Source of the DNA: Lysinibacter sp. HNR
GTDB taxonomy: Bacteria; Actinomycetota; Actinomycetes; Actinomycetales; Microbacteriaceae
Length of the DNA stretch: 64,000 nucleotides
Assembly: GCF_029760935.1 (NCBI RefSeq)
Contig: NZ_CP121684.1
Coordinates: forward strand, 1,116,001-1,180,000
Direction: 5' to 3'
This document shows positions 1 to 64,000 of this stretch, piece by piece. Numbering within the stretch: the first letter of the stretch is position 1; every line of letters starts with the position of its first letter. Made by a program: the position numbers and the translations under genes. The notes under the pieces are model-generated. The model ran no database searches. It was not told where the DNA came from and worked only from the letters and a program-made list of their open reading frames with translations.

Positions 1-165
1 GACTGATCTACGATGCGTGTGGTGATAGGCGGCGGGCCCGACAGACTATTCGCCGAGCCATCGAGTTGCGATCACGCTTTCCTATCACACCCTTTTTGGA
101 GGTAGAGAGGGGGTACACCCCTTAGACCCTCCGATTGTTTGATAAAAGAGGCGAAACCCTCGACA

Positions 166-1107
166 TCACCGGCGCTTAAAAAGTTCTGTGAGCAGCGGTG
201 CAAGCTTGGGATCCTGGAAGGTGTAGCCCGAATCGAGGAGGCGCTGGGGCCGCACACGCTGATCGGAGAGAAGTAACTCGCGGGCAGCATCACCCAGCAG
301 TGCAACGAGCGCAAATCGCGGCGCGGGAAGCCAATAGGGGCGCTTTACCGCGTGAGCCACGGCCCGCATGAGTTCTGAGGCTTGAGTTTGTTCCGTACCC
401 ACCAGATCAACCGGTCCAGAAAGTTCCGAAGTCACGAGGTGCAGTTGGGCGGCAACATGGTCTCGCAGGCTGATCCAGGGCCAGTACTGTGCACCCGAAC
501 CCAGCGGTCCGGCACCACCCAGCAGAGCAATACGTCTGAGTAGGGGGAGAACGCCACCCGTGCGAGACAGCACAACACCCGTGCGTAGGGTGATCACTCG
601 AACGTGGGAGGGGGCAGCGTATGCCGCGGCTTCCCAGTCAACGCACACGTCGGCTAAGAAGCCGGTTCCGTGAGCGGAGGAATCGGTGAGTTCTTCGTGC
701 GGTCGATTCCCATAGTAGCCAACCGCCGAGGCGCTGAGAAAGACCCGGGGAGGGGCATCCGAGCGACGCAGGGCCTGCACCAGGGTGTTGGTGGAATCGA
801 TTCTGGAGTAATAGATTTTCTTTTTATAGTTCGCACCCCAGGGGAGTTTACTCAGGGATGCTCCCGAGAGATTGACCAGGACATCCGCATCGTGAAGGGC
901 GCGATCATCGATGAGGCCTGATGATGGGTCCCAGTGATACTCGTGCGGGTGCGCGGGATCGCGTCGCACCAGGTGGCGCACGTGATACCCCTCGGCGGTA
1001 GCCCGTTGAGTGAGTTCGTTGCCGATGAGCCCCGAGGCTCCGGCGATAAGAATTGTTTTGGGTTTTACGCCGTCGTTTTGGGCAGCGTCGTTGTGAGCAT
1101 CAACCAT
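166..1107 (-). CDS. TIGR01777-family NAD(P)-dependent epimerase (SDR39U1/YfcH-like)
   Basis: The 313-residue product has an N-terminal Rossmann nucleotide-binding motif GASGLIG at residues 23-29 and the SASAVGYYG block near residues 125-133 that is typical of the TIGR01777 group of atypical short-chain dehydrogenases. Length fits the family (about 300 residues). The C-terminal part (from about residue 230) matches the DUF1731-type tail of these proteins, ending in LLTELFKRR. It is a cytosolic protein; the substrate of this family is unknown and no reaction can be named. The start is the ATG at 1105-1107, giving a short hydrophilic leader before the first beta strand. It stands alone, facing away from the alkaline phosphatase gene, with 182 bases between the two starts that must hold both promoters. 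Confidence 0.85.
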   Translation of the reverse strand: MVDAHNDAAQNDGVKPKTILIAGASGLIGNELTQRATAEGYHVRHLVRRDPAHPHEYHWDPSSGLIDDRALHDADVLVNLSGASLSKLPWGANYKKKIYYSRIDSTNTLVQALRRSDAPPRVFLSASAVGYYGNRPHEELTDSSAHGTGFLADVCVDWEAAAYAAPSHVRVITLRTGVVLSRTGGVLPLLRRIALLGGAGPLGSGAQYWPWISLRDHVAAQLHLVTSELSGPVDLVGTEQTQASELMRAVAHAVKRPYWLPAPRFALVALLGDAARELLLSDQRVRPQRLLDSGYTFQDPKLAPLLTELFKRR

Positions 1108-1289
1108 ATGCTAAGAATACGCGCTAATGTGTAGGGTTCCCAAGAGGCTGGTGCGGTCGTTTGGAGAATAATTCAGGGGAAGAAAATGTGCCGTGTGAGA
1201 TTTCGTAACCGATTGTTTGTTTGCTGCTGATTATCTGAGGAGCGATTCCGACACAGGGTCGGATCTAAAAATCAGGAGCAAAAAATTAA

Positions 1290-3188
1290 ATGAATCTATT
1301 TTCAGCTCGACGCACTCCCCGTGTGCGTCATGTTCTGGTTGGGAGTATCGTGTTGGCGGTTCTCGTAGGAAGTTGGGGTAGCGGAGCCGCATTTGCCGAT
1401 ACACACGAAAACGGTGGCGCGCGTCGAAACGACGGTGATAATACAGCGTTTGTGCGCTCCGCAATCAAAGATGGCCCGGCTAAAAACGTGATCCTGCTGA
1501 TTGGCGACGGAATGGGCGATAGTGAAATCACCATCGCCAGGAACTACGCCTATGGGGCGGCTGGAAAACTTCCCGGGATTGATGCTCTTCCCCTCACCGG
1601 TCAGTACACCACCTACTCCCTGCACAAAGATGGACCGCTTCGGGGAAAGCCTGATTACGTTCCCGACTCTGCGGCTACGGGAAGTGCCTGGGCAACCGGT
1701 ACAAAAACCTATGACGGGGCAATCTCCGTTGACATTAACGGTGTGCCGCAGCAGACCCTAATCGAGCTGGCGCGAGCAAACGGACTGCGTACCGGAAATG
1801 TGACAACCGCCGAGGTTCAGGACGCCACCCCTGCCGTACAGGTGGCACACGTCGGCTCGAGAAAATGTTTTGGCCCGGATAGCCGGAGCTGTGGCTCCGA
1901 CGCACTTGAGCAGGGCGGATTGGGCTCGATCAGCGAACAGACTCTCGATACCCGACCCGATCTCACGCTCGGGGGTGGAGCGGCTTCTTTTGCGCAGCGG
2001 GCTAAAGCGGGGCCGTGGAAAGATCAGACACTCTTTGAGCAGGCAGAGGACCGCGGCTACCAGGTCGCGCGAGATGCGTCTGGTCTCTCACAGATCACCG
2101 AGGCAAACCAGGAAAAACCGCTGCTGGGAATCTTTACCGACGGGAATTTTCCGACACGCTTTGCCCCGACTACGGCAACCGTGGGAGGTGCCGATCACAG
2201 TGTGAGCTGCGAGCCTAACAGGGAACGTCTCTCCCCGGATCTTTCCCTGGCCAGCCTGACCAACAAGGCACTATCACTTTTGGATGTACAGGACGGCTCG
2301 GGTAAAGGATTCTTCCTGCAGGTGGAGGGTGCCAGCATCGACAAGCGAGATCACCAGGCAGACGCCTGCGGTCAGATCGGTGAGACCATCGACCTTGACG
2401 AAGCGGTGCGGGCGGCACTCGACTTTGCTGAGAAAGACGGTAACACAATGGTTATTGTGACGGCCGACCACGCTCACACCAGCCAGATTGTCGACAGCAC
2501 TCCGCCCAAGAGTCTGAGTACCGCCGTGACCACCCTTGAGGGTTCGGTCATGAAGATCTCCTACGGTACCGCCGGGTCCGGGGAGTCACAGCAGCACACC
2601 GGTACACAGCTACGGGTTGCGGGTTATGGGCCGGGTGCGGCGAACGTCGTGGGGCTTATCGATCAGACGGATAATTTCTTTACGATTTCCTCTGCCCTTC
2701 AGCTATCGCGTAATACCGCCGACCTGAGTGCGGATGGAGAAGCGGAACTGACTAAAGAAACTTTTGCACCCGGAGAAAAAATAGACCTGACATTCCGCGG
2801 TCTGCGCGGTGACCGGCAGATCACGGGAGTGATCGCTTCGAATAGTGAGGTTCCCATCCCCAAAACAGATGTGCTGCGGGGTGCTGCCACGCTTTCGCTT
2901 GAGGCTCCCGAAGATCTGGGCGAGCACACCATAACCGTGACGGGTAGTCAGAGCGGGAAAGCGATCACCGCGCGTTTTGTTGTTACTGCGGATGGGGCAT
3001 CATCACCTGGGGTAGCAGCGTCTCCCTCTTCTCCTAGTAACTCTACTGGGGTTGGTGATTTTGTTTGGAAATTTGGTGTGTCCCTGGCCACAACCGGCAG
3101 CGCGGCGCTTCCCCTCGTCCTCGCGCTAACCCTTGCCATCCTGGCTCTTGGTGGAGGTGTGATCCTGCGCGCTCGGTGGCGTTCGTAA
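1290..3188 (+). CDS. phoA: Alkaline phosphatase with LATTG cell-wall sorting signal
   Basis: Classical zinc/magnesium alkaline phosphatase releasing phosphate from monoesters outside the cell. A signal peptide occupies residues 1-36 (positive start, hydrophobic core, cleavage near AFA-D). The metal-ligand block [10 protein letters not shown] lies at 71-80, the nucleophile motif [12 protein letters not shown] starts at residue 126 with Ser127, and later metal-binding blocks are [17 protein letters not shown] and QQHTGT. After the catalytic domain comes a beta-rich Ig-like segment (about 480-580). The C-terminus carries LATTG at 599-603, a hydrophobic span and a short RARWRS tail: a sortase signal of the LAxTG type recognised by class E sortases. 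The enzyme is therefore probably attached to peptidoglycan, whereas E. coli PhoA is periplasmic. AGGAG at 1274-1278 lies 11 bases before the ATG, a little long. Phosphate-starvation control would be expected, but I saw no clear PhoP box upstream. Confidence 0.93.
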
Positions 3189-3237
3189 TCACCCAGGCAT
3201 CCTGTGATGGGTGCGATGTTGTCGATAAGCTGGGAAC

Positions 3238-3996
3238 ATGACTGACACTGCACTCATCACGGGAGCAACCGCGGGTATCGGTGCCGAGTTTGCGCGGCAA
3301 TTGGCTAGACGAGGCTGGAATCTGGTGCTTGTTGCTCGGAACGCTGAACGCTTGGAACACATCGCGGATGACCTGCAACAGAGGTTTCAGATTAACGTTG
3401 AGGTTATCACTGCGGATCTCACCCAGCAGGAACAGCTCAAAACGGTTGAGAATCGTTTGCGTGACCGAGCCCGCCCGATTGAGCTTCTGGTGAACAACGC
3501 GGGCTTTGGGTTGAAAAAACCCTTTGAACAAAACGATCTGGAAGAAGAACAGAGTCACCTAGATATTCTGCTCCGGGTGCCCATGCGACTCACCCACGCG
3601 GTACTCCCGGGGATGCTTGAGCGAGGTAAGGGCCGAATTATTAGTGTGGCCTCGGTAGCCGGTTTTATTCCGAGTGGAACGTACGGTGCTTCTAAAGCGT
3701 GGGTTATTAGCTTTAGCAGGTGGGCAAACATCTTTTATCGAGCACGAGGGGTAAAGATAACCGCGCTGTGCCCCGGGTTTGTTCGCACGGAGTTCCATGA
3801 CCGAATGCGGGTGAGTACGGAACAAATTCCTGAGTGGATGTGGCTGAGTCCCGAGCAGGTCGTGTGGGAAGGTCTGAGAGACAACTATCGAGGCAGGGCA
3901 GTTTCGGTTCCCTCCGCACGCTACAAGATTGCCGTGGCTCTCACCCGTGTTTTGCCCGCGAGGGTTGCCGTGCAACGGACACGCAAGGACTCCTGA
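3238..3996 (+). CDS. Short-chain dehydrogenase/reductase (SDR)
   Basis: A 252-residue classical SDR oxidoreductase. Visible motifs are the cofactor loop TGATAGIG (residues 8-15), NNAG (86-89) and a catalytic set with Ser139, Tyr149 and Lys153 in YGASK. Arg34 after the second beta strand (VLVARN) suggests NADP(H) preference. The sequence resembles the DltE/YqjQ-like group of SDRs, but the substrate cannot be read from sequence. Start is the ATG at 3238 with only a weak purine-rich ribosome site. The 3' end is odd: the last 36 coding bases form the first copy of an imperfect tandem duplication that continues past the stop codon, so the C-terminal residues (about 241-252) may have been altered by it. 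Confidence 0.85.
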   Translation: MTDTALITGATAGIGAEFARQLARRGWNLVLVARNAERLEHIADDLQQRFQINVEVITADLTQQEQLKTVENRLRDRARPIELLVNNAGFGLKKPFEQNDLEEEQSHLDILLRVPMRLTHAVLPGMLERGKGRIISVASVAGFIPSGTYGASKAWVISFSRWANIFYRARGVKITALCPGFVRTEFHDRMRVSTEQIPEWMWLSPEQVVWEGLRDNYRGRAVSVPSARYKIAVALTRVLPARVAVQRTRKDS

Positions 3997-4035
3997 GTGC
4001 AGGGTTGCAGCGGACACGCCAGGACTCCTGGGCAC
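3961..4035 (+). repeat. Imperfect tandem duplication across the SDR stop codon
   Basis: Two adjacent copies begin with AGGGTTGC and share GGACACGC and AGGACTCCTG: copy 1 at 3961-4000 and copy 2 at 4001-4035. Copy 2 lacks about five bases. A third partial start, AGGGTT, follows at 4036. The SDR stop codon (3994-3996) lies inside copy 1; in copy 2 the matching TGA has become TGG. This looks like a local slippage or short duplication event at the gene's end. Confidence 0.75.
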
Positions 4036-4222
4036 AGGGTTCACCGAACGCATAGCAGAGAATATGGGTAAGATTATTGTTTTGACCGTTACATGGAACG
4101 CAACAGGTAGTGTGCGAGCGTAAAAGGTTTTACCCACGGCGTGCGATTTGGCACGCGGGTACGGCACTTCCGATAGCATTGTTGCGAGCGATCCTTCCCC
4201 CGAAAGCGATACCCTAGAGAGC

Positions 4223-5200
4223 ATGGCACACGTAGAAAACCCATTCGGACAGGTGATGGTGGCTCTGATCACCCCGTTCACTAACGATGGTGAAGTTGAT
4301 TGGCCCGCTGTGGAGCGGCACGTTGATGCGGTAACCAGTGCGGGCGCCGACGGTATTGTAGTCACCGGCACAACCGGTGAGACCTCAACCCTCACCGATG
4401 CTGAAAAGCTGAGGCTTGTTGAGGTGGCAAAGAGTGTTGCCGGTAATCGTGCCAAGGTTATAACGGGTGGGGGCTCCAACGAGACCGCCCATGCGATTGA
4501 GCTTTACAAAGCCAGCGAGAAAGCTGGGGCTGACGGGATCATGATTGTCACCCCGTACTACAACAAGCCTACGCAGGCCGGAATCCTGACGCACTTCCGT
4601 ATGATTTCGGACTCCACAGACCTCCCCGTTATCCTTTACGATATTCCCGGACGCACGGGTGTACCCATCGCCTACGAGACTATCCTCCGCCTGGCAAAGC
4701 ATCCCAACGTGGTTGCGATTAAAGATGCCAAGGGAGATTTTAGTCAGGCTAGTCGTGTCCTGAACCAGACTGATCTGCTTTATTTCTCTGGTGATGATGC
4801 TAATGTTCTTCCGCACCTCGCTATCGGCGCGAGCGGACTTATCGGGGTTACCGCAAATATTGCTGCAGCGCCGTATCGTCAGATAGTAGATGCGGTTAAC
4901 GTTGGAGACCTGGCTTCAGCAACCGCTGTACACAAAAAGCTGGAGCCTCTGGTTCGAGCGATTATGACCCATGTGCCAGGAACGATTGCGGCCAAATACG
5001 TTCTTCACGGACTTGGTCGCATCAACAGCCCGCGTGTGCGGCTTCCACTCGTTGGTCCCGAGGAGTGGGAGGCATCACAGATTGAAGATGATCTCGCTCT
5101 TGTGGGGGACCTGCCGGGTCTTGACCTTAGTAATTTCCGCCCGGATCGCAACGCGGCCGCAGGTGGAGCCCTACCAAAGATTGCGGGAACAACCCGCTAG
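4223..5200 (+). CDS. dapA: 4-hydroxy-tetrahydrodipicolinate synthase
   Basis: Condenses pyruvate with aspartate semialdehyde, the first committed step of the diaminopimelate/lysine pathway, in the cytosol. The product (325 residues from this start) is a TIM-barrel class I aldolase: the GTTGE substrate loop lies at residues 49-53, Tyr139 in ILYDIPGRTG, and the Schiff-base Lys167 in VAIKDAKGD. The frame stays open upstream to 4148, but the 25 extra residues are unlike the family, while the ATG at 4223 gives the usual start a few residues before NPFGQ. The C-terminal extension after the barrel is common in actinobacteria. It lies 14 bases ahead of the RNase J gene, a pairing widespread in actinobacteria; dapF is about 21 kb downstream in this window. 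Confidence 0.95.
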   Translation: MAHVENPFGQVMVALITPFTNDGEVDWPAVERHVDAVTSAGADGIVVTGTTGETSTLTDAEKLRLVEVAKSVAGNRAKVITGGGSNETAHAIELYKASEKAGADGIMIVTPYYNKPTQAGILTHFRMISDSTDLPVILYDIPGRTGVPIAYETILRLAKHPNVVAIKDAKGDFSQASRVLNQTDLLYFSGDDANVLPHLAIGASGLIGVTANIAAAPYRQIVDAVNVGDLASATAVHKKLEPLVRAIMTHVPGTIAAKYVLHGLGRINSPRVRLPLVGPEEWEASQIEDDLALVGDLPGLDLSNFRPDRNAAAGGALPKIAGTTR

Positions 5201-5214
5201 AAACAGGAGGACGT

Positions 5215-6909
5215 GTGCATAGCAACGTCTCAGAACCAGCACCACACTACGCTCCCGCGCCCCTTCGCGACGGCACCCTGCGGATTATCCCCGTTGGTGG
5301 CCTCGGCGAGGTGGGTAGGAACATGACCGTTTTTGAAATAAACGGCAAATTACTCATCGTCGACTGTGGTGTTTTATTTCCCGAGGCAAACCAGCCTGGA
5401 GTTGACCTAATCCTGCCAGATTTTTCGATTATCCGTGACCGACTGGATGACGTGGTTGCTGTTGTGCTCACACACGGGCACGAAGATCACATTGGGGCTG
5501 TTCCCTACCTGCTGCGACTGCGCGAGGATATCCCTCTCATCGGCTCTCAGCTCACGCTTGCTCTGGTGGAGGCTAAGCTCAAGGAGCACCGCATCACACC
5601 GTATACGCTCACCGTACGAGAGGGCGATGTTGAGCAGGTTGGGCCGTTTGAGTTGGAGTTTGTCGCGGTTAACCACTCGATTCCTGATGCCCTAGCCGTT
5701 GCCATAAAAACAGAGGCGGGGTCGGTTCTTGCCACCGGCGATTTTAAGATGGATCAGCTCCCGCTTGATGGGCGGCTCACCGATCTGCGGGCTTTTGCGC
5801 GTCTGGGAGAAGAGGGTATTGACCTCTTTATGGTCGATTCGACCAACGCTGAGGTGCCCGGATTTACACCGCTTGAACGCGATATCGGTCCCGTGCTTGA
5901 TGAGGTGATCGCTAAGGCGCCGGGCAAAGTTGTTGTGGCGAGCTTCTCCAGTCATATTCATCGGGTGCAGCAGGTGCTTGATGCTGCGCATAATCACGGT
6001 CGTCGGGTGGTGCTGTTGGGACGCTCAATGGTTCGTAATATGAATATTGCTGCGGAACTTGGCTATCTTCGGGTGGAACCGGGAATACTGCTTGATCACC
6101 GCAAGACTGAGGGCACTCCCGACGACAAGATTGTCTATATGGGAACCGGTTCGCAGGGAGAACCCATGGCGGTTCTCAGCCGTATGGCTAACCGGGAACA
6201 CAAGGTTGAGATTGGTGAGGGTGATACCGTCATTCTTGCGTCGAGCCTTATTCCCGGTAACGAAAATGCTGTATACCGAATTATCGACCGTCTTATTAAA
6301 AACGGTGCAAATGTGGTACACAAGGGTAACGCGAAGGTTCACGTTTCTGGGCATGCTGCTGCGGGCGAATTGCTCTACTGCTATAACATTTTGAAGCCGC
6401 GCAATGTGCTTCCAATCCACGGTGAGTTTCGACACCTGGATGCAAACGCGAAACTTGCGATTCAGACCGGGATTCCAGAGGAAAACGTATTGCTCGCCGA
6501 GGACGGCACCGTCATTGACCTGAAAGACGGTGACGCTACCATTGTTGGACAGTACGACCTGGGGTTTGTATATGTAGATGGCTCGAGTGTCGGACAGATC
6601 ACTGAGGCTGACCTGAAGGATCGTCGTGTGTTGGGTGAGGAGGGTTTCATTTCGGTTATTGTGGTGGTGGAGTTTGCCACGGGACGCGTTGTTGTGGGGC
6701 CAGAAATCCATGCAAAGGGCGTGGCTGAGGGAGATAGCGTCTTTGAAGATGTAAAACCCAAGATTGTTGCAGCCCTGTCTGAGGCCGCGCAAAACGGCGT
6801 GCGTGATCAGCATGCGCTACAGCAGGTTGTGCGTCGCACGATCGGTCGCTGGGTGGCCCAGAAACTGCGTCGTCGGGCGATGATAGTTCCGGTTGTTATC
6901 GAGGCGTAG
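5215..6909 (+). CDS. rnj: Ribonuclease J
   Basis: Metallo-beta-lactamase/beta-CASP ribonuclease that processes and degrades RNA from the 5' end and also cuts internally. The 564-residue length is normal. The zinc motif THGHEDH lies at about residues 85-91; other metal-binding positions are seen in NHSIPDA and TGDFK. The beta-CASP region includes FSSHIHR and GTGSQGEP, and the HVSGHA motif lies further on. The C-terminal third (about 450-564) is the RNase J-specific domain. The start is the GTG at 5215: AGGAGG at 5205-5210 precedes it by four bases. It follows dapA closely and is probably cotranscribed with it. A distinct FemAB-like gene follows after 63 bases. Confidence 0.95.
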   Translation: MHSNVSEPAPHYAPAPLRDGTLRIIPVGGLGEVGRNMTVFEINGKLLIVDCGVLFPEANQPGVDLILPDFSIIRDRLDDVVAVVLTHGHEDHIGAVPYLLRLREDIPLIGSQLTLALVEAKLKEHRITPYTLTVREGDVEQVGPFELEFVAVNHSIPDALAVAIKTEAGSVLATGDFKMDQLPLDGRLTDLRAFARLGEEGIDLFMVDSTNAEVPGFTPLERDIGPVLDEVIAKAPGKVVVASFSSHIHRVQQVLDAAHNHGRRVVLLGRSMVRNMNIAAELGYLRVEPGILLDHRKTEGTPDDKIVYMGTGSQGEPMAVLSRMANREHKVEIGEGDTVILASSLIPGNENAVYRIIDRLIKNGANVVHKGNAKVHVSGHAAAGELLYCYNILKPRNVLPIHGEFRHLDANAKLAIQTGIPEENVLLAEDGTVIDLKDGDATIVGQYDLGFVYVDGSSVGQITEADLKDRRVLGEEGFISVIVVVEFATGRVVVGPEIHAKGVAEGDSVFEDVKPKIVAALSEAAQNGVRDQHALQQVVRRTIGRWVAQKLRRRAMIVPVVIEA

Positions 6910-6972
6910 ATGTCAAGGCGCTGTAGAGCGTCAGCGTTTGCGCTAGGAATTCTTAGGTGATAAAGGAAAAAC

Positions 6973-7905
6973 GTGTCGCATTTTTTGCAAACCCCCGCGT
7001 GGGGTGAGTTCCAAAAGGCTTTGGGGCGAACGGTTGTAGAAGATTCGGGTGAGGGATGGCGCTATTTAGCAATCCTTGAGAAGGGACGCATTAACTCGCG
7101 TCTCTATACCCCCTACGGTCCGGTAGTGAATTCTCTCGATTACCTACCTGCCGCTCTTAGCTCGCTTGTGAGCGCTGCAAAAAAGCTTGGGGCTGTTTTT
7201 GTGCGGGTTGAGCCCCTGGTGATTACCCCCGGTGACACAGAATTATCCAGCGTGGTAAACGCTTTTGAGAGTGCGGGCCTGCGTCGAACCAATTATGTGC
7301 AGCCTGAGCAGACCTGGCGTGTTGATCTGACACAGTCCGAGGAACAGGTTCTTAGCGGACTCTCAAAAACCGGTCGTAACCTGTACCGTAACTACAGCAA
7401 AAAAGGCCTGTCGATTCGATCAAGCGATAGCCCCGAGGACGTTGAGGACTTTCTTCAACTGGTGAAGGGAGTGGCGGAGCAGGCTGATATTCGCCAGCAT
7501 CCGGATAGTTATTTCCGTCGCCAGGTTGAAATACTTCTGCCTCGGGGCAATGCCCGTCTGTATTTTGTTGATTTTGAGGGTAGCCCTATTGCGGCTTCGC
7601 TTGTATATGATGACGATAACCGTCGATACTACGCGCACGCGGGAGCGAGCTATGAGCACCGCCGTTTGCATCCCGGCAACGTTTTAGTTACTCAGATGAT
7701 GCTGGATGCTCGTGAGAGCGGGAAAGCTGAGTTTGACTTCTATGGTGTGTCTCCCGCCGATCAGCCGGATCACGCCTGGGCTGGATTTAGCAAATTTAAG
7801 CGATCCTTCGGAGGATATGACTACCACTTTACGGGTACGTGGGAGTTGCCTGTAAAGGTTGGGGGATACACGCTGTATCGTCTCCTGCGTCGCATTATGG
7901 ACTAG
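6973..7905 (+). CDS. FemAB/FemX-family peptidoglycan bridge aminoacyltransferase
   Basis: The 310-residue protein has the two GNAT-like halves of the FemABX family, which add amino acids from aminoacyl-tRNA to lipid II or related peptidoglycan precursors at the cytoplasmic membrane. Supporting features are the N-terminal FLQTPAWGEFQ block, the LYTPYGPVV segment, the RNLYRNYSKKG stretch, and the late ARLYFVDFEGSPIAASLVY and FDFYGVSPAD blocks. There is no obvious coiled-coil arm of the FemA/FemB type, so it is closer to the short FemX/FmhB or MurM-like type. The start is a GTG at 6973 after AAAGGA. Its stop overlaps the oppositely oriented nucleoside hydrolase by 11 bases. The residue it adds cannot be predicted; a DAP pathway (dapA, dapF) is present in this window. 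Confidence 0.8.
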   Translation: MSHFLQTPAWGEFQKALGRTVVEDSGEGWRYLAILEKGRINSRLYTPYGPVVNSLDYLPAALSSLVSAAKKLGAVFVRVEPLVITPGDTELSSVVNAFESAGLRRTNYVQPEQTWRVDLTQSEEQVLSGLSKTGRNLYRNYSKKGLSIRSSDSPEDVEDFLQLVKGVAEQADIRQHPDSYFRRQVEILLPRGNARLYFVDFEGSPIAASLVYDDDNRRYYAHAGASYEHRRLHPGNVLVTQMMLDARESGKAEFDFYGVSPADQPDHAWAGFSKFKRSFGGYDYHFTGTWELPVKVGGYTLYRLLRRIMD

Positions 7906-8887
7906 TGGGGGCTTGAGCGTTTTCTTGTTCCTCGGGGACCCCTAGGGCGGATAAGAAGCGCGTGTGGAATCCTGCGATGTCAACGTTCTGCACTATTCGG
8001 ATAACGCCGGGAGCTTTCGGGTTGGTCGGGGTCGGAAGGAACATGCGCTGATCACTCACAATTTGACCCCGTGAGATTGATCCGCGGAGTTCAACCTTGG
8101 CCTGCACCAGGCGGTATTCCGCGAGCTGCGGCTCCAACGCTAGGGCCAGAGCAAGAGGGTCATGTAATACGCAGGTTCTGTACCCAAAAGACTTTTCGTA
8201 CGACTCGAGGTAGAAATCCATGATGTTCGCTGCAAATTGAGCTCGAGGATCGGTGCTTTTTTCAATCTGTCTGACCGCTTGGGCGGTGAGCGCGGTTTGT
8301 AGGGTTATTTCCAGTCCCACGAATAATACGTCCCAGGCAGCATCGATAACCACCTGAGCGGCCTCAGGGTCGTGCCAAATGTTTGCCTCTGCCACCGCTG
8401 AGGCGTTACCTGGCACACCCACGGCCCCTCCCATGATGACAACGTTTTTGATGAGCGCTGGTAGCTGGGGTTCGAGGAGCAGAGCGATTGCTATGTTGGT
8501 GAGTGGCCCTACCGCAACTAGGCTAAGTTTTCCCGGATTTTCACGTGCAAGACGGACGATAACTGCGGCGGCCTGATCCCCCGAGAGCGCACGTGCAGAG
8601 GGTGTGATTTTGGCGTCTCCAAGGCCGTCCTCACCGTGGACCGCTTCGGCTGTGCGTAGTGGTTGCGCGAGGGGTCGGGCAGCTCCAGAGAAGACGGGGA
8701 CCTCTTGTTTGCCAAGGAAGTCTAATACGGTGACGGTGTTCCGGCTGCCGACCTCAACGGGCACGTTCCCGTGGGTAACCGTGCACGCCACGAAGTTTGC
8801 GCCGTGATGTGCCCCATACATCAGAGCGAGGGCATCATCAATACCGGTATCACAGTCGAAGATAAGGGGAAGTTTCATCTTTGTCAC
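7895..8887 (-). CDS. Inosine/uridine-preferring nucleoside hydrolase
   Basis: Hydrolyses ribonucleosides to free base and ribose in the cytosol. The diagnostic calcium-binding motif DCDTGIDDA spans residues 11-19, and the substrate loop AVHGEDGLG, the VAVGPLTNIA block and a late HDPLA motif are present; the length of 330 residues is typical. Two starts are possible: GTG at 8885-8887 (MTKMK) or ATG at 8876-8878. It is the last gene of the nucleoside locus, 125 bases after the second permease, in a very AT-rich spacer that may hold its own promoter. With the importer and ribokinase upstream it completes a route from external nucleoside to ribose-5-phosphate. Its 3' end overlaps the FemAB-like gene by 11 bases. 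Confidence 0.92.
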   Translation of the reverse strand: MTKMKLPLIFDCDTGIDDALALMYGAHHGANFVACTVTHGNVPVEVGSRNTVTVLDFLGKQEVPVFSGAARPLAQPLRTAEAVHGEDGLGDAKITPSARALSGDQAAAVIVRLARENPGKLSLVAVGPLTNIAIALLLEPQLPALIKNVVIMGGAVGVPGNASAVAEANIWHDPEAAQVVIDAAWDVLFVGLEITLQTALTAQAVRQIEKSTDPRAQFAANIMDFYLESYEKSFGYRTCVLHDPLALALALEPQLAEYRLVQAKVELRGSISRGQIVSDQRMFLPTPTNPKAPGVIRIVQNVDIAGFHTRFLSALGVPEEQENAQAPTSP

Positions 8888-9012
8888 TCTTTCGTCGTTG
8901 ATTTATGTATTTTTAATAGTTAATTTATATCTTGTTTATCACTAATAATAATTAGCTAATCATGGTTTATTTTCTTGAAGGGGAGGGGCTCGACCCGATT
9001 GTGGGGTGAGGG
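8888..9012 (-). promoter_or_regulatory. AT-rich spacer upstream of nucleoside hydrolase, possible promoter
   Basis: This spacer is far more AT-rich than its surroundings. Read on the minus strand it contains a good -10 hexamer TATAAA (plus-strand 8924-8929) but no convincing -35. A perfect 10-base palindrome ATTAGCTAAT lies at 8951-8960 and could be an operator. The LacI-type operator found upstream of the ribokinase gene is not repeated here. Confidence 0.35.
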
Positions 9013-9957
9013 TCACGACGGTCGCATTTTTTGTGATTGCGCGTTGCCACGCAGAAGCGATCGTATTCTCAAACCAGAAAAGACGAGGGCAACTATCGTA
9101 ATAATGTAGGGCATCATGAGGGCTATGTTTGAGTTTATTCCTGCGATTCCCAGGAGATCGGATAGTGCATCGGCCGCCCCAAATATTGTCGCCGCAACCA
9201 TCGTTCGTACGGGTCTTGCAAGGCCGAATGTGAGAGCCGCAACAGCGATAAATCCTCGCCCGGCGGTCATATCGGCGGAAAACGCTCCGATGGTTGCCAT
9301 CGCTAGTTGGGATCCGGCCAAGCCACAGAACACACCGGAAAGAAGCACACTCATAAACTTGACTCGCAATACGCGGACGCCTGCGGCCTGCGCGGCGGCT
9401 TGGTCCTCACCAGCAGCGCGGAGGTGGACCCCAAAACGGGTTCTGTACAGCAGGAAAGAACAGAGCGGTACCGCCGCGAAGGCTAACCAGACCAGGACGG
9501 TTTGATCGTTGAGGGTGGGGCCGAGCACAGGGATTTCAGCGAGTGGACCCAACGATATCTTGGGCAGTGTTATGGTCTTATCGGGTGGTGTTACCCCGGC
9601 ATTACCGTAGAGGGTCACCAGAAGAAACACGGTGAGTCCGACGGCCAAGAGGTTAACCCCTATGCCCACCACAATCTCGTCGGCGTGAAAGTGCAGCACT
9701 ATTATGGCAAAAATTAAGGCGAGAAGGGCGGCTGCAAGCACGCCCGCCACGAGCCCGATGAATGAGTTGCCCGTTGTGATCCCGACGCTAATCGAGGCAA
9801 AAGCACCCAGAAGCATCATCCCCTCAAGGCCGATATTGAGCACGTTTGCTTGCTGGGTAAGCGCTCCGCCCAGTGCCGCGAGGAGGATCGGCGTGACCTT
9901 TGCAAGGATAACCGCGAGGGTTGCCGCTGTGAAAAGCTGTGCGAGTAGGTCGTTCAT
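9013..9957 (-). CDS. Nucleoside ABC transporter permease (NupQ/YufQ-like)
   Basis: A 314-residue membrane protein with eight to ten hydrophobic segments and the branched-chain/ribose-type permease signature (GLEGMMLLGAF, LRAAGEDQAAAQAAGVRV). It pairs with the BMP lipoprotein and the ATPase-permease fusion encoded just upstream; such BMP-family importers (NupNOPQ in Bacillus and Lactococcus, RnsABCD in Streptococcus) carry purine and pyrimidine nucleosides. The ATG at 9955-9957 overlaps the TGA stop of the fusion gene (ATGA), so the two are translationally coupled. It represents the second of the two transmembrane subunits of the importer. Confidence 0.88.
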   Translation of the reverse strand: MNDLLAQLFTAATLAVILAKVTPILLAALGGALTQQANVLNIGLEGMMLLGAFASISVGITTGNSFIGLVAGVLAAALLALIFAIIVLHFHADEIVVGIGVNLLAVGLTVFLLVTLYGNAGVTPPDKTITLPKISLGPLAEIPVLGPTLNDQTVLVWLAFAAVPLCSFLLYRTRFGVHLRAAGEDQAAAQAAGVRVLRVKFMSVLLSGVFCGLAGSQLAMATIGAFSADMTAGRGFIAVAALTFGLARPVRTMVAATIFGAADALSDLLGIAGINSNIALMMPYIITIVALVFSGLRIRSLLRGNAQSQKMRPS

Positions 9958-12746
9958 GAGTTTGCCTCCAGCGATGTTGAGGTTAAACCGTGCCGTTTAT
10001 GCAGGCGGAAGAGTCGGACGAGTCGTTCTCGAGTGTGCTTGTTGATGATGACGGTTGCTGTGATGAGCAGGATAATGAGACCCTGCAAAATGTTTACCAG
10101 GGGGTATGGAACCTCGGTATTGATCTGCATTCCGTTCGAACCGGACATCATGGTGGCGTAAAAGGCCGCCGCGAAGATTCCTGCCCAGGGATTGAGCCTG
10201 GCGAGAAGGGCAACGGTGATACCGAGGAATCCATATCCCGGTGAGAATATCTGTAGGAATTGTCCGCCGTTGGGGCCGAGGACAAAGAGGGAGCCGGCGA
10301 TACCGGCGAGGCCCCCGGAGAGCGCCATCACCTGAACACTGAGAATCCTGGTTGATACCCCTGTGTAGGGAGCAAAATTATTGAGTTCACCAACCTGACG
10401 AACCCGTAGGCCCCATACGCTGCGGGTAAGAAGAAGTGCGGTAAGACACACCACGATAAGCGCGAGGAGGAGATCCGCTCCGATGCCGAAATCCTCATTA
10501 AAGAGGGGAAGCATAGCCTGGGGTGCAATGGGTGGGGAGGCGGCCATGGTGAGCTCTGGGTCTTTAAGCGGCCCCGTAACCAGGTAGGCGGTGAGTAGGA
10601 CCCCTATTGAACTCATCATTAGAGTTGTGACGATAATGTCCACGCGCCATAGCGCAAAAAGGGTTCCGGGGATGCTTCCCCAGAGTGCGCCTCCGAGGAA
10701 CCCCGCACCGATGACGACGGCGGTGAGAAGGGGCCCGGGGAGATCGGAGAGGATGTGGCCGACGAGTGCCGCCGAGAGTGCACCCAGATACAGTTGCCCC
10801 TCTCCACCCAGGTTAAAGAATCCCGCGCGAAATGAAAGTGTTACCGCCGTGGCCATGATTACCAGGGGGATGAACTGTGCGATGAGTGCTGCGATGCCGA
10901 ACGAAGAACGGAAGCTTGAAAAGAACAGCTCATCGTACGCCCGAATGGGATTTTCGCCGATTGTGATGATAATTGCCGCGCCGATGAGAAGGGAAACCGC
11001 AACGGCTATGACGGGCTGCACGGATCCTTTTGCGAGGGAGCGCAGGAACCTCAGCATTCTCTGCCGCACAGGCTCTTTGCTCGTGTCCTGGGGGGAGGCT
11101 CCCGTCTGGTGCTCCGTGAAAAGAGGATATTCGGGGGTGTCCTCCTGTTTTTGCTCTGTGAGCAGGGGAGAGGTGGAATCTTGAAGGTGGTGTTCTTGTG
11201 ATTGTTTTTCCTGTGCGGCAGCGTTTGGAAGAGCTGGAGGGACCTGTCCCGTCATGGCTAGGCCGATGGCCTCCTCCGTCATGGTGTGTCGAGTGAACTC
11301 CGCAATGATGCGTCCGCGGAACATCACAACGATGCGATCCGAGAGCGACATCACCTCGTTCAGGTCAGCAGAGACGAGTAACACGGCACTTCCTTCGTCG
11401 CGTGCCGCTATCAGAGAACTGTGCACAAACTCCATGGCTCCAACGTCCACCCCGCGGGTGGGCTGTGATGCGATGAGGAGGGAAGGGCGGGTGATGAGTT
11501 CTCTTGCGATAATCACCTTCTGCATGTTTCCGCCCGAAAGGTTTTTGATTGGTGTCGCGGGGTGCGCTCCCCGAATATCGAAGAGGGAAATCAGTTTTGC
11601 CGCGAATTTTTTGCTCCTTGCCGTGCTGATCCATCCCGCGCGAACCCTGGGAGGGGTTGCGTGCGTTGCTAGGACGTTATCTGCCACCGAGAGAGACGGC
11701 CCTGTCCCTACGCCCAGCCGATCTTCGGGAATATAGGCGAGGCCTTGTTTTCGACGTTGCGCCACCGATTCATGTGTAATATCGTGGCCGTGAAGTGTGA
11801 GCGTTCCAGAGTCTGTCCGGGTAAGACCAGCGATGATCGAGGTGAGTTCTGCTTGGCCGTTCCCCTCGACCCCTGCAATACCAAGGATCTCTCCCGAACG
11901 CAGAGTGAGGTTGAGCCGGTTAAGTACGGTAACTCCGCGCTCATTCACATGGGTCAGATCTTTCACCGTGAGGGTTTCCTGCGTCGCTTTCCCCGGGGCA
12001 AAGGAGCTACGCAGGAGGACCTCGCGTCCTACCATTAGTCGAGCGATGTCTGACTGTGTCATACCCGTCGACTCGTGTGTACCCATGTTCTGCCCATCAC
12101 GAATAACTGTAAGAACCTGAGCAACGGCAAGTACCTCGTCTAGTTTGTGGGAGATAAACACAATTGCGCAACCAGCCGCGGCAAGTTTGCGAATAACGGC
12201 GAAGAGGTCTTCCGCTTCGCTGGGTGTGAGCACGGCGGTGGGTTCATCCAGGATGAGAATCTTTGTGTCATAGCTGAGTGCCTTGATAATTTCGACGCGC
12301 TGACGTAAGCCAATCGAGAGGTCTCTCACGAGCGCCTGGGGGTTGATCTCCAAGCCAAATTCACCCGCGAGCCTGTTCACTTTTTCTGCCATGAGTTTGG
12401 TGTCGAGAGTTCCCCATGATGTTCGCGGTTCGCGCCCCAGGAAAACGTTGGCCGCAACTGAGAGGGAGGGAACCAGTTTAAAATGTTGGTGAACCATACC
12501 GATTCCGAGTCGTGCGGCGTCCCGAGGACCTGCTATGGTCACTCGGATCCCGTTCACGAGGATTTCGCCCGAGTCGGGGATCTCGGTGCCGGCAATCATC
12601 GACATCAATGTAGTTTTCCCGGCCCCGTTTTCCCCAACGATGGCGTGTACCTGGCCGGGGAGCATGGCAAAGGAAATATTATTATTTGCGACTTTATCTC
12701 CAAAAGCTTTGGTGATGTTTCTTAGTTCGAGTAGCGCGCTCGGCAC
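9954..12746 (-). CDS. Nucleoside ABC importer: tandem ATPase fused to permease (NupO-NupP fusion)
   Basis: One uninterrupted 930-codon frame joins two proteins that are normally separate. Residues 1 to about 500 are a double ATPase of the RbsA/NupO type: domain 1 has Walker A GENGAGKTT, signature LSIGLRQRV and Walker B ILILDEPT; domain 2 has a degenerate P-loop (GVEGNGQAE), LSGGNMQK and IASQPTRG, as usual for this family. A hydrophilic Gln/Glu-rich linker follows (about 500-565). Then comes a complete NupP-like permease (about 566-930) with multiple membrane segments and FFNLGGEGQLYLGALSAA. The start GTG at 12744-12746 follows AGGGAGGT. A Met near residue 562, at the beginning of the permease, is preceded by a weak AGAGA and might allow internal initiation. 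The next gene overlaps by ATGA. Confidence 0.92.
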   Translation of the reverse strand: MPSALLELRNITKAFGDKVANNNISFAMLPGQVHAIVGENGAGKTTLMSMIAGTEIPDSGEILVNGIRVTIAGPRDAARLGIGMVHQHFKLVPSLSVAANVFLGREPRTSWGTLDTKLMAEKVNRLAGEFGLEINPQALVRDLSIGLRQRVEIIKALSYDTKILILDEPTAVLTPSEAEDLFAVIRKLAAAGCAIVFISHKLDEVLAVAQVLTVIRDGQNMGTHESTGMTQSDIARLMVGREVLLRSSFAPGKATQETLTVKDLTHVNERGVTVLNRLNLTLRSGEILGIAGVEGNGQAELTSIIAGLTRTDSGTLTLHGHDITHESVAQRRKQGLAYIPEDRLGVGTGPSLSVADNVLATHATPPRVRAGWISTARSKKFAAKLISLFDIRGAHPATPIKNLSGGNMQKVIIARELITRPSLLIASQPTRGVDVGAMEFVHSSLIAARDEGSAVLLVSADLNEVMSLSDRIVVMFRGRIIAEFTRHTMTEEAIGLAMTGQVPPALPNAAAQEKQSQEHHLQDSTSPLLTEQKQEDTPEYPLFTEHQTGASPQDTSKEPVRQRMLRFLRSLAKGSVQPVIAVAVSLLIGAAIIITIGENPIRAYDELFFSSFRSSFGIAALIAQFIPLVIMATAVTLSFRAGFFNLGGEGQLYLGALSAALVGHILSDLPGPLLTAVVIGAGFLGGALWGSIPGTLFALWRVDIIVTTLMMSSIGVLLTAYLVTGPLKDPELTMAASPPIAPQAMLPLFNEDFGIGADLLLALIVVCLTALLLTRSVWGLRVRQVGELNNFAPYTGVSTRILSVQVMALSGGLAGIAGSLFVLGPNGGQFLQIFSPGYGFLGITVALLARLNPWAGIFAAAFYATMMSGSNGMQINTEVPYPLVNILQGLIILLITATVIINKHTRERLVRLFRLHKRHGLTSTSLEANS

Positions 12747-12792
12747 GACTGACCTCCCTACGGTTGAAAGCTAATGAGTTATGTGGGACGGT

Positions 12793-13827
12793 TTACAACG
12801 TGCTGGAAACTGTGATCTCTCCGGAGATGACTCTGTCTGCAAACTCGGCTATACGCTTCTGAATCTCGGCTGAGACAATGTCGCCGTTATCTTCGAAGAT
12901 GAGCCCAACACCCCCGTTTGCCAGCCCGTATTCGGTGGTTTTGCCATAGGCCAGGCTTCCCTTTTGTGATTCTGCAACGGCGGTGCGTAGCGATTCTCCG
13001 ATGTTTTTGACCATCGAAGCAAGGATTGCTCCCTGGTGGAATGAATTTTGGTTTGCGTCAACACCTATTGCGTAGCGCCCGCTGTCGTTTGCGGCCTTGA
13101 GTACACCCAACCCGCTGCCTCCAGCTACTTGAAAGATGACGTCTGCATTCTGGTTGAACATGGCTTGTGCCTGGTCATAACCCTTGTTGGAATCTGCATA
13201 GTCTCCGACAAACGAGTCGAGGACACGGATTGAGGGATCTACGGCGTGAACACCCTCGGTAAAGCCAACCAAAAAATCGCGGATGATCGGAACGTCTACG
13301 GCCCCCACCATACCCACCGTTTTGCTGCCCGAGGCACGTGGAAAGGATTCCGGATCTGAGGTGACAAGTGCGGCAAGAACTCCCGCAAGGAACGCGCCCT
13401 CGTTCTGCTTGTATGTAATTGAGGCGACATTGGGTTCTTTTACGACGTCGTCGTAGGTGATGTATTTTTGTTCGGGATGTTTTCGCGCGGTCTGGGTGAG
13501 AATGTCCGTCATAAACGACGTTCCGGTGATCACGATGTCGAATTGTCCTGTTGACACGGACTCAATATTGGATTTCCACTGGGCCGGATCTTCCTTCTTG
13601 CCCTCAATATTTTTGATCGTGTTGCCATCTTGTTCGATAAGTTTCATGCCGCGTGCAGCATCATCAAAAAAGCCCTGGTCTCCAAGGGGCCCGCTGAACA
13701 CGTTCACAACGCTATAGCTATCTGTGTTCGTACCGGACCGTGGTGACTCTTGTTGAGCGCCACATCCGGTGAGGATGAGTCCCAGGATTGCGATGGATGC
13801 CGTGGTGGTGAATAAACGGGCTTTCAT
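12793..13827 (-). CDS. BMP-family nucleoside-binding lipoprotein
   Basis: A 344-residue extracytoplasmic solute-binding protein. The signal peptide ends in the lipobox LTGC, so the mature protein is lipid-anchored at Cys22. The body matches the basic membrane protein (BMP/PnrA/Med) family: SGPLGDQGFFDDAARG, FLAGVLAALV, VGMVGAVDVP, AQAMFNQNADVIFQVAGGSGLGV and GVDANQ. Characterised members bind nucleosides. It lies between the ribokinase gene and the ATPase-permease fusion in the same direction and supplies the receptor of that importer. A ribosome site (AAAGGAGC) is visible on the minus strand just before the ATG. Confidence 0.92.
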   Translation of the reverse strand: MKARLFTTTASIAILGLILTGCGAQQESPRSGTNTDSYSVVNVFSGPLGDQGFFDDAARGMKLIEQDGNTIKNIEGKKEDPAQWKSNIESVSTGQFDIVITGTSFMTDILTQTARKHPEQKYITYDDVVKEPNVASITYKQNEGAFLAGVLAALVTSDPESFPRASGSKTVGMVGAVDVPIIRDFLVGFTEGVHAVDPSIRVLDSFVGDYADSNKGYDQAQAMFNQNADVIFQVAGGSGLGVLKAANDSGRYAIGVDANQNSFHQGAILASMVKNIGESLRTAVAESQKGSLAYGKTTEYGLANGGVGLIFEDNGDIVSAEIQKRIAEFADRVISGEITVSSTL

Positions 13828-13854
13828 TTTGTGCTCCTTTGCAGGTTGCAGACG

Positions 13855-13864
13855 CTATCGATAG
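13855..13864. promoter_or_regulatory. 10-base palindrome upstream of BMP gene
   Basis: CTATCGATAG is a perfect palindrome in the 67-base gap between the ribokinase stop and the BMP start. It has a central CG like LacI-family operators but differs from the operator at 14902-14915. It may be a secondary site or chance. Confidence 0.25.
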
Positions 13865-13894
13865 AGAGCATCTCTAGTGTGAGTGTGGTTGCGG

Positions 13895-14848
13895 CTATGG
13901 GTTGACGAGGTTGCGGACGGATTGTTGATTCGGCATGGCGGTTGTTGCGCCAAACGACTGCACGGAGAGGGCGCTTGCGGCAATAGCCCACTGGACGGCG
14001 TTCTCTAGGGAATTGCCGTTTGCTAGCGAGTCGGCAAGAGCTCCAACAAAGGTGTCTCCCGCCCCCGTGGTGTCGGTAACAGATACCGATGGTGGTAACC
14101 AGGAGGACGCCTCCTGACCGTTCCAGAGGTAAGCTCCGCGTTCTCCTAGTGTCACCACCAGCCTGAGGTGGGGTGGTAATTGTGTGCGGGCACGGGAGGT
14201 AAAGGCATCAACCTGCTGTGGGGCGGGGTGTTGAAAGACGCTGAGATACTCGGTTTCGTTGACAACGAGTACATCGGTGAGTGCAAGTAATTCTGGGGGA
14301 ACCGGCCCGGCAGGGGCGGGATTGAGGATAAAGGTTCCGCGGCACAGTCTAGCTGCCTCGAGCGTTGCAACCAGGGGAACTTCGTATTGACAGACAACCA
14401 CCACCGCCTGCCGAATGATATCGGAGGAGCCGTGTATGTCGTTCTCTGAGAGGGTGGCGTTTGCCCCGGGAATGATGACGATATGGTTTTCGGCGTTACG
14501 GTCTACCGTGATGAAGGCTAATCCCGTGGGTTGTTCGGAGTACCGGAGGGCTCGTGTGCTGACGCCTTCTTGAGTGAGAAGTCTTCGCGCGGTCTCTCCG
14601 TGCTCGTCATCACCGATTCGAGCGATGAGGGCGACGCTCTGACCAAGGCGTGCGGCAGCAATGGCCTGGTTACTTCCTTTGCCACCAGAAAACCGAGCAA
14701 AGCCAGTGGTGGGTATGGTTTCTCCTGCGCTGGGTAAGTGCTGTACCCGAGCAACAAGATCCGTATTGATGCTTCCCACCACCACGACCCGCGGTGCGGA
14801 ATTGGGGTGGTGGGAGCGGGAATTTGTGTCCTGCATGATGAGCGGCAT
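13895..14848 (-). CDS. rbsK: Ribokinase (PfkB family)
   Basis: Phosphorylates ribose to ribose-5-phosphate with ATP in the cytosol. The 317-residue protein has the N-terminal VVVGSINTDLVARV strand, the substrate motif SGGKGSNQA (about 52-60), GANATLSEND, and the C-terminal PfkB signature DTTGAGDT with the catalytic Asp in GAGDT (262-266). The PfkB family also includes nucleoside and adenosine kinases, but the GSINTDL and SGGKGSNQA blocks and the context favour ribokinase. It is the first gene of the minus-strand nucleoside locus, downstream of a strong promoter and a LacI-type operator. Its N-terminal 18 residues before APRVVVVG are poorly conserved; an alternative start at residue 5 is possible. 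Confidence 0.9.
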   Translation of the reverse strand: MPLIMQDTNSRSHHPNSAPRVVVVGSINTDLVARVQHLPSAGETIPTTGFARFSGGKGSNQAIAAARLGQSVALIARIGDDEHGETARRLLTQEGVSTRALRYSEQPTGLAFITVDRNAENHIVIIPGANATLSENDIHGSSDIIRQAVVVVCQYEVPLVATLEAARLCRGTFILNPAPAGPVPPELLALTDVLVVNETEYLSVFQHPAPQQVDAFTSRARTQLPPHLRLVVTLGERGAYLWNGQEASSWLPPSVSVTDTTGAGDTFVGALADSLANGNSLENAVQWAIAASALSVQSFGATTAMPNQQSVRNLVNP

Positions 14849-14901
14849 CGCTACTCCATTGGGTAGGGGGATAACTTCAGCGGGTGTGTTTTTGATGGAC
14901 G

Positions 14902-14915
14902 AGAAAACGTTTTCT
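14902..14915. promoter_or_regulatory. LacI-family operator
   Basis: AGAAAACGTTTTCT is a perfect 14-base palindrome with the central CG usual for LacI/CcpA-family operators. It begins 7 bases downstream of the -10 of the rbsK promoter, where a bound repressor would block initiation. The LacI-family gene is divergent and immediately adjacent. Confidence 0.75.
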
Positions 14916-14922
14916 GGTACTT

Positions 14923-14951
14923 AGAGTAGGGTCTTAAATTCATGTTGTCAA
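14923..14951 (-). promoter_or_regulatory. Sigma70-type promoter of the nucleoside locus
   Basis: On the minus strand a perfect -35 TTGACA (plus 14946-14951) and a -10 TACTCT (plus 14923-14928) are separated by exactly 17 bases. It points at rbsK, whose start is 75 bases downstream of the -10. The predicted transcription start falls at or next to the LacI-type palindrome. Confidence 0.7.
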
Positions 14952-14967
14952 TACACATTATGTGTAT
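14951..14967. promoter_or_regulatory. 17-base palindrome between rbsK and lacI-type gene
   Basis: ATACACAT-T-ATGTGTAT has perfect 8-base arms around one base. It touches the -35 of the rbsK promoter and lies upstream of the regulator gene, so it could be a second operator (autoregulation or another factor). Its sequence is unrelated to the 14902-14915 palindrome. Confidence 0.5.
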
Positions 14968-15050
14968 AAGCTGTAATAAGAAATGGGTTCTACGCTGAGC
15001 GTGGTGAATAAATACGCGTGAACCGCATACTTTTGACGGAGGGTGCCAAA

Positions 15051-16061
15051 ATGACGAAGAGGATTACGGTGGTACAGGTTGCGGAAGCGGCTAATGTTTC
15101 CCCGGCAACAGCCTCCCGTGCACTGGCGGGAAACTCAAGCGTGGACCCAGCGCTCGCAAAGCGAGTGCTGGAGGCGCGCGATCAACTGGGGTACCGGGCG
15201 AATTTCCTCGCCAGGGCATTGCGTACCAGTCGCACGGATACCGTGGGAGTCATCGTGCCCTCGGTGTCGAACCCTTATTTTCTCAGCGTCATTGAATCCC
15301 TTGAACTAGCCTTTGATGAGGTGGGGCGTTCTATTATCCTGTGTGACTCTCAGGGCAGCATCGAGAACGAGACCCGTCGAATTCACACCCTCCGCCAGCA
15401 CATGGTTGACGGTTTGGTGATCATTCCGATGCGTAATCGACCCCACTCGGATGCGCTTGAGAACATTGCACGGACAATGCCTGTAGTGCTTTTCGACCGT
15501 TTTGTGCCCATCGGAGGCGTCGATTTTGTCGGCTCTGATGATGACTATGGCGTTCGGGAGAGTGTAAATCATCTGCTTCAAAGCGGGTGTACTTCGTTTG
15601 CTTATATTGGTTCTCAACCCGATTCGAGCACCGCCGAAGCTCGGCTTGTGGCCTTTCGAGCAGCTATGTTAGAGAGCGGTGAGGGAGTGCGTTTTTGTGA
15701 GTTTCTGGGAGGATTTAGCGCAGATTTTGGCCGTGAGGCTGCGCAGCGTCTGGTTCGTGATGGGTATGTTCCCGACGCAATACTCTGTGCTGCTGACGTG
15801 ATTGCTATTGCGGTTCTTGACGTCTTACGGGGTTCTCACATCGCGGTTCCCGACGATGTAAAATTAGTGGGGTATGACGGTTTGTGGTTGTCCTCGATCT
15901 TTTCTCCCCGACTCTCCACAGTGGAGCACCCGCTCGATCAGATGGCGCATGCAACGGTGGGCTTGCTGCGGAGCAGGCAGGAGAATCCGCTCTTGGAAAA
16001 CCGCACGAGGATCTTTCAACCGCGCTTGATTATTCGCGAGTCGAGTCGAGGTTCCGAGTGA
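15051..16061 (+). CDS. LacI-family transcriptional regulator of the nucleoside locus
   Basis: A 336-residue repressor. The N-terminal helix-turn-helix with hinge (ITVVQVAEAANVSPATASRAL, cut here to its core AEAANVSPATASRALAG) lies at residues 4-26; the rest is a periplasmic-binding-protein-like sensor domain (VGVIVPSVSNPYF, GSDDDYG, AILCAADVIAIAVL, ending FQPRLIIRESS). The start is the ATG at 15051, seven bases after GGAGGG at 15038-15043; the frame is open to 15018 but that longer start lacks a ribosome site. It is divergent from the ribokinase-importer-hydrolase genes, and a perfect LacI-type palindrome lies on their promoter. Ribose or a nucleoside is the likely inducer by inference from context. 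Confidence 0.9.
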   Translation: MTKRITVVQVAEAANVSPATASRALAGNSSVDPALAKRVLEARDQLGYRANFLARALRTSRTDTVGVIVPSVSNPYFLSVIESLELAFDEVGRSIILCDSQGSIENETRRIHTLRQHMVDGLVIIPMRNRPHSDALENIARTMPVVLFDRFVPIGGVDFVGSDDDYGVRESVNHLLQSGCTSFAYIGSQPDSSTAEARLVAFRAAMLESGEGVRFCEFLGGFSADFGREAAQRLVRDGYVPDAILCAADVIAIAVLDVLRGSHIAVPDDVKLVGYDGLWLSSIFSPRLSTVEHPLDQMAHATVGLLRSRQENPLLENRTRIFQPRLIIRESSRGSE

Positions 16062-16147
16062 TGCGTTTTAGCGTGGAAAACCGCTGAAAATCCACACGCC
16101 GACCACATAAACGGGTTGTGTCTGAGGGGGCCTGTATTCTGTGACGC

Positions 16148-19100
16148 ATGGCCACAAAACAACCGGCTGCTAGGCGCTCCTCGTCTTCTAGGGGGGCCTC
16201 AGCAAAAACAACCGCGACGAAAAAGAATTCGCGGACGCCCTCAGCGACCGCAAAGACAACCGTTCTTGCAGCCGAGGAAACTCCCGGCGTGCTCGCGCGC
16301 GCGTGGATGTCCACAGCACACGGTATTGGTGGGCTATGCAGGGCTTTTCGGGTTGAAAAGATGTCTCCTGAGGAGCGTCGAGACGGAATCCCTCTGCTCC
16401 TGATCGTATTGGCCATCGCGGGAGCCATAACCGAGTGGTTCCTCATGGGAAACCCGATTGCTGCCCAGATTGATGCGTGGACATTTGGTGGTCTTTTTGG
16501 CCGTGTAGCATTTGGGTTGCCCGTTATCATGGTGGTCTTTGCCCTGTGGCTCTTCAATAACCCCAGCAGCGTTCACGATAATCGTCGTATCGCGATTGGC
16601 GTTATTCTTCTGTTGCTCACGATCTCCGGTCTGTGTCATATCTTTGGGGGGCAGCCCGCTCCGAGCGACGGTATGCTCAGCCTGGCCGCTGCCGGGGGGC
16701 TTTTGGGTTGGATGATTGCGGCTCCACTCACTACCGTAATCACGGTTTATGGCGCGAGTGCGGTGATCATTATGTTGCTCGTGCTTTCGCTCTTCATCAT
16801 CACAAAGACCCCTCCTAATCGACTTGGACAGAGGGCAGTGCAGGCCTACGCTTATCTTTTTGGAGCGGAAGGCAAACCTCCTGGTGAGGGGCAGGAAGAC
16901 GCGCCAGTTTCTGCAAAGCTCACGCGTGCCGAGCGTCGAGCGAAGAAAGCCGAGGTGCAAGGGCAAGAGAGTGACCTCTCGGACCTTCTTGACACCGAAG
17001 ACTCCGCTCATGCAGCTGGTGACCTGCCCTGGTGGCGGCGTAATTCTAGTCAGCGAGAAGAAGACCCCGCCTACGGTCAGCCGTCTGACGCAGAGGGGGT
17101 GACCGCGGTTCTTGGTACGGGGGGGAGCGGTGTACGGGGCTTTGACTCGGCACTTGAACCCGATCCAACCCTTGATAGTGAGGGCGTAACAGCCGCGTAT
17201 AACGGTCTCTATCCCACGGGAATACTGGATGACCTCAAAAAAGCAGAAGACGCAGTGAACACACCGGGTGTCAGAGGATCTGCCTCGGGCCTGGCCGATG
17301 ACGCCGAGTTTAACCTGGATGAGGGTCAGATCGAGGGCGGAGTTACCGATGAGCCCGCGCCGCGCCCACTTGTTCCCGTGGCCCCACTTATAGAGGATTC
17401 TTCGCCTGAAACTCAAAGAGAATACGTTCTTCCCGCACCTTCCTCTCTCGAGCAGGGCACTCCTTCCACGGGGCACTCACAGGCAAACGATGACATTGTT
17501 CAGGCGATAACCTCGGTTTTGGCTCAGTTTAAAGTTGATGCCACGGTGACCGGTTTCTCCCGAGGACCAACCGTTACACGCTACGAGATTGAACTTGGCC
17601 CCGGGGTCAAGGTTGAGCGGGTGACCGCTCTGAGTAAGAATCTCTCCTACGCTGTTGCGAGCAACGAGGTTCGCATTCTGTCTCCGATTCCCGGTAAAAG
17701 CGCCATTGGTGTAGAAATTCCCAATACCGATCGGGAAACCGTCTCGCTGGGTGATGTCCTGCGATCCTCTGTGGCTGCGCGAAGCACCCACCCCCTTGCA
17801 ATTGGTGTGGGTAAAGACGTTGAGGGTGGGTACGTGGTGGCTAACCTGGCTAAAATGCCGCACCTTTTGGTTGCGGGTTCCACCGGTTCCGGTAAATCAA
17901 GCTTCATTAACTCCATGGTCACCAGCCTGCTCATGCGCTCCACACCCACAGACGTGCGCATGGTCCTTGTGGATCCTAAGCGTGTGGAGCTCACCGCTTA
18001 CCAGGGAGTTCCACACCTGATCACCCCCATCATCACCAACCCCAAAAAAGCTGCGGAGGCTTTGCAATGGGTGGTCAAAGAAATGGATATGCGTTACGAC
18101 GATCTCCAGAGCTTTGGTTTTCGGCACATCGATGACTTTAACGCCTCCGTTAAAAACGGCGAACTGGTATTACCAGAGGGTAGCCAGCGAAAGCTGAAAC
18201 CCTATCCCTACCTGTTGGTGGTCGTTGACGAGCTAGCCGACCTGATGATGGTGGCACCGCGCGATGTAGAGGACTCAATCGTTCGCATTACGCAGCTCGC
18301 CCGGGCCGCCGGAATTCATCTTGTTCTGGCCACGCAGAGACCCAGCGTAGACGTTGTGACGGGCCTTATTAAGGCTAACGTTCCCAGCAGATTGGCCTTT
18401 GCCGTTGCAAGCGCCACCGACTCCCGCGTGATCCTTGATCAGCCCGGGGCCGATAAGCTTATCGGTCAGGGGGACGGGCTTTTTCTCCCGATGGGTGAGT
18501 CGAAGGCCGTGCGGGTTCAGGGTGCGTGGGTGAGCGAAGAAGAGATCGAGCGTGTGGTTAAACACGTGAAGGCCCAGGCAATGCCCGAGTATCGTCAGGA
18601 CGTCGCAACCGCCGCCGCGAAAAAAGAGATTGATTCGGATATCGGTGATGACCTCGAGGTTCTGTTGGCTGCCGCAGAGCTTGTTATCTCTACCCAGTTT
18701 GGTTCGACGTCTATGCTGCAGCGCAAATTACGCGTGGGCTTTGCTAAGGCGGGACGACTCATGGATCTTCTTGAATCTCGCGAGATTGTGGGTCCCTCAG
18801 AGGGTTCAAAAGCTCGTGATGTCCTTGTCACTCAAGATGATCTGTCTCGCGTCTTGGCTCGCCTCCGTGGCGAAGAACCCGAGTCACCCGTATCAGAACC
18901 GGTCTCAACCTCAGCCGAGTCAGTGACCCGGGACGAACTGCCGGATGCGCTGCCACCGGAAGCAGCACCGAGCTCGCTCTCGAATTCACAACCGCAGGTG
19001 GCTATGGGATTCTCTGCGGATACGGGGGTTCCGGTAGACGCACAGCAAACCGACGTTATACAGATGCAGCCTGACGAAATGATGCGGAGCCTGGAGGGCG

Positions 19101-19183
19101 GCGCTCCGGCGGTGGACTACCACGATAACGACTCCAGCGATGGTTCGGATGAGGACGCCTGGGGACTTACCGGACGCCAATAA
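16148..19183 (+). CDS. ftsK: FtsK/SpoIIIE-family DNA translocase
   Basis: Septal DNA pump that moves chromosome ends during division. The 1011-residue protein starts with a basic Ala/Lys/Thr-rich tail, then four membrane segments (about residues 80-225), a long acidic low-complexity linker (about 235-440), and the motor domain with Walker [10 protein letters not shown] (near 577) and Walker [13 protein letters not shown] (near 690). The winged-helix gamma domain that reads KOPS-type sequences is at about 835-900 ([21 protein letters not shown] core). An unusual disordered acidic C-terminal extension of about 100 residues follows, ending in GLTGRQ. The start is the ATG at 16148. pgsA and cinA follow, as in many actinobacteria. 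Confidence 0.96.
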
Positions 19184-19254
19184 AGCCTTTCGGTTCTTGT
19201 GGCTGTGCCGATAATTTAGTCACGCTCGGACAATTTAGGCAATAGACTCACAGT

Positions 19255-19854
19255 GTGTCAGCAGAGGTCCAAAGTTCAGGTTCCCACCCCTCCAACTGGA
19301 ACGCGCCAAACACTATTACCGTTGCGCGAATCCTTCTTACCCCACTCTGTGTGTGGCTGGTTCTTGCGGGCGGCGGCAGTCCAGACGCCTCTCGCTGGTG
19401 GGGTGCCGCGCTCTTTATCATCGCGATCTCTACCGATTGGGTAGATGGTTTTCTTGCCCGCCGCAACAATCAGGTAACGGACCTAGGGAAACTATTAGAC
19501 CCAATAGCGGATAAGCTGCTGACGGGCGCGGCCCTCGTGTGTTTATCGATACTCGCGGAGTTGCCGTGGTGGGTTACGGTGATCATTCTTATCCGAGAGT
19601 GGGGGATTACGGTTGATCGCCTCATCAGGGCAGGAGGCCATGTGGTTATTGCGGCCGCCTGGCTGGGAAAGATCAAGACGTTTATGCAGGCAATTGCGAT
19701 TTCTCTTGCCTTGCTCCCGCTTGCTTCCGTATGGGGTTCCTGGGTGGAACCCATTAACACCGTAACGATGAGTCTTGCCTGTGCGCTGACGATTCTGAGC
19801 GGTCTTGACTATGTGCGCACCGCTCTCGGTTCAACAAAACCGGCGCGCGGCTGA
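19255..19854 (+). CDS. pgsA: CDP-diacylglycerol-glycerol-3-phosphate 3-phosphatidyltransferase
   Basis: Makes phosphatidylglycerophosphate at the cytoplasmic membrane from CDP-diacylglycerol and glycerol-3-phosphate. The 199-residue protein has the complete CDP-alcohol phosphotransferase motif: Asp61, Asp64-Gly65, Ala68-Arg69, Gly78, Asp82 and Asp86, plus five to six hydrophobic segments. The NAPNTITVARI block at 16-26 is typical of PgsA. The start is a GTG at 19255 without a strong ribosome site. It lies 71 bases after ftsK and just before cinA, an order widely conserved in actinobacteria. Confidence 0.95.
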   Translation: MSAEVQSSGSHPSNWNAPNTITVARILLTPLCVWLVLAGGGSPDASRWWGAALFIIAISTDWVDGFLARRNNQVTDLGKLLDPIADKLLTGAALVCLSILAELPWWVTVIILIREWGITVDRLIRAGGHVVIAAAWLGKIKTFMQAIAISLALLPLASVWGSWVEPINTVTMSLACALTILSGLDYVRTALGSTKPARG

Positions 19855-19862
19855 AACACGGC

Positions 19863-19880
19863 TGCTCGCTTATGCGAGCA
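19863..19880 (+). other. Small hairpin between pgsA and cinA
   Basis: TGCTCGC and GCGAGCA form a perfect 7-base stem around the loop TTAT, just after the pgsA stop and 26 bases before the cinA start. No T-run follows, so it is not a normal terminator; it may stabilise or separate the two messages. Confidence 0.4.
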
Positions 19881-19906
19881 ATGCCCTCATCAAAGGATCG
19901 TGGCGA

Positions 19907-20446
19907 ATGAATAATTGGAACTCAGGCGATTTCTTGTACGAGTCCTACAGTAATACGACCTCTCTACTGGCAGAGGAGATTTTAAAGGCTGCTGCTCGGA
20001 AGGACGCACGTGTTGCAACAGCCGAGTCGCTCACCGGGGGAATGCTGGCCGCCTCCCTAGTGAGTGTGGCGGGAGCCTCCACCTTTTTTAACGGGGGAGT
20101 TGTAGCCTATAACACCGAACTTAAACACTCGTTGCTTGGGGTAGAGTCCGGGCTGCTGAGTGATCACGGTCCTGTCCACCCTGATGTTGCAGAATCAATG
20201 GCACGTGGTGCTTATGAACGCTGCTCGGTGCGGGAACAAACCGCAATTATCGGGATCGCAACCACAGGGGTAGCCGGGCCTGATCCAGACGACATAAGCA
20301 ACCAGCCGGTGGGAGTTGTGTTTATTGGGATTGCTAGTGAATCTGGTACCCGAAATGTGCGCTTGTTGTTATCCGGTACTCGAGAAGAAATTAGGCGTCA
20401 GGTGGTTGTGGCTGCGTTGGAGGAGCTTCTCCGGGAACTTTCGTGA
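19907..20446 (+). CDS. cinA: CinA C-terminal-domain protein (nicotinamide-nucleotide amidohydrolase type)
   Basis: A 179-residue stand-alone CinA C-terminal (PncC) domain. This domain deamidates nicotinamide mononucleotide to nicotinate mononucleotide, recycling pyridine nucleotides. Family landmarks are TAESLTGGMLA, the SVAGAS-FF-GGVVAYN block, the AESMARGA helix and TTGVAGPD. The N-terminal CinA half (MoaB-like ADP-ribose pyrophosphatase) is absent, which is usual in actinobacterial genes at this site. The ATG at 19907 follows AAAGGA at 19892-19897; a longer open frame back to 19805 overlaps pgsA and is not family-like. Confidence 0.9.
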   Translation: MNNWNSGDFLYESYSNTTSLLAEEILKAAARKDARVATAESLTGGMLAASLVSVAGASTFFNGGVVAYNTELKHSLLGVESGLLSDHGPVHPDVAESMARGAYERCSVREQTAIIGIATTGVAGPDPDDISNQPVGVVFIGIASESGTRNVRLLLSGTREEIRRQVVVAALEELLRELS

Positions 20447-20533
20447 ATAATGGGTGTTATGAGCGAGAATTATGGGCATCTACCCGTTAAAGTTACTTGG
20501 GAATAGGAATCACATATTGAAGGTTATACTGTG

Positions 20534-20563
20534 TTGACACTTTCACCTTTTCCACAGTGAGAT
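20534..20563 (+). promoter_or_regulatory. Possible clgR promoter
   Basis: A perfect -35 TTGACA at 20534-20539 is followed after 18 bases by TGAGAT (20558-20563), a weak -10. The predicted start would be about 70 bases before the clgR start codon. No clear ClgR operator of the GTTCGC-N5-GCG type was seen. Confidence 0.35.
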
Positions 20564-20637
20564 TGGTTAGAGTGGTTAGATAAATAACGTGAGGATGATT
20601 CTCATAGCGCAAACTATAGGTTTTAGGGAGGGTGAAC

Positions 20638-20961
20638 GTGGTTCTCGTACGTCAGGAAATTGGTGACGTTCTCCGTGATTTTCGCCTTCAAAAAGGTCGG
20701 ACTCTGCGGCAGGTCGCGGGGGAAGCCAGCGTTGCGCTTGGCTATCTCAGCGAAGTGGAGCGTGGACAGAAAGAAGCTTCGAGCGAAATTCTCGCCGCAG
20801 TAGCGGACGCACTCGGAACGCCACTCTCAATTATTATGCGTGAGGTTAGTGGTCGTCTGGCCATTATGGAGGGTATCGACCGGGTTACCGGTGACAGCGT
20901 TCCAGACACGGTTCCTGCTGATTTTGTGGCGGGTTTTGACTCGGATCTTATCCGACGTTGA
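20638..20961 (+). CDS. clgR: XRE-family regulator ClgR/PopR-like
   Basis: A 107-residue DNA-binding protein with one helix-turn-helix (TLRQVAGEASVALGYLSEVERG) near residues 20-43. The sequence closely follows actinobacterial ClgR, the activator of clp protease and related stress genes, and its position between cinA and the DUF3046-recA pair is the conserved clgR site. Two GTG codons could start it; AGGGAG at 20625-20630 lies seven bases before the GTG at 20638 but only one base before the GTG at 20632, so 20638 is chosen. The C-terminal tail is Asp- and Val-rich and could be a degradation signal, as ClgR is a known Clp substrate in some species; that is inference. Confidence 0.88.
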   Translation: MVLVRQEIGDVLRDFRLQKGRTLRQVAGEASVALGYLSEVERGQKEASSEILAAVADALGTPLSIIMREVSGRLAIMEGIDRVTGDSVPDTVPADFVAGFDSDLIRR

Positions 20962-21001
20962 ACATGTTCTTCTCGGGAGCTAGAGATTTTGGTAGTGTCC
21001 C

Positions 21002-21226
21002 GTGCGGCTGAGTGAGTTTCGTCTGGCGGTGGCCGAAGAATTTGGTGATTCTTATGGTCAGACTCTTGTTCGGGATCTTGCCGTGACGGAATTGGGCAGT
21101 CGGACCGTAGGGGAGGCCGTTGAGTCGGGTGTTCCCCTTGAACGGGTGTGGCGGGCCCTCTGTAAAGAGATGGGGGTTCCGCCTGAGCGCTGGCACGGTC
21201 GGGGGCGTCCTGTGGCTCGTCAATAG
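21002..21226 (+). CDS. DUF3046 protein
   Basis: A 74-residue conserved actinobacterial protein (MRLSEFRLAVAEEFG, ...RVWRALCKEMGVPPERWHG) of unknown function. It is typically found directly upstream of recA, as here. The start is a GTG at 21002. The protein is soluble, with no metal motif or membrane segment. A strong terminator follows, so it is probably cotranscribed with clgR and separated from recA. Confidence 0.88.
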   Translation: MRLSEFRLAVAEEFGDSYGQTLVRDLAVTELGSRTVGEAVESGVPLERVWRALCKEMGVPPERWHGRGRPVARQ

Positions 21227-21260
21227 AATTCGATTGTGCTCACTCTAGTGGGTGAGGTGT

Positions 21261-21320
21261 GTGGGCTGGTATCCAAAGGTTTCCTTGAGGGAATCCTGGA
21301 TGCCAGCCCACTCGCTTTTT
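21261..21320 (+). terminator. Rho-independent terminator after DUF3046 gene
   Basis: A long stem pairs GTGGGCTGGTATCC (21261-21274) with GGATGCCAGCCCAC (21298-21311), with one G-T wobble and a further inner stem, followed by TTTTT at 21316-21320. It separates the clgR-DUF3046 unit from recA. Confidence 0.85.
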
Positions 21321-21351
21321 ATGGTCTTTGAACGACACGCAAAAATCCTAT

Positions 21352-21367
21352 TCGAATATTTGTTCGA
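21352..21367. promoter_or_regulatory. LexA (SOS) box of recA
   Basis: TCGAATATTTGTTCGA matches the actinobacterial LexA consensus TCGAACATATGTTCGA at 14 of 16 positions, with both outer TCGA/TCGA arms intact. It lies 225 bases before the recA start codon. Confidence 0.85.
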
Positions 21368-21592
21368 TCGTGATAGTCTCCTCAACAGGCAAAGGTTGTT
21401 CCACTGTTTTTAGTTTTTCCGTTTTCTCGTCGTCAATGTCGGGGGTCGGGTTTACGTTTAAATCAGCGGGCGAACCAGCGCCGATGCCCTGCCGTTAGTT
21501 TGAAGAAAGTGTCCAGCTTATCTCCGAGCCCGGCAGCCTGCGGGCAGCTACACCAAGCGATATTGCGTCGCACGATATATAAGGAGAACACC
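21368..21592 (+). other. recA leader region
   Basis: This 225-base stretch between the LexA box and recA has no supported gene. An open frame runs in from 21500 but only the ATG at 21593 has a ribosome site. I see no clear riboswitch or terminator in it; the RecA message probably has a long untranslated leader. Confidence 0.5.
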
Positions 21593-22666
21593 ATGGCATC
21601 CGTCACAGATCGCGAAAAAGCTCTCGAGAGCGCGCTCGCCCAAATTGATCGTCAATTTGGCAAGGGTTCTGTCATGCGATTAGGCAGTGATGAACGAGCA
21701 CCCGTTGAGGTGGTTCCCACCGGTTCAATAGCGCTAGATGTTGCGCTCGGTGTTGGTGGTTTGCCTCGCGGCCGAATTGTCGAGATTTATGGTCCTGAAT
21801 CATCGGGAAAAACTACGCTTACGCTTCACGCGATTGCAAATGCCCAGCGTGCAGGGGGTATAGCCGCGTTCATCGATGCGGAGCACGCCCTCGACCCCGA
21901 ATACGCAAAGAAGTTAGGCGTTGACATTGATTCCCTGCTCGTATCACAGCCGGACACCGGAGAACAGGCGCTAGAAATCGCAGACATGCTTGTACGCTCG
22001 GGGTCTATTGATCTCATCGTAGTTGACTCGGTTGCAGCACTCGTTCCAAGGGCTGAAATCGAGGGTGATATGGGCGATTCGCACGTTGGTCTTCAAGCTC
22101 GGCTTATGTCTCAGGCTCTCCGTAAGTTGACGGGTGGGCTCAACCAAACCAAAACGACCATGATTTTTATTAACCAGCTGCGTGAGAAGATCGGGGTGTT
22201 TTTTGGCAGTCCCGAAACCACTGCTGGTGGTAAAGCGCTCAAGTTCTACGCTTCTGTGCGTCTGGATATTCGCCGTATCGAAACCCTTAAGGAGGGAACC
22301 GAAGCGGTTGGTAACCGTACCCGCGTAAAAATTGTGAAAAACAAGATGGCTCCGCCCTTTAAGCAGGCCGAATTTGACATTCTCTACGGTATTGGTATTT
22401 CCCGTGAGGGAAGCCTGATCGACTTTGGTGTTGAACACGAGATCGTTAAGAAGAGTGGTTCCTGGTATACCTACGATGGTGATCAGCTGGGGCAGGGTAA
22501 GGAAAATGCGCGTCGCTTTTTGATAGAGAACCCCGCTGTGGCCAATGAGATTGAAACTAAAATTAAGACAAAACTTGGCATCGGAGAACCCTCTGTCGAG
22601 GGTGATTCCGGTGAAGAAGCGCCGATCTCACTTGAGAAGAAAATCGCTTCTAAGCGTGGGGCTTAG
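21593..22666 (+). CDS. recA: Recombinase RecA
   Basis: Forms nucleoprotein filaments on single-stranded DNA for homologous recombination and activates LexA self-cleavage. The 357-residue protein shows Walker A GPESSGKT at 67-74, the [12 protein letters not shown] block, loop region [11 protein letters not shown] and the [11 protein letters not shown] motif. No intein is present. The ATG at 21593 is preceded by AAGGAG at 21581-21586, seven bases away, which decides against the longer open frame. A LexA box lies upstream, and recX follows after 97 bases. Confidence 0.98.
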
Positions 22667-22763
22667 AAATACCCATCGTTTGTGTCCGGCTCACCGTTTC
22701 TGTGCGGGTAAATCCTGAAGTAGCGGGGGCCGGGCGGTTACTATAAGGAATATTTAAGAGGAT

Positions 22764-23486
22764 ATGGCAGTTCGTTTTGAACCAATAAACAACTCTGTTG
22801 CCGCTGTTTCTGCTCTCTCTGGGCGATCCCGGAGGGCAGAGGCAGCACCCAGAACTCGAGTGGCTCCTGAGGTATCACTGGAGAGTTCATCCGAGCTTCC
22901 CGCTCAGAAGCGCGGTGGTGCAAAAGCCCTCGCGAGATCAAGAATACAGATCGTTACCCCGGGCTTTTTAGCGCAGGGTGTCGAGACCAGAGAGTCTCTT
23001 TCCGCTCGGATTAAAGATTGTGCTCTGATGAAACTTGCTAAGAAAGCGCTGTCTGAGAGGGAAGTCCGTAATGTCATGATTGAGGCAGGGGCCGATGAGA
23101 GTCTTGCAGACGACCTCCTCGACGAATTTCGACGCAGAGGGTACGTTAACGATGTCGCTCTTGCTGCGAACCTTGTTGAGACTCTCATGCGTCGAAAAAA
23201 ACAGGGTCCCGCCGTTATTCGTCGTGAACTATCACGTCGCGGCATTGAACAGGACGCGATAAACGTGGCTCTTAACGAGGTTGATGAGCAAGATGAGCTA
23301 CAGCTTGTTGTAAGCGCCGCTGCTGATCGGGCTCGACGCATGGGGAGCATCGATCGTATGGTAGCCGAGAGGAGGCTCAGCGGTTACCTGCAGCGCCGAG
23401 GATATAGCTCAGACCACATTAGAATTGCGGTCGGTCAGGTCTTGGGTAACACCCGCGGCAAAAGTCACCCCGTGAGTTTTGAATAA
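22764..23486 (+). CDS. recX: RecA regulator RecX
   Basis: Binds and modulates RecA filaments. The 240-residue protein has a divergent N-terminal extension of about 80 residues and then the three-helix repeats of RecX: the block from CALMKLAKKALSEREV (about 91 on), DDLLDEFRRRGYVNDVALA, and the C-terminal repeat SGYLQRRGYSSDHIRIAV. The long N-terminus is common in actinobacteria. The start is the ATG at 22764 with AGAGG only two bases away, a tight spacing. It lies directly after recA as usual. Confidence 0.9.
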   Translation: MAVRFEPINNSVAAVSALSGRSRRAEAAPRTRVAPEVSLESSSELPAQKRGGAKALARSRIQIVTPGFLAQGVETRESLSARIKDCALMKLAKKALSEREVRNVMIEAGADESLADDLLDEFRRRGYVNDVALAANLVETLMRRKKQGPAVIRRELSRRGIEQDAINVALNEVDEQDELQLVVSAAADRARRMGSIDRMVAERRLSGYLQRRGYSSDHIRIAVGQVLGNTRGKSHPVSFE

Positions 23487-23578
23487 AATACGGGATCAAG
23501 AGGGTTATCGTTCCGTGCACCGCAGCGTACGCTCTTCGCAACAGCAGTCGTATAAACTCCCCATAAAGGTAGCGTAAA

Positions 23579-25174
23579 ATGAAGCCCATGACCCTGGTAG
23601 AAACTCCCACGCTAATAACACCGTCCTCCGCGGCTATTGGACGCGATGGGCAGCACCGTACCTATGTTGTTCGCACCTATGGATGTCAAATGAACGTACA
23701 CGACTCGGAGCGATTGAGTGGATCGATGGAGGCGGCCGGATACATCCCCTCCACGAGCGAAACCGCAGACGTTGTTGTTATTAACACGTGCGCGGTTCGT
23801 GAAAATGCTGATAATAAGCTCTACGGCAACCTGGGTTATCTCGCCAGCGTAAAGCGCAAAAACGAAGGAATGCAGATTGCGGTTGGGGGGTGTCTGGCAC
23901 AGAAAGACCAGGGCACCATCCTCAAAAAGGCCCCCTGGGTCGATGTGGTCTTTGGGACGCATAACATGGGGTCGCTGCCTGCTCTTTTGGAGCGGGCCCG
24001 ACACAACGACAAAGCCCAAGTAGAAATACTTGAGTCTCTCGAGACCTTTCCCTCCACCCTGCCCACTAAGCGTGACTCAAGCTACAGTGCGTGGGTCTCA
24101 ATTTCCGTTGGCTGCAACAACACCTGCACTTTTTGTATAGTTCCCTCTCTGCGCGGAAAAGAAAAAGATCGACGTCCCGGAGAGATCCTGAACGAAGTCC
24201 AATCCCTGGTCAATGAGGGAGTCACCGAAATAACGCTGCTTGGTCAGAACGTCAATACTTACGGGGTAGAATTTGGCAACCGAGGTGCCTTTGCGGAGCT
24301 TCTACGTGCATGCGGCAGTATCGAGGGGCTTGAGCGGGTGCGCTTCACGAGTCCTCATCCAGCGGCATTTACCGACGACGTTATTGAGGCGATGGCCGAA
24401 ACCCCCAACGTTATGCCGCAGCTTCATATGCCGTTGCAATCGGGCTCCGACGACATTCTCAAGTCGATGCGGCGTTCATATCGGTCAAAGAAGTTTTTAG
24501 GAATCCTTGAGCGGGTGCGTGAGCGTATCCCCGAGGCAGCCATAAGCACAGACATCATTGTGGGCTTCCCCGGTGAGACTGAAGAGGATTTTCTTGACAC
24601 AATGCGGGTTGTGGAAGAATCGCGATTTGCGAGCGCTTTTACGTTCCAATACTCCATCCGGCCCGGAACCCCAGCGGCGACCATGCCCGATCAGGTGCCC
24701 AAAGCGGTTGTTCAGGAGCGCTACGAGAGGCTCATCGCGCTGCAAGACAGAATCTCCCACGAAGAAAATCAGAAACAAGTTGGACGAACCCTTCAGGTTC
24801 TGGTGTCGAACAGCGAGGGACGCAAAGATTCGGCAACAAACCGTATGACGGGGCGTGCCGAAGACTCACGGCTTGTCCACTTCGAGGTTCCAACGGGAAG
24901 CGAAATCCCCCGTCCGGGAGATGTCGTGAGTGTCACCGTCACACAGGCAGCTCCGTTCCACCTGGTGGCGGAAGCCATAGAGGGAAAACCTCTTGTCGTA
25001 CGTCGCACGCGATCGGGTGATGCCTGGGATAGGAGCCAGGCCGAGTCGTGCGGCGTCCCCGCCCCCGTGAATCTTGGAAATCCAAGCGGTAAGGCCACCG
25101 TGAATCTGGGACTGCCCGTGATTCGTTCCGCAACGACTCCTCTCTACGATGCGAACGACAACCTCCGCCTCTGA
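23579..25174 (+). CDS. miaB: tRNA-2-methylthio-N6-dimethylallyladenosine synthase
   Basis: Radical-SAM methylthiotransferase adding a methylthio group to i6A37 of tRNA, acting after MiaA, which is encoded next. The 531-residue protein has the N-terminal UPF0004 domain with cluster cysteines (YGCQMN, NTCAVRE, GGCLAQ), the radical-SAM motif CNNTCTFC near residues 178-185, and a C-terminal TRAM domain (about 390-460), then a tail of about 70 residues. AAAGG lies nine bases before the ATG at 23579; a second in-frame ATG at 23588 is possible. Its end overlaps miaA by 26 bases. Confidence 0.96.
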
Positions 25175-26117
25175 TCGAGATCAAAAAATCGATACGCTAC
25201 ACGTTATAGTCGGGCCCACAGGAACCGGTAAAAGCGCCCTGTCGCTTGATCTTGCGGAGCGGATACATGCCACTGGTCGCGCAGCAGAAATTATCAACGC
25301 TGACGCTATGCAACTCTATCGGGGAATGGACATCGGCACTGCCAAGCTCACCTCCGCGGAACGACGTGGGATTACCCATCACCAGATGGATACCCTGGGG
25401 GTTACTGAGGAGTCCACCGTGGCTGCCTATCAGGAATCTACTCGTAAGATACTGAGTAATCTGGTGCAGCGTGAGATTGTGCCTATCCTGGTTGGTGGTT
25501 CCGGTCTCTACGTTTCATCGGTTATCTTTAACTTTGATTTCCCCGCCCGGGACCAGGCTGTTCGGGCGCGGCTTGAACGGGAGTGTGAAAAGCAGGGACC
25601 CGAAGAGCTTTTTCGACGACTGGCTGACCGCGACCCGGTTGCTGCTGCCAACATAGGTTCACAAAATATTCGCCGTGTTATTAGGGCCCTTGAGGTTATA
25701 GAGATAACGGGTGCCCCCTTCAGCGCGGCGCTTCCTCAGGAACCGGTACCGTGGATGCCTCTCAACATCGTGGGGCTTCATGAGGATCGTGCCGTGCTCA
25801 CCTCGCGCCTAGACAAGCGGGTGCTGGACATGTGGGATCAAGGCCTTTTGGAAGAGGTTGAGGGGCTTATCCCGGAGGGTATTGAACACGGAATAACAGC
25901 CAGCCGAGCAATTGGGTACGCGCAGGCCCTCGCCCAGCTACGTGGAGATGCAACAAGAGATGAGGCAATAGCCCTCACCCAGAGTCTGACCCGCAGGTAC
26001 TCCCGTCGGCAGGTGAGCTGGTTTAAACGGTATCAGGACCTCAATTGGATTCACGCCTCCGATCCTCAGCGTCTAGAACGTGTCTTAGCGCACCCCCCCG
26101 ATAGACTAAAGAGATGA
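25149..26117 (+). CDS. miaA: tRNA dimethylallyltransferase
   Basis: Transfers the dimethylallyl group to A37 of tRNAs reading UNN codons, producing the substrate for MiaB. The 322-residue protein has the P-loop GPTGTGKS (about 21-28), the [17 protein letters not shown] block, VGGSGLY and the [14 protein letters not shown] motif near the C-terminus. The first 26 bases of this frame overlap miaB, and its stop overlaps the dapF start by ATGA, so the three are one coupled unit. Confidence 0.96.
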
Positions 26118-26992
26118 CCAGCATCAACTTTGTTAAAGGGCACGGAACGGGCAACGACTTTGTGCTGTTTGCCGACCCAGACGGAACCACCGAGCTTACC
26201 CCGCAGGAAATCGTGTGGCTCTGTGACCGTAACTTTGGTGTTGGTGCTGATGGTCTTATCCGTGTTGTGCGTTCGGAAAACATTATTGATGGGGCACAAT
26301 CACTCGCCGAAGACGAAGCTGCGGAGTGGTTCATGGACTACTGGAATTCTGACGGTTCGCCCTCTGAGATGTGCGGCAACGGCGTGCGTGTCTTTGCCCA
26401 TTTTCTACTTACCGAAGGCCTCGCTCATAACGAACCGGGGGAGACCCTAGTTGTGGGTACAAGAGCTGGAGTGAAGGATGTCCAACGCAATAGAAACGGA
26501 TATCAGGTTGATATGGGGCGCTGGAAGCTCGACGGGGGAGAACCTCTGGTTCGGGCGCGCGACCTGGATGTGGCCAGGCCGGGCCTCGGAATCAACGTGG
26601 GCAATCCCCACGTGGTGGTGGCACTATCAAGTGTAGAAGAGCTTGAGAGGCTTGATCTCAGCTCCGCTCCGCAGCTCACGCCGGAGGTCCCCCACGGTGC
26701 AAACGTGGAGTTTGTGGTTCCGGGGGATCCTCCCGTTGCTGACGGTGTGGGTCAGGTGAGGATGCGTGTTCATGAGCGTGGCAGCGGGGAAACCCTCTCG
26801 TGTGGCACGGGAGCTGTTGCCGCTGCGCTTGCTGTCCGCCACTGGGCAGGAAAAAATGCCCCCCACCACTGGAGGGTGGATGTTCCCGGGGGGCGCGTCG
26901 CAGTACGGATGTTTCCCACCGAAGAGGGTGAACACGTTGCTCTCTCGGGTCCGGCGGAGCTGGTGTTCCGCGGAACGGTCACCCTTCCGTAG
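26114..26992 (+). CDS. dapF: Diaminopimelate epimerase
   Basis: Converts LL- to meso-diaminopimelate for peptidoglycan and lysine. The 292-residue protein has both catalytic cysteines: one in MCGNGVR (near residue 87) and one in [11 protein letters not shown] (near 230), with the GHGTGNDFV start block. Its ATG overlaps the miaA stop. The 3' end overlaps the convergent hflX by 14 bases. It serves the same pathway as dapA at 4.2 kb. Confidence 0.96.
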
Positions 26993-28679
26993 CGGGACTT
27001 TCCGTGTCCAGGATAAAGGGCGCAAGTTCCGCGGCAAATTCGGGTGAGGCCAGCGCGTGAACCCGGGTTCCTCCCTCGTCGTAGCTTGTTTCCAAAACAC
27101 GGTGTGAGTCGTGCAGGGTAGTGATCAGGTCACCTCGGTCGAAGGGAATCAACGCGGTGAGTTCAACGGCAGGGTCGGGGAGCATGCTGTCGATCGTCTC
27201 GAGAAGAGTGTTTATGCCCTCGCCCGTGCGAGCCGATACAAATAGTGACTCTGGTTCGAGCCCGCGTAAAACGGTTATGTCATCCGTGTGAACCAGATCG
27301 CTCTTGTTAAACACAATAAGTTCCGGTACGTTTCTGGCCCCGGCCTCGCCTAAAACATTCCGAACCGTTGCAATCTGGCTGGCGGGGTCGGGATGCGACG
27401 CATCCACCACGTGCAGGATAAGGTCTGCGTCGCGCGCTTCCTCGAAGGTGGACTGGAAAGCCTCGACCAATTGATGCGGAAGATTACGTACAAAACCCAC
27501 CGTGTCCGTGAGCGTGTACTCGCGTCCGTCCGCGGTGTGAGAACGTCGGACGGTGGGGTCGAGGGTTGCAAAGAGCGCGTTTTCCACCAGCAGGCCAGCA
27601 CTTGTGATGTGATTGAGTAGGCTCGATTTTCCCGCGTTGGTGTAGCCCACAATGGTAACGGAGGGTACCGAGTTGCGGCGGCGATTCGCGCGTTTTGCTT
27701 CGCGGGCTGGTTTCATTGCCGCGATCTGCTTGCGCAGCTTAGCCATCCGAGAGTGGATGCGTCGCCGATCTAGCTCAATTTTTGTCTCTCCGGGACCACG
27801 TGAGCCCATACCCGCCCCGGCTCCGCCAACCTGGCCACCCGCTTGGCGAGACATCGACTCACCCCAGCCGCGCAGTCGGGGTAACAGATACTCAAGCTGG
27901 GCGAGTTCAACCTGCGCTTTACCCTCTCGGCTTTTTGCGTGTTGGCTAAAGATGTCGAGGATTACCGTGGTGCGGTCGATAACCTTCACACCCACCACAT
28001 CCTCAAGTGCTCGTCGCTGGCTGGGCGAGAGCTCGGTATCCGCGATGACGGTGTCTGCTCCCATCGCTTTGACCAGGTCTCGAAGCTCGTACGTTTTACC
28101 CTTGCCCAGGTAGGTTGCCGGGTCCGGGTAGGGGCGACGCTGGAGCAGTCCGTCAAGAACCATAGCCCCCGCTGTTTCGGCGAGTGCGGCAAGCTCGTGC
28201 ATCGAGTTTTCTGCGTCGCTCAGGGACCCCTGGGAGTAAACGCCAATGAGTATGACGTTTTCGAGACGTAGCTGTCGATACTCGACCTCGGTGACATCTT
28301 CAAGCTCGGTGGAGAGTCCCGCAACCCGCCTCAGTGCGCTTCTTTCTTCGCGCTCAAGCTGGTCACCGTCGGAAGCTTCGCTGGCGTCCCTACCGTGTGT
28401 GTGGTCGAGCGCCTGCGCGGAGCCGTCGCGAAAGAGGCTAAAGCCGGAAGAGGTTGCTCGAGCCGCGTTGAGAACGCGGGTGACCCGTTCGGAGTCTTCA
28501 CGCTCTTCCCCGTGACTGTCTGTGTCGAGTGGCAGTGGTTCGTGCGCCCCCTCTGATTGTGAGGTTTTGTGCTTGGCTTGGGCATCGGGCTCTGTTTGTG
28601 AGGCACCCTGTGTGCCAGCTTCTTTGTTGGAGGGGACGGAGTGGTCGTTTTTATCAAATGTGCCGTGGCTTTTAATCAT
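26979..28679 (-). CDS. hflX: GTPase HflX
   Basis: Ribosome-associated GTPase that splits or rescues stalled 70S ribosomes under stress. The 566-residue protein has a hydrophilic acidic N-terminal extension of about 130 residues, the HflX-specific domain (LATYLGKGK-type block read here as [12 protein letters not shown], then RVEL-type helices), a Gly-rich loop ([18 protein letters not shown]) and a G domain with [15 protein letters not shown] and NKSD. The frame is open up to 28751, but that start overlaps the divergent methyltransferase gene; the ATG at 28677-28679 is preferred although its ribosome site is weak. Its 3' end overlaps dapF. Confidence 0.93.
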
Positions 28680-28736
28680 TAATACTAAGGATACCCTTTG
28701 CGATGTGTCTGAAGGAAGTCTGTAATACTGAAACGT

Positions 28737-29348
28737 ATGGCTGATGATCATTATTTCAGCACCAATCCGGATAGCGATTTTGTGCCCAGGAAGATATCGG
28801 TGCGTCTATCCGGGGACACATATGATGTAACAACGGCGGGTGGTGTTTTTAGTCCCGACCACATAGATCGGGGTACCGAGGCTCTTCTGTCCTACGCTCC
28901 CGAGGCGCCGAAAACGGGCAATCTCCTCGACCTGGGCTGCGGTTGGGGTCCCATCAGTCTTACTCTTGCGCTGGAGTCACCCGAGAGCACTGTGTGGGCG
29001 GTGGACGTGAATGATCGTGCGCTGGAGCTGGTCAGGATGAATGCACAGGCCCTGGGGCTGACAAATATTCGGGCGGTAAAGCCCGAGGAGGTTCCCCCCG
29101 ATGTTGCCTTTGACACGATCTGGTCAAACCCACCCATTCGCGTGGGTAAAAATGTTCTGCACGACATCTTGTTGACCTGGCTCCCCCGGTTGAAAGAACG
29201 TTCGGATGCCTACCTGGTGGTTCAACGTAACCTTGGATCCGACTCCCTCCACCGGTGGTTAGGTACCACCCTCCCCGATGACTTTGCCGTCTCTCGAAAT
29301 GCTACAAGCAAGGGGTTTAGAATTCTTCGCGTTCGACGCTGGTCGTAG
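28737..29348 (+). CDS. Class I SAM-dependent methyltransferase (RsmC-like)
   Basis: A 203-residue methyltransferase of the small-subunit rRNA G-methyltransferase type. The SAM loop LLDLGCGWGPIS (about 62-73), the acidic strand-2 end AVDVNDRAL and the NPPIRVGK catalytic motif (NPPF/Y class, usual for exocyclic N2-guanine methylation) are visible. It corresponds to the C-terminal half of E. coli RsmC, as is common in Gram-positive bacteria. The exact target nucleotide is inferred, not shown. It is divergent from hflX with only 57 bases between starts. Confidence 0.85.
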   Translation: MADDHYFSTNPDSDFVPRKISVRLSGDTYDVTTAGGVFSPDHIDRGTEALLSYAPEAPKTGNLLDLGCGWGPISLTLALESPESTVWAVDVNDRALELVRMNAQALGLTNIRAVKPEEVPPDVAFDTIWSNPPIRVGKNVLHDILLTWLPRLKERSDAYLVVQRNLGSDSLHRWLGTTLPDDFAVSRNATSKGFRILRVRRWS

Positions 29349-29518
29349 GGCATCTTTGTCACACTCCGTCACACGGCGTTTGTGGTTTGGAAAACTGGGT
29401 TGTGGGGCTGCTAGTCTCCTACTTATTACCCGAACTTTTTGTGGCGCGGGAAAAGAATACCCGTGGCCGGGACCTGCAGACCAGCAGGATTGCGGCAAGA
29501 CCAAAATCTGGAGGCAGC
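29349..29518 (+). promoter_or_regulatory. Leader of the methionine operon, structured, type unknown
   Basis: The 170-base gap before the first Met gene holds two direct GTCACAC repeats exactly 10 bases apart (29358-29364 and 29368-29374), a CGGG/CCCG stem (29447-29450 with 29460-29463), and a CCTGC/GCAGG hairpin (29473-29477 with 29484-29488) ending about 20 bases before the ribosome site. I could not match it to SAM-I, SAM-IV or cobalamin riboswitch consensus. Confidence 0.35.
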
Positions 29519-30664
29519 GTGATACTTCGTACAGAACCCGTGGGTTCGCTGCCTCGCCCCGCACGGCTCCAAAGCGCCCTCATCGATTTTGATAGTGGTC
29601 TCATAGAGGAGGCGGAGCTTCGCGCCGAACAGGACCGTGCCGTTTCTGACTCCCTGGAACGCTTTGCAGAAACGGGTTCGCCGATTATCACCGACGGCGA
29701 GCAACGAGCGCCCAGCTTTGCAACCTATCCCTTTGCCGAAACGCTGGGCGGAGCCGGGTTGAGCGAAAATCTCGCGCTTGACGGGCAATACTTTGCGATT
29801 TTTGAGGACGGCCACCACCGCCAGCTTCCCCGTCTCACTCGGGGACCCTTCCGCTACACGGGGTATGCTTCCCAAAACGTTGAAGAGGCCCGTTTGCTGA
29901 CCTCGTTGCCCCTCAAGCAGGCCGTCATTGCCCCCTCCATGCTTTCTCTTCTCTACCCGCTTGACGGCCAGCTTGACGGTTATTCTCGAAAAGAATTTTT
30001 TGACGACCTGGTCAATGAGTGTGAAAAAGATATCCGCCTGTGCTTTATCGCGGGTGCGGAGAGGGTGTCGCTTGATTTCACAGAGGGGCGCTTAGCCCTG
30101 CGGGGTGATCCCCGTAACCCCTGGACCGGCCGTGCACTTTTGCACGAATTTATTGAGTTGAACAACCGGGTTTTTGATCGTTTTTCAGCGCAGGAGCGAG
30201 TGAATATCGGGCTGCACACCTGCCCCGGAAGCGACCTGGACTCCGCTCACAGCGCGGATGTCGACTATGCTCAGCTGCTGCCCGAGCTCTTTCAATTGAA
30301 CGCGGGATATTTTTTGGTTCAGCTCGCGAGTGAGCTGGATCGTGAGCGTGTTTATCAGCTCATTGGAAAAACTCTGAGGCCTGAGGCGGACGGTATTGAG
30401 CAGCAGGTTCTTATCGGTGTCACCGATCCCAAAAATTCTCGTGTGGAGACTCCCGAAGAGGTGCGGGATCAGCTTGTTTCTGCGGCCCGCTTTATCCCGG
30501 CGGAGAGGCTCGGATCGACGGATGACTGCGGCTTCTCGCCCTTTAGCATCGATGATAAACCTCGTCATGCCTCACCGGATGCGGCTCGTAACGTCGCGTT
30601 TTCTAAGATAACGTCGCGCGTGCGAGGAACCCACTTGGCCGAAGAAGTACTGGGAGGGTCATGA
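29519..30664 (+). CDS. MetE C-terminal-domain-like methyltransferase (YxjG/YxjH type)
   Basis: A 381-residue single-domain relative of cobalamin-independent methionine synthase, from the UROD/MetE-like TIM-barrel family. The start block TEPVGSLPRP, DGEQRAPSFA, and the zinc-type HTCPGSD motif (His-x-Cys) support this. In full MetE a further Cys (NPDCGL) completes the zinc site; the matching stretch here reads TDPKNSRVE and lacks Cys. The start is GTG at 29519 with GGAGG at 29510-29514; the frame is open to 29387 but lacks family similarity there. The stop overlaps the metF ATG (ATGA). Bacillus homologues are regarded as methionine synthases, some using simpler folates; that function is inferred here from family and operon. 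Confidence 0.82.
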   Translation: MILRTEPVGSLPRPARLQSALIDFDSGLIEEAELRAEQDRAVSDSLERFAETGSPIITDGEQRAPSFATYPFAETLGGAGLSENLALDGQYFAIFEDGHHRQLPRLTRGPFRYTGYASQNVEEARLLTSLPLKQAVIAPSMLSLLYPLDGQLDGYSRKEFFDDLVNECEKDIRLCFIAGAERVSLDFTEGRLALRGDPRNPWTGRALLHEFIELNNRVFDRFSAQERVNIGLHTCPGSDLDSAHSADVDYAQLLPELFQLNAGYFLVQLASELDRERVYQLIGKTLRPEADGIEQQVLIGVTDPKNSRVETPEEVRDQLVSAARFIPAERLGSTDDCGFSPFSIDDKPRHASPDAARNVAFSKITSRVRGTHLAEEVLGGS

Positions 30665-31569
30665 CACGCCCCACCGTGCCCTTCTCCTTTGAGGTTTTTC
30701 CCGCTCGAAGCAGTGCGGCGGCCCTGTCTCTTGGTCACACCGTTCAGCACCTGGCTGCTGCGGGACCAGCCTTCATCTCCGTGACATACGGTGCCAACGG
30801 TTCCAGCCGGGAATCGTCTCTTGAGCTACTCAAGTATATTCGACAGCACACGGATGCTCGCCCCTTGGCTCACCTCACTTCGATCGGCTCCACCCGCGCT
30901 CAGATTGAGCGGCTCGTGCGGGACTTCTGGGCGGCCGGGGTGTACGATTTTCTTGCACTCAGGGGAGATCCGCCTCGTGGTGTCGCCGAAGAAGACGTTG
31001 ATCTGGGGGAGCTGCACAGTACCGTGCAGCTGGTGCAGCTTATCCGCTCGATAATCGAGGAACAGTCAGCGATCACCGGAGATATCCCTCACCCCGGCGG
31101 ACAGGTGTGCATCGCGGCCTTCCCCACCGGGCACCCGAGAGCGGTGAACCCACGGGACGACATTGACGCCCTGCTTGAAAAGCAACGGGTTGGTGCCGAG
31201 TTTGGTATCACACAGCTTTTTTTCCACGCCGACGATTATCTTACCCACGTGGAGAAGGCGCGGGAAGCGGGCGTGACCATTCCCATCCTGCCGGGCCTCA
31301 TGCCGGTATCCACCTCGGCACAATTGCTTAAGGTTGCCGAGCTTGCGGGGCAAGAAGCCCCGAGCGACCTCCTGGCGAAGCTTACCGAGGCTGGCGGATA
31401 CGCACCCGAGTGTGGCATTGACCACACGACCCAGCTTGCCACGGATCTCATTGCGGCGGGAGCACCCGGCGTTCATCTCTACACCTTTAACCGACACCAA
31501 TCCTCGCTTGCCGTTCTTCGTGAACTAGGGCTACTCACCACCCACCCATTTGAAAAGGAACTCGTATGA
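30661..31569 (+). CDS. metF: Methylenetetrahydrofolate reductase
   Basis: FAD enzyme reducing 5,10-methylene-THF to 5-methyl-THF, the methyl donor for MetE. The 302-residue TIM barrel begins with PFSFEVFPARS (family SFEFFPP-like start), followed by VTYGANGS, HLTSIGSTR, LALRGDPP and the ITQLFFHADDY block. ATGA overlaps join it to the MetE-like gene before and metE after, so all three are translated from one message. Confidence 0.95.
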   Translation: MTRPTVPFSFEVFPARSSAAALSLGHTVQHLAAAGPAFISVTYGANGSSRESSLELLKYIRQHTDARPLAHLTSIGSTRAQIERLVRDFWAAGVYDFLALRGDPPRGVAEEDVDLGELHSTVQLVQLIRSIIEEQSAITGDIPHPGGQVCIAAFPTGHPRAVNPRDDIDALLEKQRVGAEFGITQLFFHADDYLTHVEKAREAGVTIPILPGLMPVSTSAQLLKVAELAGQEAPSDLLAKLTEAGGYAPECGIDHTTQLATDLIAAGAPGVHLYTFNRHQSSLAVLRELGLLTTHPFEKELV

Positions 31570-33875
31570 CAACCTCCGCTCCCTTTCCCACCGGAACTAT
31601 CCTGGGCTACCCCCGAATCGGTCGCCGCCGCGAGCTGAAACGCGCTATCGAGGCATTCTGGAAAGGCACCATCGATGCGGCCGAGCTTGAGAGCATCAGC
31701 GCGGATCTTCGTGCCGTTACCCGTGATCGCCTGGTTGCGCGGGGACTTGATCCGCTCGGCTCCGCCGTCCCAGAATCTTTTAGCTACTATGATCAGGTGC
31801 TTGACGCTGCTGTGACGGTGGGTGCTACACCGGCTCGCTTCTCCTATCTGGAGGATGCTGACGGGGCCATTGATCTATCCGGTTACTTTACTATTGCGCG
31901 TGGTGAGGGAGATCACCTTCCCGTCGAAATGACAAAGTGGTTTGACACGAACTATCACTACTCGGTTCCGGAGATTGGGCCCGAGACAAATTTTCACCTG
32001 GCCTCCGATCGCATTGTTCGCCATTTCGAAGAGGGTAAGGCTCAGGGATACGTGACCCGGCCGGTCATTGTTGGCCCTGTCACGCTTCTGCTCTTGAGTA
32101 AAGCGAGCGAGGGCGCCCCCGAAGGATTCCGCCCTATTTCTCGCCTGAGTGATCTACTGCCCGTGTACCAGCAGCTGCTGGTACGCCTCAGGGGTGCCGG
32201 CGTGGAGTGGGTACAGCTTGACGAGCCGGCACTGGTGAGTGAGAGTATCGACGAGGAGCGTGCCGCCGTGCTTGCGGCAGCCGAAGAGGCGTACCGTGTG
32301 CTGGGTAACGCGTCACACCGTCCCCAAATCTTTGTGGCAGCACCCTACGCGGCCCTTGATGATGCACTGCCCGTCTTGGCTAGCAGTGCGGTGGAGGCAA
32401 TCGGTCTTGACCTGGTGCGGGGTTCTGTGCCCGAGTCCGTGCCCGGGCTGGAGGAAAAAACGCTTGTGGGCGGGGTGGTTGATGGTCGCAATGTGTGGCG
32501 GGGAGACCTGGAGGTTGCGTACGATAAGCTGGAGGCGCTTAGGGCCCTTAGCCCCAATGTCGCCGTGGCAACGTCGACCTCCCTCCAGCATGTTCCGCAC
32601 GATGTAGAGGACGAGCCCAATCTCAGTAAACGCCTGAAGAGCTGGTTGGCCTTTGCCGATCAGAAGGTTGATCAGGTGGCTATCCTGGCTCGCGGCCTTG
32701 AGAGGGGTCGGGCATCCATTAGCGAGGAACTTAGCGCGTCCCGGAAAGCCCTGAACGACAGGCTTGCGGCGCCGGGGGTAAAAAACGAGGCGGTGCGTGC
32801 CCGTACCGGAGTTCTTGCGGATGCTGATTTCTCGAGGGTGGCATACGAGACCCGTCTTGAAGCGCAGAACAGGGCTTTTGCTCTCCCTGATCTTCCCACA
32901 ACCACGATCGGTTCCTTTCCTCAGACCGGTGATATCCGCCGGGCTCGTGCGTCGTTCGTTCGCGGAGATATTACCCGCGAGCAATATAATGATTTCCTGC
33001 GCGATGAGATTCGTAGTGTGGTGAAGCTTCAGGAGGAGATCGGACTCGACGTTTTGGTTCATGGCGAGCCTGAGCGCAACGATATGGTGCAGTATTTTGC
33101 GGAAAACTTTGATGGTTTTGACGTGACTGTCAACGGGTGGGTCCAATCGTATGGAACGCGCGCCACTCGCCCGTCGATTCTCTGGGGTGATGTTTCCCGC
33201 CCGGCTCCGTTTACGGTTGAGTGGAGTGCCTTCACCCAATCGCTCACCGAGAAGCCGGTTAAAGGAATGCTCACCGGGCCGGTGACGATTCTGGCCTGGT
33301 CATTTGTGAGGGACGACATTCCCCTGTCGGAAACAGCACACCAGGTTGCCCTCGCGCTGCGTGATGAAATCAGCGATTTGGAGAACGCGGGGATAGGGAT
33401 TATCCAGGTGGATGAACCTGCCCTGCGTGAATTGCTCCCGCTTAAGCTTGCGGATCAGCCCGACTATCTTCAGTGGTCGGTCGGAGCGTTCCGTCTGGCC
33501 ACGGCGGGGGCAGCGGAGGCAACCCAGATCCATACCCACCTGTGCTACTCGGAATTTGGGGTGGTTATCGATGCAATTCGTTCCCTGGATGCTGATGTGA
33601 CTAGCATTGAGGCGGCACGATCCAAAATGGAGGTTGTCCACGATATTCGTGCCAGCGGCTTTGATCACGGTATTGGACCGGGCGTTTACGATATTCACTC
33701 GCCGCGGGTGCCCAGCGTGAAAGAGGTGAGTGAACTCATCACCACCGCGCTGAGTGCCATTCCCGCACGTCAGGTGTGGATCAATCCTGACTGTGGGTTG
33801 AAGACCCGTGGATATGAGGAAACGCTTGAAAGCCTGAAGAACATTCTGGAGGCAACACGGGCTGCCCGAGTCTAG
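31566..33875 (+). CDS. metE: Cobalamin-independent methionine synthase
   Basis: Transfers the methyl group of 5-methyltetrahydropteroyl-triglutamate to homocysteine without B12. The 769-residue length is standard, with two TIM barrels: the N-terminal folate-binding part begins ILGYPRIGRRRELKRA, and the C-terminal catalytic part carries the zinc ligands in IHTHLCYSEF (about 653-662), Glu in VTSIEAARS, and Cys in NPDCGLKTRG (about 741). Substrate motif IGSFPQTGDIR opens the second barrel. It is translationally coupled to metF. A hairpin terminator lies 23 bases after the stop. Confidence 0.97.
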   Translation: MTTSAPFPTGTILGYPRIGRRRELKRAIEAFWKGTIDAAELESISADLRAVTRDRLVARGLDPLGSAVPESFSYYDQVLDAAVTVGATPARFSYLEDADGAIDLSGYFTIARGEGDHLPVEMTKWFDTNYHYSVPEIGPETNFHLASDRIVRHFEEGKAQGYVTRPVIVGPVTLLLLSKASEGAPEGFRPISRLSDLLPVYQQLLVRLRGAGVEWVQLDEPALVSESIDEERAAVLAAAEEAYRVLGNASHRPQIFVAAPYAALDDALPVLASSAVEAIGLDLVRGSVPESVPGLEEKTLVGGVVDGRNVWRGDLEVAYDKLEALRALSPNVAVATSTSLQHVPHDVEDEPNLSKRLKSWLAFADQKVDQVAILARGLERGRASISEELSASRKALNDRLAAPGVKNEAVRARTGVLADADFSRVAYETRLEAQNRAFALPDLPTTTIGSFPQTGDIRRARASFVRGDITREQYNDFLRDEIRSVVKLQEEIGLDVLVHGEPERNDMVQYFAENFDGFDVTVNGWVQSYGTRATRPSILWGDVSRPAPFTVEWSAFTQSLTEKPVKGMLTGPVTILAWSFVRDDIPLSETAHQVALALRDEISDLENAGIGIIQVDEPALRELLPLKLADQPDYLQWSVGAFRLATAGAAEATQIHTHLCYSEFGVVIDAIRSLDADVTSIEAARSKMEVVHDIRASGFDHGIGPGVYDIHSPRVPSVKEVSELITTALSAIPARQVWINPDCGLKTRGYEETLESLKNILEATRAARV

Positions 33876-33897
33876 TGTTGGGTTATTACTGACCGTG

Positions 33898-33942
33898 CCC
33901 GCGAGATTGTCTCTAGTTTTGTGAGGGATCTCGCGGGTATTT
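33898..33942 (+). terminator. Terminator after metE
   Basis: CCCGCGAGAT (33898-33907) pairs perfectly with ATCTCGCGGG (33928-33937) around a 20-base loop, followed by TATTT. The T-run is short, but the position just after metE and before convergent lexA supports a terminator. Confidence 0.6.
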
Positions 33943-33989
33943 CCCGTGGTTGCGAGGATTGTTTTGATGCTTCTGTAGCAGTGGCGATT

Positions 33990-34724
33990 TTAGACCGCGC
34001 GGAGAACTGCTACAACCTTGCCCAATACAGTGGCCTGGTCACCAAGAATGGGTTCAAACGCACTGTTTCGAGGTAGTAGCCAGGTGTGTCCGTCACGCTG
34101 CCGGAAGACTTTAACGGTGGCTTCATCGTCGAGCATTGCCGCAACGATATCGCCGTTTTCTGCCGTATTTTGCTGGCGAACAACCACAAAATCTCCGTCA
34201 CAGATAGCGGCATCGATCATGGAGTCTCCCACCACCGTCAGCATAAAAAGCTCACCCTTGCCCACAAGCTGGCGGGGGAGCGGAACGATCTCCTCCACCA
34301 TCTGATCGGCTGTGATGGGAATGCCCGCCGCGATGCGACCGACCAGAGGAACCATGGCGGCATCGCCAATGGGGTTTGAAGCTCCGCCGGGGGAGACATC
34401 AATTGTGGGGCTTGAGGGGGTTGCTGATGCTTCTTTTGGTGTCACGGGGGATTGTGTTGGTATATCGATGAGTATCTCGATCGCACGGGGGCGGTTGGGG
34501 TCTCTGCGCAGATAACCGCTGAGCTCGAGTTGATTAAGCTGGTGGGTGACACTCGAGAGGGACTTGAGCCCCACCGCATCGCCGATTTCACGCATGCTGG
34601 GGGGATAGCCCTGGCGACCTACCGCCTGTTGAATGACTTCTAATATAGCGAGTTGTTTTGGGCTGAGGTTTTTTCTGCGGCGGGTGCCGGGGCGAGATGC
34701 TCCCTTTTTGTTGTCTTCACTCAT
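33990..34724 (-). CDS. lexA: SOS repressor LexA
   Basis: Represses DNA-damage genes and is inactivated by RecA-stimulated self-cleavage. The 244-residue protein has an N-terminal winged helix ([27 protein letters not shown]), a longer than usual Pro/Ser/Thr-rich linker (about 86-120), the scissile Ala133-Gly134 bond in GRIAAGIP, and the catalytic dyad Ser168 (VGDSM) and Lys205 (ATVKVF). Actinobacterial LexA boxes lie in the divergent intergenic region, one 161-176 bases upstream of its own start, so autoregulation is expected. Confidence 0.97.
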
Positions 34725-34884
34725 GGGTTCCTCGTTTTCTCGGTCGTCGCTCGGGGCGGGGGTCTCGTATCTCTACGCAGGTCTTGAGACGTGGGTCCCG
34801 GTGTCGGTGGTCTCTGGTTGAGTGTTCGGTGATGAACGTGAGCAGTTTATTCACTTTCCAGAGTATCTGTTTTCGAGATCCGTA

Positions 34885-34900
34885 ACAAACACATGTTCGA
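34885..34900. promoter_or_regulatory. LexA box on the lexA side
   Basis: Read on the minus strand, TCGAACATGTGTTTGT matches the LexA consensus TCGAACATATGTTCGA at 13 of 16 positions, with the left half-site perfect. It lies 161 bases before the lexA start; a GATACT -10-like hexamer (plus 34862-34867) is just downstream. Confidence 0.75.
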
Positions 34901-34940
34901 ATGTTTTGGTTTTATTTTTAGAGATATTCCGAAAATCAGC

Positions 34941-34972
34941 TTGATTATTTGAATAATCGAAGATATATTCGA
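34941..34972 (+). promoter_or_regulatory. Promoter and overlapping LexA box of the LysM gene
   Basis: A -35 TTGATT (34941-34946) and a -10 TATATT (34964-34969) are separated by exactly 17 bases. The LexA box TCGAAGATATATTCGA at 34957-34972 (14 of 16 matches to consensus) covers the -10, so bound LexA would block RNA polymerase. This marks the LysM gene as a direct SOS target. Confidence 0.85.
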
Positions 34973-34980
34973 AACATAGA

Positions 34981-35018
34981 TTCGCATCTGGCCTTCCCGG
35001 CCGAGGGTCAGATGCGAA
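34981..35018 (+). other. Leader hairpin of the LysM gene
   Basis: TTCGCATCTG (34981-34990) pairs perfectly with CAGATGCGAA (35009-35018), a 10-base stem, with a possible competing GGCC/GGCC stem inside. It lies between the SOS promoter and the ribosome site (GAGAGAGG near 35026). No T-run follows. Confidence 0.65.
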
Positions 35019-35040
35019 ATCTTATAGAGAGAGGAACAGC

Positions 35041-35475
35041 ATGAGTTCACTTACTAATTCTTCACAGGGTCCACTGTACGCAAATAGTCCGCAGGTGGGC
35101 AGCTCCGGCGTTCAATCCCCAAAGTCTTCTCTGGCTCAACATCACGCATCTGTTAAGACCCGCCTTCGCCTTACCCGACGCGGGCGTTTTGTTATCACCG
35201 CTTTCATCGCCCTGCTGCTTCTTGTTATTGGATTATGGGGATTCTTTTTTGCCTCCTCAACGGCAAATGCCGTTTCTGATCACAGCGACACCGCCTTCGA
35301 CTATGTCACGATCCAGAGCGGTGAGACCCTGTGGGGCTTGGCAGAATCGCTCGACCCCTCAAGCGACCCGCGTGACGTTATTCACGAGATTATGTCGCTC
35401 AATAGGCTGGGTTCAGCTCAACTCGAACCCGGTCAACAGCTTGCTATTCCTGCTGCATACACGTTGAATTACTGA
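35041..35475 (+). CDS. SOS-induced LysM membrane protein, cell-division inhibitor candidate
   Basis: A 144-residue protein with a cytoplasmic N-terminus of about 45 residues rich in Ser/Gln, a basic TRLRLTRRGR stretch, one membrane segment (about 51-70), and an extracellular LysM domain (YVTIQSGETLWGLAESL, about 88-140) that binds peptidoglycan. The layout and location, divergent from lexA, match mycobacterial Rv2719c/ChiZ and are functionally like DivS of Corynebacterium and YneA of Bacillus, which stop division during DNA damage. A LexA box on its -10 supports SOS control. The inhibitory role itself is inferred. Confidence 0.88.
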   Translation: MSSLTNSSQGPLYANSPQVGSSGVQSPKSSLAQHHASVKTRLRLTRRGRFVITAFIALLLLVIGLWGFFFASSTANAVSDHSDTAFDYVTIQSGETLWGLAESLDPSSDPRDVIHEIMSLNRLGSAQLEPGQQLAIPAAYTLNY

Positions 35476-35536
35476 GTGTTTTAGAAGCAACTTTCCATCT
35501 TGTTGATCGTCAAAGTAGACGGGTAGCCTGGTACCT

Positions 35537-36214
35537 GTGGCTCATCAAGCTCTTATTCTGGCAATTCGTGATCAGCTTCAAGCTCAGGCAGACCCTGTTC
35601 GTGCTGAAGGTGCCCAACGGTATATGAAATCTGTTCAGCCATACTATGGCGTACGGGTTCCCGTGGTTCGGAAAATTGTTTCTGAGGCGTGGAAGAGATA
35701 TCCGTGTGACTCTCCTGAAGAACTGTACGATACTGCCCAGGCTCTGTGGAGAAGCGCAGCCTATCGAGAAGAGCGCTACGCGGCTATTGATCTTACCGGA
35801 TTGCGAATGGCGCGTGGGCGTCTTGAGTTTCTTCCTCTTTTTGTCGAGATGATCGTGACCGGTGCCTGGTGGGATCTGGTCGATGCCCTTGCCCGTAACA
35901 ACGCGCGATTACTCGATGCACACCCACAGCAGATGATTCCCACGGTTCGAGCGTGGTCTACTGATTCTGATATGTGGCTGCGTCGATCCAGTGTTCTTTC
36001 TCAACTAGGCCGTAAGAAAGATACTGATCGGGAGCTTCTTTCCGAGGTAATTCTTGCGAATACTGGGGACAAGGAGTTCTTTATCCGTAAGGCTATCGGT
36101 TGGGCTCTCAGAGAATATGCCAAGACCGATCCCGAGTGGGTGCAGCAGTTTGTGAAGCATCATCAAGACTCGCTGAGCCCCCTCTCTACACGCGAGTCTC
36201 TTAAAAACATGTGA
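35537..36214 (+). CDS. AlkD-like DNA alkylation repair glycosylase
   Basis: A 225-residue all-helical HEAT-repeat protein of the AlkC/AlkD superfamily, which excises alkylated purines such as N3- and N7-alkyl adducts. The active-site signature WWDLVDALA lies at about residues 111-119, and the repeats YYGVRVPVVRKI, MWLRRSSVLSQL and FFIRKAIGWALREYA are typical. The start is a GTG at 35537. It lies 61 bases after the SOS LysM gene on the same strand, but I saw no separate LexA box before it; cotranscription would place it under SOS control. Confidence 0.88.
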   Translation: MAHQALILAIRDQLQAQADPVRAEGAQRYMKSVQPYYGVRVPVVRKIVSEAWKRYPCDSPEELYDTAQALWRSAAYREERYAAIDLTGLRMARGRLEFLPLFVEMIVTGAWWDLVDALARNNARLLDAHPQQMIPTVRAWSTDSDMWLRRSSVLSQLGRKKDTDRELLSEVILANTGDKEFFIRKAIGWALREYAKTDPEWVQQFVKHHQDSLSPLSTRESLKNM

Positions 36215-36234
36215 TGCTGTGTGGCGAATGATAA

Positions 36235-36969
36235 CTACAGCGGCTGAATAAGTTCGGGACCCGTCCCACGCAGTGGAGCCACCTCGTAGTGTGTTGTGTG
36301 CTGGGCGGCGGCTTGTGCAGAAGCAACTATTCTATCCACCAGGGAGACATCTCCTCGAACGTGTGGGTTCAACCAGGTGTCCCACGCGTGAGAGGGAAGA
36401 ATGACGGGGGAGCGTTCATGGATGTGGGCGAGATTTTTGGGTGCCTGCATCGTAAGGATAGTCGCCGATAGCACCCAGCGTGCAGAATCGTGTCGATCTT
36501 GAGTGGGGTCCGCCCACCAGGAATAAAGTCCCGCAAATGCCATGGTTTCCCCGTCCGCTGAGCGTATATAGAAGGGGCGCTTTGATAAATCAGGTTCGGT
36601 GAGCCACTCATAGTAACCATCTGCCGGTATCAGGCAGCGTTTGTTGACCACGGAATCGCGAAAGCTGCGTTTTGTTGTGATGGTTTCTGAGCGTGCATTA
36701 AACGTCGGATAGGGGAGTTTCTTGTCGGCGGCAAACGACGGAATGAGCGACCAGCGGGCAGCCTCTAATCGTCGCGTGGTAGAGGTTGATATAGCGTTGG
36801 GGGAGCCCTGAATGCCAGAGAGTTGAGTCGCGGTGTCGACAAGGATGGGGATTGTGTCTGTCGGACGAATATTGTAGTTCGGTAGAGATATCTCCCTCGC
36901 AACAATGGCTGGACTCCACAGGGTGACCAGATCTTCAACCGTTTGGGCTACAGTAAATCTTCCGCACAC
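36235..36969 (-). CDS. SRAP/HMCES-family abasic-site protein (YedK-like)
   Basis: Forms a thiazolidine crosslink with abasic sites in single-stranded DNA and protects them during replication. The catalytic Cys must be residue 2, and the GTG at 36967-36969 gives exactly M-CGRFTV; longer starts up to 36999 would bury it, so this start is firm. Other family residues are seen in NYNIRPT, the Glu in PADGYYEW, and the His in IHERSPVIL. The 244-residue length is normal. It is convergent with the AlkD-like gene, forming a DNA-repair cluster with lexA. Confidence 0.92.
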   Translation of the reverse strand: MCGRFTVAQTVEDLVTLWSPAIVAREISLPNYNIRPTDTIPILVDTATQLSGIQGSPNAISTSTTRRLEAARWSLIPSFAADKKLPYPTFNARSETITTKRSFRDSVVNKRCLIPADGYYEWLTEPDLSKRPFYIRSADGETMAFAGLYSWWADPTQDRHDSARWVLSATILTMQAPKNLAHIHERSPVILPSHAWDTWLNPHVRGDVSLVDRIVASAQAAAQHTTHYEVAPLRGTGPELIQPL

Positions 36970-37095
36970 ACTTACGAATAATAGACCCCGAAGGGTCAAA
37001 AACCCACCCCGCCCGTCATGTCAGTAGTTCATGCTTTCATATCTTCAACGTGCCCACTCCCGCTGATCCCTTCAAAGTTAGGTATGTGTCGAAAA

Positions 37096-37440
37096 ATGAG
37101 TGAATTGGTAACGATATTGTGTCCGCGGTGGTGCATTGAAGATCACGCAGGCGAGCCTCCCGAATCTGTGATTCATATGAGTCACACTCAGCAGGTTCCG
37201 CTTATTTCTGTGGCAAGAGTGAGTGCAAGCCACAGGCAAGCAGAGAGCACGGGAGCAGACGAGCTACGGGCTGTTGAGTGCGAGATTACGCTTTATCGCC
37301 TGGCAAGCTCTTCTGACGAGTGGGTGTATCTCGGTTGGGGATCTCCCGAGGAACCCGGAACGGGTATGGAGATAAGCCGAGAGAGCGCCGAGCGGCTTGT
37401 CCAAAAACTAACCGCTTTTATCAAGAAGGTTGGTGAATAG
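37096..37440 (+). CDS. Small hypothetical protein, DUF6907-like zinc-finger motif
   Basis: About 114 residues if the ATG at 37096 is used; in-frame ATGs at 37018 and 37084 are also possible. An N-terminal CPRWC motif followed by EDH and HMSH gives a Cys-Cys-His-His set like the DUF6907 family of actinobacteria, whose role is unknown. The second half has an alternating hydrophobic pattern (VECEITLYRLA, WVYLGWG) and a C-terminal helix. It faces a LysR gene convergently. No function can be assigned. Confidence 0.6.
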   Translation: MSELVTILCPRWCIEDHAGEPPESVIHMSHTQQVPLISVARVSASHRQAESTGADELRAVECEITLYRLASSSDEWVYLGWGSPEEPGTGMEISRESAERLVQKLTAFIKKVGE

Positions 37441-37463
37441 TTGATAGTAGGTGACTGGTGCTC

Positions 37464-38360
37464 CTAGAAGGTTCTCAACGATTCTGCCAATTCTGCAATA
37501 ATTGAGGTCACAAGAGCAGTCTTTACTCTGCCGGGCATTGTTTGAATTTGTGCTTCTCTCTGCATCAAAATTGAGTTTTCTACCGGGATGAGTACAAGCC
37601 CTTCGCTGACCTGGGACGTCACGGCCAAGCGGGTTGCGAGTGTGATGCCAGCTCCGCTACGGGCGAAGGTAAGAACCGGTCCCAGCTGACCGGCCTCAAA
37701 CACGATATTGGGAGTGAGCTTTTCGCTGAGAACAGCTACGTCAAATAGCTCACGCTGGGTCAGGCCGTGGTCGGCGAGAGCGAGACGATGCTCACAGAGT
37801 TCTCGAAGGGTGATGCTCTTATGCGACGCAAGGACATGATCGGGCGAGACCACCGCATAGGGTGGGGCCGGGACGGAGAGCTCCACAATAACATCGCGCT
37901 GTGGCCCTAGGGCAAAAACGACCGCCACATCCGCTCCTCCGTTAATAACCTGACGGGTTGCTTCTGCGGAGGGAAGAGCCTCCAGCTTAAACACAACCTC
38001 GTTGTATTCTGCGCTCATCCTGGCGATTGCTTCGGTTACCCGGGTTCCAGCCAGCCCCTCCGCACTTGCCACCCTGATAACACGTGTTTTACGAAGCTCA
38101 AGGTTTCTTAATTCTTCAACAACAGCGTCCCCCTCGGACTCGCTGCGTCGGGCGTGCATGAGTAGAAGTCGGCCAGCGCGGGTGAGCGACATACCGCGTG
38201 GGTGGCGTGCAAAGAGCGGAACTCCCACGGCACTTTCGAGCTTAGACACCTGTCGGCTGATTGCTGAAGGTGAAACGTGTAGCTTTTGTGCGGCATCCGT
38301 GACAGAACCGCTTTTGGCGACCTCGGTGAAGTAGATTAGCGCGGTTGGCAACATTTTCAT
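37464..38360 (-). CDS. LysR-family transcriptional regulator
   Basis: A 298-residue LTTR. The helix-turn-helix spans about residues 18-65 (SVTDAAQKLHVSPSAISRQVSKLE) and the effector-binding domain fills the rest (VIRVASAEGLAG, GGADVAVVFAL, GAGITLATRLAV). It is divergent from the M20 peptidase-amino acid importer operon, with an inverted repeat between them, so it probably controls those genes. The effector is unknown. Start at the ATG 38358-38360; a second ATG two codons on is possible. Confidence 0.9.
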   Translation of the reverse strand: MKMLPTALIYFTEVAKSGSVTDAAQKLHVSPSAISRQVSKLESAVGVPLFARHPRGMSLTRAGRLLLMHARRSESEGDAVVEELRNLELRKTRVIRVASAEGLAGTRVTEAIARMSAEYNEVVFKLEALPSAEATRQVINGGADVAVVFALGPQRDVIVELSVPAPPYAVVSPDHVLASHKSITLRELCEHRLALADHGLTQRELFDVAVLSEKLTPNIVFEAGQLGPVLTFARSGAGITLATRLAVTSQVSEGLVLIPVENSILMQREAQIQTMPGRVKTALVTSIIAELAESLRTF

Positions 38361-38385
38361 TGGTGACCCCTAGCTTTGCGTTTTA

Positions 38386-38401
38386 ATCAAGTCAGCTTGA
38401 T
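38386..38401. promoter_or_regulatory. Inverted repeat between LysR gene and peptidase operon
   Basis: ATCAAG-TCAG-CTTGAT is a perfect inverted repeat with 6-base arms, flanked by T-rich and A-rich sequence that almost extends it. Size and position suit a LysR-type binding site 26-41 bases upstream of the LysR start codon and about 75 bases from the peptidase start. Confidence 0.6.
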
Positions 38402-38475
38402 AAAACGATACTGGATTCTGGGGTTGGAGATCTTTAAAATCGTGGCAAGCCATATGAATACGAGGAAATAAATTA

Positions 38476-39930
38476 GTGAACGTTAGATCTAAAATTCTCA
38501 GTGCATCCGAGGGAGAGATAGGTTCCGGGCGCTTTCTGTCCGCTCTGCAACGAGCGGTCTCGTATCAAACGGTGAGTGGTAGTGATGGGGACCGTATTCA
38601 GTTGAAGTCATACCTCGACGATTTTCTGAGCCCGATGCTCCGAGAGTTGGGGTGTGCTGTAGAGCGCTTTGATTCGTGGAACGGTGGCAAAAATTCCTTT
38701 CTGATCGGCAGCCGAATCGAAAATCCAGATGTGCCCACGGTTCTGTGCTATGGTCACGCCGATGTGACTCCCGGGCAGGAGGGCGAGTGGCACAATGATC
38801 GTGACCCCTGGCGGGTAACCGTTGAGGGAATCCGCTGGTATGGTCGAGGCACGGCGGATAACAAGGGCCAGCACCTCATTAATCTGACGGCACTCCACCT
38901 GGTTCTTGCTGAAAAAAGCTCTCTGGGGTTTAACCTGAAGTTTCTTTTTGAAGCGGGCGAGGAGATCGGCTCCCCTCTTCTGGCAGAGTTTGTTACCCAG
39001 CATCAGACAGAGCTTGCAGCGGACGTGTTTATCGCCTCAGACGGTCCCCGTGTTGATGCTGAAACCCCGACGATCTTTTTGGGTTCTCGGGGAAGCGTAG
39101 AGCTTGAGCTCACCGCTCACCTTCGTCCCGATTCATATCACTCTGGAAACTGGGGCGGTCTGATTCGTAACCCGGCCACAACCCTGGCTGCAGCCATCGG
39201 CACGCTTGTTGACGGGAACGGAAACATCAGGATCGAGACTTTATTACCCGACACGATTCCGGGTTCCGTGAGTCGACGTCTCGAAAAAATACGGATTCCC
39301 GAGCATCCACACGAGGGTGAATCCTACGACGGGTGGGGCGCGCAGTACCTGACGGCCGCCGAGCGGCTGTACGCGTGGAATACCCTAGAAATTCTGGCAA
39401 TGAGTTCGGGGAATATAAGCGATCCCACAAACTCAATACCGGGATCAGCCTCGGCCCTCCTACAATTGCGTTTTGTATCGGGAACCGATGTTTTAGACCT
39501 GGAAAGCAGAGTTCAAGAACATCTGGATGCACGTGGTTTTGGCATGGTTCGTGTCCGTGTTTCTCCCGCATTTCCCGCAAGCCGAACCGATCCAGACAAC
39601 CCCTGGGTGGACTGGGTGGCCCGATCAATTTTCCAAACGACCGGCGTGGAACCCAGCGTCTTACCCAACTTTGGCGGGGCGCTACCCAATCACGTTTTTG
39701 AAGGCATCCTGGGCCTACCAACTCTCTGGGTGCCGCACTCCTACCCGGAGTGTCTCCAGCACGCACCAAACGAGCACCTCCTAGAACCCCTGGTGCGACA
39801 GGGGCTTGCTATCGCCTGTGGTATTTTTTACGACCTCGGGAACGGTGGTCATCCGGCCAGGCGTGACCATCCGGCCAAACCGGAGAAGCATCGTCGTTCA
39901 CCTGAAATACACCTCACACAGGCCCATTGA
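38476..39930 (+). CDS. M20-family metallopeptidase (dipeptidase-like)
   Basis: A 484-residue zinc peptidase. The first metal His-Asp is in CYGHADVTPG, the bridging Asp in GRGTADNKGQ, and the catalytic Glu with metal Glu in EAGEEIGS; the Ile/Gly-rich dimerisation domain follows. The family includes di- and tripeptidases and acyl-amino acid hydrolases. The start is GTG at 38476, nine bases after GAGGA. The last 25 residues (GGHPARRDHPAKPEKHRRSP...) are basic, low in complexity and contain a repeated HPA, possibly a recent extension. It is first in an operon with a polar amino-acid ABC importer, suggesting breakdown of a peptide or amino-acid conjugate brought in or made nearby. Confidence 0.88.
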   Translation: MNVRSKILSASEGEIGSGRFLSALQRAVSYQTVSGSDGDRIQLKSYLDDFLSPMLRELGCAVERFDSWNGGKNSFLIGSRIENPDVPTVLCYGHADVTPGQEGEWHNDRDPWRVTVEGIRWYGRGTADNKGQHLINLTALHLVLAEKSSLGFNLKFLFEAGEEIGSPLLAEFVTQHQTELAADVFIASDGPRVDAETPTIFLGSRGSVELELTAHLRPDSYHSGNWGGLIRNPATTLAAAIGTLVDGNGNIRIETLLPDTIPGSVSRRLEKIRIPEHPHEGESYDGWGAQYLTAAERLYAWNTLEILAMSSGNISDPTNSIPGSASALLQLRFVSGTDVLDLESRVQEHLDARGFGMVRVRVSPAFPASRTDPDNPWVDWVARSIFQTTGVEPSVLPNFGGALPNHVFEGILGLPTLWVPHSYPECLQHAPNEHLLEPLVRQGLAIACGIFYDLGNGGHPARRDHPAKPEKHRRSPEIHLTQAH

Positions 39931-39982
39931 AACCATCCGACCCAACTCATCCCCGGATAACCATATTCAAAGGAGAATAACC

Positions 39983-40924
39983 ATGAAATTACGCCGGCTT
40001 TTAAAGCTGATTGGCATTGCTGCCATCATGGCCCTAATCGCTGGGTGCACCACTGCGTCCCAGCAGGTCATGAACGACACGGGAGGATCCACCAGCGAAG
40101 ATTCGATCCGGCCCTTTATCTTCGACCCCGAAACGGTGCCCTATGACGAGACCCTGGCTGCTCTGGTTCCACAGGAAATTCGTGACAGGGGAACCCTGAT
40201 TATCGGGTCGGACACATCATACGCCCCGGCAGAGTTCCTGGGCGGGCCAGACGGACAAACCCCGATGGGGTTTGACGTCGACTTTGCCCACTCGCTCGGA
40301 TCGATGCTCGGGCTAGATATTTCTTACGAGACTGCCGGGCTTGCAACCATTCTTCCCGCGCTGGGAACTAAATACGACCTGGGTATCTCCGCCTTTGCCA
40401 TCACCCAGGAACGTCTTGGCGCGGTCAATATGGTTCGCTATTTCACCGCTGGTTCTATCTGGGCGGTGCAAAAAGACAACCCAAATGATTTTGACCCGCA
40501 AAACCTGTGTGGATCAACGCTGGGAGTGCAGACGGGATCGGTTCAGGAAACCTACATTCTCACCCAGAACGACGAGTGTGTTGTCGCGGGTAACTCCGCT
40601 ATAGATATTGTCTCGCTCAAGAACCAAACCGAGGTGACAACCCGTCTTGTTGCCGGTGGGGTTGACGCGATTGCCTCGGGAGCAGCGACCATTACCTACG
40701 CGCTCTTGCAGACGGGCGGACAGCTTGAGCTGATAGGAGAGCTTTTTAACCCGGCTGAGGTGGGGATTGCCGTGGCAAAAGACAACGTCGAACTGGCAGA
40801 GCTCGTGGCCAGCGCGATGAATAAACTCATTGAAGACGGCTTTTATGGGGAAGTCTTGCAATCGTGGGATTTGGAAATCCTCGCTGTTGATGAGGCCGTT
40901 GTGAACCCGGCGCCCACACGGTGA
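39983..40924 (+). CDS. Polar amino-acid ABC transporter substrate-binding lipoprotein
   Basis: A 313-residue family 3 solute-binding protein. The signal peptide has lipobox IAGC, so the protein is membrane-anchored outside the cell. Ligand-binding-domain blocks ADTSYAP-like (read as SDTSYAPAEF), GFDVDFAHSLGSMLG and GISAFAITQERL are typical of polar amino-acid binders. AGGAG at 39971-39975 precedes the ATG at 39983 by seven bases; the open frame to 39806 runs inside the peptidase gene and is spurious. It supplies the receptor for the permease and ATPase that follow; the ligand is unknown. Confidence 0.92.
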   Translation: MKLRRLLKLIGIAAIMALIAGCTTASQQVMNDTGGSTSEDSIRPFIFDPETVPYDETLAALVPQEIRDRGTLIIGSDTSYAPAEFLGGPDGQTPMGFDVDFAHSLGSMLGLDISYETAGLATILPALGTKYDLGISAFAITQERLGAVNMVRYFTAGSIWAVQKDNPNDFDPQNLCGSTLGVQTGSVQETYILTQNDECVVAGNSAIDIVSLKNQTEVTTRLVAGGVDAIASGAATITYALLQTGGQLELIGELFNPAEVGIAVAKDNVELAELVASAMNKLIEDGFYGEVLQSWDLEILAVDEAVVNPAPTR

Positions 40925-41907
40925 GCGCTATGAAGCGGATGCGCGGACGCCAGACCCCTGATCATGACGGCCCAGAGCTCATCAACGCCGTCCCCGTGAA
41001 GCACCCGGGTCGTTGGGTGGGGGTTGCGCTTCTCCTGCTCCTTGTGGCCATGGTGGTGCACAGCCTCATCACCAATCCAAACTTCCACTGGGACGTTGTG
41101 GGAACCTACTTCTTTGACGTTCTGGTGATCCAGGGCATTGGATGGACCCTCCTTCTCACGGCGGTTGCGATGGTGATCGCCATCACCCTCGCGATCTTCT
41201 TGGCTTTTATGCGTCAATCGGATAACCCGATCTTTCGATATGTCTCGTGGTTCTGGGTGTGGTTTTTCCGCGGAACCCCCATATACACTCAGCTGGTTTT
41301 CTGGGGTCTTGTTGCGGTTCTCTACCCCAAGATAACCCTGGGTATCCCTTTTGGGCCCGAGCTTTTTCAATTCGACACCAAAGATCTCATTACCGCCGCG
41401 ATAGCCGCGATGCTGGGATTGGGCCTGAACGAATCCGCTTACCTGGCAGAGATATTCCGGGCCGGTTTAAAATCTGTGGATCGAGGCCAAAGTGAGGCCG
41501 CCTCGGCCCTGGGCATGCGCAAGACCAAGATTATGTGGCGCATTGTCCTGCCGCAGGCGATGCGGGTCATTATTCCTCCCACGGGCAATGAAACCATCGG
41601 TATGCTCAAGATGACCTCGCTGGTGCTGGCCGTTCCCTTTACGCTAGACCTCACGTTTGTGACCAATAGCATCGCAAACCGAATTTATCTTCCAATTCCC
41701 CTGCTGATCGTTGCGGCCCTGTGGTACCTCATCATTACCAGCGTGTTGATGGTAGGGCAGCACTACGTTGAACGCTACTACGGTCGCGGGGTCGATAACC
41801 TGGTTCCCGCGCCTGTCACAACAACGCTTCCCGTGGTCGGGGCAGACTCAGAGGAGCAGAACGAATCCGGGGAACAGAAGAACGCACAGAAAGGCATTGT
41901 CTCGTGA
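40921..41907 (+). CDS. Polar amino-acid ABC transporter permease
   Basis: A 328-residue HisM/GlnP-type permease with one N-terminal membrane anchor (about 36-57), a core of five or so further segments, and the EAA motif ([18 protein letters not shown], then [15 protein letters not shown]). The GTG start overlaps the upstream stop by four bases (GTGA). The C-terminal tail of about 40 residues is hydrophilic. Only one permease gene is present, so the importer probably works with a homodimer. Confidence 0.93.
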
Positions 41908-42680
41908 GCACCCTGCAGACAGAACAACTGGTTCGTATTAAGGGCGTGCACAAGTATTTTGGTGAGCATCACGTTCTGCGCGGAATCGACCTCACGGTGA
42001 ATCGTGGTGAGGCCTCCGTGATCATTGGCCCGTCGGGTTCGGGCAAATCGACGATACTGCGCTGCGTGAATCTTCTGGAGACCATCAGTGCCGGACGCAT
42101 CTGGGTGGGCGATGACCTCATCGGGTATCGCGAACGTGCGGGGCGTCTATACGACCTCACCTCCAAACAAATCGCCGCGCAGCGGAGAGAAATCGGTATG
42201 GTTTTTCAACGGTTTAACCTCTTCCCTCACAAAACGGCGCTTCACAACATCATGGAGGCACCCATTCACGTTAAGAAACAACCCGAAAAGCAGGTGCGCG
42301 AACGCGCCATGGAGCTACTCGGTCGCGTGGGGCTCGCCGATAAGGCAGATCACTATCCCTCGCAGCTTTCCGGTGGCCAGCAGCAGCGTGTTGCCATAGC
42401 CCGCGCCCTCGCGATGGAACCCGAACTCATGCTGTTTGACGAACCAACGTCGGCACTCGACCCGGAGTTGGTCGAGGACGTGCTCAACGTGATGAAGGAC
42501 CTGGCCCAGTCGGGCATGACGATGATCGTGGTGACCCACGAGATCGGTTTTGCGAGGGAGGTGGGCGACACCCTCACCTTTATGGATGCCGGTGTTGTGA
42601 TCGAGAGCGGCGACCCTCGCGAGATGATTGCCAACCCGCAGCACGCCAGAACCAAAGCGTTCCTCTCGAAGGTGCTCTGA
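41904..42680 (+). CDS. Polar amino-acid ABC transporter ATP-binding protein
   Basis: A 258-residue ATPase with Walker [11 protein letters not shown]-loop [11 protein letters not shown], signature [15 protein letters not shown] and Walker [13 protein letters not shown], of the GlnQ/HisP class. The GTG start overlaps the permease stop by four bases. It is the last gene of the peptidase-importer operon; the initiator tRNA gene starts 93 bases downstream with its own promoter. Confidence 0.95.
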
Positions 42681-42732
42681 GCGGGTGTGGGGGTGTTTTG
42701 GTTGACATGCCGGTGAGAGAGGTTTGGCCAAT

Positions 42733-42761
42733 TTGCTTCCGTCTTAGGATTGGGATAGAGT
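42733..42761 (+). promoter_or_regulatory. Promoter of the initiator tRNA gene
   Basis: TTGCTT (42733-42738) and TAGAGT (42756-42761) are separated by 17 bases, and the -10 lies 12 bases before the first tRNA base, a fitting distance for a short tRNA leader. Confidence 0.5.
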
Positions 42762-42773
42762 AAGTTCTTGTGC

Positions 42774-42850
42774 CGCGGGGTGGAGCAGTTCGGTAGCTCG
42801 CCGGGCTCATAACCCGGAGGTCGTAGGTTCAAATCCTGCCCCCGCAACCA
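42774..42850 (+). tRNA. Initiator tRNA-fMet (CAT)
   Basis: A 77-base tRNA with encoded CCA. The cloverleaf pairs well: acceptor CGCGGGG with CCCCGCA, D arm GAGC/GCTC, anticodon stem CCGGG/CCCGG around loop CTCATAA, and T stem GTAGG/CCTGC around TTCAAAT. The unpaired C1-A72 at the acceptor end and the three GC pairs next to the anticodon loop mark it as the formylmethionine initiator and not the elongator. It stands alone with its own promoter and terminator. Confidence 0.97.
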
Positions 42851-42852
42851 AG

Positions 42853-42890
42853 AAGCCGCGGAATCTTTCGAGATTCCGCGGCTTTTCTCT
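42853..42890 (+). terminator. Terminator after tRNA-fMet
   Basis: A perfect 14-base stem (AAGCCGCGGAATCT with AGATTCCGCGGCTT) closes on a stable TTCG tetraloop and runs into TTTTCTCTTT. It begins three bases after the tRNA's CCA end. Confidence 0.92.
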
Positions 42891-43062
42891 TTGCTAGAGC
42901 GCGGCCCTGTCACGAAAGCTGAGCGAGCATGATGGGCGCTCCCGTCGTTCTCATCACTGTGCGCCTGTTGCTTTGCCGCTGTGTAGAGCTTGAGATTATA
43001 AGGTCTGTGCGTATCGGCGCCGTGACAAAGATCGAAGACTTCAACCACCAACCACCACTCAA

Positions 43063-44559
43063 TCACAACAACTTCCCAACGACAGGAAAGAGCGGCGGAA
43101 ACAGCTCCGCAGCGGAGGGATTTCGCGCAGAGGCATCACGCTCAGAATACGCACCGCGCAACTTCTCAAAGATACGCTGCCCCTCCACACGAAGCGCCTC
43201 GGTATCAACCCCCGGAAGCTTCCCGTCGCGCATTACCACGCTCCCATGTACCATACTGAAGTGGGCATCACGCCCGGTTCCCGCGAGAATCAGGGTGCGC
43301 ACGGGGTCGTCAACTGCACCGGCACGAAGATCTGCGAGCGAGAACGCCACGAGGTCTGCGGTTGCCCCCACCGCAATCCTGCCCAGGTCCGGCCGTTTGA
43401 GCGCTCGCGCGCCACCGAGGGTGGCCGCCTCAATATACTCCGCCAGTGCCCCTCGCCCCAGGTCACCGTGCTGAAGCTTGGAAACCTGAACACCGGCGTC
43501 GATACCGCGAATGAGATCGGGTGGAAAGGAATCGGTCCCCAGCCCCACGTTGACCCCCTCCGCCACATATTGGGACAGCTTTTCAAGTTGGAACGCGTAG
43601 CGCGCGCTCGTGAGGGGGCAGTGGGCAATTGAGACCCCGGCATCCGCGAGTCGTTTCAGGTCGCCGCGATCCTCTCCGTGGACCTCGGGGTGAACATCAA
43701 GAAACACTCCGTGGGCGAGGATGGTGCGCTCATTGAGGAGACCCGCTTGCGCGAGCAGGTCAAGCGGGGCGGTGTTGCGGGTCTCGCAAAGAACCTGCCG
43801 CTCAGAGGCTATGCTCTGGGTCGCGTGCACCCGCACGAGCACGTTGCGGCGGGCGGACTCCTCCGCCGTGCGCGTGAGGATATCGTCGCTCACGGTCTCT
43901 ATCCGACAAGGGACGAGGACGCCGGTTATCAGCGGGTCGTCTAGAGCCTGAACCGTCTCAAGAAATCGCAGGGCTCCGGTAAAACCGGCCTCGCCTTGGC
44001 GTTCATCCCAGAATATTTCGGGGATGCCGTCCGTATTGGTGACGTGCACCCCGGAGCGATAGGAGGGGCCGAGAAAAACGCGCAGGCCTAGTTTGCTGGC
44101 GGTGAGGGCGGTGTCGAGCAGATCGTCGTGTGTTTCGGCCCAGGCACTGTGCACCTCGCTTGCGATGGGCATGGCGCTCGTGATGCCGTGGAGGATAAGC
44201 TGCACCAGCGCGTAGCGGCGCATCGTGCTGCGCTCCTCCGGTGTGAGAACCTCCCGCGGGTTTCCCCGTGCGTACTCCGCCGACCAGCTCAACCGCGCCT
44301 CGTGATGGGGACTCCACCACGAGTCCAGGAGAAGGTGATCGATGTCGGCCAGACCCTCCAGATCGATGAGGCCGGGCAGGAGAACGCTCTCGCCCAGGTC
44401 GATCACCTCCGCGGCCTCCCGGAGAAGCTGCTCACCGCGCGCGCCGGAGGCAACACCGGTGATGCAGGAGCCGTGAACGGTCACAGTGGCATCGCGTAAC
44501 TGCACTGTGTGTGTGCCGTCAAAAGCCACGACGTGAGCGGCTCGCAGGGCGTAGTTCAT
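43063..44559 (-). CDS. Amidohydrolase-superfamily protein, chlorohydrolase/deaminase-like, altered metal site
   Basis: A 498-residue member of the amidohydrolase superfamily resembling the AtzA/TrzN/SsnA/guanine-deaminase branch. It keeps the N-terminal beta-sandwich, a His in RVHATQS, the ILAHGVFLD motif and the late GTDSFPPD Asp. The first metal motif, normally HxH after PGxID, reads LPGLIDLEGLADIDH, so both histidines are missing at the usual spacing. Activity or metal content may differ from characterised members. The ATG at 44557-44559 overlaps the stop of the upstream ABC ATPase (ATGA), making it the last gene of the opp-like operon. Substrate unknown. Confidence 0.8.
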   Translation of the reverse strand: MNYALRAAHVVAFDGTHTVQLRDATVTVHGSCITGVASGARGEQLLREAAEVIDLGESVLLPGLIDLEGLADIDHLLLDSWWSPHHEARLSWSAEYARGNPREVLTPEERSTMRRYALVQLILHGITSAMPIASEVHSAWAETHDDLLDTALTASKLGLRVFLGPSYRSGVHVTNTDGIPEIFWDERQGEAGFTGALRFLETVQALDDPLITGVLVPCRIETVSDDILTRTAEESARRNVLVRVHATQSIASERQVLCETRNTAPLDLLAQAGLLNERTILAHGVFLDVHPEVHGEDRGDLKRLADAGVSIAHCPLTSARYAFQLEKLSQYVAEGVNVGLGTDSFPPDLIRGIDAGVQVSKLQHGDLGRGALAEYIEAATLGGARALKRPDLGRIAVGATADLVAFSLADLRAGAVDDPVRTLILAGTGRDAHFSMVHGSVVMRDGKLPGVDTEALRVEGQRIFEKLRGAYSERDASARNPSAAELFPPLFPVVGKLL

Positions 44560-45398
44560 GACGAGAGCCGCTCTCGACGCACCGGTTTCCAACCCGGGCC
44601 GGGAACGGCGGCACGCAACGCCCTGGTGTAGGGGTGGGTGGGGTGAGCCAGAAGCTGGGCGGTATCACCCCGATCAACCACCGTACCCCGCTCCATCACG
44701 ATCATCCTCTCGGAGATCTGGTTCACCACCGAGAGGTCGTGCGAGATAAAGAGGTAGCTGATGCTGCGCTGCGCACGAATATCGGCAAGGAGATTGAGGA
44801 TCTGAGCCTGGATCGAGACGTCAAGCGCGGCAACCGCCTCATCCAGCACAATGACGTCGGGGTTAACGGCAAGCGCTCGCGCAATGGCTGCGCGCTGCCG
44901 CTGCCCGCCTGAGAGCTCCCGGGGATAGCGGTCAAAGAACTGCTCGGTGAGACCTACGGCGTCAAGGATTTTCTGCGCCTGAGCCCGGGAGGGTTTTTTA
45001 GTGTTTGCCGCGCCGCGGTGCAGCGCCAGGTTCGACAGGATCACGTCGCCTATCTTCTGTTTGGGGTTCAGCGATGAGTAAGGGTCCTGAAACACGTACT
45101 GCACATCGCGGGCACGGGCGCGGCGATCCGCGAGCTTCCGCCCGGCGGTGCTGCGGTCCTGCCCCTTGATCGTCACGGTGCCCGAGGTGATGGTTTCCAG
45201 CCCCACAATCATGCGGGCCACGGTTGTCTTGCCCGATCCTGATTCGCCAACAATAGCAACGCACTCGTTGGGAAAGAGGTCAAACGAGACGTCATCAACC
45301 GCGGGAACGCTGCCTGCGCGTTTGCCGTGTGGGGAGGGAAAGACCTTGCGAAGGTTTGAGACCCGGATGATGGGTTCGGGAGGTGCCGAGGCATTCAC
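44556..45398 (-). CDS. Oligopeptide/nickel-type ABC transporter ATP-binding protein (OppF-like)
   Basis: A 280-residue ATPase with Walker A GESGSGKTT, Q-loop QYVFQDPYSSLNPKQKIG, signature LSGGQRQRAAIARAL, Walker B VIVLDEAVAALD (Ala-Val in place of the usual Pro-Thr) and the C-terminal Opp-type tail (LLAHPTHPYTRALRAAVPG). It forms the ATPase pair with the OppD-like protein. Both ends overlap neighbouring genes by ATGA, so translation is coupled. Confidence 0.93.
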   Translation of the reverse strand: MNASAPPEPIIRVSNLRKVFPSPHGKRAGSVPAVDDVSFDLFPNECVAIVGESGSGKTTVARMIVGLETITSGTVTIKGQDRSTAGRKLADRRARARDVQYVFQDPYSSLNPKQKIGDVILSNLALHRGAANTKKPSRAQAQKILDAVGLTEQFFDRYPRELSGGQRQRAAIARALAVNPDVIVLDEAVAALDVSIQAQILNLLADIRAQRSISYLFISHDLSVVNQISERMIVMERGTVVDRGDTAQLLAHPTHPYTRALRAAVPGPGWKPVRRERLSS

Positions 45399-46252
45399 GG
45401 GGTGCTCCTTGTCTTAAGTTCGCTGTGAACCTGCTGGTTGTAGCTCATGACGGGTAACCGTTCAAATCGTTTCTCGATGCTGGGTCGGGCCGCTAATAAT
45501 TCCATGGTGTAGGGGTGGGTGGGGTGCTCGTAAACGTGCTCTCCCTGCTCGACGATCTCGCCCGCATACATCACTGCGAGACGGTCGCAGCAGGCCTGCG
45601 CGAGCTCAAGGTCGTGGGTGATGAACAGCAGGGAGAGCCCGCGGGCACGTCGGTGCTCGTCGAGAATCGCCATGACATCGGATTGGGCGGTAACGTCAAG
45701 GGCGGTTGTTGGTTCGTCCGCGAGGATCAGCTGTGGTTCGGCCAGGAGCACACTCGCGATCATCACACGCTGGAGCAGCCCTCCTGAGAGTTCGTGGGGG
45801 TACTGCCGCAGGCGCCGTTCGGGATCCCGCACCCCGACTTCGTCGAGTATCTGCACCGCGCGTTTTGCCACCGCGTCGCGGGATTCGCCGCGGTTTCGCA
45901 CGAGCGCCTCGGTGAGGAAGTCTCCAATTGTGTGCACCGGGTTAACGTGGGCGCGGGGATCCTGGAAGATCATCCCCACATCGTTGGCGCGATAGAGACG
46001 TAAGCGCTCCCTGCTCATGCCCATCACGGACTCTCCGTCATAGTGAATGGTTCCCCGCACCTGGAAGTCAGAGGTCAGCATCCGTATGATGGCGCGCGTG
46101 GTGAGAGATTTTCCGGATCCCGACTCACCAACCAGGCCGAGGGCCTCACCACGATTGAGGCTGAGCGTGACCCCGTTCAACAGCTTGAGTGTGTGGTCAC
46201 GCGTGTGGAGGCTGGCGTGCAGATCCTGAATTTCGAGGAGGGGGCTGTTCAT
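45395..46252 (-). CDS. Oligopeptide/nickel-type ABC transporter ATP-binding protein (OppD-like)
   Basis: A 285-residue ATPase with Walker A GESGSGKSLT, Q-loop MIFQDPRAHVNPVH, signature LSGGLLQRVMIASVL and Walker B LILADEPTTALD, plus the OppD-type C-terminal YEHPTHPYTMELL segment. Cysteine-rich iron-sulfur motifs seen in some Opp/Dpp ATPases are not visible here. The start at 46250-46252 overlaps the permease stop by ATGA; the longer open frame to 46306 has no merit. Confidence 0.93.
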   Translation of the reverse strand: MNSPLLEIQDLHASLHTRDHTLKLLNGVTLSLNRGEALGLVGESGSGKSLTTRAIIRMLTSDFQVRGTIHYDGESVMGMSRERLRLYRANDVGMIFQDPRAHVNPVHTIGDFLTEALVRNRGESRDAVAKRAVQILDEVGVRDPERRLRQYPHELSGGLLQRVMIASVLLAEPQLILADEPTTALDVTAQSDVMAILDEHRRARGLSLLFITHDLELAQACCDRLAVMYAGEIVEQGEHVYEHPTHPYTMELLAARPSIEKRFERLPVMSYNQQVHSELKTRSTP

Positions 46253-47133
46253 CGGGGACTCCTTGCCTGTGATGAGAGGCGATCGCCGAGCATCGTGATG
46301 CTCCACACGATGAGGATAATACCGAGACCCGCCACGATTGCCTCGGTGGGTTGGCCGCGCAGCGCCGAGTCAAACCCGCTTTTCACCATGATTCCCAGGT
46401 CTGAGGTGGGCGGTTGCACCCCGAGTCCGAGGAAGGAAACGGCGGCCAGATCAATCACCGCAAAACCGAGCGACGATACGGCCTGGGCCACGATCAGCGT
46501 CTGGAGATTGGGGAGCACCTGCTTGAGGTTGATGCCGACCCCGGACTGTCCCTGGAGCCAGGCGGCCTGAACGTAGGGCATATTGCGCTCTCGAAGGGCG
46601 GCCCCGCGCACCACCCGGGCAACGTAGGGAATATAACCTATGGCCAAGCCTATGACCACGGTTGTGAGGTTGGGGCCAAAGATGGCAACCGCGATGAGTC
46701 CAAAAACGATTCCGGGAACCGAGAAGAGCACGTCGAGCAGCCACGAAATGACGGTGTCTATTACACCGCCGTTCCAGGAGGCCAGGAGCGCAAGCAGTGT
46801 TCCACAGACGGTTGCGATGAGAATCACACACGTTGGCCCGAGCAGGGTGATGCGAGTTCCCCAAATCAGCCGGGACAGAATATCTCTCCCGAGGGCGTCG
46901 GCTCCTAGAAGGTGCGAGCTACTGGGACCCGTGAGGGAGGCAAAAAGATCGGGGTAGTCCGGGTCGTAGGGGGCAATCCACGGTGCAAAAACTGCGGCCA
47001 AAACAAAAATGGTGAGGATCACCAGGGCCGCTATTCCGGGCCCGCCGAGCTTGCGCGTGAGCAGTGTGAGGCGGCGCGGGGTGCGGGGTATGACCCGCGC
47101 TATTGCCAGCTGTGTTGTGCGTGGTGCGGTCAT
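46249..47133 (-). CDS. Oligopeptide/nickel-type ABC transporter permease (OppC/DppC-like)
   Basis: A 294-residue permease with an N-terminal cytoplasmic stretch, six membrane segments and the DppC-type landmarks APYDPDYPD, LGADALGRDILSRLIWGTRI and the EAA-loop region RGAALRERNMPYVQAAWLQG. The loop is Gln/Gly-rich where many homologues have Ala-x-Gly. Overlaps upstream OppB by four bases and downstream OppD by ATGA. Confidence 0.92.
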   Translation of the reverse strand: MTAPRTTQLAIARVIPRTPRRLTLLTRKLGGPGIAALVILTIFVLAAVFAPWIAPYDPDYPDLFASLTGPSSSHLLGADALGRDILSRLIWGTRITLLGPTCVILIATVCGTLLALLASWNGGVIDTVISWLLDVLFSVPGIVFGLIAVAIFGPNLTTVVIGLAIGYIPYVARVVRGAALRERNMPYVQAAWLQGQSGVGINLKQVLPNLQTLIVAQAVSSLGFAVIDLAAVSFLGLGVQPPTSDLGIMVKSGFDSALRGQPTEAIVAGLGIILIVWSITMLGDRLSSQARSPR

Positions 47134-48080
47134 TGTCTGCTCCCCAGTGAGATTCTCGGGTCGATGAGGGTGTAGAGAAAATCGACGATTGCGTTGATCA
47201 CCACAAACGCCACAACAAGCACCAGGATAACCGCCTGCACGATGGCAAAGTCGCGCTGCAGGATGGCTCGCACTAGCAGCGAACCGAGGCCGTCCAGCGC
47301 AAACACGTTTTCGATCACAACCGCCCCCGCTACGAGGGTTGCGATGGTGAGTCCCATCACGGTTGTGATGGGGATGAGCGAGTTGCGCAGAACGTGCCGT
47401 CTGATAATAATGGGGGAGCGTAGGCCACGGGCCACCGCAGTTTGCACGTGCTCCCGTTCTTTTTCTTCGAGTACCGATGCCCTGGTGATCCGGGCGAGAT
47501 ACGCCGCGCTTGCTACGGAGAGCGCAATCGCCGGGAGGGTCAGGTGCACGAGGGTGTTAAACCCGCCGCTACCGCTGCCGTTGGTGGGGAACCACCCCAA
47601 CCCAACGGCAAACATGCTGATGAGGGCAACGCCGATCACAAAGGTGGGGGTGGCAAGCCCGAGGGTTGCAACCGTGGTGACCACTTGATCAATCCATCCT
47701 CCGCGGAGCGAAGCGAGCAGACCAAAACCGATACCGACGATGGCGATGATTACGGTTGCCATGGAGATCAGGGCCAGGGTGGTGCCCGCCCTTCCCTCAA
47801 TGAGGTCGGAAACGCTTTGACGATAAACGATGGAGTTACCGAGGTCGCCTCGCAGCACATCACCCACCCAGGCAATATAGCGTAGAAAAAACGGGTCGTC
47901 GAGGTGGTACTGGGCGGTTACCTGGGCAATTTGTTCGGGCGTGCCCCCTCGGGGTCCGAGGACAAAACTCAGGGGGCTTCCCGGCGCCAGATACATGAGG
48001 CCAAACACCACAAAGGAGGTGACCAGGAGTACAAGCACTAGACTTCCCGCGCGGCGGAGAATAAAAGTTGGAATAGACAC
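47130..48080 (-). CDS. Oligopeptide/nickel-type ABC transporter permease (OppB/DppB-like)
   Basis: A 316-residue permease, six membrane segments, with the DppB block FLRYIAWVGDVLRGDLGNSIVY-like (core RGDLGNSIVYRQSV) and the EAA region TRASVLEEKEREHVQTAVARGL. The start is taken as the GTG at 48078-48080, two bases after the binding-protein stop; a longer start to 48113 overlaps that gene. Partner of the OppC-like permease. Confidence 0.9.
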   Translation of the reverse strand: MSIPTFILRRAGSLVLVLLVTSFVVFGLMYLAPGSPLSFVLGPRGGTPEQIAQVTAQYHLDDPFFLRYIAWVGDVLRGDLGNSIVYRQSVSDLIEGRAGTTLALISMATVIIAIVGIGFGLLASLRGGWIDQVVTTVATLGLATPTFVIGVALISMFAVGLGWFPTNGSGSGGFNTLVHLTLPAIALSVASAAYLARITRASVLEEKEREHVQTAVARGLRSPIIIRRHVLRNSLIPITTVMGLTIATLVAGAVVIENVFALDGLGSLLVRAILQRDFAIVQAVILVLVVAFVVINAIVDFLYTLIDPRISLGSRQ

Positions 48081-48082
48081 GG

Positions 48083-49720
48083 CTACTGCTGCCCGCCGAT
48101 GGTTGCGGCCCACGGGTATGAAAGGTAAGCGATAGAGGCGGCAGCGCCCGATATCCTCTTGTTTTGCACAAGAATATTGGGCATGTAATTGAGTGGTGTC
48201 CAGGGGAGATCGCGGGTGACTAGCTCCTGTGCTTGGATAGTAGGCTCGGCGCGTGCGACGGGATCAAGCGTCTGTCTCGCCTCCTCAATAAACTCTCCCG
48301 CCTGGTTATAGTTGGTAAAGTTGTAGGCTCCGCCCGGAGTGAAGATCGCGTAGATATCGAGCGGATCCGGCACGTTGCCGTAGTAGGTTGTTAAGAATCC
48401 GTCGAGGCCCTCGCGGGCTTTCGGGTCAACGTAAATATTTCCGTACTGTTCCACCGGTATAACGCGGATCTCAATCTTTAATCCGATCGCCTGACCCGCC
48501 GCCTGGATGAGGTTCACCGTTTGCTCGTGAACAGCGGATGATCCCTGCACCGCAATCACAATCGGTTCAGAAATATCACCGGCCTGTGCCAGCAGCTCGC
48601 GGGCGCGATCAAGATCCGGGTCTGTATTGTAGGAGTCAAGCGCCTCCTGGAACAGCTCAGCTTCCGGGCCCGAACCAAAATAGTCGGGTCCCGTCAGGGT
48701 TGGCGCTGGCAGTGCCGCACCCTGAAAGACAACATCGGCAATGGCCTGACGGTCAAGCGCTGCCAGCAGGGCCGCGCGAACCTCAGGCTGTGCAAACGTG
48801 CCGGTTTCCTGCAGCGCTCGCAGTGTCCAGAAAACGTAGGACTTGCCGTAGGTGGTTGTGGTGTTATCGCTGTTCAACTGGCTGAGGCCGGCCGGGGGAA
48901 GGTAGAAATACTGTCCGTCTATGTCGCCGGAGCGAAGCGCATTGATGGCGGTTGTTTCATCGGCGATAAAGCTAAAACTGATTTGTTCCACGAGGGGAAT
49001 GAGGTCGGTATCCCAGTAGTGTGGGTTTTTGCTCAGGGTAATCGCCTTCCCCGGCTCCCAGCTCGTGAGGGAAAACGGCCCGGTGCACTGGAGACCACCG
49101 CGTGGAGTACCAAAGGCTTCTCCAGCGGCAACGGCTGCGGATTGTGAAACAATTGCTCCCGCGGCCGTTGACATTGCCTGGGCGAAGAGGACATCGGGCT
49201 GGGTGAGCTTGATCGTCACCTCACGGTCCGCTGTTTTTTCGACCGAGGCGACGTTGAGGAAGTAGTCGGTCCAGTAGGTTGTTGAGCCCGGTCCGAGCTG
49301 GCGCTCGAGCGAGTAAACCACATCGTCCGCGGTGAGGGCAGAACCATCCCAGAAGGTTACGCCGTCACGAATCGTATAGATGTAGGTTTGTGGGTCGGGA
49401 TTTGCAACGCTCTCCGCCAGCGCATTCTCTTCGGTGAGCTCCGGGGTGAGTCGGGTGAGCCCCTCGCACAGGTTGGCGTCAACCGTGTTTTCTGCGTAGT
49501 TAAAAGTGTGCATGGGATCTAGCGAGAGCGGTTCGTAGGGAAGGTTCCATGTCACCCGATCAACCGTGCCGGCACCGGACTCGGTGGTGGTTGCTAGTTT
49601 CGAGAAGTCGATGTCCAGGGTGCTTTGCCCTGCGCCACCGGAATTGGAGTCGGCGCAGGAGGTGAGAATCAGAGAAGCAGTGATAAAAGTACCGACTATA
49701 AGGAGGCGTGGTTTCAGCAT
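48083..49720 (-). CDS. Family 5 ABC transporter substrate-binding lipoprotein (OppA/DppA-like)
   Basis: A 545-residue binding protein with signal peptide and lipobox LTSC. The family 5 pattern is clear: PYEPLSLDPMHTFN near the N-terminus, FWDGSALTADDVVYSLER, ITLSKNPHYWD and the large lobes typical of peptide, nickel and opine binders. It is the receptor of the following importer. The ligand is not predictable, but the gene is flanked by amidohydrolases and not peptidases, arguing for a small nitrogenous compound as well as for peptides. Confidence 0.93.
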   Translation of the reverse strand: MLKPRLLIVGTFITASLILTSCADSNSGGAGQSTLDIDFSKLATTTESGAGTVDRVTWNLPYEPLSLDPMHTFNYAENTVDANLCEGLTRLTPELTEENALAESVANPDPQTYIYTIRDGVTFWDGSALTADDVVYSLERQLGPGSTTYWTDYFLNVASVEKTADREVTIKLTQPDVLFAQAMSTAAGAIVSQSAAVAAGEAFGTPRGGLQCTGPFSLTSWEPGKAITLSKNPHYWDTDLIPLVEQISFSFIADETTAINALRSGDIDGQYFYLPPAGLSQLNSDNTTTTYGKSYVFWTLRALQETGTFAQPEVRAALLAALDRQAIADVVFQGAALPAPTLTGPDYFGSGPEAELFQEALDSYNTDPDLDRARELLAQAGDISEPIVIAVQGSSAVHEQTVNLIQAAGQAIGLKIEIRVIPVEQYGNIYVDPKAREGLDGFLTTYYGNVPDPLDIYAIFTPGGAYNFTNYNQAGEFIEEARQTLDPVARAEPTIQAQELVTRDLPWTPLNYMPNILVQNKRISGAAASIAYLSYPWAATIGGQQ

Positions 49721-49767
49721 AGGAAACTCCTTTGTTTCAGTGAGGGGGCGAATAGCGGTGGGGGAGT

Positions 49768-50856
49768 TCAGCTATCAGGGAGGCTTATGCTGTGTGTGTA
49801 CACCTCGTTTCCATGACGGATGACGCGACTTGGCGCGGGGCGATCAACCACGAGTTCGGCGACGGAATTTGCCGCGAACTCAAGCCGTGTGTCGTTGCGT
49901 GTGTGTGGCCACGCGATAAGGTCGGGGACACCCATCATCTGCGCTCCCGAGATTGAGGAGAGGTGAAAGGCTCGCTCAAGGTCGGAGTCGGTAATTGCGC
50001 CGGTACGGTAGGCGAGAAGGTGTGCACGATCCACCATACTTCCGGTGCCAAACGGACTCCAGGAATCGCGAACCCCGTCGGAGCCGACGGCGAGCTGAAC
50101 CCCGTGTTTCTCAAAGAGGTCAAGATTTGGAACGGGGTCTGGGCCGAGGGCGCAGGTTGTAATCCAGATTCCTGCGTCAGCAACACTGTCGAGGGTCCGA
50201 CCCAAGCTGGGGAGGGAGCCATCGCAGAGTGCAAACGCGTGACCTATGGTAACGCGCCCTTCCCTACCACCGGCAAGAGTGCGGGTGGCGATATTGCGAA
50301 TCTGTTCGAGCCCGATTTCTCCGCCGTCGTGAAGATGGATGTCGAGGTCGCGCCCGGCGCGATCGGCCAGTCTGAAGATGGCGTCTAGGTGTCCGTTAAC
50401 GTCGCCCTCGAGTCCGTGGGGGTCGATCCCTCCGACGAGGTCGGCACCCGCGCTCAAGGAGGCCTCCATAATGTCGAGTGTGCCGGGGTTGGTCAGCAGG
50501 CCAAACTGAGGGAACGCCACGATCTGAACCGTGAGGTGGGGGGTGAGACGCTCGGCAGCGGCTCGGACACCCTCGATATGGCTGAGGCCGAGTTCGCTTG
50601 ATACGTCAACGTGAGCGCGCATTGCGAGTGTGCCGTTTGCGAGTGCGTGAGAGAGCAGAGAAAACGTGCGCTCCTCCACGGTGAGAGGTAGGTCGAGCTG
50701 GGTTTCACGATCATTTTGGATGAAATCCGCGACGCTGTGCGCGGATTTTCGAGGAATCCACGGGCTGCCCCACCCCGTTTTATTGGGGTGAATGTGGGCA
50801 TCGACGAGTCCGGGGGTTGCTAGGTGAGACCCCTTGATGATGGCGTCATTGTGCAT
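49768..50856 (-). CDS. Amidohydrolase, cytosine-deaminase (CodA)-like, short N-terminus
   Basis: A 362-residue metal-dependent hydrolase. The metal ligands of the CodA branch are all visible: HIH in VDAHIHPNK (about 20-24), His in DIHLHDGGE, His in IGHAFAL and Asp in GSDGVRDSW. Characterised relatives deaminate cytosine, creatinine or s-triazine ring products. The protein begins only 14 residues before PGLVDAHIH, so the N-terminal half of the usual beta-sandwich (about 50 residues) is missing. A strong ribosome site (AGGAGGAGGA) sits right before the ATG at 50854-50856, so the short start is probably genuine. It is first in the opp-like operon, divergent from a GntR regulator. Confidence 0.85.
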   Translation of the reverse strand: MHNDAIIKGSHLATPGLVDAHIHPNKTGWGSPWIPRKSAHSVADFIQNDRETQLDLPLTVEERTFSLLSHALANGTLAMRAHVDVSSELGLSHIEGVRAAAERLTPHLTVQIVAFPQFGLLTNPGTLDIMEASLSAGADLVGGIDPHGLEGDVNGHLDAIFRLADRAGRDLDIHLHDGGEIGLEQIRNIATRTLAGGREGRVTIGHAFALCDGSLPSLGRTLDSVADAGIWITTCALGPDPVPNLDLFEKHGVQLAVGSDGVRDSWSPFGTGSMVDRAHLLAYRTGAITDSDLERAFHLSSISGAQMMGVPDLIAWPHTRNDTRLEFAANSVAELVVDRPAPSRVIRHGNEVYTHSISLPDS

Positions 50857-50911
50857 CCTGATCCTCCTCCTAACGGGTATCGCCGTGGTGGCACATACGT
50901 TTTCATAAAAG

Positions 50912-50940
50912 ATCAGTCATCTGATATATGATAACCATAT
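50912..50940. promoter_or_regulatory. Two adjacent inverted repeats, candidate GntR operators
   Basis: ATCAG-TCAT-CTGAT (50912-50925) is directly followed by ATATG-ATAAC-CATAT (50926-50940), both perfect with 5-base arms. They fill the AT-rich centre of the 106-base gap between the divergent amidohydrolase and GntR genes. TATGAT (50927-50932) inside the second repeat could be the -10 of the regulator gene. Confidence 0.55.
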
Positions 50941-50962
50941 CTTTCAAACAGAAAGCAAGAGT

Positions 50963-51643
50963 GTGAAACCAATTCAGCGTCCTACCTCGCTGGTTGATAC
51001 CGTGGTCAACCAGATGCAGCGGGAAATAACCCGGGGAGCCTGGGAGATCGGCAGTAAGATTCCCTCCGAGAGTGAACTAACAGAAATGCTTGGGGTGAGC
51101 CGCTCCTCAATTCGTGAAGGTGTCCGCTCTCTTGTTCAGCTAGGTCTTCTTGAGACACGGCAAGGCGACGGTACTTATGTCATTGCTGATGATGCAACGC
51201 GGGTTGCGCTGAGTCGTGCTATCGATCATGCGGATATTCGGGAGGTTATCCGAGTGCGCCGCGCGCTCGACGTTTTAGCCGCGCACGAGGCTGCCGCCTC
51301 CCGCACCGAGTCTGATATCGTACGGCTTAAAAAACACCTGGTGGATCGTGCGGACGCTATAGCGCGGGGTGATATTGATGGGTTTGCTCGGCACGACGTT
51401 GCGTTTCATCTTGAGGTGGTGCGGGCCTCTGGTAATAGGCTTCTCGTCGGCCTCTATGCAAGCTTTGAACGATCACTGCACCTTTCAGTTGCAGATACTT
51501 TAGAGGTGTCTCGAAGGGTCGATCCTGATAATCACGGGTTTCATGAAGCCCTGTGTGACGCAATAGCGGAGGGGCAACCGGATAGCGCTGGCAAAGCCGC
51601 TTTGGGGGTTCTGGAGCGCCAGGAGCAAACTCTTAACGGGTAA
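50963..51643 (+). CDS. GntR-family regulator, FadR subfamily
   Basis: A 226-residue regulator with an N-terminal winged helix (PSESELTEMLGVSRSSIREGVRSL, about 31-55; core shown) and a helical C-terminal FCD ligand domain (VRRALDVLAAHEAA, FHLEVVRASGN, HGFHEALCDAI with metal-binding Asp/His positions). FadR-type members usually repress catabolic or transport operons and respond to organic acids or similar ligands. It is divergent from the amidohydrolase-opp operon and is its likely regulator. GTG start at 50963. Confidence 0.92.
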   Translation: MKPIQRPTSLVDTVVNQMQREITRGAWEIGSKIPSESELTEMLGVSRSSIREGVRSLVQLGLLETRQGDGTYVIADDATRVALSRAIDHADIREVIRVRRALDVLAAHEAAASRTESDIVRLKKHLVDRADAIARGDIDGFARHDVAFHLEVVRASGNRLLVGLYASFERSLHLSVADTLEVSRRVDPDNHGFHEALCDAIAEGQPDSAGKAALGVLERQEQTLNG

Positions 51644-52450
51644 CGCTGACGATTGCGAAACCAAATAGTTTTACGCTTCACTGGCCTCTGAAGTGTTTCT
51701 GCTCGCGGTGGAACCTCATACTAAATCTCTTTTGAAATAAAAGCTGCTGTAGAGCGAGCCTGACTATTCCCTGTCTATGTTGTTTTTCTTGGTGTGGTTC
51801 ATAGTGCTGTGTTTGATCGTGCCATTACCCCTATCGTTTTGATCCTCTTCTTCCTCCCGGCCCGGGGTTCCCCGCAATCTGGGGGCATACGCTTTGCCGC
51901 CGTCGGGCCGCTTGTTCTTGGTTTTGTTGTGCAGGTCGGTTTGTCTTAGAGCATAAACATCTCAATTCTGTTGGTTGCGGCCCGAAAGTAGCTTGAGTTT
52001 GGGTGTACCATCGCTCGTTTTTCTTTTACATAGAGTCTTGGGCACTATGGCTGCTAGCAAGAGACCTGTGAAGGTGACCCAAATAAAACGATGTGGTCTA
52101 GAGATTAGCCGTGAGGAGGCAGATTGTGGCGGTGATTTTACCCGGTTGTGGATATCTTCACGCTACAGCGTTTAAACAGTCGCGAAATCACTGGTGCAGG
52201 CGGTAAAAGCTGAAGTCGTATAACCAATCGTGAGCCGCTTGAGCTGCTTATCTACAGCGGCAAGAGTGCCTGCTGCTCCGCGCCATCGTATCGGTCATGA
52301 TCGGTGTGTGTCTGTGACACCACAGCAGCTTTTTGCAAGAAGAGCAGCCACATCTAGTGGGTGAGTAGCCCGCGCGGGGTGCTACCCCGGTGGGGAGCAA
52401 AGTACACGGACACTGCACTGAGTAAGGAATCGGCTAGTAAAGGAAGAAAA
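51644..52450. other. Gene-poor region, possibly holding decayed coding sequence
   Basis: About 800 bases with no convincing gene. A frame without a start codon (51764-51949, plus strand) stays open for about 60 codons and encodes a hydrophobic stretch (VVFLGVV, PIVLILFFLPARG, PLVLGFVVQVGL) that might be a membrane-protein remnant. A 66-codon frame at 51975-52175 has no recognisable features. GTGTC-TGT-GACAC at 52308-52320 is a small inverted repeat close to the surface-protein gene. I see no terminator, tRNA or transposon ends. Confidence 0.4.
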
Positions 52451-54769
52451 ATGACCAGGGCACGTGAGAATATCAATAGAAATCATCTCCGGCGGCAACT
52501 AAAATTAGGAAAGCCCCCATCCGAAAAACTTGCCTCTCTGCGAGCCGTATTTATTTCTTTTCTCTCCCTGGTCTTTCTGGCGGCTGGGAGCATTACGCTC
52601 TCATCACCTGCTCAAGCGGCTACGATCTTGGGGCCAGGGTTTGGGTTTGATGGTGGCCGTAGCATTTTTGGAGGCTACATTGCCCCGGATGGAAGCATTG
52701 CTTATTGCCTGGAGTGGGGTAAACCCGGACCGACCAATCCCGCTTGGGCAACCACTAACCAGGGTCCTGCATCTTCCTTTAACGGTTGGGGAGAGCTTGA
52801 GATCTCTCGAATTAACTATGTTGTAACCACCTGGGGGCAAACAGCAGATCCGGTGCAAGCGGCCGCGGTTGCTGTAACCATCTGGTCGAGGCATGCGCAG
52901 TCTCAGGGGGCTCAGGTATCAGATTTTTCGGATAGCCACCCGTATGTTTTTCAAGCCTTATCCGATCCCAATATACGCGCCAGGGTTTTTGAGTTGCGTG
53001 ACATGATGACCCGGGCGGCAGATAACTATACGCCCGTGCCGATGCAGCCACACGGATTATTGAGCGTTGAACCCCACGATGCGGGGCATGATCGTGGATG
53101 GGTGAGTGTCAAAGACCTTGCCCCTGGCACGCGCGGGACGCTTGTTCTCGACGGGGCTGTTTTTGATGCCACCGGAAGCCCCTCGATAACCGGGGCCGAG
53201 AGCGGCTCACGATACTCGATTACCTATATGCCAACAGACGAGCAGCTCTCAACGGTGTCCACGACACTGACCGGAACCTTCACCATGCCCGGTAGGCCGG
53301 GAGATCACATTAATCTGTGGGTCACGCCGCCGAGGGGCCAAACCATAGGAACCCCGAGTTCTGCTCTTGAAGATTATCGTTTTTCACTGACCGTAACCGG
53401 TGAGCCTCGTGATCTGCGCTTTTCCCCGGTTGTGCAGACGCAGGTTCCCACGGTCATCGTTGAGAGAGGTGAACGTTTCACCGATACTCTTTATCCGTCT
53501 TTAGCCCCGGGGAGTCTTCCCTGGAGACGGCTCAGTAGTGGCAATTATCTTCCCATAACTCTGTGGTGTCAGGCATATGGGCCGCTACTTTCTCCGCCCA
53601 CGCAGTCTTCGCTGCCCGATCCCGATGCTCCTGTGTTCGGTAAGAAGATTCTTATGAGTACGGAAGAATCTCCCGCAGAGCCCTGGAAGATTCCCGTGGA
53701 CGTTAGTTTCGATGGGGTGGCTGAGCAAACCGGTTACTACACCTATGTTTGTGGTGTTGATGCCCATCAGCAACAGGATGCCCGCAGTGTTCAGGCGTTA
53801 CCCACCGATTACTTTTATCAGCACGATTACGGACTCGTCGAAGAAACCCAGGTCACTCCAATGCGCGTGCGGTTTGATACACAACTTGACGCTGCGATGG
53901 TGGCTCCGGGAACCCAGGTCTCCGATGCTATTATCCCGAGAACAGAAAGCGGGGGATGGCTCGAAAGCGGGGACGGGATAATTCCCGTTACGCTGGAGGG
54001 AACCGCGTATTGGAGTGAGTCGCAACCCGAACGCTCGCAAACGGCACCGGACGGCACAGAGGTGGTGGGTACCTACTCAATGACACTTCTGGGTCTCCAA
54101 GAGGTTTTGAGCTCTCCTCTCACCACCCCCTATCGTGTCGGGTGGGTTACGGTTCAGTGGTGTATCCCCTCAGAGCTACAGCTGGAAAGCTATCAAGATT
54201 TAATAGAGGATTGGTGCGATGATTACGGGGTTCCGGCGGAGACAGTGAAGCTTGAGTGGCCACAAGTAGTGACGCAAGCCACCACGGAGGCGCTTGTTTC
54301 TCAGGAGATATCAGACGTTGCCACCGTCAGCGGGATAATGCCCACCAATCCAGACCTTCTGCTTAACCTGAGCTTTGAAGCTTTTCTACAGGAAGGAAAC
54401 GGCGTAAAAACCTCGGGGCACCCTCCTCGATGTGAACCTGATAACAGGGTCTTTCGTACGGAGCAAGAACCCCTCGCGGTGGGGTCTACGGGCGACTATG
54501 TGAGTGCTCCTTACAGAACACAGAAAGCAGGGACATATTTTTGGGTTGAGACTCTCACCTGGCTCGACAAGCGTACTCAGGAGACCGGAGTTATCAGTGT
54601 GGGAGAGTGTGGTACACCCTCTGAAGCCACCATTGTCAGCAGCCCACCCGTACTAGCAACAACGGGAGAAGACGCTCTTTCGTTTTTAGTGACTGGCGGG
54701 ATGATGATTGTCACGGGGATTGGTTTTGTCGTCTTTATGAGGCGAAAAAGCTTGCGCAAGAGCCGCTAA
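52451..54769 (+). CDS. Cell-wall-anchored surface protein with thioester-domain-like head and LATTG signal
   Basis: A 772-residue surface protein. Order: basic N-terminus; signal peptide ending near SSPAQA; a head (about 60-160) resembling Cys-Gln thioester adhesin domains with Cys86 in AYCLEWG and a tryptophan motif AVTIW ending at Trp145; a beta-rich middle; three repeats of about 125-150 residues (starting near 334, 486 and 615) with paired cysteines; LATTG at 735-739, a hydrophobic span, and RRKSLRKSR. LAxTG is the class E sortase type. In canonical thioester domains a Gln lies four residues before the Trp; here that residue is Ala141, the nearest Gln being Gln136. The start is the ATG at 52451 after AGGAAG; the frame is open to a GTG at 52361. 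Role in adhesion is inferred. Confidence 0.8.
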   Translation: MTRARENINRNHLRRQLKLGKPPSEKLASLRAVFISFLSLVFLAAGSITLSSPAQAATILGPGFGFDGGRSIFGGYIAPDGSIAYCLEWGKPGPTNPAWATTNQGPASSFNGWGELEISRINYVVTTWGQTADPVQAAAVAVTIWSRHAQSQGAQVSDFSDSHPYVFQALSDPNIRARVFELRDMMTRAADNYTPVPMQPHGLLSVEPHDAGHDRGWVSVKDLAPGTRGTLVLDGAVFDATGSPSITGAESGSRYSITYMPTDEQLSTVSTTLTGTFTMPGRPGDHINLWVTPPRGQTIGTPSSALEDYRFSLTVTGEPRDLRFSPVVQTQVPTVIVERGERFTDTLYPSLAPGSLPWRRLSSGNYLPITLWCQAYGPLLSPPTQSSLPDPDAPVFGKKILMSTEESPAEPWKIPVDVSFDGVAEQTGYYTYVCGVDAHQQQDARSVQALPTDYFYQHDYGLVEETQVTPMRVRFDTQLDAAMVAPGTQVSDAIIPRTESGGWLESGDGIIPVTLEGTAYWSESQPERSQTAPDGTEVVGTYSMTLLGLQEVLSSPLTTPYRVGWVTVQWCIPSELQLESYQDLIEDWCDDYGVPAETVKLEWPQVVTQATTEALVSQEISDVATVSGIMPTNPDLLLNLSFEAFLQEGNGVKTSGHPPRCEPDNRVFRTEQEPLAVGSTGDYVSAPYRTQKAGTYFWVETLTWLDKRTQETGVISVGECGTPSEATIVSSPPVLATTGEDALSFLVTGGMMIVTGIGFVVFMRRKSLRKSR

Positions 54770-54890
54770 GGATAAATTTAAGAATATATATTTTAGTGTT
54801 TGAAATATGCGGAAGCAGGAGCATATAGTTAAAGCCAAGAAATGATTGGCAACACGTCGACCATCATACTCAGTTCAGGAGGAGGGCATC

Positions 54891-55514
54891 ATGTCTGGTA
54901 CCGCGGAGGAATACGCACGCTCGGTCAGATCAGGGATCAATGCCATTTGGTGGCTCTACCTGATTCGCGGGATCTGTGCGATTATCTTTGGAATCATCGC
55001 ACTGAGTTCTCCGGGTGTGGTGGCCGGCGTGCTTGCCGTGATTATCGGCATCTACCTGATTATAGACGGGGTGTTTATCGCGGTGGGAACAATTGTGCGG
55101 CGGCAGAATATCCCCGGCTGGGGATGGGGCTTTACCCGCGGAATTGTGACGACTCTTGCCGGAGTCTTCATCGTGATTTTACCGACGTGGAGCGCGGCTA
55201 TTGTTGGGTCGGTCATAGTCTGGACAATGATTATCCTCGCTCTTCTTGCCGGAGTGTACGGCGCTATTCGCGCCTTTCGTTCCCGCCGGTATAACTCTGT
55301 GTGGGGTTGGGGAATGGTCTCGAGCGTACTCACCCTGGTGCTCGGTATTATCTTCGCCATCCTGGTGGTCTCTAATCCCAGTTTCGCGGTTAAGGCACTT
55401 GTCTGGGTCGCAGGCTTTTGGGCCTTGATTGTGGGGTTGGTGCTCACTTTTATGGCTGTGCGAGTGCGTCGTGAGCTTCGTGAACTCGGCGAAACTTTCA
55501 CAAATGCGGTGTGA
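54891..55514 (+). CDS. HdeD-family (DUF308) membrane protein
   Basis: A 207-residue protein with six hydrophobic segments in three similar pairs, including LIRGICAIIFGIIALSSPG and the VNPS-type VVSNPS turn, characteristic of the HdeD acid-resistance family. The biochemical role is not known. The start is the ATG at 54891 after AGGAGGAGG; a longer frame to 54846 lacks a ribosome site. The 3' end overlaps the nitrilase-like gene by about 11 bases. Confidence 0.88.
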   Translation: MSGTAEEYARSVRSGINAIWWLYLIRGICAIIFGIIALSSPGVVAGVLAVIIGIYLIIDGVFIAVGTIVRRQNIPGWGWGFTRGIVTTLAGVFIVILPTWSAAIVGSVIVWTMIILALLAGVYGAIRAFRSRRYNSVWGWGMVSSVLTLVLGIIFAILVVSNPSFAVKALVWVAGFWALIVGLVLTFMAVRVRRELRELGETFTNAV

Positions 55515-56352
55515 CCTTCTCCCCGTCGACGTGATTACCACCGTGCCCGTAGCGGCTGTGCAGTTTAGCCCGGGCCCAGAGCTTGCTGATAATTTGACAA
55601 AAATTATCTCCCTCACTGAACGTGCCGCCGAAGAAGGGGCAAAGCTGGTTCTCTTTCCTGAATACTCCCTGCACTTCACCCCAAGAATGAGCCGAGAAAC
55701 AGTGACTCGGGCAGAAAGCGTTGCTGGCCCTTCGGTAACGGCCCTGCGCAATACGGCACACAGGCTCGATATCTATATGGTGTTTGGGTTTATCGAAAGT
55801 ATTCCGGGGGAGAGCAATCGCGGCTATAACACGGTGCTTGCGATCAACCCCCGTGGAGAGATCGTCGCGAGCTACCGCAAAGTACACCTTTATGATGCCT
55901 TTGGACAGCGTGAAAGCGAGTGGATACTTCCCGGGGACATCGCTGAACCTCCCGTTTTCTGGATAGAGGATCTGGGGGTAGGGCTGCAAACCTGTTACGA
56001 CCTGCGCTTTCCTGAGAGCACTCGTTGGCTTGTTGATGGAGGAGCAGAGCTTGTCCTCGTCCCTGCCGAGTGGGTTGCGGGAGACTTTAAAACCCACCAC
56101 TGGAAAACGCTGCTTGCCGCGCGCGCCATTGAAAACACCGTCTATATTGCAGCAGCCAACCACACCCCGCCAATCGCAGTGGGCAACACGTCGATCATCG
56201 ATCCCCGAGGACAAACACTGGCAACAATTGAGTATAGTGAGGGAGCGATTCGAGCCGAAATATCCCGAGAAACCCTCAACAGTGTTCGTAAGATAAACCC
56301 TGCGCTGGCGCTGAGAAGGTTTAGTGTGCAATCTGCGGAGTTTGATAAATAG
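55504..56352 (+). CDS. Carbon-nitrogen hydrolase (nitrilase superfamily)
   Basis: A 282-residue cytosolic amidase-type enzyme with the full catalytic triad: Glu53 in FPEYS, Lys126 in YRKVHLYDAFG and Cys164 in TCYDLRFPE. The YRK-HL-DAF and TCYDLRFPE blocks suggest the Nit2/omega-amidase or deaminated-glutathione amidase branch. The ATG at 55504 lies inside the end of the HdeD-like gene; a GTG at residue 10 could also start it, and neither has a clear ribosome site. The frame is open to 55429 but that part reads as HdeD in another frame. Confidence 0.88.
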   Translation: MRCDLLPVDVITTVPVAAVQFSPGPELADNLTKIISLTERAAEEGAKLVLFPEYSLHFTPRMSRETVTRAESVAGPSVTALRNTAHRLDIYMVFGFIESIPGESNRGYNTVLAINPRGEIVASYRKVHLYDAFGQRESEWILPGDIAEPPVFWIEDLGVGLQTCYDLRFPESTRWLVDGGAELVLVPAEWVAGDFKTHHWKTLLAARAIENTVYIAAANHTPPIAVGNTSIIDPRGQTLATIEYSEGAIRAEISRETLNSVRKINPALALRRFSVQSAEFDK

Positions 56353-56447
56353 CATCCCATAAGAGAATAAACAGACCGTACCCAGCGCGTTCACATAGAA
56401 TACATAGCCATACGAAGCATCCTGTCATTGTGCGGAAGGAGCAATCA

Positions 56448-58124
56448 ATGAATACACCAGAGAATCCCACGAACCCAGGATCGCAAAACCCAGAATCACC
56501 TCAACCTCACGGAGACCAGCCTGTTTCCGCAGAAACAGCGGCACCAGGTCCCGTTCCAGCATCAGGTGAGGTCCCCGCTGCGCCGACCACGGCACAGTCA
56601 GCACCCCCCGCAAGCCAACAGGCAGCATCATCGGGGAACGCAACGCAGCAACCCGCCTCGCAGCAACCCGCCCCCACTAATCAACAGCCTTATGGAAATC
56701 AGACTCACCCGTCCCCACAGTCCGCTCCGCAGCAAACCGGTCACTACGCTCCTGGCGCTCACGCTCCGGGGACTCACGCTCCCGGAGTCCAGGCTTCTGG
56801 AACCTACGCGGGTGTACAGCCTCCTCAACCTAATCAGGCCCCCCCGTTCGGTACCCCACAAGCGGGGCAGTTCCCACAGGGGGCGGCATTTGGAGCTGGC
56901 GCTGCGACGACATCTCCGAGCGCTCCCAGAAAGACAAGCCGATCATTCCTGGTGGTAGGAGGAATCGCGCTTGCCGCTCTGATTGGTGGAGTTTCCGGTG
57001 CGGGAATCACCGCCGCTATAAGTGCCCAAAACGACACCGTTATACGTGGTGAGAACGGACCCCAGACGATAACCGTAAACAATACCGACGAGGTCTCGGT
57101 TGTTACAGGAATTGCCGCTGAGGTTATGCCGAGTGTGGTCACTATTTCGGTTGCAAACGGCAGCAACGCGGGCAGCGGCTCCGGCGTGGCGATTGATGAT
57201 GATGGGCACATACTCACCAACAACCACGTGATAACCCTTGATGGAGAAAGCGCAGAAGGAATGACCATACGCGTTCATACGAGCGACGGTCGAATCCTTC
57301 CCGCGACGGTTGTGGGAACAGACCCCATGGCCGACCTTGCGGTCATCAAGGTAGAAGATGCAAACCTTCCCGCAGTTGAGTTTGCCAACTCTGAAAAACT
57401 TAACGTGGGCGATCTGACGGTTGCCATTGGAGCGCCACTTGGCCTCCCCGGAACCGTCACGAGCGGTGTGGTCAGCGCACTAAACCGCGGTATCACGGTG
57501 GGAACCACCACTACTCCCACCGATCCGGAGAACCAAGAACCGAACCCCTCAGATCCCCGCAGCCCGTGGAACTTTGATCTTCCCGGACAAGTCCCGCGTT
57601 CCTCCGGTACCGTGAGTTACGTTGCGCTTCCCGTTATTCAAACGGACGCCTCCATCAACCCCGGCAACTCGGGCGGCCCGCTGCTCAACAGTGAAGGAAA
57701 GCTCATTGGTATTAACGTTGCCATTGCAAGTACTGCAGCCGCTGAAGACAGTACCGCAGGAAGCGTCGGCCTCGGCTTTGCAATCCCGTCGAACCTGGCT
57801 CAGCGAGTTGCCGACAGCATTATTTCGGGCGAACCAACATCGCACGGACTGCTGGGCGCAACCGTAACGGATTCTAGCCGGGATGCCAACGCAACGGTGG
57901 CGGGTGCTACCCTGAGAGACGTGAGTGAAGGCGGAGCGGCAGCGGCTGCTGGGCTTCGCTCCGGCGACACGATCGTAAAGTTCAACGGTATTCCCATTAC
58001 CAATAGCACCGATCTCACCGCGCAGGTTCGCTATCTTCCCGGTGGCAGCAGGGCCGAGGTCGAGTACGTTCGTGATGGTAATACCCATACGACCGAGGTC
58101 ACCTTGGGAACGCTCGACCAATAG
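56448..58124 (+). CDS. Membrane-anchored HtrA/DegP-like serine protease with PDZ domain
   Basis: A 558-residue envelope quality-control protease. The N-terminal 160 residues are cytoplasmic and low in complexity (Pro/Gln/Ala-rich, with HAPGTHAPG repeats), then one membrane segment (about 168-190), a trypsin-like domain with His259 (NNHVITL), Asp296 (DPMADLAV) and Ser408 (GNSGGP), and a C-terminal PDZ domain (about 465-555, GLLGATVTD, GLRSGDTIVKFNG). The ATG at 56448 follows GGAAGGA; a TAGAAT -10-like element at 56396 may be its promoter. A strong terminator lies downstream. Confidence 0.93.
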   Translation: MNTPENPTNPGSQNPESPQPHGDQPVSAETAAPGPVPASGEVPAAPTTAQSAPPASQQAASSGNATQQPASQQPAPTNQQPYGNQTHPSPQSAPQQTGHYAPGAHAPGTHAPGVQASGTYAGVQPPQPNQAPPFGTPQAGQFPQGAAFGAGAATTSPSAPRKTSRSFLVVGGIALAALIGGVSGAGITAAISAQNDTVIRGENGPQTITVNNTDEVSVVTGIAAEVMPSVVTISVANGSNAGSGSGVAIDDDGHILTNNHVITLDGESAEGMTIRVHTSDGRILPATVVGTDPMADLAVIKVEDANLPAVEFANSEKLNVGDLTVAIGAPLGLPGTVTSGVVSALNRGITVGTTTTPTDPENQEPNPSDPRSPWNFDLPGQVPRSSGTVSYVALPVIQTDASINPGNSGGPLLNSEGKLIGINVAIASTAAAEDSTAGSVGLGFAIPSNLAQRVADSIISGEPTSHGLLGATVTDSSRDANATVAGATLRDVSEGGAAAAAGLRSGDTIVKFNGIPITNSTDLTAQVRYLPGGSRAEVEYVRDGNTHTTEVTLGTLDQ

Positions 58125-58218
58125 CTGCTCGCCTCATTTAGCCCCTCAGGCATACGTTTTCTAGGGGGCGCGAAAAACTCCCAGCGCTTTGGGCGTGATA
58201 TTAACCCCAGAGCCTGTG

Positions 58219-58260
58219 AAAACCCGCTTCCGCAGTGTGAAAGCTCGGAAGCGGGTTTTT
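58219..58260 (+). terminator. Terminator after the HtrA-like gene
   Basis: AAAACCCGCTTCCG (58219-58232) pairs perfectly with CGGAAGCGGGTTTT (58246-58259) around a 13-base loop, ending in TTTTT. The symmetric A- and T-rich ends mean it could work in both directions. Confidence 0.88.
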
Positions 58261-58393
58261 CGGCGGGTGTCCGGTAGCTGCGCACCGCGCTCCTTGATGA
58301 CTCGCTCCAAGGAAATAGTTATTAGCTATACGGTATTGTCAAACGCACGGGATGCTCTTCGGGCGCTAGATCAACAACGAATGTGAGGAATGA

Positions 58394-61366
58394 GTGGCAC
58401 GGTTTACCTTCAATCAAGGAAACCTGCGCAAGCTTGCTTCCCTTCCCCTCTTCGCCCTCACCGCACCCGTGCGCTGGCTCACACCCCGATCAATGGATCG
58501 CTGGGTCATTGGCTGTGGTTCCGGTATCGGCGAGGGTGCTCTGGAAATTTATCGGGAGATTGAGCAGCGCTTCCCGGAGCACTCACTTGTCTGGCTGACA
58601 CACGGGGCGGAACATCGACGTGAAGCTCGCAACCTGGGCATTCGAACCTTATCGCGCAATAGTTTTCGCGGGTGGTGGTACACCGTGCGGGCGGGAACGT
58701 GTGTGGTTACTCACGGTTTTGGCGACGTGAACCGCTACGGGGTGATGGGATCTTACCTCGTTCAGCTCTGGCACGGTATCCCGCTTAAAAAACTTCACCT
58801 TGATTCTCCTGTGACTACACAACTCCGCTTACCCTGGCCGTTTCAGCGAATCATCACGGGGCTCTACGGAAGAAGCACACGCTCGATCTCTCTTTTGACC
58901 ACCGCATCACCATTAGCGGCAACACGCATGCGATCAGCTTTTAGGCTTGCACCTGAGCAGGTGACGATCACGGGTGACCCCCGCAACGATGTTCTTTTTT
59001 ATGCAGATGCGGCAACACGGCGTAACCGAGCGCGTAAAACAATCGAAAAAGTTTTGGGGCTTACCCTAGGTCAGGAATCGTTAGTTTTATACGCTCCAAC
59101 CTGGCGTGATGGAGATCCCGATCCGGTCTCGCCCTCGGATAGAGAATGGGATCAGCTTGCACTCCTCGCAGAAAAACACAATCTGCGTATTCTTGTGCGC
59201 TCTCATCCGCTTGGAGAAGGGGACTACAGACGCGGTACGCAGCGGAGCTCTCGTGTGCACCTTCTGGGGGCAGAAGTGCTGAGTCACATTACTCCGGTGC
59301 TACCCGCGTATGACACCGTCATCACAGACTATTCTTCAATCGCCTGCGATTTCTCCCTCACCGGGGGAGCGATCCTCTGGTTTGCCCCAGATCTCGTGTC
59401 CTATGAGCGCTCGCGTGGCTTCTACGAGCCCTATCGGCTTACCAGCGAGGGCAGCTACTCTCGCGACTGGAACGGTCTCTGCGAACAGCTAGACACGCTG
59501 TATTCACATGCGAATGCGTGGGAAGCAGCGTGCGCGCGTTCCAAACGCCTAGCGTATCGATACTTTTCTTTTGAGGATGCTCTGAGCGCTAGGCGGGTGC
59601 TCGACGAGGTGCTCACCCGGCGAGCCGCCTCCGTACTGCCAAACCTGACGGCGACCCCGCTTCCCCCGTCGAAGCCCGTCACAAAACCTCAGGCGAGAGA
59701 TAACAACAGGGTTGCTGCTGATGAGCGCAGTGCCTTTGTCTCACCTGTCGAAACTCAGGTTTTATCAATCACCCCCTCCTCCAGGGACGAGCCTCCCGCC
59801 ATTATTGTTCGTGGCACATCAGCCACGGGTTTGGTGCCACGCTCTCTTGTCCTCACCGGACAACAGGCGGATTTACCGGGTTCGATTACTGCCCTGGAAC
59901 CGTTTGACGGTGACCGGATTACGTGGCAAGCCCGGATTGAGCTGCTTACTTCCTCACCCACAACGATATCTGCACAGGTCATCCGCGACAAAAATTCCCC
60001 CTCTAAAATGTTGCCACCACCCAGTGGAGAGTACGGGTTGTTAGCCCTCGGGGATGAGTCAGGCCCTTCCCCCGTTGATACAACGCTCACCTGGGTTGGG
60101 ATTGATGCCAAGCCCGATACGTTGGTGAGTGTGGGGGAGTGGTGCTCGGTAACCTGTACGCCAGCGCCCAACGCCGCGGTGGTTATCAGTATTGGTCCAC
60201 CGGTGTTTCCAGATGAACTCCTGGAGACGGTTCAGACCCAGCGTGAGGCTCGCTATCGATCTCGTCCGATAAGCGTCGAAGACGCGGTGTTCTTCGAGAG
60301 CTTCTACGGGAGGGTGGCAACCTGTAACCCTGCGGCTATTGATCGTGAGCTTGCGCAGCGAGCTCCCCACATCACGCGATACTGGAGTGTTCGTGACCTT
60401 TCCGTCGCGATACCGGAGGGAGCCATCGCCCTGGTGGAAGGGAGCGAGGAGTGGTGGAGAGTGCGTGCCTCTGCTCGTTTGCTGGTGGTGAACGACTGGT
60501 TGCGTAAGAGGTGGAAGCCTCGCCCCCACCAGACCGTGATGCAAACCTGGCACGGTACCATGCTCAAGCGTCTTGCTTTGGACCGCTCGCATGTAGGTCC
60601 CAGACAGGCCGTAGCTATTATCAGAGAGAGCCGTCGCTGGGATATATTACTCTCGCAGAATGAACACAGCACCCGTGTCTTTCGTCGATCGTATCGTTTT
60701 CGCGGTGCGATCTGGCAGATTGGTTACCCCCGTAACGACAGCCTGGTGACACGCGATGGTGAAGAAGCCAGGCACTCGTTGGGCATCCCGCTAAAGAGTC
60801 GGGTTGTTCTCTATGCCCCCACCTGGCGAGACGGTTCCGCCGAGCTGGTAGACACCATCGGTTTAGCCGAGATGAGTCGTGAACTGGGGGAGGAGTGGAC
60901 GATCCTGGTTCGTGGGCATAGCCGAACTCACGAGTACGGTCGATACGAGGGAGATCGCAGAATCATTGATGTGTCACGCTATCCGGGACTTGATGACCTC
61001 ATTCTCGCGAGCGATATTGTTGTGACCGACTATTCTTCGGTGATGTTTGATGCGTCTGTGGCGCGCAAGCCCCTGGTCTTTTACGTTCCCGATCTTGCCC
61101 ACTATAAGAGCGACGAACGTGGTTTTACCTTTGACTTTGAGTCACGCGCTCCGGGACCTCTCACACGTACTCGGGAAGAACTTCTTGCGGCAATTCGTTC
61201 TCCAGAACAGTGGTACCCAGAATATGCCAAGCGTTATGAATCGTGGCGGCGTGAGTTTAATCCGTACGACGATGGTCACGCCGCCGAGCGCGTGGTTACA
61301 CGACTGCTCGATGACGGGTATCTACCCTACCCGCCTACGCTATCCAAGTCGGGATCTGTCGGTTGA
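58394..61366 (+). CDS. Two-domain CDP-glycerol glycerophosphotransferase (TagF-like)
   Basis: A 990-residue protein with two glycerophosphotransferase domains of the GT-B TagB/TagF type. Domain 1 (about 30-420) has LWHGIPLKKL, GDPRNDVLF, LYAPTWRDGD and TDYSSIACDF; domain 2 (about 620-975) has QTWHGTMLKRL, GYPRNDSL, LYAPTWRDGS and TDYSSVMFDAS. A beta-rich segment of about 200 residues without motifs joins them. Such enzymes build poly(glycerol-phosphate) wall teichoic acid or related chains at the inner membrane face. Two complete catalytic domains suggest two linkages or alternating additions, an inference. GTG start at 58394 after GAGGA. The stop overlaps the convergent glycosyltransferase by 27 bases. 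Confidence 0.9.
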   Translation: MARFTFNQGNLRKLASLPLFALTAPVRWLTPRSMDRWVIGCGSGIGEGALEIYREIEQRFPEHSLVWLTHGAEHRREARNLGIRTLSRNSFRGWWYTVRAGTCVVTHGFGDVNRYGVMGSYLVQLWHGIPLKKLHLDSPVTTQLRLPWPFQRIITGLYGRSTRSISLLTTASPLAATRMRSAFRLAPEQVTITGDPRNDVLFYADAATRRNRARKTIEKVLGLTLGQESLVLYAPTWRDGDPDPVSPSDREWDQLALLAEKHNLRILVRSHPLGEGDYRRGTQRSSRVHLLGAEVLSHITPVLPAYDTVITDYSSIACDFSLTGGAILWFAPDLVSYERSRGFYEPYRLTSEGSYSRDWNGLCEQLDTLYSHANAWEAACARSKRLAYRYFSFEDALSARRVLDEVLTRRAASVLPNLTATPLPPSKPVTKPQARDNNRVAADERSAFVSPVETQVLSITPSSRDEPPAIIVRGTSATGLVPRSLVLTGQQADLPGSITALEPFDGDRITWQARIELLTSSPTTISAQVIRDKNSPSKMLPPPSGEYGLLALGDESGPSPVDTTLTWVGIDAKPDTLVSVGEWCSVTCTPAPNAAVVISIGPPVFPDELLETVQTQREARYRSRPISVEDAVFFESFYGRVATCNPAAIDRELAQRAPHITRYWSVRDLSVAIPEGAIALVEGSEEWWRVRASARLLVVNDWLRKRWKPRPHQTVMQTWHGTMLKRLALDRSHVGPRQAVAIIRESRRWDILLSQNEHSTRVFRRSYRFRGAIWQIGYPRNDSLVTRDGEEARHSLGIPLKSRVVLYAPTWRDGSAELVDTIGLAEMSRELGEEWTILVRGHSRTHEYGRYEGDRRIIDVSRYPGLDDLILASDIVVTDYSSVMFDASVARKPLVFYVPDLAHYKSDERGFTFDFESRAPGPLTRTREELLAAIRSPEQWYPEYAKRYESWRREFNPYDDGHAAERVVTRLLDDGYLPYPPTLSKSGSVG

Positions 61367-62458
61367 GTGTTGCCCGCCGCGTATCAAGCCGATCAGAAAG
61401 CCCGCCCCCCAGCTCAGGTGCATGGTCGCAAAAACCACCAGCGTGTAGAGGCGGTCGCGGGGGGTGAGCGGGCCCGATATCTTGAGCGACACCAGAAGCA
61501 GGGCGCACACATAGAGCAGGGGTCCCAGGTAGAGTGCACTGGCGAGGAGCGAGGGGATGCCCGAGACGATTCCCGTGGCCTGTAGTAGAGCCAGTACCAC
61601 ACACGCAAACCAGGTGAGTACGAGCGCCGGGGGAACAAAGAAGCGCCAGGGATTACGTCCGCCGTATCGTCGAACGAGTTCTGCCCGCCAGGTTCCGGTG
61701 GCAATAAACTGTTTGGTCAGGTGCTGCCACGTATCACGCGGCCAATAGGTCACTCGAAGGTCAGGGTCAAACCAGACGGTATAGCCAAGATTACGAATGC
61801 GAAGATTGAGCTCCCAATCTTCACCTCGGCGAATACTCTCATCGTAGAGTCCCGCCTCAAAAAGTACATCACGACGGAAAATGCCGAGGTAGGCAGATTC
61901 AGCGGGTCCTGCTTCTCTGCTCCCGTGGTAGGCCCCACCTCCCAGCCCAAACGGACTGTTGTAGGCGCGAGCTATGGCCTGCTGAAACGGTGTTCTTCCC
62001 TGTGCGTGCATGATTCCGCCCACATTGGCTACGTCTCGTGTGAGAAGTGAGTGCACGCCGTCGTGTGTGTAGTTTTTGCTGAGTTCCGAGTGGGCATCTA
62101 CTCGAATAATGATGGGGTATTGACTGCGATTAATCGCAAGGTTGAGGCCAACAGGAATGTCGACACCGGGATTATCGACAAGGATGACTCGGGGGTCGTT
62201 GGCGGCAATAGACGAAACGATTTTGTTGGTGTTGTCGGTGGAAGGGCCAAGAGCAAGGATAACTTCCTTGGGGCCAGAATATTCCTGCAGGAGGATAGCG
62301 GAGACAGAGGCCGCAATATATTTTTCCTCGTTAAGAACAGGCACGATATAACTCACTCCCGGCAGGGTGGTGGGTAGTGAGGAATCCCGAGGTGGTGTCT
62401 GGCTATTGTGCACTACTCGATTTTGCCATGAACAGCTGAGATTATGTTTCCGCATCAC
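61340..62458 (-). CDS. Glycosyltransferase family 2, ExoA-like, membrane-bound
   Basis: A 372-residue GT-A glycosyltransferase. After a variable 35-residue start comes YIVPVLNEEKYI, the nucleotide-sugar metal motif IRVDAHSEL (DxD-like), and GEDWELNLRIR; three to four membrane segments follow at the C-terminus (about 278-350). It resembles ExoA succinoglycan glucosyltransferases. The sugar is unknown; context suggests teichoic acid or surface-polymer decoration. Met1 and Met2 are adjacent start options. Its 3' end overlaps the TagF-like gene. Confidence 0.88.
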   Translation of the reverse strand: MMRKHNLSCSWQNRVVHNSQTPPRDSSLPTTLPGVSYIVPVLNEEKYIAASVSAILLQEYSGPKEVILALGPSTDNTNKIVSSIAANDPRVILVDNPGVDIPVGLNLAINRSQYPIIIRVDAHSELSKNYTHDGVHSLLTRDVANVGGIMHAQGRTPFQQAIARAYNSPFGLGGGAYHGSREAGPAESAYLGIFRRDVLFEAGLYDESIRRGEDWELNLRIRNLGYTVWFDPDLRVTYWPRDTWQHLTKQFIATGTWRAELVRRYGGRNPWRFFVPPALVLTWFACVVLALLQATGIVSGIPSLLASALYLGPLLYVCALLLVSLKISGPLTPRDRLYTLVVFATMHLSWGAGFLIGLIRGGQHSTDRSRLG

Positions 62459-62521
62459 GATTCGCTACCAAAGTGATACTTGGAAAGGCTACTTCTCCAC
62501 GGTCTCGGTACCCTGGTAAAG

Positions 62522-63745
62522 ATGAACATAGTGAATGATCTGAGGCGAACGATTGAGCTTGTCCAGCGCGTGATAAAACGTCGTCGGGATCGCAGGGAGA
62601 CACTTGAGCTTTTAAGAGATCGGGGTGCGCCGCCGCCTCAGCATTTTAAGATTGTCGTCTATTTTGCTGACGATCGGGTCAACCTATATCAGATGAGGCA
62701 GTGGTATAGGCCGTTAGCTGTGCTGGCAGAGCAGTGGCCGGTGATGATTATTGCACGCAGCGCGGGTGGGGCGCGCATGATTATCGAAGAAACAAGCTTG
62801 ACCGTTGCGTTTGCGCCACAGGTGTCCGATCTTGAGCAGATTGTGAAAGACCAGGACATTCGTATCGTTCTCTACGTTAATCAAAACACCCGAAACTTCC
62901 AGATGATGCGTTACGGGCGTATGTGGCATGTTTTTATCAATCACGGTGAGAGCGATAAAATGTATATGACCACTAATCAATTTAAGGCTTATGATTACAG
63001 TCTTATAGCGGGTAGTGCTGCGCGTGCTCGGCTGGAACGCGTCCTGTGGAATTACGATTTCGATACGCGCGCAATCCCCATTGGACGCCCTCAAATAGAC
63101 CACTACGACGGCGAAGTTCCGTATCCGAGTGATGGTCGGGTGAGCGTTCTCTACGCCCCCACCTGGGAGGGGGACCGGCCAGCCGCGACATACGGATCAA
63201 TTGTGAGCCACGGAGTAGAGTTGGCTACGCAGATCCTCGAGAGCGATAGACATCGACTGATCTACCGTCCTCACCCCAGAAGCGGTGTTGTGAGTGTCGA
63301 GTATCGAGAGGCGCACGCCAAAATTGTTAGCCTCATTGAGGAGGCAAACCGGATACGGCCAGATAGCCATCATGTTTACGACCAGAGCGCACAGATCGGC
63401 TGGCAGCTTTCCCGCACCGATGTCGTTATTACTGATATTTCCGCGATGATCTATGACAGGCTTGCGGTGGGCAAACCAATTTTCGTAACCCGCCCGGTTT
63501 CTGCGGAGGCTGTGGTTGACTCTGAAGGATACCTTTCACAGTGTGAGTGGTTAGAAGCCTCGGAGGCGCCCCAGGTGATCTATCGTGTCGACAAGCTACT
63601 TAACGATCTTGACGCTCAGGAGAGGCTGCTCTGGTGGTCCGAGCGATATTTTGGCGACATTACACCTGGTGCTTCTACACGGCGTTTTCACGCGGCGATC
63701 GAAAGAATACTTGATGATTGGCAGAGCTGGAACGATCGATCCTAA
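62522..63745 (+). CDS. CDP-glycerol glycerophosphotransferase family protein (TagB-like)
   Basis: A 407-residue single-domain member of the CDP-glycerol transferase family, with HVFINHGESDKMY (the WHG-like motif altered to NHG), GRPQIDHY, VLYAPTWEGD, LIYRPHPRSG and ITDISAMIYDRLAVGKP (TDYSS altered to TDISA). Both signature changes argue for a different acceptor or donor than the two-domain enzyme at 58.4 kb. The ATG at 62522 is chosen; the frame is open to a TTG at 62480 and the ribosome site is weak for either. The stop overlaps the convergent ATPase gene by four bases. Confidence 0.82.
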   Translation: MNIVNDLRRTIELVQRVIKRRRDRRETLELLRDRGAPPPQHFKIVVYFADDRVNLYQMRQWYRPLAVLAEQWPVMIIARSAGGARMIIEETSLTVAFAPQVSDLEQIVKDQDIRIVLYVNQNTRNFQMMRYGRMWHVFINHGESDKMYMTTNQFKAYDYSLIAGSAARARLERVLWNYDFDTRAIPIGRPQIDHYDGEVPYPSDGRVSVLYAPTWEGDRPAATYGSIVSHGVELATQILESDRHRLIYRPHPRSGVVSVEYREAHAKIVSLIEEANRIRPDSHHVYDQSAQIGWQLSRTDVVITDISAMIYDRLAVGKPIFVTRPVSAEAVVDSEGYLSQCEWLEASEAPQVIYRVDKLLNDLDAQERLLWWSERYFGDITPGASTRRFHAAIERILDDWQSWNDRS

Positions 63746-64000
63746 AGCGCGTTATCTGCGTTATACAGAGCGATGATATCTGTTATTGCTCCATCCGCTA
63801 CGAGGGTGCCCTTGTCCAGGTAGAGGCCCCTTGTGCAAAATTTGGTGAGATCACGTTCATTGTGCGAGACCAGGAAGAGCGTCTTACCCTCGTCCAGCAT
63901 TTCTCGAATCCTGACCTGACACTTATCGCGAAATGCTTTGTCACCAACCGCTAGCACCTCATCAACGAGCAAGATGGGTTCATCAAGCTGCGACACAACT
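63742..64000 (-). CDS. ABC transporter ATP-binding protein, TagH-like, partial
   Basis: Only the C-terminal 85 or so residues lie inside the window; the start is beyond 64000. Visible are the Walker B end EPILLVDEVLAVGDKAFRDKC (core LLVDEVLAVGD), the H-loop LVSHNERDLTKFC, and GLYLDKGTLVADG, all diagnostic of the polysaccharide/teichoic-acid exporter ATPases (TagH, RfbE, Wzt). Next to CDP-glycerol transferases it is most likely the teichoic acid exporter ATPase. No C-terminal extension follows the nucleotide-binding domain. Confidence 0.88.
   Translation of the reverse strand, partial: VVSQLDEPILLVDEVLAVGDKAFRDKCQVRIREMLDEGKTLFLVSHNERDLTKFCTRGLYLDKGTLVADGAITDIIALYNADNAL

Follow-up and report, generated by a model that had tools for sequence, protein, structure and literature searches.

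A fused tandem ATPase and permease in a single chain of a NupNOPQ-like ABC importer, probably for ribonucleosides, in Lysinibacter sp. HNR

The window analysed here, a stretch of 64,000 nucleotides from Lysinibacter sp. HNR, holds an operon with genes for a LacI regulator, a ribokinase-like kinase, a BMP binding protein, an importer subunit in which ATPase and permease are fused, a second permease and a nucleoside hydrolase. The features of the locus, in window positions, are as follows:

7895..8887, minus strand: inosine-uridine-type nucleoside hydrolase (Pfam IU_nuc_hydro 3.3e-89; best solved chain 8ctm_A)
9013..9957, minus strand: second, unfused BPD_transp_2 permease (NupQ-like partner; Pfam), with a 4 nt overlap with the fusion gene
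9954..12746, minus strand: fused ABC importer subunit, ATPase 1-ATPase 2-linker-permease (open frame, Pfam, homologues, AlphaFold2 model)
11049..11231, minus strand: region encoding the hydrophilic linker, residues ~506-566, ~61 residues (pLDDT, low conservation, codon-position composition)
12793..13827, minus strand: BMP-type substrate-binding lipoprotein (Pfam Bmp, PF02608, 9e-54)
13895..14848, minus strand: PfkB-family sugar kinase, ribokinase-like (TIGR02152, 291 bits, just below the cut-off of 299.65)
14903..14914, no strand: GAAAACGTTTTC palindrome, candidate LacI-type operator (inverted repeat 14899-14918)
15018..16061, plus strand: divergent LacI-family regulator, RbsR/UriR-like (Pfam LacI and Peripla_BP_3)

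ABC importers usually have their ATPase and permease in separate chains. Here the fusion frame begins at a GTG codon that has a strong ribosome site, runs uninterrupted through 930 codons, and encodes ATPase 1 (residues ~1-245), ATPase 2 (~256-500), the linker and the permease (~566-930). Pfam places two ABC_tran domains and one BPD_transp_2 domain (residues 618-895) in this chain, far above cut-off, and both families were detected in all 13 of the aligned fusions. Thus the initial annotation, which had read the frame as a tandem ATPase and a permease in one chain with an unfused permease encoded beside it, was borne out on both points. It had also proposed looking for the same domain order elsewhere, and we found that order, without a stop, at 16 other loci (identity 44-63%), a count drawn from overlapping whole-genome samples under strict E-value limits (1e-140, 1e-220 and 1e-230) by which divergent fusions could be missed. 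Among the best 80 of 569 relatives in a contig scan, 12 were fused, 60 separate and 8 undetermined, and the fused loci named there were all Actinomycetota (12/12). Candidates that proved to be unfused neighbours were set aside; these were the phylum-wide matches L124 and L125, as well as G005/L011, L041 and L042. Fusions were absent from the eight plasmid records in which one place covered >=80% of the query, all of which carry two annotated genes; 379 records had matched at E 1e-100, of which 371 cover less, and the inspection for fusions refers to the eight. Searches of open-access literature turned up no description of this ATPase-ATPase-permease fusion. The window's genome also encodes another ATPase-permease-permease set, which is unfused.

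The ATPase and permease genes of most unfused relatives are read in different frames, often with an overlap, and a single indel would make them appear joined; in principle, the frame seen here could reflect a sequencing or assembly error. The probability of this is negligible: 16 other assemblies are fused too (the junction is unambiguous in 15), and they include G1363/L128, a second single-contig genome carrying the fusion. Because these loci show the same order, the fusion is due neither to chance nor to sequencing error, the latter being ruled out by the fused homologues. The GC content of the linker by codon position (0.67/0.41/0.59, same frame) is also like that of the flanking ATPase (0.63/0.45/0.60) and permease (0.61/0.45/0.64). 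Judged from the sequences, the single-chain ATPase-ATPase-permease fusion is genuine, and annotators should be cautioned that the joined frame should not be "corrected".

ATPase 1 of the fusion has the Walker A motif GENGAGKT, with DE and His present, while in ATPase 2 the Walker A motif is GVEGNGQ without Lys, SQ replaces DE and Ala replaces His. ATPase 1 contributes Walker A/B and the His to the intact ATP site, and ATPase 2 contributes the LSGGN; Q occupies the Lys position of the second-site Walker A in 15/15 fused rows and 89/89 separate rows. By its motifs the fusion has one ATP site that is intact and another that is degenerate, in agreement with the one active and one degenerate P-loop reported initially. 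The further claim that the importer is asymmetric by construction needs to be weakened: the asymmetry is present in the fusion, but it is not new to it, because unfused NupNOPQ, as described in PMC11466899, already has one chain with an active and a degenerate ATPase together with two different permeases, and because none of the 89 unfused rows has the Lys.

The operon is largely kept in the fused relatives. Across 14 fused loci the BMP protein was present in 12, the second permease in 13 and the nucleoside hydrolase in 12, and the kinase and the LacI-type regulator in eight each; in L045 the hydrolase was not found at the limit used, despite ~4 kb of downstream DNA. Together with the Pfam and NCBIfam assignments of the neighbours, this agrees with the earlier reading of a BMP-dependent importer in a nucleoside context. 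The best solved chain for the binding protein is 2fqw_A, the membrane lipoprotein TmpC (118 bits), and the best NCBIfam matches of the regulator are RbsR and UriR, both under their cut-offs. Of the 193 NCBIfam matches of the fusion, the best 25 contain transporter models that all fall below their cut-offs, as do those of the other subunits, so the substrate assignment rests on the neighbours and on the similarity of the binding protein. Other conceivable substrates are ribose, a modified nucleoside or a B6 vitamer, and it is true that putative B6 ABC transporter models are the best NCBIfam matches of the ATPase, the second permease and the binding protein and, among permease-family models, of the fused permease too, and that a ribokinase-like kinase sits in the operon. 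We nevertheless consider another substrate very improbable, given the B6 scores (NF047927-NF047930), which all lie far under the model cut-offs (459/670, 171/465 and 177/400 bits, and 75/400 for the binding protein), the nucleoside hydrolase in most fused relatives and TmpC as the closest solved relative of the binding protein. The locus does not fit an RbsABC-type ribose importer either, as the binding protein matches Bmp only (Pfam, E 0.001 or better) and the RbsA model PRK10762 gives 409/745 bits.

The GAAAACGTTTTC palindrome has one exact occurrence in the window and in the whole genome, and shares AAAACGTTTT with the bifidobacterial RbsR3 consensus for ribonucleoside regulons given in PMC4746261. 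The operator-like cores AAACGTTT, GAACGTTC, GAAACGTT and AACGTTTC occurred in 0/18 related loci, some of which may stop short of the promoter. The LacI regulator would repress the operon through the GAAAACGTTTTC site, and the operon, together with this genome-unique palindrome, suggests nucleoside import and catabolism. Our reading of the locus, to which we give a probability of roughly 0.83, is that it encodes a NupNOPQ-like BMP-dependent ribonucleoside importer in which the tandem ATPase has been joined to the first permease, most likely by a single event in the ancestor of a lineage now scattered among the Actinomycetes. In such an importer the lipoprotein would capture the nucleoside, the channel would be formed by one fused chain together with a single free second permease, and ATP turned over at the only competent site would drive import, after which the hydrolase would split the nucleoside and the kinase would phosphorylate the ribose. 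The fusion would tie each ATPase pair to one permease 1 (1:1), and the transport chemistry is expected to be as in the unfused type.

The phylogenies are consistent with a single origin of the fusion. In the permease tree (104 rows) a branch with an SH-aLRT of 94 has all 15 fused rows on the same side. Of 122 loci, 104 were kept for this tree: rows had to match the ATPase at 250 bits and the permease at 90 bits, and seven loci from the genome of the window itself were dropped, among them parts of the window as well as unrelated permease loci. A branch grouping the fused rows has support of 98/96 in the concatenated-domain tree (30 rows) and 88/82 in the ATPase tree (30 rows), and the permease (94) and ATPase (88/82) trees, taken singly, are not starred. 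L127 and L128, which came to light later, are outside all trees. The fusion thus looks to have arisen once and to have been retained in scattered relatives. In the unfused sisters L055, L056 and L058, the last of which is a long branch in the permease tree, the ATPase and permease genes overlap by 4, 8 and 4 nt, respectively; the permease was assumed to begin at the start codon closest to the ATPase stop, a choice that biases towards short overlaps. Given these two overlapping genes in the closest unfused sisters, the fusion probably came about through a small shift of frame at such an overlapping, translationally coupled junction.

The linker is predicted to be disordered, with pLDDT <50 at residues 506-559 and 561-564 of the AlphaFold2 model; its sequence is poorly conserved among the fusions, and the 13-row alignment shows no conserved motif in it. 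An in-frame ATG at residue 564, just ahead of the first membrane helix, had led to the suggestion of an extra free permease made from an internal start, and internal initiation alongside the full fusion, or cleavage of the linker, which if disordered could be open to proteases, would make the working importer an ordinary four-part one. In L049 and L057, in-frame ATGs lie a few columns from this position, and several relatives have in-frame GTGs with strong ribosome-site pairing. These GTGs differ in place, however, the Met564 column holds no Met in the other 12 aligned fusions, and anti-Shine-Dalgarno pairing at Met564 is weak (-3.1, versus -12.0, -9.3 and -8.1 at the starts of the fusion, the second permease and the BMP gene), a weakness shared by the kinase (-5.9) and hydrolase (-1.3) starts. 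With the column not conserved and the pairing weak, the internal-start claim is not upheld, and we regard a free permease from either route as improbable.

Overall, the fusion is genuine, but it alters a familiar type of transporter only modestly. One might speculate, at rather less than even odds, that the tether was selected, setting the pairing and ratio of permease and ATPase and keeping permease 1 from forming homodimers or subunits from mixing with those of paralogous importers; if so, it would offer a natural single-chain importer half for testing the dead ATP site and the permease asymmetry. A conserved chain of apparently single origin is in any case a natural fixed-stoichiometry construct for studying importers in which one ATP site is live and the other dead, and the function of joining two ATPases is called currently unclear in PMC11466899.

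As described there, the Bacillus subtilis guanosine importer NupNOPQ resembles the system in the window in its binding protein (BMP/PnrA-like in our operon), its tandem ATPase with a degenerate second site and its two permeases, which in the window are two different BPD_transp_2 proteins (27% identity, 3e-9). It differs in that the NupO ATPase and the NupP/NupQ permeases are separate, whereas the window departs from this canonical layout by having ATPase and permease 1 in one chain. The RbsABC ribose importer (CUT2) likewise has a tandem ATPase with one degenerate site, but, according to PMC11466899, two copies of one permease (RbsAC2B); it also has another binding-protein family and no ATPase-permease fusion. 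Solved structures inform mainly on the ATPase half: with the whole fusion as query, the best 60 of 569 sequence matches align over ATPase stretches, the Foldseek and VIA lists hold mostly ATPase domains and exporters with little information on the permease, and the permease alone gave no believable solved relative (one chance-level match, E 0.3). Among the top Foldseek matches are 8wdb_D and 8j5q_D, the Mycobacterium tuberculosis DppD/OppD, which also have two ATPase domains per chain but no fused permease and are parts of the DppABCD and OppABCD peptide importers. The RnsBACD/Borrelia BmpD-type nucleoside importers are comparable through the binding protein, which is related to the solved BmpA, BmpD and TmpC, and are built of separate subunits. 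Fusions of the LivG-LivM type also join a BPD_transp_2 permease to an ABC ATPase within an importer, but with a single ATPase and a different family and domain order.

The minus-strand gene at 9954-12746 encodes a conserved, rare and apparently single-origin fusion inside a known importer type. Its reading frame runs uninterrupted through 930 codons, beginning at a GTG preceded by a strong ribosome site (pairing -12.0), and Pfam finds two ABC_tran domains and one BPD_transp_2 domain (residues 618-895) in the product. This single-chain ATPase-ATPase-permease, as proposed in the initial annotation, is borne out by the same fusion at other loci (see below). The locus comprises:

7895-8887, nucleoside hydrolase
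9013-9957, second permease (4-nt overlap with the fused gene)
9954-12746, minus strand, fused ATPase-ATPase-permease gene
12793-13827, BMP binding protein
13895-14848, PfkB kinase, ribokinase type
14899-14918, palindrome ACGAGAAAACGTTTTCTGGT, in the gap separating the kinase from the divergently read LacI gene
14903-14914, palindrome core GAAAACGTTTTC, within ACGAGAAAACGTTTTCTGGT
15018-16061, LacI-family regulator, divergent

A permease-query scan of named genomes, from which the best 80 of 569 relatives were taken, showed the ATPase and the permease sharing a single frame free of stops at 12 loci and in different stop-to-stop frames at 60, with eight undecidable, including L047, which ends with its contig. 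All 12 fused loci carry actinobacterial titles, and the fused-locus taxa are Modestobacter, Actinotalea, Micropruina, Propionicimonas, Leucobacter, Propionibacteriaceae and other Actinomycetes. Further fused loci lie in G057 (L010), G274 (L039, interrupted within the permease by the contig end), G1303 (L127), a genome from the window's family, which we infer to be Microbacteriaceae, with a fusion 73% identical to those of Leucobacter but also 71% to that of Propionicimonas, and G1363 (L128, in a single-contig genome); in all, 16 loci besides the window have the fusion, with 44-63% identity to the window's protein. Individual sequences have flaws: in L010 a single base at the junction is unknown and ~17 residues are apparently missing there, the ATPase of L048 contains an unknown base and its N-terminus is broken, and L046 has ambiguous residues outside the linker. 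Two of the fused sequences, L053 and L054, share 97% identity. Both ABC_tran and BPD_transp_2 were detected in 13/13 aligned fusions, and codon-position composition in the window's linker is similar to that of both flanking domains. A sequencing error joining two frames is excluded by the 16 further loci and this composition. The fusion is rare and patchily distributed, with in-frame cases in 3/299 genomes sampled from the family, 3/396 from the order, 2/394 from the class and 1/396 from the phylum, where each sample includes the window's own genome, samples overlap and E-value limits were strict. Searches of an open-access library turned up no description of this fusion, which does not prove absence.

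In a permease tree of 104 rows, the 15 fused rows hold one side of a branch (SH-aLRT 94, slightly below the tool's star), and one change suffices to explain them. Support for the fused group was 98/96 in a concatenated ATPase and permease tree (30 of the 104 rows, including all 15 fused) and 88/82 (not starred) with the ATPase alone; the program warned of long branches, including L058, and some unfused rows were flagged for unusual residue composition. Several families are mixed within the fused clade, which suggests some horizontal transfer. In the closest unfused rows, L055 (Chloroflexi), L056 (Sphaerobacter) and L058 (Streptomyces halstedii), the ATPase and permease genes overlap by 4, 8 and 4 nt respectively. 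Of the 89 separate loci, 38 have an inferred overlap of 4 nt and 14 one of 8 nt, by a start-choice rule biased to short overlaps. A small frame change at such a coupled junction would be the simplest route to the fused frame. The window's genome also encodes a second importer of this type in which the ATPase and two permeases are unfused (L004 and L006, G000:C1:2497090-2501217), whose first permease has ~63 additional N-terminal residues and a gene overlapping that of the ATPase by 4 nt. In L004, 72 residues separate the conserved cores, compared with 66 between the same end points in the fused protein.

The linker looks like a passive tether. It is poorly conserved among aligned fusions, ranges from 41 to 79 residues between fixed points, and has pLDDT <50 at residues 506-559 and 561-564 of an AlphaFold2 model (13-row alignment; mean pLDDT 76.6, pTM 0.61). 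Top Foldseek matches to the model include the M. tuberculosis tandem ATPases DppD and OppD. Among solved structures the permease has no credible relative, its single match being at E 0.3. The initial annotation also allowed for a free permease started internally at Met564, an unlikely idea that finds no good support. In-frame ATGs do lie near this position in L049 (pairing -0.3) and L057 (-5.5), and several relatives have better-pairing in-frame GTG codons, but the latter vary in position, as expected of high-GC DNA; the Met564 column lacks Met in the other 12 aligned fusions, and the pairing at Met564 is -3.1, against -12.0 for the fusion, -9.3 for the second permease and -8.1 for the BMP gene, although the kinase (-5.9) and hydrolase (-1.3) starts are weak too. 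For the hydrolase, translation may really begin not at this first GTG (8876-8887) but at an ATG three codons downstream.

Among 14 fused loci surveyed for neighbours, a BMP gene was present at 12, the second permease at 13, a nucleoside hydrolase at 12 (several with more than one), and a kinase and a LacI-type regulator at eight each. Some missing neighbours reflect cut contigs (L039, L048, L052); at L045 no hydrolase was seen in the ~4 kb beyond the second permease. The unfused sisters L055, L056 and L058 also have BMP, second permease and hydrolase. The closest solved chain to the window's BMP protein is TmpC (2fqw, 118 bits), which we take to be the Treponema purine-nucleoside receptor PnrA. 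The 'putative B6' families were the top NCBIfam transporter models, yet all fell far under cut-off. On our best reading, in which we infer both substrate and direction, the importer would take up ribonucleosides, the hydrolase would split them and the kinase would phosphorylate the released ribose. Six fused relatives (L043, L044, L049, L051, L053, L054) have three to four consecutive hydrolase-like frames past the second permease, where the window has one, which suggests a wider nucleoside range in those six. The palindrome core GAAAACGTTTTC has no second copy in the 2.9 Mb genome, and its uniqueness suggests that the LacI regulator may be a local repressor with a single target. It has AAAACGTTTT in common with TGATAAAACGTTTTATCA, which PMC4746261 assigns to RbsR3 ribonucleoside regulons in bifidobacteria.

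In the fusion, ATPase 1 carries GENGAGKT together with DE and the switch His, while ATPase 2 has GVEGNGQ, SQ where DE is expected and Ala where His is expected, with LSGGN retained. This pattern of live and degenerate sites belongs to the family and not to the fusion, because fused (15) and separate (89) rows share it: D167, E168 and H200 are found in all rows of both sets, as is a Q replacing the Lys of the second Walker A, whereas 14/15 fused and 86/89 separate rows have the Lys of the first Walker A (the remainder being gaps), and the second Walker B Glu position is Q in 15/15 fused and 82/89 separate rows (H in six and E in one of the latter). The importer is thus asymmetric, as initially annotated, but not by virtue of the fusion, since the unfused type already combines an ATPase chain of one live and one dead site with two different permeases. 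The fusion's own addition is that permease 1 is covalently tied to the ATPase pair, fixing their ratio. PMC11466899 describes the same active/degenerate pattern in NupO of B. subtilis and, to some extent, in RbsA, and calls the role of joining two ATPases currently unclear.
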